Of a stretch of DNA of 35,397 nt, positions 1 through 35,397 are shown piece after piece (the first letter of the stretch is position 1; each line of letters starts with the position of its first letter). The stretch is taken from positions 1 to 35,397 of the forward strand of contig JAFZSL010000014.1 in assembly GCA_017619375.1 (NCBI GenBank). The letters run 5' to 3'. A program made the position numbers and the translations under genes. The notes below the pieces were generated by a model. That model was not told the DNA's origin and ran no database searches. It saw nothing but the letters and a program-made list of their open reading frames with translations. This stretch comes from Prevotella sp. (lineage in GTDB: Bacteria; Bacteroidota; Bacteroidia; Bacteroidales; Bacteroidaceae).

Positions 1-377
1 ACAAACAAAACTGTCATCCAAAATCAGTACAGGGCAACTTTTGTTCGCACCTTTTTTTTCTTCCTTTTTGTGAAACGCTTGCGTTTTTTTCTTACTTGAA
101 AATATTTTTCTTCTTTTTTCCTCCTTTTTCTTAAGCGTGTAGCGTTTTTTAATTTATTGTAGTTCAGACAGATACAGACTTGTGTATAAGATTAGCCTAC
201 GAGGGGAGGGGAGATGCACACAGCCCTTTTGCTCATAACTGACTTTTTAAAGTAGACTCAAAAATTGAATAAAAAAATGACAAGACAGGCGCAGTTTTGA
301 TAATTTTCGAGGTTATTTTTTAGGAATTTTGAGCGAAGCGACCACTATAAGGGTATGACTTAGCTGTTACCACTGTC
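1..377. other. AT-rich leader region without a gene
   Basis: No convincing coding region was found in these 377 bases. The sequence is pyrimidine-rich. At 73-86 there is a small hairpin (AAACG-CTTG-CGTTT) followed by a T run, and a similar weaker AGCG/GCGTT structure with a T run lies near 132-150. Either could be a minor intrinsic terminator of a gene that ends before the window. No TAnnTTTG promoter box with a good -33 partner was recognised before the sigma factor gene. The promoter may be of the ECF type, whose consensus cannot be judged from one example. Confidence 0.4.
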
Positions 378-470
378 ATGCGAGAAACGTTAAAGAAAGT
401 GAAAACAAGAGGGAATTCATACAAGATTTCCGACTTTTGCGATTATTTGAACAGGAACGTAAGAAAAGAC

Positions 471-1013
471 ATGGTCGAACAACTCGTAGAGCGCATACGT
501 AACAAGGACCAACAGGCGATGAAGCAACTCTACCTCCAATTCGTAGAGGAGTTATCGTCTGTGTGTCATCGTTATGTGCCTGCCGAGGACGATGCGAAGG
601 ACGTGCTGCAAAACAGTTTCGTGAAAATCTTCAAGTCGATACCAACCATGGAGTACCGTGGAGAGAAAAGTTTCAATGGATGGATGCGCAAGGTGGTGAC
701 AAACGAGTCGCTCTACTTCTTGAGGGAAAGAAAGAAATTGAACTTGGTGGCGCTTGACAACACCGCACTTCAAGCGGAAGAAGACGAAGAGCCCGAGGTG
801 GAGCGCGTGTCGCCAGACGAGTTGCACCGCCTGATAAGCGAACTGCCCGACGGTTACCGCACCGTACTCAACCTATATGCCATCGAAGGCTATAGCCACA
901 AGAACATTGCGGAAATGTTGGGCATCAAGGAGAGCACATCAGCTTCTCAACTCTTTTATGCAAAGCAGAAATTGGCAAGGAAAATCAAGGATTTAATAAA
1001 AGGAAAGCAATGA
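471..1013 (+). CDS. ECF-type RNA polymerase sigma factor (sigma-70 family)
   Basis: This is a small two-domain sigma factor of the extracytoplasmic function class, which directs RNA polymerase to a limited regulon. From the ATG at 471 it has 180 residues, the usual size. Region 2 is visible near residues 15-90 (QAMKQLYLQF, then AEDDAKDVLQNSFVKIF). The region 4 helix-turn-helix is near residues 115-170 (LPDGYRTVLNLYAIEGYSH, NIAEMLGI, SASQLFYAKQKL). An in-frame ATG at 378 would add 31 residues (MRETLKKVK...) that do not resemble the family, so 471 is preferred. Its stop overlaps the start of the next gene by ATGA, which implies translational coupling. The next product has an inner-membrane segment and is probably its anti-sigma regulator. 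The family call is firm; the regulon is unknown. Confidence 0.9.
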   Translation: MVEQLVERIRNKDQQAMKQLYLQFVEELSSVCHRYVPAEDDAKDVLQNSFVKIFKSIPTMEYRGEKSFNGWMRKVVTNESLYFLRERKKLNLVALDNTALQAEEDEEPEVERVSPDELHRLISELPDGYRTVLNLYAIEGYSHKNIAEMLGIKESTSASQLFYAKQKLARKIKDLIKGKQ

Positions 1014-2290
1014 AAGGGAAGTGGATAGAAGAGATGAGGCGCAAACTGGAGGGGCATCGGAAGGCACCTCCCGAGGGACTGTGGGAAGGCATCAGCGAAC
1101 AAATGGGCTTCAAGCCAGAAAAGGCCATCCATCCTGCTTCTGCCAAGCGGTGGTATTGGGCCGCCGCTGCCGCCATCTTGCTGACTGTAGGCTTTTTCAC
1201 CTTTTATCATCACGAGAGCAAAGAACCTTCCTCCTTGGCCACCACCATGCCATCATCGGAAGACACGCTTCAGGCGGAGCCAATGATTGCTGTGGCAGAG
1301 ATGACTCCTCCCCGTACGGAGGAAGAGACGCATGCCGGCCATGCAACAGCCACACCTCAATCAAAGGTTTTGCTGCCTCCTGTCCCGGCAACCAAGGAAA
1401 CAGCAAGGGAAGAGATGAAAGGAAAGGAAGCGGGTGAAAATGAGATGGACGAAAACCAGCCTGCAGTGACCGGCCACGACCTCGCTGCCGACGTTCACCC
1501 TGTGGGGTCTGACGAGAATGACAAATCCGACAAATCCGACGTGACTGACCAACCCGACCAGCCCTTGGAACAAAGGGCGGAGACCAGCGAGAAAAAGACA
1601 CTTCCACATGAGGCCGACACCCCTCCCTCCCCTTCGATGGCATCGATGGAACCTCTACGCCGCCAATCCTCGAGCACGGGCAAATGGACGATGGGCTTGC
1701 AGGCATCAGGCGGACTGCTGGCTTCCAACAACCACAATGGGACGATGGATAATAACAATAGTATGATGGCGGCCAATTATTATTTTAACGGGAAAACCTT
1801 ATTTGAAGATGCAGCCTACAATGGATGTGCCTCATACACCGAACCAGAGACAACCCATTCCAAGCATCATCTGCCCGTGCGTTTCGGCATGAGCCTGCAA
1901 TACCAATTGAACGACCGCCTGGCGCTGCTCAGCGGCATCAACTATTCCCTGCTCTTTTCTGAGTTCACCAAAGGAAACTCCACAACCGACCAGCACCTGC
2001 ACTACCTGGGCGTCCCCGTAGGCGTGGCCTGGAAGATATGGTCCAACCAACGCCTGCAATGCTACCTCTCTGGCAATGTCATGCTGGAGAAATGTCTCAA
2101 CGAAAAACCTTGGCAATGGTCTGTGGACGCCGGAGCCGGGGCGGAATATGCCATCACCCGACAGGTGGGCCTTTATCTCGAACCCTCCCTGGGCTACCAC
2201 TTTGACGACGGCACTTCCTTCGAACATTATTACAAGGACCATCCCCTGGCACCTTCCATCATGTTCGGCCTGCGCATGCACGTCAAGTAG
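1010..2290 (+). CDS. Putative anti-sigma factor fused to an outer-membrane beta-barrel
   Basis: The 426-residue protein has three visible parts. Residues 1-47 are a charged, probably cytoplasmic segment. Residues 48-66 form one strongly hydrophobic helix (WYWAAAAAILLTVGFF). Residues 70-224 are a long Pro/Glu/Asp/Lys-rich low-complexity linker containing short repeats (DKSDKSDV). Residues 225-426 show alternating amphipathic strands typical of Bacteroidota outer-membrane barrel proteins (WTMGLQASGGLL, FGMSLQYQLNDRLALLSGI, AGAEYAITRQVGLYLEPSLGY). No cleavable signal peptide is seen, so the helix is probably an inner-membrane anchor. Its ATG overlaps the sigma factor stop, making it the likely sigma regulator. 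Inferred role: the linker spans the periplasm and passes an envelope signal to the sigma factor. A canonical zinc-type anti-sigma motif was not found, so direct sigma binding is unproven. Confidence 0.72.
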   Translation: MKGKWIEEMRRKLEGHRKAPPEGLWEGISEQMGFKPEKAIHPASAKRWYWAAAAAILLTVGFFTFYHHESKEPSSLATTMPSSEDTLQAEPMIAVAEMTPPRTEEETHAGHATATPQSKVLLPPVPATKETAREEMKGKEAGENEMDENQPAVTGHDLAADVHPVGSDENDKSDKSDVTDQPDQPLEQRAETSEKKTLPHEADTPPSPSMASMEPLRRQSSSTGKWTMGLQASGGLLASNNHNGTMDNNNSMMAANYYFNGKTLFEDAAYNGCASYTEPETTHSKHHLPVRFGMSLQYQLNDRLALLSGINYSLLFSEFTKGNSTTDQHLHYLGVPVGVAWKIWSNQRLQCYLSGNVMLEKCLNEKPWQWSVDAGAGAEYAITRQVGLYLEPSLGYHFDDGTSFEHYYKDHPLAPSIMFGLRMHVK

Positions 2291-2415
2291 ATTGAAGATT
2301 GAAAATTGAAAATTGAAAATTGAAGATTGAAGATTGGAGATTGAAAATTGAAAATTGAAGATTGAAAATTGGAGATTGAAAATTGAAAATTGAAGATTGA
2401 AAATTGGAGATTGAG
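2291..2415 (+). repeat. Heptamer minisatellite (ATTGAAA/ATTGAAG/ATTGGAG)
   Basis: About 17.5 consecutive 7-bp units start on the first base after the stop codon of the barrel protein. Unit variants are ATTGAAA, ATTGAAG and ATTGGAG. A block ending in ATTGGAG recurs, so a higher-order pattern is visible. No start codon or promoter was recognised within it. Confidence 0.95.
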
Positions 2416-2417
2416 TC

Positions 2418-2636
2418 CACTTTTGGTCAATAATTCGGGATGAGTCGCCTACGGCGAGAAATGGTAAGAAAATATTTTTTCACGTTAGGGCACGTCTTGC
2501 CGTAGGTCGACGTGCGATTCCAGCAGAACATTCTATGCGTTTTGCTGCACTGAGAGTTTTTCATGCGAGACAATGCGCCGCAGGCGCATAAAGTCCTTTT
2601 AGTCCTAAAAGTCCGTAGACAAAAAACGGCTTTCCG
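2418..2636. repeat. Long dispersed noncoding repeat, copy 1
   Basis: This ~219-bp block recurs at 2725-2955 in the same orientation with few differences. It contains several short inverted repeats: CTTTTAG-TC-CTAAAAG at 2596-2611, GCGCC-GCA-GGCGC just before it, and CGCC-TAC-GGCG near its left end. A 74-codon minus-strand reading frame crosses this copy. The second copy has a one-base insertion in a T run plus a ~10-bp insertion, which break that frame, so the element is probably not protein-coding. It may be an intergenic structured repeat of the REP/MITE kind; no transposase is present. Confidence 0.85.
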
Positions 2637-2724
2637 AAGGGAAGACGGCATGGAACAAGTTTGTAGTCAATAAGTTACAGACCCCACCCCATCCCCTTGA
2701 AGGGGCGGGGATATGCGCACGGGG

Positions 2725-2955
2725 CACTTTTGGTCAAAAATTCGGGAGGAGTCGCCTACGGCGAGAAATGGTAAGAAAATGGCAAGAAAATATTTTTCAC
2801 GTTGGGGCACGTCTTGCCGTAGGTCGACGTGCGGTTCCAGCAGAACATTCTATGCGTTTTTGCTGCACTGAGAGTTTTTCATGCGAGACAATGCGCCGCA
2901 GGCGCATAAAGTCCTTTTAGTCCTAAAAGTCCGTAGACAAAAAAACGGTTTTCCG
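2725..2955. repeat. Long dispersed noncoding repeat, copy 2
   Basis: This is the second copy of the repeat at 2418-2636, separated from it by ~88 bp that include a GC-rich CCCCTT/GAAGGGG palindrome near 2692-2704. Differences from copy 1 are mostly small: a ~10-bp duplication in the GGTAAGAAAAT stretch, one extra T in a T run, and several substitutions. All inverted repeats of copy 1 are kept. Confidence 0.85.
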
Positions 2956-3070
2956 CTTGGCGAAGTAGCAGTGCGCACAACCTGAATGGTATGATTAACC
3001 GCACTTCAGTTTTTATCGGACAGCTATAATATTTTTCGAAAGATATGACAATTATTTGACTTTTTCGTCT

Positions 3071-3078
3071 TATCTTTG
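3071..3078 (+). promoter_or_regulatory. Promoter -7 box TATCTTTG
   Basis: TATCTTTG matches the Bacteroidota -7 consensus TAnnTTTG. A TTTG at 3055-3058 is only 12 bp upstream, shorter than the usual 19-21, so the -33 element is weak or absent. Transcription would begin near 3085 and serve the barrel protein and probably the following 1040-residue protein. Its position shows that the upstream in-frame ATG at 3076 is not the true start. Confidence 0.6.
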
Positions 3079-3171
3079 CAATATGAACAAAGGTGGTGCC
3101 CTTTTATGGATGAAAACCACCTGAAAAGCCTTAAACCCCATAAAAAGTATGCCTTCCAACCCCTATCCATC

Positions 3172-3753
3172 ATGAAGAAAATCATCACCATGGCCATGGC
3201 AGTCTTGATGGCTGCAATGACCATCAACGCCCAGACAGCAGGCGACATCAATTTCCGCTTCCGCGGAGGTGCCAACCTCTCGACACTTACCAACAACGAC
3301 GACGCCAAGCAGAAGATAGGATGGTCCATCGGGTTCGGCCTGGACTACTGCTTAACCGACCTATTCGCCCTCAGCCTCGACGTCAACCGCGACCAACTCG
3401 GATGCAAGAGTGAATCACTCGACAAGAAACTGAATCTCGAATACATCAGCCTCGGCCCGATGGCCAAGTTTTACGCCACACCCTGGCTCGCCCTCCAGGC
3501 TGGTCCGGAGATCGGTTTCCTCAGGAAAGCCAAGTTGGACGGCAACAGTTGCAAGGATGCTTACAAGAAAACCGAGTTCTCTTTGCCCGTCGGCTTCTCC
3601 TTCGAACCCAAGGTAAGCAAGAAAGACGTCGCCATCGTCATCGACATCCGCTACCGCCTCGGCCTTTCCAATGCGAATGACGACGACATTGACGTTAACG
3701 ATATGAAAAACAGCGCCTTCATCCTCACCCTCGGATACAAGTTAGGCATGTAA
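3172..3753 (+). CDS. Small outer-membrane beta-barrel (porin-like) protein
   Basis: From the ATG at 3172 the protein has 193 residues. It begins with a classic signal peptide (MKKIITMAMAVLMAAMTINAQ), with probable cleavage near Ala20-Gln21. The mature part has alternating hydrophobic strands and turns, starting with FRFRGGANLSTL and ending LTLGYKLGM. The C-terminal aromatic/hydrophobic strand fits the generic Bacteroidota outer-membrane barrel domain. The open frame extends upstream to 3076, but that ATG lies in the promoter -7 box and precedes the signal peptide, so 3172 is preferred. The next gene starts 24 bp downstream on the same strand, suggesting co-transcription. Specific function unknown; such proteins may be small porins, adhesins or assembly factors. 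Confidence 0.8.
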   Translation: MKKIITMAMAVLMAAMTINAQTAGDINFRFRGGANLSTLTNNDDAKQKIGWSIGFGLDYCLTDLFALSLDVNRDQLGCKSESLDKKLNLEYISLGPMAKFYATPWLALQAGPEIGFLRKAKLDGNSCKDAYKKTEFSLPVGFSFEPKVSKKDVAIVIDIRYRLGLSNANDDDIDVNDMKNSAFILTLGYKLGM

Positions 3754-3777
3754 GACCAATCATCAACCCACAAACCT

Positions 3778-6700
3778 ATGAAAAGACAACTACTCATCGT
3801 CTACCTGACAGCCCTGTGCATGACAGGCGCACTGGCACAAGACTACGACCTCACCAAACTCTACCTTCAGAACGCAGGTTTCGACAACCGCTTCGACTAC
3901 ACCATCGACGATACCGGCAACGTGGAGCAGGAAATCCTCGACGTGGATGGCTGGACGAAAGACATCAGCGTCAACTACACCATCACCGGCGTCTATCAGA
4001 TAGGCACGAAGAAGACCTTCAACGGTGCCTCAGTCCCTGCGACCGGGCAAGACGGCACCACCAATGGCGGCGTACTCGCCCTGAGCACCGGTTGGAACCA
4101 GTCGATGCTCTTCTACCAGACAGTGGAACTCCCAGAAGGCAAATACTCCCTGGTGAGCGCCTTCTACAACAGCGCCGACAAGACCGCTGGCCGCAGCCGC
4201 GTGGAATGGCTCCCCAACGGGCAGAGCGCGGTCACCTCCAGCCTTGAGTCCTTTCCCACTGGTGTTTGGATCACCGACACCATCCGTTTCGAACTCACCA
4301 AGACCACGAAAGGACGCATACAGATAGGCTTCCACGCCAATGCCGGACAAGGGTCGGCCAATTTCGCCAAGCCCTGTCTCGACTTCGTGAAACTGCTGCG
4401 TGACACCAACATCGGGAAGGAGGAAATGGACCTTTACAAGCAAAAACTGCAAACCGTCATCGATGAGGCCCTCAACGCGTACGGAGACGGCAGCGGCAAC
4501 GGCGCCGGCGACCTGAAAGCCGCCATCGACGCCGCCAACGCCGTGATGGCCGACGACAATGCCACCATCGAACAAGTAGATGAAGCCATCGTCCTGCTCA
4601 CCGCAGCCCTCGACAAATACCTATGGGACAACCCCACTGGCGACATACCCACCGTGACCACCGACCAACGCTACGCCCGCGGAGCCACCATGGCCTTCGG
4701 ACGAATGGGCTACACCGGCATACCCGCCTCGCAAGTGTCGGAACAAGGCTTCTGCTGGAGCGAGTCGCCCGAACCCACCATCGACGACCACCGCACCACC
4801 CGCTACCTGACCAACAACGGCCGCATCTACTGGTTGGAAGACCTCACCCCCGCCACCTGCTATTACATGCGCGCTTACGTCATCACCAAGGGCCGCCAGG
4901 TGGGCTATGGCGACGTCGTCCGCTTCTACACCATCCCGAAAGGACAAATCACCTTCACCATCCGCAACAGCGACAATTCGAGTGCTGACTCCCGCATCCG
5001 TGCCGCCGCGGAGCAAGCCATCGGCTGGTGGAACAACCTGACGGAGATGAAAGGCTTCGCACCCAGCATCGGCTACAACGCCGGCGTACCCACGGCAGAA
5101 TGCTCCTATGGCGGGTGGATGAGCGTGGGTTCCAACCAGTCGTACCAGAAAGCCGGCACCATCATGCATGAGATGCTCCACGGCATCGGCGTCATCCCCT
5201 GGGCCGACACCGAATGGAGCCGTTTCAACCTGCGTTCAGGCACATCGAACGCCGCCGGCTACGCCACCGGTTCCGGCTATTGGCTTGGCGACCGCGTCAC
5301 CGAAGTGCTACGTTTCTGGGACAACAGCACCACCGAGCAACTCAACGGCGACTACCAGCACATGTGGCCCTATGGCATCAACGGAGCCTCGGAGGACAAC
5401 GGCAGCGACTTGCTTTACATCGGCAACTCCCTCGTGTGCCAGGCACTCGGCGAGGACGGCCTGCAGCACACCAACAGCCTCTTTGCCGAACCCTACCACG
5501 CCTTCGACCACCAGGACGGCGTGAAATACTACATCAAGAACGAGGACAGCGAGCGCGGACTCTACACCTCCTATCTCATGCCCACCAGCAGCAACACCCT
5601 CGCCTGGCGCGCCATGACACCCGACGAGGCCGCCGCCAACGACAGTTGCGCCTGGCTAATCACCTTCACGCCAAGCAACCAATACTACCAACTGCAAAAC
5701 GCCGCAACAGGACAATACATGACCTACACCGCGAGCAGCATCCGCACCATCGCCCGCAGCACCACCACGGGGAACGAGAACTTCCAGATGATGAAAGGAC
5801 GCGTGGATGTGGGGAAGAAAGGCTTGCGCGGCTTCTGGGTCATCCATCCCAACAGCAACTGGACCCCCGCCTGCCTGCAGGCCAACGCCAACGGGGTAAC
5901 CTCGGCAGCCACCTTCAACATCGCCAACAGCGCCACCACGCAACGATGGCTCGTCCTCAACGAGGAGGAGATGCGTTCGCTCAACCAACTGCTGCTGGCC
6001 GACATGATAGCAGTCGTGAACGGCAAGTTGTCACAAATCAAAGCCCTCATGGCCGTGCCACACACTGAAGATGTCAACGGCGTGGACGCCACGATGGAAG
6101 CCACCCTCAGCAGCATCGAGGAACGGATGGCCAGCGCAGCCAGCACCGCCGACCTGCAAGCGCTGCTCGGCGAAGCAGAGCAAGCCGCCTTCGACTTCCT
6201 CAGCAACGTGACTCCAAGCAATATGGAGCAACCCTTCGACCTCACCTACATGCTCGTGAACCCCGACATGGACAGCACCGACGGATGGTCTGACTCCCCA
6301 GCCATCAGTTACTCCTGCGCGGAATACTATGAGAAGACCTTCGACTTCAACCAGACGGTAAGCCACCTGCCCGCCGGCACCTACCAGTTCCGTTGCAACG
6401 CCTTCCAGCGTCCCGGCAAGGCAGAGGAATGCACCGGGCGCGCCACCACAGCCTTCCTCTACGCGGGTGACAAGAGCGCCAACCTTGCACACATCACCAG
6501 CGATGCACAAACCACCAAACAGGGTGGCAACGAGTCGTATGTCGGTGGCAAATACTTCCCCAACAACATGCAAGCCGCCAGCATCTACTTCGGCAAGGGA
6601 CTGTATGAGAACCGCCTCACCACCAGCGTGGACAACGATGGCAGTTCACTCAAGGTGGGCATCCGCAGCAACAGCATGCCCAGTTACTACTGGGTGATCT

Positions 6701-6900
6701 TCGACAATTTCCGCCTCTGCTATTTCGGTTCGCTCACACCCGAGGCAGTCGATGGCATCTCCGCACCCGCGACCGCATCCTCCTACACGAAGAAGGGAGT
6801 CTACAGCCTCGACGGCCGACTGCTCGCCCCCGACGCCTCGCTGCTCCACACCCTGCCCGCCGGCATCTACATCGTGGATGGGAAGAAAGTGGTCAGATAG
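3778..6900 (+). CDS. Secreted multidomain zincin-type putative metalloprotease
   Basis: The 1040-residue protein has a signal peptide at 1-20. Inferred domain order: a galactose-binding-like sandwich (about 25-208), a three-helix FIVAR-like linker (about 212-282), a fibronectin-III-like segment (about 290-387), a catalytic zincin-like domain (about 388-570), a ricin-like beta-trefoil (about 578-727), a second helical segment (about 731-810), a second galactose-binding-like sandwich (about 820-982), and a short sorting tail ending GIYIVDGKKVVR. The motif HEMLHGIGV gives His464, Glu465 and His468. The usual third ligand a few residues later is absent; His528 in QHMWPYGING is a candidate. The tail resembles type IX secretion signals of Prevotella, so surface or extracellular location is inferred. 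The carbohydrate-binding-like modules suggest a glycoprotein or mucin-like target, but the substrate is not known. The peptidase call rests on the HExxH motif and its context. Confidence 0.72.
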   Translation: MKRQLLIVYLTALCMTGALAQDYDLTKLYLQNAGFDNRFDYTIDDTGNVEQEILDVDGWTKDISVNYTITGVYQIGTKKTFNGASVPATGQDGTTNGGVLALSTGWNQSMLFYQTVELPEGKYSLVSAFYNSADKTAGRSRVEWLPNGQSAVTSSLESFPTGVWITDTIRFELTKTTKGRIQIGFHANAGQGSANFAKPCLDFVKLLRDTNIGKEEMDLYKQKLQTVIDEALNAYGDGSGNGAGDLKAAIDAANAVMADDNATIEQVDEAIVLLTAALDKYLWDNPTGDIPTVTTDQRYARGATMAFGRMGYTGIPASQVSEQGFCWSESPEPTIDDHRTTRYLTNNGRIYWLEDLTPATCYYMRAYVITKGRQVGYGDVVRFYTIPKGQITFTIRNSDNSSADSRIRAAAEQAIGWWNNLTEMKGFAPSIGYNAGVPTAECSYGGWMSVGSNQSYQKAGTIMHEMLHGIGVIPWADTEWSRFNLRSGTSNAAGYATGSGYWLGDRVTEVLRFWDNSTTEQLNGDYQHMWPYGINGASEDNGSDLLYIGNSLVCQALGEDGLQHTNSLFAEPYHAFDHQDGVKYYIKNEDSERGLYTSYLMPTSSNTLAWRAMTPDEAAANDSCAWLITFTPSNQYYQLQNAATGQYMTYTASSIRTIARSTTTGNENFQMMKGRVDVGKKGLRGFWVIHPNSNWTPACLQANANGVTSAATFNIANSATTQRWLVLNEEEMRSLNQLLLADMIAVVNGKLSQIKALMAVPHTEDVNGVDATMEATLSSIEERMASAASTADLQALLGEAEQAAFDFLSNVTPSNMEQPFDLTYMLVNPDMDSTDGWSDSPAISYSCAEYYEKTFDFNQTVSHLPAGTYQFRCNAFQRPGKAEECTGRATTAFLYAGDKSANLAHITSDAQTTKQGGNESYVGGKYFPNNMQAASIYFGKGLYENRLTTSVDNDGSSLKVGIRSNSMPSYYWVIFDNFRLCYFGSLTPEAVDGISAPATASSYTKKGVYSLDGRLLAPDASLLHTLPAGIYIVDGKKVVR

Positions 6901-6908
6901 GGGATTTT

Positions 6909-7008
6909 AGGTAGAGATAGGTAGTGATAGGTAGTGATAGGTAGAAATAGGAAGATATAGGACGTTTTAGGTAGATATAGGACGTTTTAGGTAGTTTTAG
7001 GTAATCAT
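6909..7008 (+). repeat. 10-bp minisatellite (AGGTAGTGAT type)
   Basis: Ten consecutive 10-bp units follow the preceding stop codon by 8 bp. They include AGGTAGAGAT, AGGTAGTGAT twice, AGGTAGAAAT, AGGAAGATAT, AGGACGTTTT twice, AGGTAGATAT and AGGTAGTTTT. The array fills most of the 136-bp spacer before the GH28 gene. Confidence 0.93.
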
Positions 7009-7036
7009 TTGCACTCATCAAGAAAGCAGACATCAT

Positions 7037-8509
7037 ATGAAAAAGAGAATCATACTTTTGGCCACATTCGCCCTGATGACCCTCTGTTCGTCGGCGCAAA
7101 ACCACTATGCCAAATACCAAGAGCAACTGCCATTCGGCATGCCCGTGGTGACAGCCCCCTCCATCCCTGGCAATGAGGTGAGACTCACCGACTTCGGGGC
7201 AGTAGGTGATGGCGAGACCCTCTGCACGGAAGCCTTCGCCAAGGCCATCGACAACCTCTCAAGCAAGGGCGGCGGCCGCCTCATAGTGCCAAGGGGCATC
7301 TGGCACACCGGCCCCATCACCCTGAAGAGCAACATCGACCTGCACCTGGAAATGGGTGCCGTCATCCTCTTCGCTGCCGACGAGACCCTCTACCCCCTCA
7401 TCGACACCTCCTTCGAAGGCCTCGACACCCGTCGCTGCAAGTCGCCGCTGAGCGGCTTCAACCTGCACGACGTGGCCATCACCGGCCAAGGCGTGATAGA
7501 TGGCAACGGCCGTTACTGGCGTCCGTTGAAGAAATCGAAGGTGACCGATGCACAGTGGAAGGAGTTCACCACCGGCAAGGGCGTGGTGACGAAGAAAGAC
7601 TACTGGGTGCCCTCGGAAGGCTATGCCAAAGGAGAAGCATCGGCGAACATGAACGTACCGGAAGGGTTGAACTCCCCCGAGGAATGGGAGAGCATCAAGC
7701 GCTTCCTCCGCCCGGTGATGGTGAGCCTCGTGGGCTGCAAGAACGTGTTGCTGCAAGACGTGATATTCCAGAACTCCCCCGCCTGGAACCTCCACCCTCT
7801 GATGTGTGAGAACGTCATCATTGAGCGCGTGCTGGCCCGCAACCCGGCATACGCGCAGAACGGCGACGCCCTCGACCTGGAGTCGTGCAAGAACGTGCTC
7901 ATCATCGACTCCAAGTTTGATGCCGGCGACGATGGCATCTGCATCAAGAGCGGCAAGGACTCCGACGGCCGCAAGCGTGGCATCCCCTGCGAGAACGTCG
8001 TGGTGGACGGTTGCACGGTCTTCGCCGGCCATGGCGGTTTCGTGGTGGGTTCGGAAATGAGCGGTGGCGTAAGGAACATCATGGTGCGCAACTGCCAGTT
8101 CCTCGGCACCGACGTGGGACTGCGCTTCAAGAGCACCCGCGGACGCGGCGGCATCGTGGAGAACATCTACATCAATGGCATCTCGATGACCGACATCAAG
8201 ACCGACGCCATCACCTTCAACATGTACTACGGAGGCAAGTCGGTGGCGGAGATGCTCGCCGACGGCGACCAGCCTAACAACACCGACATGAAGCCCGTGG
8301 ACGAGACGACCCCCATCTTCCGCAACATAGACATCCGCAATGTCATCTGCAATGGTGCAGGCAGGGCCATGGAATTCAACGGTCTGCCCGAAATGCCGAT
8401 GGACGGCATCTCGCTCACCGACATCCAAATCATCGCCAAGAAAGGCGCCGAGTTCCACAACTACAAAAACCTCACACAAAAGAACGTGAATATCAAGATA
8501 GAAGAATAA
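7037..8509 (+). CDS. Glycoside hydrolase family 28 (polygalacturonase-like)
   Basis: The 490-residue protein has a signal peptide (MKKRIILLATFALMTLCSSAQ) and a right-handed beta-helix. The family 28 catalytic motifs appear in order: NGDALD at 275-280 (family NTD), the Asp pair in DAGDDGICIKSG at 298-299, GHG at 331-333, and RFK at 363-365 (family RxK). GH28 enzymes hydrolyse alpha-1,4 galacturonic acid links in pectin or the xylogalacturonan and rhamnogalacturonan variants. The N-terminal TDFGAVGDGET motif is also typical. No sorting tail is seen, so a periplasmic location is most likely. The gene is isolated, with no SusC/SusD pair or other pectinase nearby. The ATG at 7037 directly precedes the signal peptide. 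Exact substrate specificity cannot be read from the sequence. Confidence 0.9.
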   Translation: MKKRIILLATFALMTLCSSAQNHYAKYQEQLPFGMPVVTAPSIPGNEVRLTDFGAVGDGETLCTEAFAKAIDNLSSKGGGRLIVPRGIWHTGPITLKSNIDLHLEMGAVILFAADETLYPLIDTSFEGLDTRRCKSPLSGFNLHDVAITGQGVIDGNGRYWRPLKKSKVTDAQWKEFTTGKGVVTKKDYWVPSEGYAKGEASANMNVPEGLNSPEEWESIKRFLRPVMVSLVGCKNVLLQDVIFQNSPAWNLHPLMCENVIIERVLARNPAYAQNGDALDLESCKNVLIIDSKFDAGDDGICIKSGKDSDGRKRGIPCENVVVDGCTVFAGHGGFVVGSEMSGGVRNIMVRNCQFLGTDVGLRFKSTRGRGGIVENIYINGISMTDIKTDAITFNMYYGGKSVAEMLADGDQPNNTDMKPVDETTPIFRNIDIRNVICNGAGRAMEFNGLPEMPMDGISLTDIQIIAKKGAEFHNYKNLTQKNVNIKIEE

Positions 8510-8525
8510 GGCGGCACCCTTTGAT

Positions 8526-8568
8526 ATGAAAAAGCCATTGCCTGCATTCAAGGCAATGGCTTTTTCAT
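8526..8568. terminator. Strong bidirectional terminator hairpin
   Basis: A perfect 18-bp inverted repeat (8526-8543 and 8551-8568, core AAAAAGCCATTGCCT) encloses a 7-base loop. T5 runs lie on both strands within the stem. It sits between convergent genes, the GH28 gene and the minus-strand subtilase, so it can end transcripts from both. Confidence 0.9.
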
Positions 8569-8570
8569 GC

Positions 8571-8687
8571 TATAGAAACTATAGAGGCTATAGAAACTAT
8601 AGAGACTATAGACGCTATAGATGCTATAGAAACTATTGAGACTATAGAGACTATTGAGACTATAGAAACTATTGAGACTATAGAAAT
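8571..8687. repeat. 9-bp minisatellite (TATAGAAAC type)
   Basis: Thirteen consecutive 9-bp units are present: TATAGAAAC, TATAGAGGC, TATAGAGAC, TATAGACGC, TATAGATGC, TATTGAGAC and TATAGAAAT variants. The last unit overlaps the minus-strand stop codon of the subtilase by one base. The array fills the space between that stop and the convergent terminator. Confidence 0.93.
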
Positions 8688-10879
8688 TATGGCATCCTCA
8701 CAAGTGTGGACCCCGTGGAAGCGGAGTCTGCGCCATCCACCTGGACGGCATACACCCCCTTGGGAAGATGGGAGAGGTCGATGTGGAGATGATTGCCTTC
8801 CGGCACACCCTGGTGACGCATCAGCAAGACGCCCGCCGTGTCATATACCCGAATGGCCACCGGAGCCGCCATTTCACGCTCGAAAGAAAGGGATAACATG
8901 CCGTCGCGCAGGGAGAAGGCCACCTCCTTCGGTTGGTGGAAAGACACGCCCTCGATGCGGGAGATGCCCAAGATGCTGAGCAAACCGGCATAAGCGTCTA
9001 TCTCACCATATCCGTAAAGGTTGTTGGGGTATTCGAGCGACGGGTCGTAATGCCGCGAGGTTTCAGCGATGACTTCAAGAGCCTCTTGTGGCGAGAGGTC
9101 GGGCTTGGCCTCCAACCACAGGGCGATGGCTCCCGCCACCACGGGCGTCGACATGGACGTCCCGCTGTTGGCGTTCCACGCATAGGTCCTACCTTGGAAG
9201 TCGAAATGCGCCACATCCGACTTGATGTCGCTGGCATCAGGCGACGCCTCCAAATAATAACTGCTGTACGACGAGATGACATTGGTGCCCGGAGCCATCA
9301 CGTCGGGTTTGATTCTTCCGTCGAATGTCGGCCCCACCGACGAATAGGCGCTTCGCTCGCCCGAAGTTCCCATGTCGTAAGGCCTGTACTCCCCTAAATA
9401 GTTGACGACCCCTGTGCGATAGCCCGTGGCCCCCACGCTGATGACCGACGGCGCGCTGGAAGGAGAGTGTATGGAATAGGAATTGTCGCCCAAAGCCTTG
9501 TCTGCCGGCAGCAGGTAGCCCACACCCCGGAAGAGGTGCACCTCCGTCTCCTCACCCACGATGTCCACACCGGCAAAGTAGTCTCGTCCCAGATTCTTGT
9601 CCGTCTGAAGGATGACCTCCAACACGTTTTCCTCGCTGTTGAACGCGGAAGGATAGCACGACGCGGTGATGTAATAAGGCTTTTCACCCACGAGCAGCGT
9701 GTCGGTGAGGAGCGAGTCGGGCATGCTGTAGACCATGTCCACGGTGACCGGCCTTTCCATGTGTTGCCCGTCGGTGCCTTGGAGTTGGAAGAGGAGTGTG
9801 TAACGGTCGGACATTCCCTTTGCAGAGAAATAGGCCGTGGTGCCTGACGAGAGGAGCGTCACGGAAGTGGAAGGTATCCCGACAGGTTTGCAGACATGCG
9901 TGGTCAGTTGCCCGGAGTTGCCGGCAGATGCCACGAGGATATGCCCCGGCCCCGTGATGCTGTCGAGGATGGCATAGTAGAGCACGTCATCTCCCCTGAA
10001 GTCCATCGACGACCCTTCGCTGAACGACACCACGCAAGGTTTCCCCACGGCGTCGGCATAATCGAAGATGTACTTGAAGCCCAGGCAGTCGGTGGCGTAA
10101 GTGAACTTGTCGATATCGGCGGAGTCGATGAGTGCGAGGTCTTCCGTCACGGCATTGCTCACCAGGCAGATGTCGGCTCCCGGAGCCATACCCCGGTATT
10201 CGGTGTCGTAGCCACTGCCCGCAGCAGAGCCGAGGGTGTGGGTGCCATGCGACTGAATGCCGGCATCGCGTGAATGGGCGTAGGCCTTCAGCGCCTCCTC
10301 GGTGACATAGTCGGCCCCCACGTACAGGCTGCTGCCCACGGTGTCGGTGGAGAGGAAGTCCCAGAAGCGCTTGATGCGGTACTCCGTAAGTTCCCGGTTG
10401 TAGAAATTGGGATGTGTGAGGTCGAAGCCGATATCCTCGACACCCACCACCACGCCCTGTCCCGTGAAGGCGTGGGGCAAGGCGTCGCCGCTATGAGCGC
10501 GGGCACCGCCCATCAGCACCGTGGTGGTGTCCATCAGCAGCGAGTGAGACTGACGTGCCTCTATGCGCTGCACCTGCGGATGCAGGGAGAGAGCCGGCAG
10601 GCAACGCAGCGGTATGCTGGCGATGTAGATGTCGCCCCACTGCGCCAGGGGTCGACAACCCATGGAACGCAGCACCTCGCCACCCTCGCCGTCGACGCGG
10701 ACGAAGGCACACACCTCGCCACCGCCATCACGTGCGGGAAGATGACGTGCCTTCCCACGCTCCTGCAGGGTGAGTTGACGTATCATCGACGACATCTTTC
10801 CATAGTCGGAATATTGTGCAAAAGCAGTGGAAGCACACCACAGGCACATCAAAAGGAATATAATCTTGCGCATTTTCAT
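8687..10879 (-). CDS. Secreted S8 (subtilisin-like) serine peptidase
   Basis: From the ATG at 10879 the protein has 730 residues and starts with a signal peptide (MKMRKIIFLLMCLWCASTAFA). The open frame extends 18 codons upstream, but those residues precede the signal peptide and overlap the promoter. The catalytic triad of family S8 is visible: Asp149 in GVEDIGFD, His211 in SHGTHTLG, Ser575 in NSGTSMSTPVVAGA, with the oxyanion Asn321 in VASAGNSG. An insert of ~160 residues lies between Asn321 and the serine region, as in many Bacteroidota subtilases. The C-terminal ~80 residues (AIRVYDTAGVLLM, LPKGVYAVQV) resemble a type IX secretion sorting domain, so surface or extracellular location is inferred. 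The gene stands alone with its own promoter. Confidence 0.92.
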   Translation of the reverse strand: MKMRKIIFLLMCLWCASTAFAQYSDYGKMSSMIRQLTLQERGKARHLPARDGGGEVCAFVRVDGEGGEVLRSMGCRPLAQWGDIYIASIPLRCLPALSLHPQVQRIEARQSHSLLMDTTTVLMGGARAHSGDALPHAFTGQGVVVGVEDIGFDLTHPNFYNRELTEYRIKRFWDFLSTDTVGSSLYVGADYVTEEALKAYAHSRDAGIQSHGTHTLGSAAGSGYDTEYRGMAPGADICLVSNAVTEDLALIDSADIDKFTYATDCLGFKYIFDYADAVGKPCVVSFSEGSSMDFRGDDVLYYAILDSITGPGHILVASAGNSGQLTTHVCKPVGIPSTSVTLLSSGTTAYFSAKGMSDRYTLLFQLQGTDGQHMERPVTVDMVYSMPDSLLTDTLLVGEKPYYITASCYPSAFNSEENVLEVILQTDKNLGRDYFAGVDIVGEETEVHLFRGVGYLLPADKALGDNSYSIHSPSSAPSVISVGATGYRTGVVNYLGEYRPYDMGTSGERSAYSSVGPTFDGRIKPDVMAPGTNVISSYSSYYLEASPDASDIKSDVAHFDFQGRTYAWNANSGTSMSTPVVAGAIALWLEAKPDLSPQEALEVIAETSRHYDPSLEYPNNLYGYGEIDAYAGLLSILGISRIEGVSFHQPKEVAFSLRDGMLSLSFEREMAAPVAIRVYDTAGVLLMRHQGVPEGNHLHIDLSHLPKGVYAVQVDGADSASTGSTLVRMP

Positions 10880-10902
10880 TGTGAAATAGCCATAATATTC
10901 TG

Positions 10903-10934
10903 CAAAATAAGCGAAAATTGTTGAATCATACAAA
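10903..10934 (-). promoter_or_regulatory. Promoter of the subtilase gene
   Basis: On the minus strand TTTG (10934-10931) is followed after 20 bp by TTATTTTG (10910-10903), close to TAnnTTTG. The predicted transcript would start near 10897, leaving a leader of under 20 bases before the ATG at 10879. Confidence 0.65.
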
Positions 10935-11045
10935 TTTGCCTTGCATTGGTTTGATTTTTTTTTGATTTTTACTCATTTATATTTAACATTGGCTGCGCCC
11001 AAGATACTTACGCTCGGGAAAGAAAACAAAAAAACTGTTTTTTGT

Positions 11046-11076
11046 TTTGATTTCCGCTCGCTAATTCGTATCTTTG
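11046..11076 (+). promoter_or_regulatory. Promoter of the M6 peptidase gene
   Basis: TTTG (11046-11049) is followed after exactly 19 bp by TATCTTTG (11069-11076), a full match to the Bacteroidota consensus. The in-frame ATG at 11074 lies inside the -7 box, so translation must start downstream, at 11182. Confidence 0.85.
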
Positions 11077-11181
11077 CATGCTTTTAACCAAAATCAAAAA
11101 ATCCTTTTTTCGACTTGGCAAAAAGAACATCCTACACAAAAAGTATTTGATACAGAAAACCTAATCAAAAAAGCAATAAGA

Positions 11182-13857
11182 ATGAGAAGAAACATTTATG
11201 AGACCCTCCGCAAGGGTTTGGTGCTTGCCATACTGGCATGCTGCACCATGACAGCCAGCGCTGTTCCGGCCAAACCAGGTTTGGTGCGCACCATACAGTT
11301 GGTCGACGGCACCACCGTCACCGCCCGCCTGGTGGGAGACGAGTTCGGCCATTACTGGCTGGCCGAGAACGGCAAGGCCTACCAAGCCAATGCCTCCGGA
11401 CGCTATGTCACCATCGATGCGCAAGCAATAAACACCAAGGCCGCCGTTCGTCGCAGCCAGGCCAACGCACAACGCATCGGCCGCCTTGCCGCCCCCAGGA
11501 AAGTGGGCTCGGTGGGCAATTACACCGGTTCGAAGAAAGGACTGATCATCTTGGTCAATTTCAAAAATGAATCTTTCAGTTCAACCAATGCGCAGTGGAA
11601 CAACATCGCCAACACGCCGAACTACGTCAGCGGCAAATTCAAGGGGTCGATGTACGACTATTTCTACGCCCAAAGCGATGGACAATTCCAACTGACTTTC
11701 GATGTGGTAGGACCTGTCACGGTTTCAAGAGACATGTCCTACTACGGCAGCAATGATTCCAACGGTGACGACATACACCCTGCCACCATGGTGCGTGAGG
11801 CTTGTCAACTGGCCAACCAATATGTGAACTACGCCGACTATGACTGGGACGATGACACCTACGTGGACCAAGTCTATGTGGTGTACGCCGGCAAGGGCGA
11901 GGCCGACGGCGGTTCTGATGACACCATCTGGCCCCACGCCTGGTCGCTGAGTTCGGCTGGCGTAGGCACGCTGACCCTTGATGGCAAGAAAATCGACAGC
12001 TATGCCTGTGGCGGCGAATTAAACGGCAGTACCGGAGCCGTTGCCGGCCCCGGCACCATGTGCCATGAGTTCAGCCACTGCCTGGGCTACCCCGACTTCT
12101 ACGACACCGACTACAGCGGTGGCCAAGGCATGGGCAACTGGGACCTGATGGACAGTGGTTCGTATAATGGCGACGGCTACCAGCCGGCTGGCTACACCAG
12201 TTACGAGCGCTGGGTGGCAGGATGGCATACACCCATCGAGTTGACCGCCTCAAAAGCGGTGACGAGAATGAAATCACTTCAGGAAGGCGGCGAGAGTTAC
12301 ATCATTTACAACAGCGGCAACAGCAACGAATACTACCTGCTGGAGAACCGCCAAAAGACCGGATGGGATGCCAGTCTGCCCGGCAAGGGCCTGCTCATCA
12401 TCCACGTGGACTACAACGCTTCGATATGGAACAACAACAAACCCAACGACGACCCCAGCCACCAAAGGATGACCTGGATACCCGCCGACAACCAATACCA
12501 ATATTACTACTCTCAAGGCTACAAGGTCTACACGGAGTCAGGCATGGCAACCGACCCCTTCCCCTATGGCTCGGTCAACTCCTTTAGCGCCAACTCCACC
12601 CCCGCCGCCAAATGGTATAACAAAGATGCCAACAACAGCTATTACCTCGACTCGTCCATAGAAAACATCACGCAGAATTCCGACAAGACCATCTCGTTCA
12701 ATTTCAAATCGAGCATTATCGCCAACCCCGTCTTCTCTCCTGAACCTGGCCAATATGACAACCAAGTAGTGGTCACCATAACTAGCGACAGCGAGGACGC
12801 CACCATCTATTACACCACCAACGGCACCACCCCCACCACCAACAGCAAGACCTACACCGGCCCCTTCGAAATCACGGAGACCACCACCCTCAAGGCCATC
12901 GCCGTGGCCAATGGCAAGCAAAGCCAAGTGACCACCGGCCAATACGTGATTGTCCAAACGAGCAACGTGGCCACTCCTTCATTCTCGCCAGCGCCAGGCC
13001 AATATGACAAACCCATACTCATCAAAATGAGTTGCGAGACCGAAGGCGCCACCATCTACTACACCACGGACGGTTCGACCCCGACCACCAACAGCACTCC
13101 CTACGTCAAAACGTTCTACATCGATGAAAGCACCACCTTCAAAGCCATCGCCGTGGCAGATGGCGAAGAAAGCAAGGTGGCCATTGCAAAATATACAATT
13201 GGCGATTGCATGACTTTCAAACGTGTGGAGAAATACACCAAGTTGGTGAGCGGCAAGCGTTATATCATCGCGGCCAAGGACAAGAACTCCGCAGCCGGGC
13301 CGCTGGTCACAAACAGCTCCAGCAGTTATCTCAAGAAAGTGGAGGTGAACGAGGTTGACGACTGCATCAACATTGGAGCAGACAGCGACGTGCTGGTCTT
13401 CACCCTTGAGGGTAGCGGAACCTCCTGGACTTTGAAAAACGAGGAAAACGGCTACTTGTATTCCACTGGCGAAAAGAATGTGACATTCACCAACAGCCAG
13501 CCAAGCAGCAAGTGGACCATCTTCAACTCCTCCACCGGCGTCGCCATGAAATATGGAAGTTACAATTTGCGCTACAATCTCAGCGACCCTCGTTTCACCA
13601 CCTACAACACCACCAGCAACATGGTCTATGCCAACCTCTATATGGAAGTTCCCTCGGAGACCATAAAACGCCGTCTGCCCGGCGATGCGAATGGCGACGG
13701 GGAAGTGAATATTTCCGACGTGACACTCACCGTGCAGCACATACTCACCAACTACTCGACAGGCTTCGTCTTCTATAATGCCGACGTGAACGAGGATGGC
13801 ATAGTCATCGTCACCGACGTCAGCTGCATTGTCGACCTCATCTTAGGCATGCCATAA
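11182..13857 (+). CDS. Secreted M6-family metallopeptidase with dockerin-like tail
   Basis: From the ATG at 11182 the protein has 891 residues, with a signal peptide ending near Ala27. The M6 (immune inhibitor A-like) signature GTMCHEFSHCLGYPDFYD supplies His295, Glu296, His299 and Asp305, followed by the GNWDLMDSGSYNG segment typical of the family. Two near-identical chitobiase-C-terminal-like modules follow (about 515-590 and 597-673; FSPEPGQYD/FSPAPGQYD and ATIYYTT repeated). Residues about 680-825 are a beta-rich module of unclear family. The last ~60 residues hold two calcium-loop repeats of dockerin type (GDANGDGEVNISD and ADVNEDGIVIVTD). The dockerin-like end stands where other exported proteins here carry a sorting tail. 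It is likely an extracellular peptidase with substrate-binding modules; the substrate is unknown. Confidence 0.9.
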   Translation: MRRNIYETLRKGLVLAILACCTMTASAVPAKPGLVRTIQLVDGTTVTARLVGDEFGHYWLAENGKAYQANASGRYVTIDAQAINTKAAVRRSQANAQRIGRLAAPRKVGSVGNYTGSKKGLIILVNFKNESFSSTNAQWNNIANTPNYVSGKFKGSMYDYFYAQSDGQFQLTFDVVGPVTVSRDMSYYGSNDSNGDDIHPATMVREACQLANQYVNYADYDWDDDTYVDQVYVVYAGKGEADGGSDDTIWPHAWSLSSAGVGTLTLDGKKIDSYACGGELNGSTGAVAGPGTMCHEFSHCLGYPDFYDTDYSGGQGMGNWDLMDSGSYNGDGYQPAGYTSYERWVAGWHTPIELTASKAVTRMKSLQEGGESYIIYNSGNSNEYYLLENRQKTGWDASLPGKGLLIIHVDYNASIWNNNKPNDDPSHQRMTWIPADNQYQYYYSQGYKVYTESGMATDPFPYGSVNSFSANSTPAAKWYNKDANNSYYLDSSIENITQNSDKTISFNFKSSIIANPVFSPEPGQYDNQVVVTITSDSEDATIYYTTNGTTPTTNSKTYTGPFEITETTTLKAIAVANGKQSQVTTGQYVIVQTSNVATPSFSPAPGQYDKPILIKMSCETEGATIYYTTDGSTPTTNSTPYVKTFYIDESTTFKAIAVADGEESKVAIAKYTIGDCMTFKRVEKYTKLVSGKRYIIAAKDKNSAAGPLVTNSSSSYLKKVEVNEVDDCINIGADSDVLVFTLEGSGTSWTLKNEENGYLYSTGEKNVTFTNSQPSSKWTIFNSSTGVAMKYGSYNLRYNLSDPRFTTYNTTSNMVYANLYMEVPSETIKRRLPGDANGDGEVNISDVTLTVQHILTNYSTGFVFYNADVNEDGIVIVTDVSCIVDLILGMP

Positions 13858-13886
13858 GAATAGCATGTGAAGACCATTCACCATCA

Positions 13887-13913
13887 CAGGGGCCGGCGTT
13901 GAGCCGGCCCCTG
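13887..13913 (+). terminator. Terminator after the M6 peptidase gene
   Basis: An 11-bp GC-rich perfect stem (CAGGGGCCGGC, loop GTTGA, GCCGGCCCCTG) is followed by TTTGTTTTC. It lies 30 bp after the stop codon. Confidence 0.85.
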
Positions 13914-14031
13914 TTTGTTTTCTCGCAGACGTGGCGTTCTGAATTTCCTCGCGTGCGCGGTGCTCTAAAGGACGAAAAGGATGCCGAAAACCACTTTTTG
14001 CACCCAAAAAGGCGACGAAAGGACATTTAGG

Positions 14032-14063
14032 CTTGTGTAATCCGACAAAGAAGTGTAATTTTG
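14032..14063 (+). promoter_or_regulatory. Promoter of the slyD-aroC unit
   Basis: CTTG (14032-14035) is followed after 20 bp by TAATTTTG (14056-14063), a good -7 match with a near-consensus -33. The in-frame ATG at 14061 overlaps the -7 box and is excluded as a start. Confidence 0.65.
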
Positions 14064-14090
14064 CATTTTGACACCATCAAACGAAACGAA

Positions 14091-14675
14091 ATGGAGAACA
14101 AAAACAAGTACATCGTAGCGGCATACAAGTTGTATGCCGACATCAATGGCGAACAGCAACTGTTGGAAGACACCCCCGAGGACAAGCCTCTGTGGTTCAT
14201 CAGCGACATGGGAATGACCCTTCCCCAATTTGACACCGAACTCTCCTCCCTGCACACCGGCGACACCTTCGATTTCGTCATCGTCAAAGCCTTTGGCGAG
14301 AATAACGCAGAGAATGAGGCAGAACTTCCCAAGAGCATCTTCATGACCGATGGGAAACTAAACGAGGATGTCGTCCATGTCGGAGCCGTCATCCCTGTGA
14401 TGAACGACGCCGGCAACCGTTTCAACGCCTTGATTCTGGAAATCGGCGAGCAAACGGTGAAGGTGGGCCTCAACCATCCCCTTGCCGGCCTGGACCTCCG
14501 CTTCGTGGGCAAGGTGGTGGAGAGCCGTCCTGCCACCGACAAGGAGGTGGAACAATTGAAGGAATATCTCAGCAGAGGCGGCTGTGGCGGTTGCGGCGGC
14601 AGTTGCGGTGATGGCGGCTGCGGCGGCTGCGGAGACAACGAGGACGGTTGCGGCGGCTGCGGTGGTTGCAGTTAA
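14091..14675 (+). CDS. slyD: SlyD-like FKBP-type peptidyl-prolyl isomerase with Gly/Cys metal-binding tail
   Basis: From the ATG at 14091 the protein has 194 residues. The N-terminal part matches the SlyD pattern: an FKBP half-domain (KYIVAAYKLYA, then DKPLWFISDMGMTLPQFD), an insert-in-flap region around 65-115 (GDTFDFVIVKAFGENN ... FMTDGKLNEDVVHVGAVIPV), and a return to the FKBP fold (NHPLAGLDLRFVGKVV). SlyD proteins catalyse proline isomerisation and act as chaperones. Residues about 164-194 form a tail of eight cysteines in GGC/GGCGGC repeats. In the family, His- or Cys-rich tails bind nickel or zinc. No signal peptide is present, so it is cytosolic. The next gene, aroC, begins 12 bp downstream and is probably co-transcribed. 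The symbol reflects family membership. Confidence 0.85.
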   Translation: MENKNKYIVAAYKLYADINGEQQLLEDTPEDKPLWFISDMGMTLPQFDTELSSLHTGDTFDFVIVKAFGENNAENEAELPKSIFMTDGKLNEDVVHVGAVIPVMNDAGNRFNALILEIGEQTVKVGLNHPLAGLDLRFVGKVVESRPATDKEVEQLKEYLSRGGCGGCGGSCGDGGCGGCGDNEDGCGGCGGCS

Positions 14676-14687
14676 GGATTCTGAGCG

Positions 14688-15764
14688 ATGAGAAATACAT
14701 TTGGAAACATCTTTACCCTGACCACCTTCGGCGAGAGCCATGGCCCCGCCGTTGGAGGCGTCATCGACGGCATGCCTCCCGGCGTCACCGTCGACATGGA
14801 TTTCATCCAACATGAACTGGACCGTCGGCGCCCCGGCCAAAGCGACCTCACCACCTCACGCCAAGAGGCAGACCGCGTGGAGTTGCTCAGCGGCATATTC
14901 GAGGGGAAGACCACCGGTGCCCCCATCGGCTTCCTCGTGCACAACACCAACCACCATTCCCAGGACTACGAGAGTCTCAGATGCCTCTTCCGACCCTCCC
15001 ACGCAGACTATACTTACCACAAAAAGTATGGCATTCGCGACCATCGCGGAGGTGGCCGTACATCAGCGCGAATAACCATTTCCCGTTGCGTAGGAGGGGC
15101 ATTCGCAAAATTGGTGCTACGCCAACTCGGCATCCGCGTGCGCGCCTACACCTCCCAGGTGGGCGACATCGCCCTTTCACCCGACTACCACCTCTACGAC
15201 CTGGACAAGGCGGAGGAGAATGCCGTGAGATGCCCCGACCCGGAGAAGGCTGCGGAGATGGCCCGCCTCATCCTCGACGTGAAATCTGCAGGCGACACCA
15301 TCGGCGGCATCATCACATGCGTGGTGAGCGGCTGCCCCGTCGGCATGGGCGAACCGGAATTCGACAAGTTACATGCCGCCTTGGGGGGTGCCATGCTCGG
15401 CATCAATGCGGTGAAAGGGTTCGAGTATGGCGAGGGGTTCTCCTGCGCCCTTCGCCGTGGCAGCGAACTTAACGACATCTTTGCATGTGAATCAGGCAAG
15501 GTGACGACGACAACGAACCACAGCGGCGGTGTCCAGGGCGGTGTGAGCAACGGACAGGACATCTATTTCCGAGTGGCCTTCAAACCAGTGGCCACCATCC
15601 TGCAAGAGCAGCCGACAATCGACCTGGAAGGCAATCCTACCACGATGAAAGCCCGCGGGCGCCACGACCCATGCGTACTGCCCCGTGCCGTACCCATCGT
15701 GGAAGCGATGGCTGCAATGGTGATTCTCGACCACTATCTGCTGCAAAAAACTGTCAATTGTTAG
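14688..15764 (+). CDS. aroC: Chorismate synthase
   Basis: This 358-residue protein has the usual length for chorismate synthase. The enzyme removes phosphate from 5-enolpyruvylshikimate 3-phosphate, using reduced FMN as a catalyst that is not consumed, to give chorismate, the branch point for aromatic amino acids and folate. Family signatures are visible: [18 protein letters not shown] near the N-terminus, the arginine-rich stretch [16 protein letters not shown], and [17 protein letters not shown] near the C-terminus. It is cytosolic. It follows the SlyD-like gene by 12 bp on the same strand and likely shares its promoter. Confidence 0.97.
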
Positions 15765-15857
15765 TGGAAAGTTGACAAAATGCCCAAATGAATGTTAACA
15801 ATTCTAAAAGTGCAGAAAAAACTTCACAAAATAACAAAGGAAAGAAAAAGAAATTGA

Positions 15858-15865
15858 TATATTTG
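15858..15865 (+). promoter_or_regulatory. Orphan promoter -7 box TATATTTG
   Basis: TATATTTG matches TAnnTTTG, but no TTTG lies at the expected distance upstream. No gene follows on this strand; the next structure is the hairpin at 15935-15960. It could drive a short noncoding RNA. Confidence 0.4.
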
Positions 15866-15934
15866 CATTCGATTAATCGGGCTTTGTGAAAATTCTGATT
15901 AGTTTAGTTAAGTCTAGTTTAGTTTTTGTGTTGG

Positions 15935-15960
15935 TTGAGGGCAGCGATTGCTGCCCTCAA
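15935..15960 (+). terminator. Intrinsic-terminator-like hairpin
   Basis: A perfect 11-bp stem (TTGAGGGCAGC, loop GATT, GCTGCCCTCAA) is followed by an AT-rich run, ATTATTTAT. It lies 170 bp after aroC. It may end the slyD-aroC transcript or a short RNA started at 15858. Confidence 0.7.
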
Positions 15961-16042
15961 ATTATTTATATGACCATAGGAGTGACAGACCCAGAGCACT
16001 TGAAACCCTAATGACCTTAAGGGTTAGCCCGGCCTTTACGGT

Positions 16043-16948
16043 TCAGACGACCCCCACGATTTCCTTTACACTTTTACAGCCATGGTCATCCAACCATTGG
16101 TTGATGCCGTCGCGTATGCGCACGGTCACTGTAGGATCGATGAAATTGGCCGTACCCACCTCTATGGCTGTCGCTCCCGCCATGAGGAATTCAATGGCGT
16201 CCTCTGCCGTGGAGATGCCGCCGAGGCCTATCACGGGTATGTGCACCGCCTTGGCCACCTGCCACACCATCCTCACGGCGACGGGTTTCACCGCCGGTCC
16301 AGACAACCCTCCTGTTCCTATACTGAGTCTCGACCTTCTCTTCTCGATGTCGATACTCATGCCCATGAGCGTGTTGATGAGCGATACGCTGTCGGCCCCT
16401 TCCGCCTCGCAAGCCCTTGCGATGTCGGCGATGTTGGTGACGTTGGGCGAGAGTTTGACGATAAGCGTTTTGTGATACCTTTCCCTGACGGCTTTCACGA
16501 CCGTGGCCGCCCCCTCCGTAGTCACACCGAAAGCCATGCCTCCCTGCCTCACGTTGGGGCACGAGATGTTGAGTTCGATGGCCGGGATGCGTTCCAGGGC
16601 ATCAATACGAGCGGCACACTCTGCATAGTCTTCAGGCGACGAACCACTGACATTGACAATCACATTCGTGTCGATGTCGCGCACCAAAGGGTAGATATTG
16701 CTGCAGAAATAATCCACCCCCTTGTTTTGGAGTCCTACGCAGTTGAGCATCCCCATGGCGGTTTCCGCCATCCTCGGGTATGCGTTCCCTTGCCTGGGCT
16801 TCAGGGTGGTGCCCTTGACTATGATTCCTCCCAAGAGGGAGAGGTCGATGAAATCGGCAAACTCCAGTCCATACCCGAAGGTACCTGAAGCAGTCATTAC
16901 CGGATTCTTCAGTTCTAATGACTTTATTTTTACATTCAGATGGGCCAT
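16043..16948 (-). CDS. pyrD: Dihydroorotate dehydrogenase class 1B, catalytic subunit
   Basis: The 301-residue FMN enzyme oxidises dihydroorotate to orotate, the fourth step of de novo pyrimidine synthesis. Class 1 features are visible: [13 protein letters not shown] near the start, the catalytic cysteine Cys130 in ELNISCPNV, and the FMN phosphate-binding segments PVIGLGGI and [12 protein letters not shown]. The class 1B form, which uses NAD+, is indicated by the adjacent pyrK, whose stop overlaps this start by 13 bp. The two subunits form a heterotetramer in the cytosol. The start is supported by that overlap and by the usual N-terminus ([15 protein letters not shown]). Confidence 0.96.
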
Positions 16949-17712
16949 AGCAATTGATTAATATTTAACACTGGTCCTTGTTTGCAAACACAGATGTTTC
17001 CTTCCTTGGTTTCCTCCACACAACAGAGGCATGCTCCCAGTCCGCACGCCATCATGTTTTCCAACGACACTTCGCAGTGGATATCGTGGCTCTTGGCGTA
17101 GCGCGCCACTGCGACCATCATGGGCTTTGGGCCACAGGTGCAGATGCTGTCGAATCGCTCCTCTTCAAGCACGGGGTGCTGCGTGACGAAGCCTTTCTCG
17201 CCTGCCGTGCCGTCCTCGGTGGTGACAAACACCCTCCCCAGACGTTCGAAATGTTCGAGCATCACCAGGTCGGAAGCCGTTCGTGCCCCAAGCAGGAACG
17301 TGGGTGAGCATCCTTTCTCCCGCAACTTTTCACCTAAGAACAACAGTGGGGCTATGCCAACACCACCTCCGATGAGCAACACCTTCTCATCGGCATCCTC
17401 AGGTGTTGAGAACCCATTGCCCAGGGGTATTACGCAGTTAAGCAGATCCCCCGTTCGCAGTTTGGCCAAGCGGGAAGTGCCCTCTCCCACCACTGCCACG
17501 AGAAACCACACCTCATTGTGCTCCCTGTCGAGGAAATTGATGGAAATCGGTCGTCTTAGGAAAGTGGCTGGCGAACCTTCCACCTTCAGTTCGGCAAACT
17601 GTCCCGGCAGCATGTCGGGCAGTTGTTCGTCGGCGGTGAGACGCAACAGGACATACCTGTTTCCCAACGGCTGAGCCGCCACCACCTTCAGGTCTAACAT
17701 ATATTTCTTCAT
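16936..17712 (-). CDS. pyrK: Dihydroorotate dehydrogenase electron transfer subunit
   Basis: PyrK passes electrons from the PyrD flavin to NAD+ through FAD and a [2Fe-2S] cluster. The 258-residue protein has an FAD-binding barrel with [12 protein letters not shown]-type residues (here [14 protein letters not shown]), a nucleotide-binding glycine motif ([19 protein letters not shown]), and the C-terminal cluster motif CGLGACLCC followed by a distant cysteine (CVCKQGP). The frame is open to 17823, but those residues do not fit the family. Family members usually begin with a MKKY..DL segment, which fits the ATG at 17712; an ATG at 17715 is adjacent. A TACTTTTG box lies only a few bases upstream, so the leader would be very short. 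It is coupled to pyrD by a 13-bp overlap. Confidence 0.94.
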
Positions 17713-17718
17713 CATTTG

Positions 17719-17726
17719 CAAAAGTA
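17719..17726 (-). promoter_or_regulatory. Possible pyrK -7 box TACTTTTG
   Basis: On the minus strand TACTTTTG ends 7 bases before the ATG at 17712. If used, the transcript would begin at or next to the start codon. No clear TTTG is found 19-21 bp upstream, so support is moderate. Confidence 0.45.
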
Positions 17727-17762
17727 AGCAAAAAAACTGAGAAAGCCTCTTTCCTTGGAGCG

Positions 17763-17802
17763 AAAAAAAACTACGGGCGCTCACCTGCAAGCGAGGCCCG
17801 TA
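17763..17802 (-). terminator. Terminator of the XRE regulator gene
   Basis: On the minus strand a stem (TACGGGC at one end, GCCCGTA at the other, with an inner GCT/AGC pairing) is followed by eight T residues. It lies ~120 bp after the regulator stop and separates that gene from pyrK. Confidence 0.75.
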
Positions 17803-17922
17803 ATCCGAAGAAATGTTATCCATTTAGAAAACATCGACGTTGAGGCTAAATCTCGAAGCCTTCTTACGCCCAATAAAAATAATTGATTGATTGGAAATGT
17901 ATATTAATAGAATATGTGTCCT

Positions 17923-18351
17923 TTATATTTTGTCTGGAATGAATGTTTCAAAGTGATTATCATCAAAATAAACCCTGATTTCCTTTACCCGATAGGTAGG
18001 TTTGTAAGGGTTTTTCATGTTGTCGTCAAAATCAAGGGATATATTTGCACTGTTATCCCTGGTAGCACCAGTGAAATCCTGACCTGCAACACCACCTTTA
18101 GACCGGTTCACAAGGGGCTCACTTGCTGTGCCATTGCCATCAGAGACATACATCTCGCCGATACCATCGATAAGCCAAAGATAACTGATGCTTGGAATCT
18201 TCTCCCGAATGGTAGCCACGGTGCTCAAGGTAGGGTTGGTACGGCCATTGAAAATGCTACTCAGGATGGAAGCAGAGATACCGAGAAACTTGGCGAAGTC
18301 TCCCTGGCTCATATCCAAATCCTTCATAATGGCCTTGATCCTGTCCTTCAT
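17923..18351 (-). CDS. XRE-family helix-turn-helix transcriptional regulator
   Basis: From the ATG at 18351 the protein has 142 residues. The helix-turn-helix is at about 13-60 (SQGDFAKFLGISASILSSIFNGRTNPTL), followed by SYLWLIDGIGEMY, a segment typical of a chromosomal XRE group in Bacteroidota. The C-terminal half is less ordered and ends VYFDDNHFETFIP. The frame is open to an ATG at 18390, which lies 16 bases from the promoter; MKDRIKAIMKDL is the usual family start, so 18351 is preferred but not certain. It has its own promoter and terminator. It could bind the repeat-rich spacer upstream of it; that is inference. The target genes are unknown. Confidence 0.8.
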   Translation of the reverse strand: MKDRIKAIMKDLDMSQGDFAKFLGISASILSSIFNGRTNPTLSTVATIREKIPSISYLWLIDGIGEMYVSDGNGTASEPLVNRSKGGVAGQDFTGATRDNSANISLDFDDNMKNPYKPTYRVKEIRVYFDDNHFETFIPDKI

Positions 18352-18405
18352 TGTCTCTTTGTATCTACCGAGGGGGTGTTTTTCCCTCATTTTTCTAAGA
18401 TTTTA

Positions 18406-18436
18406 CAAAGGTAAACTCTTTTTTTGAATTATGCAA
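18406..18436 (-). promoter_or_regulatory. Promoter of the XRE regulator gene
   Basis: On the minus strand CTTG with its TTG at 18436-18434 is followed after 20 bp by TACCTTTG (18413-18406). The -7 box is full consensus. Confidence 0.65.
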
Positions 18437-19069
18437 GTTATTTTACAAAAAACTACATGGTTTGTAATTTGAAAACCAAAACCCAAAATCATAAAGAAAT
18501 TTACATTTCAAATTTCAATAATAGCACCACGGGGTCCCTGGACAGAAAAGTGGTGAAAACGAGGCTATTCGTTACTTTAACCATTTTCGTTAAATCATTG
18601 GTTACATGTATGTTATTTAACCATATAACGACCCGTTTTTACCTCAAAAGGTCGAAAACAGACCAAAAACGGCTAAAAACCCTGACCTTTACTACAACGA
18701 AACACCATATATGACTGAGTTTATGTGTGTTACATTTAAAATGAATGTATGAATATTTATTCATTCGGGTTTTGGAATTTGAATTTCAAAAACTCAAATT
18801 CAAATTTCAAAACTCAAATTAATTTCCGATTTGTGTTTCAAAACTCAAATTAATTCAACTTTCCAAACTTCAAATTTTAATTTGAGTTTTCAAATTTCTA
18901 AAATGTAAATGTTAAATATTATTAAACGGGTGTTTCACCCCCTCAAAAGTGTGGAAAAACACCCGTTTTTCTCATTTTCCCCACGACAGTACGGTCAAAA
19001 TCGAAAAACGAGAGTTTTGAAGCCCCCAGAAAAGGTCGAAACTGTTGCAACCTTGAATTTTAGGGTACG
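18437..19069. other. AT-rich spacer with many short direct and inverted repeats
   Basis: No credible gene was found. Frames at 18424-18714 and 18909-19142 have low-complexity or biased content and no family resemblance. The region is far more AT-rich than its neighbours. At 18775-18900 there are repeated CAAATT-type words in both orientations (TTTCAAAACTCAAATTAATT occurs twice; AATTTGAGTTTT is its inverse). At 18580-18640 TTAACCAT occurs twice, with an inverted GGTTA. A 12-bp inverted repeat (AAACGGGTGTTT at 18924-18935, AAACACCCGTTT at 18957-18968) with a trailing T run looks like a terminator. These could be operator sites for the adjacent regulator or remnants of an insertion. Confidence 0.5.
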
Positions 19070-19096
19070 AAAAACGCCCCATGGGAATGGGGCGTT
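19070..19096 (-). terminator. Terminator of holA
   Basis: On the minus strand AACGCCCCAT, loop TCCC, ATGGGGCGTT is a perfect 10-bp stem followed by a T run. It lies ~33 bp after the holA stop. Confidence 0.85.
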
Positions 19097-19128
19097 CCAG
19101 AAGCGGGAAGGGGCGGAAAAGTGTGTTT

Positions 19129-20148
19129 TTAGTGCAAAATGAAGTAGACAAGTTGCTTGAGGAGGTCTCCAGGAGAGGTGTTGGGGCTCCCCACACCCTT
19201 GCTTTTCGCATCAGTTTCCCTTATTTCATGGATGATTTGCATTGTTTTGACGGCATTGAAGGTTTTGAGGGCCTTGACATAGTCTTTCGCCGCCCATTCA
19301 GACTTCATCCCAAGAGCCATCGCCACTCCCCTCTCCGTGTTCTTGTCTGGGGCATAATGTGCCACCATGAGGTTTTGGAAAAAAGAGAAGAGTGCAGGCA
19401 GGAAAGAGTACAGCGAAGCCGTCTTTGGGTTTTTGTCAATAAAATTCACGATTCTGTTAGCCTTCACCACATCTCTTTCAATCAGAGCGTTTTTGAGTTC
19501 GAAGGCGTTATACTCCTTGCTGATGCCTATTTTCTGCTCCACCAGTTCGCAAGTAACCACCCTATTGTCGTCCGGCAACGAGATGAGCGTCTTGTCTATT
19601 TCAGACGCCACCCTTGCCAGATCGTTGCCGATGAAGTCTGCCACCATTTGCTTGGCCTTGCCCTCTATGGTGGCCCCTTTCTCCTTCACGTAGTTGTCGA
19701 TGAAGGTCGGCACCAAGTAGTCTTTCATCTTTTCGCTTTTGAACACCACGCCAAGGGCTGCCGCCTTTGTCATGAATTTCTTTCTTGCATCGATGGTGCC
19801 CTGCTTGTAACACAAGACAAGGATGGTCGACATCAAAGGTTTCTCCAGATAGGCATCCAGGCGATCCCAACTCTTTACATTCTGCGCCTCTTTGACAATG
19901 ACCACCTGATGCTCCGCCATCATTGGGAATCGTTTGGCCATGTCGATGACCTGGGCCGCATTGGTATCCAGTCCATACACCACGGTCTGGTTGAAGTCTC
20001 GCTCCTCAGGAGCCATGACATTGTTTTCGATATAGTCACTCACCTTATCTATATAATAAGGTTCATCTCCCATAAGGATGTATATGGGATAGTATTTCCT
20101 CGCGGCCAGGTCGCGCATGATGGAGTCGTAGGTGTGTTTTGCTGCCAT
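19129..20148 (-). CDS. holA: DNA polymerase III delta subunit
   Basis: The 339-residue protein matches the delta subunit of the clamp loader, which opens the sliding clamp during replication. Visible family features are the N-terminal PIYILMGDEPYYIDKVSDYI segment, FPMMAEHQVVIVKEAQ, and the helical middle part (GKAKQMVADFIGNDLARVASEIDKT). The C-terminal region (LYSFLPALFSFFQNLMVAHYA) corresponds to the collar-forming domain. Length is normal. It is preceded by two tandem copies of a consensus promoter repeat and followed by a strong terminator, so it is a single-gene unit. It is divergent from the HsdR-N gene. Confidence 0.93.
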   Translation of the reverse strand: MAAKHTYDSIMRDLAARKYYPIYILMGDEPYYIDKVSDYIENNVMAPEERDFNQTVVYGLDTNAAQVIDMAKRFPMMAEHQVVIVKEAQNVKSWDRLDAYLEKPLMSTILVLCYKQGTIDARKKFMTKAAALGVVFKSEKMKDYLVPTFIDNYVKEKGATIEGKAKQMVADFIGNDLARVASEIDKTLISLPDDNRVVTCELVEQKIGISKEYNAFELKNALIERDVVKANRIVNFIDKNPKTASLYSFLPALFSFFQNLMVAHYAPDKNTERGVAMALGMKSEWAAKDYVKALKTFNAVKTMQIIHEIRETDAKSKGVGSPNTSPGDLLKQLVYFILH

Positions 20149-20178
20149 AGGCGTGATAAATAAAAAAGGCGGGAATCC

Positions 20179-20210
20179 TTTCGTTCTATGTCGGGATTTT
20201 ATTATCTTTG
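20179..20210 (+). promoter_or_regulatory. Promoter of the HsdR-N / TerB-J unit
   Basis: TATCTTTG at 20203-20210 is a full -7 box; TTTC at 20179-20182, 20 bp upstream, is a near-consensus -33. The box abuts the minus-strand holA P1 box and together they read as the palindrome-like TATCTTTGCAGTGCAAAGGTA (20203-20223). Confidence 0.55.
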
Positions 20211-20214
20211 CAGT

Positions 20215-20293
20215 GCAAAGGTAGTGAAAGCCGAACGGAATACAAAATGAATCCTTTCATTTTTATTCAAGAGGCGTATCCTACCTTCGCGAA
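20215..20293. repeat. Promoter-bearing tandem repeat, unit 1 (holA locus)
   Basis: This 79-bp unit starts GCAAAGGTAGTGAAAGCCGA and is followed directly by a second copy. On the minus strand it carries holA promoter P1: TTTG (20246-20243), 19 bp, TACCTTTG (20223-20216). An inverted repeat AAAATGAA/TTCATTTT (20244-20251, 20256-20263) overlaps the -33 box. The unit ends CCTACCTTCGCGAA, which is partly inverted relative to its start. Related units occur before pyrE. Confidence 0.88.
20216..20246 (-). promoter_or_regulatory. holA promoter P1
   Basis: TTTG-N19-TACCTTTG on the minus strand is a full consensus Bacteroidota promoter. Transcription would start near 20209, about 60 bases before the holA start codon. 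Confidence 0.8.
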
Positions 20294-20355
20294 GCAAAGG
20301 TAGTGAAAGCCGAACGGAATACAAAATGAATCCTTTCATTTTTATTCAAGAGGCG
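20294..20355. repeat. Promoter-bearing tandem repeat, unit 2 (holA locus)
   Basis: This is the second copy, identical to the first over ~62 bp up to AAGAGGCG, after which the sequences diverge. It supplies holA promoter P2: TTTG (20325-20322), 19 bp, TACCTTTG (20302-20295). The plus-strand ATG at 20326 lies in this copy, as the ATG at 20247 lies in unit 1. Confidence 0.88.
20295..20325 (-). promoter_or_regulatory. holA promoter P2
   Basis: This is a second identical TTTG-N19-TACCTTTG promoter, 79 bp upstream of P1, produced by the tandem duplication. Confidence 0.72.
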
Positions 20356-20436
20356 CCAAAACCCATGGCACTTGGATTGCCAGAAAACCAGGAAGCCAGA
20401 AAAAGGCTCATCTTCAGAAACGACATGCCCGACTCC

Positions 20437-20895
20437 ATGCAAGCCCTGAACCTCCCTCCTTACGCAGCCAAGGTCGCCTATCGTGATGGCAAGCGTATGA
20501 TTTTCGACAAACTCCGTCGGAAATACGTCTCGTTGACGCCCGAGGAGTGGGTTCGCCAGCATTTCGTCAATTATCTGACCGTCCACATGGGTTATCCTTC
20601 AACGATGCTTGCCAACGAGGTGGAGTTGAGCATCGGCCAGAAGCGCCTGCGTTGCGACAGCGTCCTCTATGGCCTTCGTGCCGAGCCGCGCATGATCATC
20701 GAGTACAAGGCCCCCACCATTTCTCTCACGCAGAAGGTGTTCGACCAGGTATCCGTCTACAACCTCCTACTCCATGTGGACTATCTGGTGGTGAGCAACG
20801 GCTTGCTTCACTACTGCTGCAAGATGGATTACGAAAATCAAAAATATTTATTCTTGGATGGAATTCCAAGTTACGAAAAAATTCAACAAACTTAA
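20437..20895 (+). CDS. Type I restriction HsdR N-terminal-domain protein (stand-alone)
   Basis: The protein carries the N-terminal nuclease-like domain of type I restriction R subunits without any helicase part. A PD-(D/E)xK-type core is visible: CDSVLYGLRAEPRMIIEYKAP, giving a catalytic Asp followed by Glu-x-Lys (EYK). From the ATG at 20437 it has 152 residues, the size of the small family in Bacteroidota, whose members typically open with a LNLP segment (MQALNLPPYAAKVAYRDG here). The frame is open to 20326, but its first 10 codons lie in the duplicated promoter repeat and are therefore probably not original coding sequence; ATG 20425 is also possible. No methylase or specificity subunit is near, so this is not a restriction system. 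The TerB/J-domain gene starts 11 bp downstream. Role unknown. Confidence 0.8.
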   Translation: MQALNLPPYAAKVAYRDGKRMIFDKLRRKYVSLTPEEWVRQHFVNYLTVHMGYPSTMLANEVELSIGQKRLRCDSVLYGLRAEPRMIIEYKAPTISLTQKVFDQVSVYNLLLHVDYLVVSNGLLHYCCKMDYENQKYLFLDGIPSYEKIQQT

Positions 20896-20906
20896 CATCA
20901 TACCCT

Positions 20907-21701
20907 ATGGGCATTTTCAAATGGATTGGAGGCGCGTTGGGCTTCATACTCTTCCCTCCTCTTGGTGCATTAGTTGGCATATTCATCGGCAGCATCATCG
21001 ACTCTCTAAGCGAAGAACCCGATGACAGCGGTGGTTACGGCAGCGACACCTATGGTAGGACGAACCAAGGGCAGCGCAATAGTTTCTTGTTCTCCATGCT
21101 GGTGTTGGCGTCCTATATCATCCGCGCCGACGGCAAGGTGATGCATTCCGAGATGGAATACGTCAGAAGTTTCCTTAGGCAGAATTTCGGCGAGGCAGCA
21201 GCCCAGCAAGGCAACCAGATCATGCTCGGGCTTTTTGACCAATTCAAGGAGTGGAACGCCCAAGGCCCCAGTGTCACCAGCAGGAAGATTCGGGAGATAT
21301 GTGGCCAGATATCCCGCAACCTGGACTACAGCGCACGTCTCCAATTATTGTCGTTCCTTGTGGAGTTGGCGAAGGCCGACGGTTCCGTCCCCGCATCAGA
21401 AATCACCGTCCTTTACGAGGTTGCCCAGAATCTTGGTTTGCAAGCCAGCGATGTAGACTCGATGCTCAACATGAGTTATGGCGGCAGCAGCCAAGGCAGT
21501 TTGGAGGAGGCCTACAAAATACTCGGTGTTTCTCCAGACATCTCGGATGAGGATTTGAAAAAAGCCTATCGCAAACTTGCCCTCGAGCATCACCCCGACC
21601 GCGTATCCTCCCTTGGCGAGGATGTGAGGCGTGCCGCAGAGAAGAAGTTCCAAGAGATCAACGCCGCCAAGGACAAGATCTGGAAAGCTCGCGGGTTGTG
21701 A
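20907..21701 (+). CDS. TerB-like and J-domain co-chaperone (DjlA-like)
   Basis: From the ATG at 20907 the protein has 264 residues. Residues 8-31 are hydrophobic and glycine-rich (GGALGFILFPPLGALVGIFIG), probably a membrane-associated segment. Residues about 55-190 form a helical TerB-like domain (FSMLVLASYIIRADGKVMHSEMEYVRSF, then FLVELAKADGSVPASEI). Residues about 205-264 are a J-domain with the HPD motif that stimulates Hsp70 ATPase (EEAYKILGVSPDISDEDL, LALEHHPDRV). This order is that of DjlA-type membrane co-chaperones. The frame is open from 20547, but that part overlaps the previous gene in another frame. It probably shares a transcript with the HsdR-N gene. A tellurite-resistance role should not be assumed from the TerB fold. 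Confidence 0.88.
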   Translation: MGIFKWIGGALGFILFPPLGALVGIFIGSIIDSLSEEPDDSGGYGSDTYGRTNQGQRNSFLFSMLVLASYIIRADGKVMHSEMEYVRSFLRQNFGEAAAQQGNQIMLGLFDQFKEWNAQGPSVTSRKIREICGQISRNLDYSARLQLLSFLVELAKADGSVPASEITVLYEVAQNLGLQASDVDSMLNMSYGGSSQGSLEEAYKILGVSPDISDEDLKKAYRKLALEHHPDRVSSLGEDVRRAAEKKFQEINAAKDKIWKARGL

Positions 21702-21799
21702 AAAAGGCGGGAAAGGGTTAGGAAGCCCTTGATGGACATTCCCTGTGTGTAGTCGGATTGGTCGGAATAACCAAAATCATCGGAATCGTGTGAGTACGA

Positions 21800-21844
21800 A
21801 AACAGACATCCGGGCCGTCGTTGTGACGGTCCGGATGTCTGTTT
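21800..21844. terminator. Bidirectional terminator hairpin
   Basis: A 20-bp inverted repeat with one G-T pair (AAACAGACATCCGG...CCGGATGTCTGTTT, loop GTTGT) lies between the convergent J-domain and aldehyde dehydrogenase genes. T-rich ends occur on both strands. Confidence 0.88.
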
Positions 21845-21865
21845 GATGTATTTGTCAGGATGTGA

Positions 21866-23305
21866 CTACTCGTAGTGCGTGTCCATGTAGACCACCTTTG
21901 TCGAGAGGTATTCCTCCACGCCGTGCTTGCCGTCGGCGCCACCGATACCGCTCTTCTTCTTTCCGGCATGGAATCCTTGCATGGCCTCGAAGTGCTCCCT
22001 GTTGATATACACCTCTCCGAACTGCAGTTCCCTTGTCACCTTGGCAGCGATGTCGATGCTCTTGGTGAAGACCGACGAAGCAAGTCCGTACTCCACGTCG
22101 TTGGCCCATGAGATGACCTGGTCGATGTCGTCGAACTCCACGAGGGGCAGCACAGGTCCGAACGTCTCCTCATGCACGATGTCGAAATCCTGCTTCACAT
22201 TGTCGAGCACGGTGGCGGAATAGAAGTAGCCCTTCTCTCCCACTCTCTTTCCTCCGCAGAGTATTTTCGCCCCCTGCTTGACAGCATTGGCCACCTTGGC
22301 CTCCACGCTCTCCAGCGCGCGTTTCTCCACAAGAGGTCCCATGTCTACGTTGTCGTCCTTGCAGGGGTCTCCCACCTTGACGGCCTCCATCTTACGCACG
22401 ATGATGTCTGTGAATTCCTTCTTGATGTCCTTATGCACATAAACCCTTTCGGCATTGTTGCAGATTTGTCCGTTGTTGCCGATGCGTGAGTCGACCACCC
22501 ACTGTGCGGCAGCCTCGAGGTCGGCGTCTGGGAAAACGATGGCGGGAGCCTTTCCACCCAGTTCGAGCGACACCTTCGTGATGTTGTCAGCAGCGGCTTT
22601 CATGATGCTTTCTCCAGCACCGACGCTTCCGGTGATGCTGACGATGCCGATCTTGGGACTTGCAGCGAGCGCATTTCCCACGACGGACCCTTTTCCGGTG
22701 ACGACATTGAACACACCTGCAGGCAGTCCAGTCTCATCCACCACTTTTGCAAACTCACAACAGTTCTCGGGTGTGAGTTGTGAAGGTTTGATGACGATGG
22801 TGCATCCTGTGATAAGGGCCGCTCCGGCCTTCCTTGCGATGAGGAAGAACGGGAAGTTCCAGGGCAGTATTCCAGCCACCACTCCGATGGGTTCCTTGAA
22901 GAGCATGATGGTTTCCCCCCTTCTGTCACTGGGGATGATTTCTCCTTCGATGGAACGTGCGAATGTAGCCATGTAATCGAAATAGTCGGCAGTGACGGCC
23001 ACCTCCACGGAGGCCCATGTCTTTGTCTTTCCCTGCTCTCTCATGATGATGTCGACGAACTCCTCATGCCTTGCACGTATGCCGTCAGCCATTTTCTTGA
23101 GGTACGCCGCTCTCTCGATGGCAGGTGTCTTTGCCCATTCCTTCTGTGCTGCCACGGCAGCATCAAGAGCCTCGTCCACTTCTTCCACGGTGCCCTCAGG
23201 CTGTCTGCTGATGACTTCCTCTGTCGAAGGGTTGAGCACATCGATCCATTTTCTCGACTTGCTTTCAACGAACTTGCCGTTGATGTACATTTTTAGGTCT
23301 TTCAT
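21866..23305 (-). CDS. aldA: AldA-type NAD-dependent aldehyde dehydrogenase (lactaldehyde dehydrogenase-like)
   Basis: The 479-residue enzyme has all aldehyde dehydrogenase signatures: PWNFPFFLIARK with Asn150, the general base Glu248 in LELGGKAP, and the catalytic Cys282 in GQICNNAERVYV. Its C-terminus (NREHFEAMQGFHAGKKKSGIGG, then ADGKHG and EYL) closely follows the E. coli lactaldehyde dehydrogenase AldA, as remembered. AldA oxidises L-lactaldehyde, glycolaldehyde and related aldehydes, the end step of fucose and rhamnose use. No fucose or rhamnose gene is in the window, so the physiological substrate is inferred only. It is cytosolic, with its own consensus promoter. Confidence 0.9.
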   Translation of the reverse strand: MKDLKMYINGKFVESKSRKWIDVLNPSTEEVISRQPEGTVEEVDEALDAAVAAQKEWAKTPAIERAAYLKKMADGIRARHEEFVDIIMREQGKTKTWASVEVAVTADYFDYMATFARSIEGEIIPSDRRGETIMLFKEPIGVVAGILPWNFPFFLIARKAGAALITGCTIVIKPSQLTPENCCEFAKVVDETGLPAGVFNVVTGKGSVVGNALAASPKIGIVSITGSVGAGESIMKAAADNITKVSLELGGKAPAIVFPDADLEAAAQWVVDSRIGNNGQICNNAERVYVHKDIKKEFTDIIVRKMEAVKVGDPCKDDNVDMGPLVEKRALESVEAKVANAVKQGAKILCGGKRVGEKGYFYSATVLDNVKQDFDIVHEETFGPVLPLVEFDDIDQVISWANDVEYGLASSVFTKSIDIAAKVTRELQFGEVYINREHFEAMQGFHAGKKKSGIGGADGKHGVEEYLSTKVVYMDTHYE

Positions 23306-23373
23306 AAGGTTTTGTTTTAGTTAGATGAATATTGGGTGTTTTCCTTGAATTTCCCTATTGATGAAAAATCTTA

Positions 23374-23404
23374 CAAATGTAGCAAAAAAACTGTTACGCT
23401 CAAA
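23374..23404 (-). promoter_or_regulatory. Promoter of aldA
   Basis: On the minus strand TTTG (23404-23401), exactly 19 bp, TACATTTG (23381-23374): full consensus. The predicted leader is ~60 bases. Confidence 0.83.
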
Positions 23405-23430
23405 GTTATTCAGATTTTTTAAGAAAAAAT

Positions 23431-23612
23431 GGAGTTAAAGGGGAGTATGTTTGGTTCGGGAGTTAAAGAGGAGTTAAAGGGGAGTTAAAGAGGAGTTAAA
23501 GGGACGTATGCCAATGCACACCAACCCCAAAGGGGTGACAGAACACAGACGGGGGTGTCAACCCCCGGGAAAGGGACGTATGTCTATTTGGTTCGGGAGT
23601 TAAAGGGGAGTT
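23431..23612. repeat. 11-bp repeat cluster (GGAGTTAAAGG type) with hairpins
   Basis: Units of GGAGTTAAAGG and AGAGTTAAAGG-like variants occur at 23431-23441, 23458-23502 and 23594-23612. Between them, short modules with GGGACGTATG and TTGGTTCGGGAGTTAAAG recur, plus G/C-run palindromes near 23523-23570 (CCCCAAAGGGG; GGGGGTGTCAACCCCC). No gene is seen in the 23306-23734 spacer. The same unit appears inverted at 27976-28118. Confidence 0.8.
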
Positions 23613-23676
23613 CTCCCTCGCCCCCGGCCTGCGGACAGTTTACTTTCGAACCGCAGGTCGACGTTCATGGGCATGC

Positions 23677-23714
23677 AAAAACCGCGTGGTTGTCAGTCAG
23701 GACATCCACGCGGT
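23677..23714 (-). terminator. Terminator of the Nif3 / zinc-ribbon unit
   Basis: On the minus strand a 9-bp stem (ACCGCGTGG ... CCACGCGGT, 16-base loop) is followed by a T run. It lies ~20 bp after the zinc-ribbon gene. Confidence 0.82.
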
Positions 23715-23734
23715 CATTGTCATCGTATTGTTCT

Positions 23735-24562
23735 TCAGCTTTCGCTTGCCTCTGTCTTCTTGCGACGTGAGGAGGTCTTTCTCTTGGGCTTTTCCTCAAC
23801 GGCTGCTTCGGGTTTCACACCTGCGAGTTCCGGGTCGATAAGAATTCTTCCACAATATTCGCAGACAATGATTTTCTTGTGCATTTTGATATCCAGTTGT
23901 CTTTGTGGCGGTATTTTGTTGAAACAACCTCCACAAGCGTCTCTCTGCACATAGACGACACCGAGTCCGTTGCGGGCGTTTTTGCGTATGCGCTTGAAAC
24001 TGTAAAGGAGCCTCTCCTCGATTTTCTCCTCGAGGGCCTTTGCCTTTTCTTTCAGTTTATCCTCTTCCTCTCGTGTCTCCTGCATGATGGAGTCCAGTTC
24101 GCTCTTCTTCTCCTCGAGAATCTGCAATTTCACGTCCACCTGAGCCTGATTTTGAGCGAGTTGTTCTTCACGGTCCTTGATTCTCGTCTCGGCTTCTCCA
24201 ATCTTCTTCTTACAAAGTTCGATTTCCAATTCTTGGAAGACGATTTCCTTGTTGAGCATGTCGTACTCACGGTTGTTTTTCACATCGTTGAGTTGCTCCT
24301 TGTATCGAGCCACGATGGCCAAAGCCTGTTCTATATCCCCCCTTTTCTGGGAGATGGCAGAGTTGAACTCCTGTATCTCGTTGGCGATTTTATCGATACG
24401 TGTTCTTAGTCCGGTTATTTCGTCCTCGAGGTCCTGCACCTCAAGGGGTAGTTCCCCTCTGAGCGCTCTTTTCTCATCGATTTGCGACAATGTGGTCTGC
24501 AACTGGAAAAGTGCTTCCAGTTTTTTCTCCACGGTCAAGTCTGTAGGATCTTTCTTTGCCAT
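23735..24562 (-). CDS. C4-type zinc-ribbon coiled-coil protein
   Basis: The 275-residue protein is mostly a long charged coiled coil (about 15-190) with heptad patterning and a turn near the middle. It ends in a zinc ribbon with Cys210, Cys213, Cys234 and Cys237 (ACGGC ... VCEYCGRIL). A lysine-rich tail (KPKRKTSSRRKKTE) follows. This architecture is that of the bacterial C4-type zinc ribbon family, for which a flagellar or nucleic-acid role has been proposed in other phyla; no firm function is known here. Its start lies 28 bp after the Nif3 stop. That pairing is, to my recollection, common in Bacteroidota and suggests a joint role. Confidence 0.88.
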   Translation of the reverse strand: MAKKDPTDLTVEKKLEALFQLQTTLSQIDEKRALRGELPLEVQDLEDEITGLRTRIDKIANEIQEFNSAISQKRGDIEQALAIVARYKEQLNDVKNNREYDMLNKEIVFQELEIELCKKKIGEAETRIKDREEQLAQNQAQVDVKLQILEEKKSELDSIMQETREEEDKLKEKAKALEEKIEERLLYSFKRIRKNARNGLGVVYVQRDACGGCFNKIPPQRQLDIKMHKKIIVCEYCGRILIDPELAGVKPEAAVEEKPKRKTSSRRKKTEASES

Positions 24563-24590
24563 GTTGATTAAATATGTTCTGTAAATTCTG

Positions 24591-25376
24591 TTATAAATAA
24601 ACGATGGGATTGGTGTTGAGTTGTGTGATGCAACACTTTACCCCCTTGCAATTTTCCTCGATGATGGATTTGAACAATTCGCTGGTGAACTGTTCACTTT
24701 GGTAGTGCCCGATGACACATATCTGCACTTGCTGTTCGTGGTCGAAAAACTCGTGGTAGTGCATCTCACCGGTGACGAAAGCATCGGCCCCGGCCCTCAC
24801 GGAGTCGTCGAGCAAGAATGCTCCCGCACCTCCGGATACAGCCACTTTCCTGATTTTCCTTTTCAGCAACTGGTTGGCCTGAACGCATTTCACATGGAAG
24901 GCGTCTTTGAGCATCTCCACAAAGGCGGCGGCGTCCATCGGCACGGGCAACTCCCCTATCACTCCGCTTCCACCTTCCGCACCTTCCACAGTCTTGGGTG
25001 CGAGGAGTGAGACGTTTTCCAATCCCATTTTCTCGGCGATTTTAAAATTGACCCCTCCTACTGCGTTGTCGATGTTGGTGTGCATGGATACGATGGCGAC
25101 ATGGTTGAGAATGGCTTTCATCAAGCATCGCTGCACCATATTGGCGTCGGAAACCCTTTTGAGAGCCCTGAAAATAAGTGGGTGATGCGACACGATGAGG
25201 TTGCATCCTTTCTCCAATGCCTCGTCCACCACTTCTTCGGTGACGTCGAGACACAATAATGCCCCTGACACTTCCGTCTCTGTCAATCCCACTTGCAGGC
25301 CTGCATTGTCGTAGCTTTCCTGAAGGGGCAGAGGCGCGAACTTTTCAAGGGCATTCACCACTTCTTTTATTTTCAC
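24591..25376 (-). CDS. Nif3-like dinuclear metal centre protein
   Basis: The 261-residue protein belongs to the Nif3/YbgI family, hexameric toroids with a two-metal site. Ligands are visible: His64 and His65 in VSHHPLIF, Asp103 in HTNIDNAVGG, and His224 and Glu228 in GHYQSEQ. The N-terminus (VVNALEKFAPLPLQESYDNAGLQVG) is typical. The extra inserted domain of longer family members (~365 residues) is absent. The biochemical role is unsettled: the family is annotated as GTP cyclohydrolase I type 2 homologue, but that activity is not established generally. It is in an operon with the zinc-ribbon protein. Confidence 0.92.
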   Translation of the reverse strand: MKIKEVVNALEKFAPLPLQESYDNAGLQVGLTETEVSGALLCLDVTEEVVDEALEKGCNLIVSHHPLIFRALKRVSDANMVQRCLMKAILNHVAIVSMHTNIDNAVGGVNFKIAEKMGLENVSLLAPKTVEGAEGGSGVIGELPVPMDAAAFVEMLKDAFHVKCVQANQLLKRKIRKVAVSGGAGAFLLDDSVRAGADAFVTGEMHYHEFFDHEQQVQICVIGHYQSEQFTSELFKSIIEENCKGVKCCITQLNTNPIVYL

Positions 25377-25405
25377 GCTTTCCAGCTTTAATAATGATTG
25401 AACTG

Positions 25406-25413
25406 CAAAAATA
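25406..25413 (-). promoter_or_regulatory. Probable Nif3 -7 box TATTTTTG
   Basis: On the minus strand TATTTTTG lies ~30 bp before the Nif3 start. The expected TTTG 19-21 bp upstream is replaced by TTTC-like sequence, so support is moderate. Confidence 0.5.
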
Positions 25414-25696
25414 ATGTTTTTTTCTGAAAAGCTACCATCACCCCCTCATAGTTTAACATCATTTAAGTTTCAGAGGCACAAGCGTAACGCTTCAGCGAAT
25501 ATTGTTTTTAACACGAACATCCACGAACAATCTAAAATTTCAACCAAATGGAGAGCAGGGCATACACCCCCAAAGTCATGCATGCCCATGAGCGATTCTT
25601 ATTGTTGAGTCCACCACTTAAAAAGTCTGTTAGAATGGCCGTGAGCAAAAAAGCAGAAAAGTGGACATCCCCGTCCCCCTGATACAGGCAACAATT
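25414..25696. other. Spacer without recognised gene
   Basis: The stretch between Nif3 and the C10 peptidase holds no family-like reading frame. A 64-codon plus-strand frame at 25414-25608 has no RBS, promoter or family resemblance. No repeat array was noticed. Confidence 0.5.
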
Positions 25697-25728
25697 AAGG
25701 TCGGGTTCCAAGAGAGGAACCCGACCTT
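25697..25728. terminator. Terminator hairpin after the C10 peptidase gene
   Basis: A perfect 13-bp stem (AAGGTCGGGTTCC, loop AAGAGA, GGAACCCGACCTT) lies ~50 bp downstream of the minus-strand C10 stop. The T-rich tail is better on the plus strand (TTTATTC); on the minus strand it is short. Confidence 0.75.
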
Positions 25729-25776
25729 TATTCATATTTCGCTCAAAAAGATTTAGCGGACACCAATATTATGTTT

Positions 25777-27819
25777 TCATTTGACAATGTATTTACCGCC
25801 TTTGCGTATATGAACCCCTCGGGAGTCTTTCTTCATAGGGACACCTTGGAGGTTAAAGGTCGGCGTGTCATCGGTATCGGTGAGTATAACTTCAATGCCC
25901 TCGGGCGATGAGGGGAAATACTTGCTATAAGCCGGTAATGAGAAAATCGTTGAACCTGTATTCCCATTGTGGTCGACACAGAAATCATAAACTTTCTCCG
26001 GGTTAAACAGATGTTTGTCGAAGAAGAAAGTGAGATGCGTTGTTTCTCCCGGTGCGAGATCCACATAGTAGAAGTGCTCCACCAACGCCTTTCCTTGATA
26101 TGAGTATACTCCTCCTTCCGGGTCTTGTTCATACAAATAACTGCTGATCCAACTGTTGAAGCGATTCTCGGAAGTGTTGGTGATGTCGGCCTCGACTTTC
26201 AACTGTTCGTAGATACCCCTTTCACCCTTCCAGTCGGTATCCCAAGCCCAATAGGGATATGGATACTCTGATACCTCTTCATTAACCCAATAAAGGCCTT
26301 TGTATCCTTCATGCGTGAAGTGGCCTTTCAGTTTCCATTCTGGCTGTTCTGTAACCTCTAACGTGGTCTCATACACCACATCCTTTCCGTCCCAGTCGGT
26401 GGTGAAACGAACCGGGATAACCCCTGTCTGGTAGTTGGAAATGCAAATCATCACTTCGCCCGACTCTCCTGGCGGCACATAGGTTCCAACACCGCCCTTC
26501 AGCGTTTCACCCTGCCAGAGGAAGAGGTAGTTCTCGTAGGTCTCTCCCACGTTGCTGATGTCGACAATAGCCACTGTTCTACCATAGAGATAGGGATTGT
26601 AAAAATGCACACCGTTTACCACAATCTTGCTTTCCTTCCCGTCCATGTTCTCCTCTTCCGGCAGCGTCTGCAGGGGTTGGCTGCTGTTCTGGGGCTGGAA
26701 GTTGAAGATGGCCGATTGGTAACAGTTGTAACCGCTGAACTCCACAGGACCGGTCTGCGTCTCACAGTCATTGATGACGTGTAGTTTGCAATAGAATTGG
26801 GCTCCGAAATAGCCAAACTCGCCGGTGTTGGCATGGAAATAGCCGCGGCCGTCGTAACCGTCGATGATGAAACTGTGGTTCTGTGCCATCACAGCACCGG
26901 CACTATAGGGTACAGGCCGACCGGCAGCCAGTTCATTGTATATCATATCCTCCCACGTGTGGCGGGGGAAAAGGGCGGCATGCAGCAATTTCGCGTCATC
27001 GCGGTAACCGAAATACTTCGAGATACGTTCTACGTCGAATGTCGATGACGAACCACCTGAAGAGTATTGCATCTCCAAGGCGCAACCGGCATATTTCAGG
27101 ATTTTATGCACGGCTTCCAACTGCTCTTCGTTGTAATAGTCACCAAGCGATGAATAATAATCCACCATCTTGTCGTATTCGAACGTGGTGGGTGGAAGAG
27201 CCGGCATATCAATGCCCGAATAGGTGGTGTAGGCCGGGATGGTGGTGGTGGTCTCCTTCGGATACTCGTAGTACTTCATAATCTGTGCCAGCGTGATGGC
27301 CACGCAGCCCACCAGCGTGTGGTTGCCGGAGTTGGGGTCTATCGGAGTGAATTCGTAATAGGGTTGATACTGGTTCCATGAGGTACTGATCAGTGGATAA
27401 ATGGGGTCACGGTCTATCTCCCGTGGCTCGGTGTCGTTGCGTGAAGTGAAGGTATGATCGCTCGCCACGTCGGCTACCTGGTTGTTGAGCCCGACGAGCA
27501 TCTCATACAACCCTCCATTCACGGGCACGTCAGCGAAAGTGCCGCCCTCGCTGTAGGCCAGCACTTCATTCGTGCGGTCATCGGCCGAAACGACCACGAA
27601 GCCGCCGTCCTCCCCGTTGTTGAAAATATGCAGATGACTGAAGCCTCCCTCCACGGGTTGCAGCCTCTTTTCCATCATTTGCGCGTTCTTCACTCTGGCT
27701 GTCTTCGATGCGCTCAGAAACTGGGCTGCCTTGGCCCGTGCCACTTCCCTTCCTACAGGATTGGCCATCAGCATGATGGTGACCATGCTAAAAATGAAAA
27801 AACAGATATTTCTTTTCAT
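25777..27819 (-). CDS. Secreted C10-family (streptopain-like) cysteine peptidase
   Basis: From the ATG at 27819 the protein has 680 residues, with a signal peptide near 1-20. Residues about 23-125 match the Spi-type inhibitory propeptide (AKAAQFL, EGGFSHLHIFNNGEDGGFVVVSADDRTNEVLAYS). The C10 catalytic Cys172 lies in LVGCVAITLAQIMKYY, and His315 in NHSFIIDGYDGRGYF. In streptopain the motif after His is HxNWGWGG; here it reads HANTGEFG, so Asn331 remains but both tryptophans are replaced. The C-terminal ~300 residues are beta-rich modules, and the last residues (GVHIRKGGKYIVK) resemble a type IX sorting tail. The prior 23 codons of the open frame are excluded because they precede the signal peptide. 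Catalytic competence is likely but not certain given the missing Trp. Confidence 0.86.
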   Translation of the reverse strand: MKRNICFFIFSMVTIMLMANPVGREVARAKAAQFLSASKTARVKNAQMMEKRLQPVEGGFSHLHIFNNGEDGGFVVVSADDRTNEVLAYSEGGTFADVPVNGGLYEMLVGLNNQVADVASDHTFTSRNDTEPREIDRDPIYPLISTSWNQYQPYYEFTPIDPNSGNHTLVGCVAITLAQIMKYYEYPKETTTTIPAYTTYSGIDMPALPPTTFEYDKMVDYYSSLGDYYNEEQLEAVHKILKYAGCALEMQYSSGGSSSTFDVERISKYFGYRDDAKLLHAALFPRHTWEDMIYNELAAGRPVPYSAGAVMAQNHSFIIDGYDGRGYFHANTGEFGYFGAQFYCKLHVINDCETQTGPVEFSGYNCYQSAIFNFQPQNSSQPLQTLPEEENMDGKESKIVVNGVHFYNPYLYGRTVAIVDISNVGETYENYLFLWQGETLKGGVGTYVPPGESGEVMICISNYQTGVIPVRFTTDWDGKDVVYETTLEVTEQPEWKLKGHFTHEGYKGLYWVNEEVSEYPYPYWAWDTDWKGERGIYEQLKVEADITNTSENRFNSWISSYLYEQDPEGGVYSYQGKALVEHFYYVDLAPGETTHLTFFFDKHLFNPEKVYDFCVDHNGNTGSTIFSLPAYSKYFPSSPEGIEVILTDTDDTPTFNLQGVPMKKDSRGVHIRKGGKYIVK

Positions 27820-27845
27820 GGTGTCATTTAGTTTAAATTTCTGCC

Positions 27846-27853
27846 CAAAAATA
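27846..27853 (-). promoter_or_regulatory. Possible C10 peptidase -7 box TATTTTTG
   Basis: On the minus strand TATTTTTG lies 26 bp before the ATG at 27819. No TTTG occurs at the expected spacing upstream, so support is weak to moderate. Confidence 0.4.
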
Positions 27854-27975
27854 CAATTTATTGTTGATACTTTGTTGAATTTTAACAAAAAAAACTATTT
27901 CAAGTGCATTTTATTGTTTTTGGGTGGGTGTTTTTCTCAGCGTGGGCGGAATCAAGGGAATCAAGGGGACAAGTC

Positions 27976-28118
27976 CCTTTAACTCCCCTTTAACTCCCCT
28001 TTAACTCCCCTTTAACTCCCCTTTAACTCCTCTTTAACTCCTCTTTAACTCCTCTTTAACTCCTCTTTAACTCCTCTTTAACTCCTCTTTAACTCCTCTT
28101 TAACTCCTCTTTAACTCC
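27976..28118 (-). repeat. 11-bp minisatellite, 13 units (CTTTAACTCC core)
   Basis: Thirteen perfect 11-bp units fill the spacer between two divergent genes. The first five are CCTTTAACTCC and the next eight are TCTTTAACTCC, so one variable base splits the array into two homogeneous blocks. Read on the minus strand the unit is GGAGTTAAAG(A/G), the same as the cluster at 23431-23612. Confidence 0.96.
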
Positions 28119-28182
28119 CGAATACAAGATGCAAAAATCGTTAAAAATGCCCATGTTCACTTCTTTTGTGCTTAAAGATGGT

Positions 28183-28190
28183 TATCTTTG
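28183..28190 (+). promoter_or_regulatory. Probable -7 box of the beta-helix gene (TATCTTTG)
   Basis: TATCTTTG is a full -7 match. A TTTG at 28165-28168 is 14 bp upstream, shorter than ideal. The leader would be ~120 bases. Confidence 0.5.
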
Positions 28191-28316
28191 TAAGACAAAA
28201 TGCAAGAGAAACTTAGGACGTGACCGTGCACGCATCGACAAGCATGCACTCACAGAAAGCAGTATAGGCTTGACGGTTTCCAAAGTCAGGCAAAGAAAGA
28301 TTCAAACGGCATCGAA

Positions 28317-29855
28317 ATGACGAAGACATATTTGAAAGTCGCCTTCTTCATGTTCCTTTTACTCGCCATCTCCCCATGCTGCAAGGCACAGTCGGCGGGC
28401 GACATCGTCGTTGGTCCCGAAGACGACCTGCATGACGCATTGCGACAAGCCAGGGAATGGCGTCGAACGGGAGACCCGAGATGCGGGGGCGGCATCCGCA
28501 TCATCGTCAAGGCAGGAAGGCACCACATGGTGCAACCGCTGTTCATACGACCAGAAGACAGCGGCACCGAGGAGGTCCCCACCCTCATCATCGGTGAAGA
28601 GGGAGCCGTGATATGCGGAGACTCCCCGCAGCACCACACCCGGCTCTTCCCCAAGGAGGGAATGGAGAGAATCGTGGATTTCGACAAGACTCGACGCATC
28701 ATCACCATCCCCACTCCGCCGAAAGAGGTGTTGACGGCAAAGGGTGTGGAGATGGTGTTGCAGCAACGGTGGGCCATCGCCATTCTCCGCGTGAAGGAAA
28801 TGAGGCCCATGGGAGCAGTGACGGAGGTTTCCTTCCTCGAGCCAGAAAGCAAGTTGGAGTTTGAACACCCATGGCCTCAACCTGTGGTGGGCGGCGAGAA
28901 GGGCAACAGCGCCTTCATGCTACGCACCACCGAGGACAGGGACGGCATAGAGCAACTTGTCGTCATTGCCGGGACAGAGGAACAGCCCGTAACCAACCTG
29001 ACATTGAAAAACCTCGTCTTCGAGAACACCTGCTGGAACCGTCCCCTCCATCAAGGGCACGTCACCCTGCAAGGCGGATTCCCCATCATCGATGCCTACA
29101 AACTGAAGCAGGAAGGTCTTCCCTGGGCACCCACGTTGGAGAACCAGGCTTGGATAGAACGTCCCGTGGCAGCAGTGAGCATCTCATGGGCGCGACAGGT
29201 GAACCTTGAGGAATGCACCTTCAACAACCTCGCTTCCACCGCCCTCGACTTCACATACGGCATCGACCTGTGCAAGGTGGCCCACTGCACGTTCAGCAAC
29301 ATCGGAGGGACGGCCATCCTCGCAGGTTCCTTCGCGGAGAGTCCGAGGGAGGTGCATCGCCCCTACCCCCAACTGGCCCGACACTGTCGCCGTTTGGAAA
29401 TCAGCAACAACAGGATAGAGAACGCCACCACGGAGGATTGGGGAGCCGTGGCCATCGGATGCGGATATGTGAGCAATGTGAGCATCGTGCGCAACGTGGT
29501 GGACGGCGTCAACTACTCCGGCATCTGTGTGGGATGGGGATGGACGCCGGAAAAAACGGGTATGGAAGGCAATGTCATCAGAGGAAACACCGTGAGGAAC
29601 TACGCCCGGCAACTCTATGACGCCGGAGCCATCTACACCCTCTCCTACCAGCCAGGGTCGGTGATGGAACAGAATGTCGTCTCCCCACACACGCCGGCGC
29701 CATATGCCACCAACGACAGATGCTTCCCCATCTATCTCGATGCCGCCACCGACGGATACACCATCAAGGACAACCTGTTGGAGGGCCGCGGACTGATAGG
29801 AAAAGAGGACATGGGGTTCAACACCCCCGGACCCGACATCCACATCAATGAATAG
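28317..29855 (+). CDS. Secreted right-handed parallel beta-helix protein
   Basis: The 512-residue protein has a signal peptide (MTKTYLKVAFFMFLLLAISP). No clean lipobox is seen although two cysteines follow. The first ~110 residues (DDLHDALRQARE, GGGIRIIVKAGRHHMVQPLFI) match the opening of Bacteroidota beta-helix enzymes. From about 220 on, short strand-turn repeats dominate (TNLTLKNLVFENTCW, RQVNLEECTFNNLASTALDF, CRRLEISNNRIENATTEDWGAVAI, SIVRNVVDGVNYSGICVGWGW). Such folds occur in polysaccharide lyases and glycoside hydrolases. I cannot assign a catalytic family: no GH28 triad or lyase motif is visible. A role in complex glycan breakdown is inferred only from fold and export. The LD-carboxypeptidase gene follows 55 bp downstream and may be co-transcribed. 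Confidence 0.78.
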   Translation: MTKTYLKVAFFMFLLLAISPCCKAQSAGDIVVGPEDDLHDALRQAREWRRTGDPRCGGGIRIIVKAGRHHMVQPLFIRPEDSGTEEVPTLIIGEEGAVICGDSPQHHTRLFPKEGMERIVDFDKTRRIITIPTPPKEVLTAKGVEMVLQQRWAIAILRVKEMRPMGAVTEVSFLEPESKLEFEHPWPQPVVGGEKGNSAFMLRTTEDRDGIEQLVVIAGTEEQPVTNLTLKNLVFENTCWNRPLHQGHVTLQGGFPIIDAYKLKQEGLPWAPTLENQAWIERPVAAVSISWARQVNLEECTFNNLASTALDFTYGIDLCKVAHCTFSNIGGTAILAGSFAESPREVHRPYPQLARHCRRLEISNNRIENATTEDWGAVAIGCGYVSNVSIVRNVVDGVNYSGICVGWGWTPEKTGMEGNVIRGNTVRNYARQLYDAGAIYTLSYQPGSVMEQNVVSPHTPAPYATNDRCFPIYLDAATDGYTIKDNLLEGRGLIGKEDMGFNTPGPDIHINE

Positions 29856-29910
29856 CCCTGCTTCGATAACTTCGCAAAAAAGACAACTTTGATTACCAAA
29901 AATAACGATA

Positions 29911-30939
29911 ATGAAAAAAAACATCTTATGGCTGATGACCGCCATGCTTTGTTGCCATGCGACAATGACATTTGCGGCAATGCCTGAAAACGACAAAGAC
30001 ATGCAAACGCAATCACAACCTTCGAAGGAAACCTCTTGCAAGGCGCCAGCCTTTCTTAAAAAGGGTGACAAGGTGGCCATCATCTCTCCATCTTACTTTC
30101 TCGCCACGGAATATGCCGAAAAGGCCGCCGACATATTGCGCCAATGGGGATTGACCCCCGTCATAGGCCCCAACGTGGGGAAGAAGTCGGGCATCAACTA
30201 TGCCGGAACCTTCGAGGAACGCCTCGCCGACCTCAAATGGGCGCTCTACAATCCCGAGGTGAAAGCCATCCTCTGCAACCGAGGAGGATACAGCACCATA
30301 CAGATGATACCATTCCTCACCAAGGAGGAGTTGGCGGCACATCCAAAATGGATGATTGGATTCAGCGACATCACCACCTTTCATGCCATGGAGGTTTCTG
30401 CAGGTTTGATGAGCATCCATGGAAACATGAGTCGGTACATCGCCGACGGGGAGGGGAATGACGAACCTTCTCTCATCCTCAGGGACTTGCTTTTTGGCAA
30501 GATGCCTCAATACAGGCTGCCTGCCCACCCTTGCAACCAGCGAGGCAAGGCCACAGCGAAACTCGTTGGCGGCAACATGTGCACGTTCTTTCCGCTGATG
30601 GGCTCCAATGTGGACTATTTCCAGGGCGACGAAGAATTCATCCTCTTCATCGAAGAGGTGGGTGAAAGTTACCATAACCTCGACCGCATCCTGAACATGC
30701 TCCTCCTCAACGGTGTGATGAATCGTTGCAAGGGTGTCATCCTCGGCTACTTCAGCGACTGCAAGCGCGACATCGCCTACGACAGCGTGGAACAGATGTT
30801 TGCCTCCTATTTCTCCAAATACGACATCCCCGTGGTTTGCGGCTTCCCCGCCGGACACGAACGGCCCAACATGCCGCTTGTCATGGGCGCTCCCGTCACC
30901 ATCGAGGTCACTGCAGACGGGGCCAGGGTGTCTTTTTGA
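29911..30939 (+). CDS. S66-family LD-carboxypeptidase, exported
   Basis: The 342-residue protein has a signal peptide (MKKNILWLMTAMLCCHATMTFAA), so it acts in the periplasm. LD-carboxypeptidases remove the terminal D-alanine from murein tetrapeptides during peptidoglycan recycling. The Ser-Glu-His triad of family S66 is visible: Ser152 in MIGFSDIT, Glu249 in IEEVGESY, and His316 in GFPAGHERPNMPL. The RGGY motif at 124-127 (CNRGGYSTI) is typical. The E. coli counterpart is cytosolic, whereas this one is exported, as often in Bacteroidota. Confidence 0.92.
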   Translation: MKKNILWLMTAMLCCHATMTFAAMPENDKDMQTQSQPSKETSCKAPAFLKKGDKVAIISPSYFLATEYAEKAADILRQWGLTPVIGPNVGKKSGINYAGTFEERLADLKWALYNPEVKAILCNRGGYSTIQMIPFLTKEELAAHPKWMIGFSDITTFHAMEVSAGLMSIHGNMSRYIADGEGNDEPSLILRDLLFGKMPQYRLPAHPCNQRGKATAKLVGGNMCTFFPLMGSNVDYFQGDEEFILFIEEVGESYHNLDRILNMLLLNGVMNRCKGVILGYFSDCKRDIAYDSVEQMFASYFSKYDIPVVCGFPAGHERPNMPLVMGAPVTIEVTADGARVSF

Positions 30940-30949
30940 CTTTTAGACC

Positions 30950-31049
30950 AGGAGAAAATAGGAAGAAACAGGAGAATTTAGGAGGTCTTAGGAGATTTTA
31001 GGAGGTCTTAGGAGGTCTTAGGAGATTTTAGGAGGTCTTAGGAGGTTGG
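30950..31049 (+). repeat. 10-bp minisatellite (AGGAGGTCTT / AGGAGATTTT)
   Basis: Ten 10-bp units begin 10 bp after the LD-carboxypeptidase stop: AGGAGAAAAT, AGGAAGAAAC, AGGAGAATTT, then alternating AGGAGGTCTT and AGGAGATTTT. The last units form part of the following hairpin. Confidence 0.94.
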
Positions 31050-31075
31050 TTTCATGAATCCTATGACCTCCTAAG
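31037..31075. terminator. Convergent terminator hairpin built from the repeat
   Basis: CTTAGGAGGT (31037-31046) pairs with ACCTCCTAAG (31066-31075) across a 19-base loop and is followed by TTTTG. The left arm belongs to the minisatellite and the right arm reaches into the end of the convergent metallophosphoesterase gene. Confidence 0.6.
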
Positions 31076-32171
31076 GTTTTGTATGATTTTTCCTCAGTGT
31101 GATGACGCTTACTTCAGGCCAAGCACCCAATCGGAAAACCACGGTGCCACAGATGCCCAGTGAGACATGGAGCATTTGGCTGCCTTCACGATAGGTGCCG
31201 CCCCATTCCCGATACATCAGTCTTGCCGGCGACCATCTCCATAATCTGAGATGTGCGCCGTGGGTGTGACCAGAGAGCGTCAGAGGGATGTCGGTCTTGC
31301 CCAGCACCTCCTTGCGCCAATGCGAAGGGTCGTGGCTCAGCAACAGTTTCCAAGTGTCGGAAGGGATTCCTTGCAACGCCTTTCCAAGGTCGCCGGTGGA
31401 TTTGAAGGGCGGCGGACTGGTTGTCTCCACACCTATGATGGCGATGCTGTCGTCTCCCTTGGTCAGCATCATATGTTCGTTCATCAGCAAATGCCATCCC
31501 ATCTTTTCGTGCAGCGGTCGCATGTACTTGGCGTATTTCAATCCCAATTCGTCATGGTTGCCGAGGATGGACAGTACGCCGTCCGGAGCGGAGAGACGTG
31601 ACAGCGCGTCGACAAAAGGTGCAGCCTCTTCCACGTTGTGGTTCACCAAGTCCCCCGTGAAGACAATGAGGTCTGGGTGTAGTGCGTTGGCGGTTTCCAC
31701 AACACGGTCGATGAAGTCGGGATGCCCGACCAGTGACCCAAGATGCAAGTCTGTCAACTGCACGATGCGGTAGCCGTCGAAGGCTGCAGGCAATGTTGGC
31801 GAGGAACATTCCACGTGGGTTGCCACGAGCCGGCGCCACCCCCAGAAGAAGCCATACAAGGCTGCCAAGAAAAACAACGTGCCCGCTGCAAGGCCGACGA
31901 TGACTCCCGCTATTGGTGCGAGAATCGCGAATAGCAGTTTCGGCGTGATGAGAAAGAGGAAAGTGGCGAAGAACAAACGTATCGAACGTACATGACCCAG
32001 CAACCAAGTCTGCATCACAATGACGGCGAACACCGCCCATGCAATGGTGAGAGCATATGCCCATTGCGCCCAGACCGGCCAAGAAGGGAGGAAAAGGCCG
32101 CAGATGACCACCTCTGGCAGCAAGGTGACCACCACGATGAGCATGACGAAGAAGGAGAACCTATGGGTCAT
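31071..32171 (-). CDS. Membrane-anchored metallophosphoesterase
   Basis: The 366-residue protein has several N-terminal hydrophobic helices (about 6-28, 35-57, 68-85, 87-110). A calcineurin-type phosphoesterase domain follows, with metal-binding motifs in order: DLHLG (Asp141, His143), GDLVNH (Asp174), GNHDE (Asn205, His206), SHDPSHW, and SGHTHGAH. The domain probably faces the outside of the inner membrane. Relatives of the YkuE/YaeI type act on lipid or nucleotide phosphates, but the substrate is not known here. It ends the pyrE-argH operon, starting 10 bp after the lipoprotein gene. Confidence 0.9.
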   Translation of the reverse strand: MTHRFSFFVMLIVVVTLLPEVVICGLFLPSWPVWAQWAYALTIAWAVFAVIVMQTWLLGHVRSIRLFFATFLFLITPKLLFAILAPIAGVIVGLAAGTLFFLAALYGFFWGWRRLVATHVECSSPTLPAAFDGYRIVQLTDLHLGSLVGHPDFIDRVVETANALHPDLIVFTGDLVNHNVEEAAPFVDALSRLSAPDGVLSILGNHDELGLKYAKYMRPLHEKMGWHLLMNEHMMLTKGDDSIAIIGVETTSPPPFKSTGDLGKALQGIPSDTWKLLLSHDPSHWRKEVLGKTDIPLTLSGHTHGAHLRLWRWSPARLMYREWGGTYREGSQMLHVSLGICGTVVFRLGAWPEVSVITLRKNHTKP

Positions 32172-32181
32172 GGGGAGGTGG

Positions 32182-32769
32182 TTAGTTCACCACCAACACA
32201 CCGAAGGGACCAGTGGTGGTGGCGCGGTATCGTGTGAGGCGCTTGCCCTTTTCTCCGTCTGTGATGAACCCATTGTTGTTCATGTCGTATTGGCGGTGGC
32301 ATTTGCCACAGGTGGCTATGCCGTTGGAAGTCATTGAAAGCGGATAACTCTTCATGGGGAGGGCACTCGGGTCGAAGCAGTTGGGGCATTCCCTGTCGTA
32401 GGCGTAAAAGGGGGCGGGGATTTCGAGTGCCCCATAGCCCACGATGATGCCGTTGTTGTAGCCGAGGATGAGCGTGCGCCGTGTGTCTACTGCGTTCTGT
32501 ATCTTGCTGCTGCTCACCCCCGCATTGTTGACGAAGTCGTAATAGGTGGCTCCGCTGCGCACCGCCATCGTCACCTGGCAGAAGATGCCCGGTGCAGAAG
32601 GGTTCATCGCTGCGGCCAAGGTGGCGTCGGTATGTATGGAGTTGTCGAAGATGAAATAGCAGGTCTTCGTGGTGTACTCGTTCTCGGAGTCCCCGCAGGA
32701 GGTGAGTCCGGCCAAGATGGTGAATGCCGCCAAGGCCCAGGCACGGCAGGAGTGGAGCAAGTTTCTCAT
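32182..32769 (-). CDS. Putative lipoprotein with two CxxC pairs
   Basis: The 195-residue protein starts with a lipoprotein signal whose lipobox is LTSC with Cys25, so it is probably membrane-anchored in the periplasm or at the outer membrane. The middle part (about 40-120) is featureless to me. The C-terminal part has two cysteine pairs, CPNC (128-131) and CGKC (154-157), followed by HRQYDMNNNGFI and RLTRYRA. This arrangement resembles a zinc ribbon, or a Rieske-like ferredoxin fold whose His ligands have become Cys; neither can be proven by eye. Its start overlaps the argH stop by 4 bp (ATGA). Confidence 0.72.
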   Translation of the reverse strand: MRNLLHSCRAWALAAFTILAGLTSCGDSENEYTTKTCYFIFDNSIHTDATLAAAMNPSAPGIFCQVTMAVRSGATYYDFVNNAGVSSSKIQNAVDTRRTLILGYNNGIIVGYGALEIPAPFYAYDRECPNCFDPSALPMKSYPLSMTSNGIATCGKCHRQYDMNNNGFITDGEKGKRLTRYRATTTGPFGVLVVN

Positions 32770-34103
32770 GAGAGCAAAGCCTTTTCAGCCTCTACCATGC
32801 GCTCGAAATGGAATCCGTCGAGCGTCTCCTTCATCAGTTGCTCGATGCGGTCGTTGCAGAGGTTGCCGATACTGCCTTCATGGGTGTGATGGATGTCCTT
32901 GTCGGCCACGAATCGTCCCGCCTCGATGTCAAGTCCCACTTTCTTGTAGGCATCGCGGAAAGGCATCCCCTGGGCGGCGAGGCGGTTGACCTCCTCCACG
33001 GAGAAGATGGGGTCGTAAAGCGGATTGTCGAGGATATGTTCATCCACCTCCATGCGGTTGATGATGTAGGCCGTCATGCGGAGGCAGTCCTTCAGTTCGT
33101 CGAATGCGGGGAGGAACACCTCCTTGATGATTTGCAAGTCGCGGAAGTATCCGCAGGGCAGGTTGTTCATGATGAGCGTCACCTGCGTGGGCAGTCCTTG
33201 CAACTTGTTGCTCTTGGCACGGATGAGTTCGAAAACGTCGGGGTTTTTCTTGTGGGGCATGATGCTGCTGCCCGTGGTGCATTCCTTGGGTAGTCGGACG
33301 AAGGAGAAATTCTGGCTGTTGAAGAGGCAGGCATCGAAAGCCAACTTGGCCAACGTGCCAGCGATGGTGGCGATGGCGAAGGCCACGTTGCGCTCCATCT
33401 TCCCCCGCCCCATCTGTGCATACACCACATTGTAGTCCATCGAGTCGAAACCTAACAGGCGGGTGGTCATCGAACGGTCGAGGGGGAACGAACTGCCATA
33501 TCCTGCCGCACTGCCCAAGGGGTTGCGGTTGGTCATGCGGTAGGCGGCCTGGAGGAAGAGCATGTCGTCGGCCAAACTCTCGGCATAGGCTCCAAACCAC
33601 AGTCCGAAACTGCTGGGCATGGCCACCTGGAGGTGGGTGTAGCCCGGCATCAGCACGTCCTTGTAATGGTTGCTCTTGGCGATGAGTTCGTCGAAAAGCA
33701 CCTTCACCTCTTCTGAGATGTCCTTGAGTTGCTGGCGGGTGAAAAGTTTCAGGTCAACGAGCACTTGGTCGTTGCGCGAACGTCCGCTGTGTATCTTCTT
33801 CCCCATGTCACCCAGGCGGCGTGTGAGCATCAGTTCCACTTGCGAGTGAACATCCTCCACCCCGTCCTCGATGACAAACTCCCCGCGCTCGCAGAGTTTG
33901 TGGATGTCTTTCAACTCACGCAGCAGCACCGCCAGTTCGTCGGCGGTGAGCAGGCCGATGGACTCCAGCATGGTGATGTGCGCCATCGAACCCAATACGT
34001 CATAGCGTGCGAGGAAGAGGTCCATCTCACGGTCGCGTCCCACTGTGAATCGCTCGATTTCGCTGTTCACCTCGAAGTCTTTCTCCCAAAGTTTGCTTGC
34101 CAT
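32766..34103 (-). CDS. argH: Argininosuccinate lyase
   Basis: The 445-residue enzyme catalyses the last step of arginine synthesis, splitting argininosuccinate into arginine and fumarate. The superfamily signature GSSIMPHKKNP is present with its catalytic serine loop, as are HSGRSRNDQVLVDL and GYTHLQVAMPSSFG. Length is slightly short but normal for this phylum. It lies in the pyrE operon: 25 bp after the SRPBCC gene and overlapping the lipoprotein start by 4 bp. No other arg gene is in the window. Confidence 0.96.
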   Translation of the reverse strand: MASKLWEKDFEVNSEIERFTVGRDREMDLFLARYDVLGSMAHITMLESIGLLTADELAVLLRELKDIHKLCERGEFVIEDGVEDVHSQVELMLTRRLGDMGKKIHSGRSRNDQVLVDLKLFTRQQLKDISEEVKVLFDELIAKSNHYKDVLMPGYTHLQVAMPSSFGLWFGAYAESLADDMLFLQAAYRMTNRNPLGSAAGYGSSFPLDRSMTTRLLGFDSMDYNVVYAQMGRGKMERNVAFAIATIAGTLAKLAFDACLFNSQNFSFVRLPKECTTGSSIMPHKKNPDVFELIRAKSNKLQGLPTQVTLIMNNLPCGYFRDLQIIKEVFLPAFDELKDCLRMTAYIINRMEVDEHILDNPLYDPIFSVEEVNRLAAQGMPFRDAYKKVGLDIEAGRFVADKDIHHTHEGSIGNLCNDRIEQLMKETLDGFHFERMVEAEKALLS

Positions 34104-34128
34104 GTCAGGTTATGGTGTTTTAATAGGG

Positions 34129-34545
34129 TTATTCATAGGTGCCGGCGGCGATGGCGTCGGCCAGTTTCTCCAGTCCGGCCTTCAACGGTTTGGATATCAT
34201 CCCCTTGACAAAGGGGTTGAGGTCGGCCTTGATGGTGAGGCGCATCTTGCACGAGGTGTCGGAGGTGGGGAGCAGTTGCACCCATAGGTTGAAGGGTAGC
34301 GGCGACTGCACCGTCTTATACTTGATGGTCTTGGGCTCCTCTCGGTCGCAGATGGCGATGGAGATGTTGCCCACGGGGGGTACGTTCATCGTGATGGAGT
34401 CATTCTCAAAGATGATGTCCTCGCGCTTGTCCTCGGGGAGCTGGTTGCGCACCTCCTCGCTCAGGGAGAGGTCGCTCAAGCGGCGATAGACGGCTTCTTG
34501 CGAGTAGGGTATCTCCCTTACGCTGCTTTCAAATTTCGATTCCAT
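34129..34545 (-). CDS. SRPBCC-family (START-like) small protein
   Basis: The 138-residue protein has the pattern of the helix-grip SRPBCC fold: an initial strand and helix (KFESSVREIPYSQEAVYRRLSDL), a run of beta-strands (ITMNVPPVGNISIAICDREEPKTIKYKT, FNLWVQLLP, CKMRLTIKADLNP) and a long C-terminal helix (LKAGLEKLADAIA). Such proteins bind hydrophobic ligands or act in assembly; no ligand is predictable. It lies between pyrE and argH (gaps 51 and 25 bp), probably on the same transcript. Confidence 0.8.
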   Translation of the reverse strand: MESKFESSVREIPYSQEAVYRRLSDLSLSEEVRNQLPEDKREDIIFENDSITMNVPPVGNISIAICDREEPKTIKYKTVQSPLPFNLWVQLLPTSDTSCKMRLTIKADLNPFVKGMISKPLKAGLEKLADAIAAGTYE

Positions 34546-34596
34546 ATCTGTGTAGGGATGTTGTCTGTTATGGGTGTGGCAAGGGTGCCCCGCCGG

Positions 34597-35235
34597 TTAT
34601 TTCTTCCATTCGGAAGGATTTTTCCTCCATTCGTTGAGGAGTTGGATATCGGCCTCGGTGATATAACCCGTCTCCAAAGCCGTGGCCACCACGTGGTCGT
34701 AATCGGTGAGGGTGACCAGTTGCACGTTGGCTGCCCGGAAAGCCTCCTCGGCAACGGGGAATCCATAGGTGTAGGAAGCCACCATGCCGATGACCTCACA
34801 GGCGTTCTTGCGGATGGCTTCCACAGCCTTGAGGCTGCTGCCGCCTGTGGAGACCAAGTCTTCCACCACCACGACCTTGGCATTGGGGCGCAGTTCACCT
34901 TCGATGAGGTTCTCCAAGCCATGGTCCTTGGGTTTGTTGCGGATGTAGACGAAGGGCAGGCAGAGTGCGTCGGCCACGAGTGCACCTTGCGGGATGGCTC
35001 CGGTAGCCACTCCGGCGATGGCTTCCACTTCGGGGAAATGCTCGTGGATGGCGTGGGTGAGTTCCAACTTCACATAGTTGCGCAACTCAGGGTAAGAGAG
35101 CGTCTTGCGATTGTCACAGTAGAAAGGTGACTTCCATCCCGATGCCCACGTGAAGGGGTTGTTGGGTTGGAGTTTGATGGCCTTGATGCCCAGCAGTCTC
35201 CGGGCAAAGTCTTTCTTGAGGTTGTCCATTTCCAT
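34597..35235 (-). CDS. pyrE: Orotate phosphoribosyltransferase
   Basis: The 212-residue enzyme joins orotate to PRPP to make OMP, the fifth step of pyrimidine synthesis. The PRPP-binding motif VVVVEDLVSTGGSS is clear, as are FTWASGWKSPFYCDNRKTLSYPELR and the flexible-loop region near RNKPKDHG. The ATG at 35235 (MEMDNLKKDFARRLL) is preferred; the upstream open frame reads through the promoter repeat. It heads a five-gene minus-strand unit. The fourth-step genes pyrK and pyrD lie ~18 kb away. Confidence 0.95.
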   Translation of the reverse strand: MEMDNLKKDFARRLLGIKAIKLQPNNPFTWASGWKSPFYCDNRKTLSYPELRNYVKLELTHAIHEHFPEVEAIAGVATGAIPQGALVADALCLPFVYIRNKPKDHGLENLIEGELRPNAKVVVVEDLVSTGGSSLKAVEAIRKNACEVIGMVASYTYGFPVAEEAFRAANVQLVTLTDYDHVVATALETGYITEADIQLLNEWRKNPSEWKK

Positions 35236-35256
35236 ATTCGCTTGAGGTTTATAGGT

Positions 35257-35344
35257 GCAAAGGTAGTGAAAGCCGAATACAATGCAAAGCAAAAGACGAA
35301 GTTTTTGCTTTCATTGTTGAGGCGCATCCTATCTTCGCCGTCAG
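35257..35344. repeat. Promoter-bearing tandem repeat, unit 1 (pyrE locus)
   Basis: This 88-bp unit begins GCAAAGGTAGTGAAAGCCGA, the same start as the holA-locus unit, and is followed by a second copy. The centre differs from the holA version. It shares the TTTCATT, TTGAGGCG and ATCCTA(T/C)CTTCGC words towards its end. An inverted repeat AAAGCAAAA/TTTTGCTTT (35286-35294, 35303-35311) overlaps the -33 box. Confidence 0.88.
35258..35288 (-). promoter_or_regulatory. pyrE operon promoter P1
   Basis: On the minus strand TTTG (35288-35285), exactly 19 bp, TACCTTTG (35265-35258): full consensus. Transcription would start ~15 bases before the ATG at 35235. Confidence 0.82.
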
Positions 35345-35397
35345 GCAAAGGTAGTGAAAGCCGAATACAATGCAAAGCAAAAGACGAAGTTTTTGCT
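35345..35397. repeat. Promoter-bearing tandem repeat, unit 2 (pyrE locus), cut by window end
   Basis: This is an identical second copy running to the last base of the window. It contains P2, TTTG (35376-35373)-N19-TACCTTTG (35353-35346), on the minus strand. Further copies may lie beyond the window. Confidence 0.85.
35346..35376 (-). promoter_or_regulatory. pyrE operon promoter P2
   Basis: This is a second full consensus TTTG-N19-TACCTTTG promoter, 88 bp upstream of P1 and created by the tandem repeat. Confidence 0.7.

Follow-up and report, generated by a model that had tools for sequence, protein, structure and literature searches.

Repeat copies upstream of holA and pyrE

The DNA analysed here (the window, 35,397 nucleotides from Prevotella sp.) is an entire contig of a 4.26-Mb genome, and two genes on its minus strand are preceded by tandem copies of a repeat: holA, and a second gene that, following the first-pass annotation, we take to be pyrE, its domain match being only to the general phosphoribosyltransferase family PF00156. 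As that annotation had described, there are two copies before each gene, starting at 20215 and 20294 (79 bp apart) and at 35257 and 35345 (88 bp apart), and 4/4 copies carry TTTG-N19-TACCTTTG on the minus strand, a scan of both window strands giving no fifth such string. The features considered below are the following.

10997..11077, plus strand: third, diverged member (R1, 45.7 bits, match on the minus strand)
19129..20148, minus strand: holA, target gene (PF06144, DNA_pol3_delta)
20203..20210, plus strand: opposing box TATCTTTG, facing the divergent gene with an HSDR_N domain (PF13588)
20215..20290, minus strand (that of the promoter): gene-proximal complete unit of holA, 76 bp (R1, 86.3 bits)
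20216..20223, minus strand: -7 box TACCTTTG of this proximal unit, with TTTG at 20243-20246
20291..20293, no strand: linker GAA, 3 nt, between the two holA units (from the sequence)
20294..20355, minus strand: distal unit of holA, without the end of its right arm (R1, 44.1 bits over 20294-20369)
20326..20895, plus strand: divergent gene with the HSDR_N domain, the ATG of its ORF lying within the distal holA unit (true start uncertain)
34597..35223, minus strand: pyrE, target gene (PF00156; 96% identical matches in two relatives)
35257..35338, minus strand: gene-proximal complete unit of pyrE, 82 bp (R1, 100.6 bits)
35339..35344, no strand: linker CGTCAG, 6 nt, between the pyrE units, which with its neighbours can form a GCC/GGC junction hairpin
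35345..35397, minus strand: distal unit of pyrE, cut by the contig end (from the sequence)

The terminal word that had been ascribed to all the copies closes the gene-proximal ones, as CCTA(C/T)CTTCGC; the distal holA copy is broken off after GAGGCG, and the distal pyrE copy is interrupted by the end of the contig at 35397. The promoter of the third member, TTTG-N19-TATCTTTG, reads on the plus strand towards an ORF (11074-13857) with an M6 protease domain.

On the far side of the holA element, the opposing box mirrors its left end (TATCTTTGC-AGT-GCAAAGGTA, 20203-20223). The divergent promoters of holA and the HSDR_N gene form in this way a palindrome of two opposed -7 boxes, a symmetry that persists in relatives without the full element (L140, L219 and L223) and that may be a way in which such hairpins begin.

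Unit architecture and fold

The unit measures about 68 to 90 bp and is one imperfect palindrome from end to end, GCAAAGGTAGTG..CCTACCTTCGC. Primary-sigma promoters of Bacteroidota follow the consensus TTTG-N19..21-TAnnTTTG, and the predicted minus-strand promoter of the element (TTTG-N19-TAnnTTTG) usually lies within one arm, so that the unit terminates in the -7 box; the 68-bp units of two arrays (L257 and L062) are devoid of the -33 box, there being no TTTG 17 to 23 nt upstream of the -7 box in this subfamily. Complete units fold into a single hairpin in which the ends GCAAAGGTAG/CTACCTTCGC pair, followed by GA/TC or GC/GC, then by RCC/GGY and finally by a variable arm. Folded as single-stranded DNA and compared with shuffles, the proximal holA unit reaches z values of -3.8 and -4.3 on the two strands (0/200 shuffles as good) and the proximal pyrE unit -2.8 and -2.5 (2 and 4 of 200 as good); the L257 unit folds poorly (z -1.35, 20/200 as good). 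An inverted repeat around TTTG, with arms differing between the two loci, had been noticed beforehand: both loci do pair, and the palindrome extends over the whole unit instead of being confined to the -33 arm.

Covariation of the arms, which the first-pass annotation had proposed to look for, is found both within and across genomes. When 17 complete copies of this genome are aligned with MAFFT, 94.3% of 459 cells are paired, a level unreached by any shuffle, and sliding the partners by 1 to 3 columns lowers the pairing to 41 to 51%. Changes on both sides affect 15 of the 27 pairs (matched by 0/500 shuffles) and further pair types are not above shuffles (271/500), these counts being inflated by the relatedness of the copies. 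Across genomes, 100 distinct complete units were collected by their end signatures, with a few chance matches likely and the outer columns constrained by the signature, and were anchored at their two ends without structure-guided alignment; among 36 x 34 columns, all of the eight top mutual-information pairs are base pairs of the hairpin, unlike the pair that ranks ninth (columns 21 and -21). Compensation in place is seen in the holA copies of relatives: the pair at the hairpin tip, a mispair in this genome, is T-A in L135 and C-G in L136 and L217.

Several unpaired positions are also kept among the 100 units, namely A3 in 93 (opposite C in 85), T11 in 99, A14 in 99, A15 in 100 and C29 in 93. 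They allow no firm conclusion, because A3 and C29 fall within the promoter boxes, the search signature includes T11, A14 and A15, and TTTGCACTA also occurs in element-free promoters of relatives. The kept palindrome had been read as a sign of selection on structure; that the arms covary agrees with this reading and is not proof of it, given that hairpin-templated mutation is a rival source of the same pattern. Judging from the sequences, the fold may serve copying or promoter tuning, or may be a by-product of hairpin-templated mutation.

Copies in the genome and its relatives

The covariance model gave at least 71 matches in this genome, forming 43 arrays, a lower bound for which 150 of 2,800 first-look candidates were scored. 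The core pattern with up to 2 mismatches matches 24 times in the genome, and a reversed control pattern 0 times. A survey scoring 115 candidates per genome found matches in 21 of 23 other genomes of the same genus and, weakly, in a single one of 16 genomes that belong to other families. It gave more than 50 matches for G009 and G010, one for G016 and none for G011. The close relatives G216 and G065 have 70 and 41 matches, respectively. Contigs of the assembly end inside or near element arrays (the window at 35397; C25, C17, C54, C23 and C11 of G000), and copy numbers are probably underestimated on account of contigs that start or end there. Phage or plasmid cargo was considered and rejected, as 50,697 phage records and 72,556 plasmid records contained nothing that matched the pyrE unit at E 1e-3; one stretch in a viral contig collection (L362) has an exact match to the degenerate core.

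That many copies would lie upstream of genes other than holA and pyrE had been anticipated, and the orientation of the arrays bears it out: the predicted promoter reads into the start of a gene in 41 of the 42 arrays with a called neighbour (p ~2e-11 against 1:1), the exception being a partial match that faces a gene end (L071) and the remaining array lying at a contig end without a gene. At loci of other genomes, which include orthologues of one another, the figure is 40/40, with three more lacking a called gene. Genes were called with a home-made script, and several of its start calls overlap the element or are hundreds of bp distant. The median distance from the unit end to the first ATG, 21 nt, suits a short leader, and the simplest reading of this arrangement would be a portable promoter. 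TAnnTTTG is intact in 82 of 93 gene-proximal and in 33 of 55 distal units (Fisher p 1.6e-4, the units not being independent), a difference that would be expected if the genes used the proximal promoter; in the gene-proximal units, which were found by script, TTTG is kept in 82/93, and a few chance matches are among the -7 box failures. In distal units (L018, L013, L012) the -7 box is often replaced by TACTCTGC or TACTTTGC, and the TTTG at -33 stays.

Comparison of 38 target genes with NCBIfam or Pfam (40 entries, including the HSDR_N gene and with L055 entered twice) named holA, pyrE, lon, ksgA, mutS, a purF-like gene (below its cut-off), lptB, a parC-like gene, wcaJ, a C-terminal processing protease, susR, rsfS, yjeF and FTCD, and several of the 38 had no family match. 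At L010, L051 and L021 a distance of 384 to 619 bp separates the array from the called gene; at L021, where it is 384 bp, this gene carries a Phage_integrase domain (E 3e-6). The named targets are functionally unrelated, and the proposal that the element couples unrelated genes into shared regulation, or a shared regulon, finds no support in them.

Comparison with relatives indicates that the copies at holA and pyrE are inherited and that neither is a recent insertion, because close relatives carry them too: G216 and G065, whose DNA is 92% and 90% identical at holA, have the element at both genes. There are two units at holA in this genome versus one shortened unit in the two relatives, and two units at pyrE in all three, the distal one incomplete. 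The loop of the pyrE junction is TGAC here and AAAA in the relatives, with the GCC/GGC stem kept, and the loop change is the same in both units of G216; the units at holA and at pyrE evolve in concert. A search of 23 relatives located pyrE in 21 of them and holA in 20, and at these 41 loci the covariance model places a unit directly upstream of pyrE in G020 (weakly in G018) and directly upstream of holA in G009 (weakly in G019), many others showing by eye an ordinary TAnnTTTG without a unit. The closest titled holA matches are L135 (96%; Prevotella sp. MAG, sheep omasum) and L147 (97%; Prevotellaceae MAG, RUG13201). The target-gene flank of 20 of the 43 arrays matches a G216 locus (at least 78% over at least 120 nt, one of them a short 79% match), in a comparison that covered the G216 loci taken for the element or for holA and would miss other contigs. 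Upstream of holA, L137, L139 and L140 carry, respectively, the full element, a remnant without the hairpin core between GG repeats, and no element, which is possibly a loss series.

Present/absent sites and possible origins

In two comparisons between close relatives, the present/absent difference is exactly one linker-plus-unit directly behind a resident -7 box. At the parC-like gene of this genome (L009) there is a single unit, and a stretch of 85 bp is absent from G065 and G216: the empty site reads ..GCATTATCTTTGC / AAACTGAATTC.. and the filled one ..GCATTATCTTTGC / TTCGCGAAGATAGG...CACTACCTTTGC / AAACTGAATTC.., with junctions marked by slashes. Over 82 bases the L009 unit does not differ from the pyrE unit of the same genome: both have CCTATCTTCGC, and the pyrE units of the relatives G065 and G216 have CCTACCTTCGC at that place. 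Because this identity includes a base that the pyrE units of those relatives lack, the L009 unit was copied or overwritten after the split from them. The outgroup G335 carries the element at the same parC-like promoter. The linker is TTC at L009 versus CTGACG at pyrE, the apparent donor, and a simple circle-and-insert of the pyrE unit does not fit because the linkers differ. Gene conversion from pyrE is possible, and so is, between the flanking CTTTGC repeats, precise loss rather than gain.

In the second case the site is filled in G065 (L257) and empty in G216 (L308). The empty site reads TAACTTTGC / ATCAG.., and the filled one TAACTTTGC / ATTAGAAAA followed by a unit ending TACCTTTGC / ATCAG... 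The L062 array, also made of 68-bp units of this kind, has a linker that includes all of ATTAGAAAA; at the same time, ATTAGAAAA is one base off the local ATCAGAAAA, a near-repeat that might be a target duplication or the linker of the donor. Common to L009 and L257 is the position of the linker-plus-unit right behind TTTGC. More generally, an intact TAnnTTTG ends within 12 nt at 21 of 54 distinct distal ends (those without a preceding unit in the motif test; 0.5 expected from shuffles), 32 of the 54 have no intact TAnnTTTG in 60 nt, and one has the box further off. The number of units in tandem arrays differs between relatives. Two other candidates were set aside: L014 looks like a replacement of the upstream region instead of a clean insertion, and L011 has no empty site, G216 and G065 already carrying diverged hairpins. 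For L055, the matching target-gene side was not found in the relatives.

A copied promoter cassette had been suggested from the holA and pyrE copies; the two present/absent comparisons fit it, and the holA and pyrE copies themselves are shared by close relatives. On the strength of the sequence comparisons we consider it fairly probable that the repeat belongs to a family of mobile promoter cassettes in Prevotella, short and encoding no protein. An arriving linker-plus-unit would insert directly behind the resident -7 box, giving TAnnTTTGC, the linker with a unit itself ending in TAnnTTTGC, and then the leader, and because of this position the incoming -7 box would be correctly oriented and gene-proximal. 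The filled state would be the newer one, transcription would start a few bases past the proximal TAnnTTTG, the family would persist by supplying promoters, and the conserved fold would be used in copying, as single-stranded or cruciform DNA. As for the mover, both a structure-recognising recombinase or transposase acting at CTTTGC and microhomology-primed template switching at CTTTGC would fit. In a more specific version, speculative and rather unlikely, the folded single strand would be recognised by its bulges and integrated one-way at the CTTTGC of the resident -7 box, much as an integron cassette would be, but with a promoter in place of a gene, and extrusion of the arms would switch the promoter off, so that supercoiling could tune dozens of unrelated genes together.

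If the repeat is such a mobile cassette, about 80 bp would suffice for a new promoter, the landing site being the old promoter's own -7 box and the orientation being right automatically; the usual explanations for new promoters are point mutation and whole insertion sequences. Promoter replacement would become observable between close strains, providing a marker for gene re-wiring in a genus that is common in the rumen and gut, and some of the contig breaks seen in assemblies of Prevotella would be accounted for. A mover, if it exists, might become a promoter-insertion tool.

A tenable, less probable account dispenses with a dedicated mover: snap-back and inter-locus template switching at CTTTGC would copy the units, hairpin-templated correction would keep the arms complementary, and selection would act on the promoter boxes only. 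It agrees with the fact that both insertions share little with their target beyond CTTTGC, with the small inverted repeats that linkers often form with their neighbours (by eye), with the variable loop on a kept stem at the pyrE junction and its identical change in the two G216 units, and with the L139 remnant, whose missing hairpin core (compared with L137 and L140) fits palindrome instability. However, at least 71 matches in one genome are a lot for undirected switching, and templated correction should erase mispairs and bulges, yet between 93 and 100 of the 100 units retain A3, T11, A14, A15 and C29, although the promoter boxes explain A3 and C29 and the end signature favours A3, T11, A14 and A15. 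A conventional MITE or IS-derived element, inserted at random with target duplication and then reduced by selection to the copies that drive genes, is unlikely. The terminal inverted repeats GCRAAGGTAG, the short length, the absence of coding capacity and the many copies are those of a MITE, and L257 and the L062 array lie between near-repeats of 9 and 11 bases; yet these two are the only ones flagged for target-site duplication among 84 distinct arrays (that of L257 may be a donor linker), L009 has no flanking repeat beyond CTTTGC, distal ends are rich in resident -7 boxes, and a single array (L071) among the 42 with a neighbour faces a gene end.

We regard as very improbable a structured RNA leader in the mRNA, attenuator or riboswitch-like, which would account for a covarying hairpin upstream of genes. 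The hairpin of a single unit is a DNA feature because it lies upstream of the predicted start, the -7 box being its gene-side end, and it would be transcribed only from distal promoters, whose -7 boxes are more often broken. An Rfam RNA family was rejected, the search of 9 element loci giving two weak matches, both below the gathering score. Convergence, by which strong Prevotella promoters would share an extended consensus without common origin, might be invoked for strings such as TCGGNTTTTTGCACTATCTTTGC, which also occur in element-free promoters of relatives, but it is scarcely credible in view of the two clean present/absent sites and of the fact that two unrelated genes have units without a difference over 82 bases.

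Judged by its sequence, the element resembles mobile promoters, the BrickBuilt MITE and Correia repeats by action, and attC sites by shape. Putative mobile promoters are upstream regions that carry a promoter and have been copied, within one genome, from gene to unrelated gene. As in them, promoter DNA is present at genes where close relatives lack it (L009; L257/L308), gain being the direction of change that we infer; unlike them, the Prevotella piece is a covarying end-to-end palindrome, often in tandem, that lands behind a resident -7 box. The Correia repeats of Neisseria are short inverted-repeat elements with outward promoters in their ends and a TA target; they are similar in inverted repeats and end promoter and different in sequence and size. 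The simple sites of attC are R'' RYYYAAC and R' GTTRRRY. With attC sites the unit shares the imperfect palindrome with kept extrahelical bases, the variable tip, the tandem arrays and the one-way insertion at a short core, but it carries no gene, its ends are GCAAAGG and CCTTCGC instead of RYYYAAC/GTTRRRY, and its targets are dispersed promoters.

The BrickBuilt MITE of Porphyromonas gingivalis is reported to be an intergenic element with inverted terminal repeats, several with CCTTTGC, and internal tandem repeats of 23 nt, with termini GAGACC.. like those of IS5-family ISPg elements, bidirectional promoters and promoter activity in E. coli reporters, the authors of that study also raising the idea of a mobile promoter (PMC4596501). 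It has in common with the Prevotella element the Bacteroidota host, the intergenic place and the promoter-bearing inverted repeats; the Prevotella element differs in ending with GCRAAGGTAG, in repeating the hairpin as its unit and in having a one-way promoter. REPs, which have associated tyrosine transposases, are likewise short intergenic palindromes in many copies, and a GTAG string lies near the ends of the Prevotella unit, but they occur near gene 3' ends in the two species whose distances are shown, whereas the Prevotella elements are at gene starts (41/42 arrays) and form one long hairpin (PMC3733652). No separate small GTAG-tagged hairpins, as in REPs and BIMEs, were seen, and the element lacks the sequence and position features of REP and attC sites that were tested. 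A description of it was not found in the titles and abstract openings of open-licence PMC papers, nor in passages of PMC3733652, PMC4596501 and PMC8040213, and may exist elsewhere.

The window holds other repeats as well. Short-period tandem arrays (7 to 11 bp) lie at 2289-2414, 6905-7003, 8570-8690, 23458-23512, 27977-28118 and 30959-31046; the 11-bp type CTTTAACTCC occurs twice, in opposite orientation, and similar strings are found near elements elsewhere, for example at L308 and L011. A duplication at 2418-2951 has copies about 310 bp apart, in pieces that are 87 to 97% alike.
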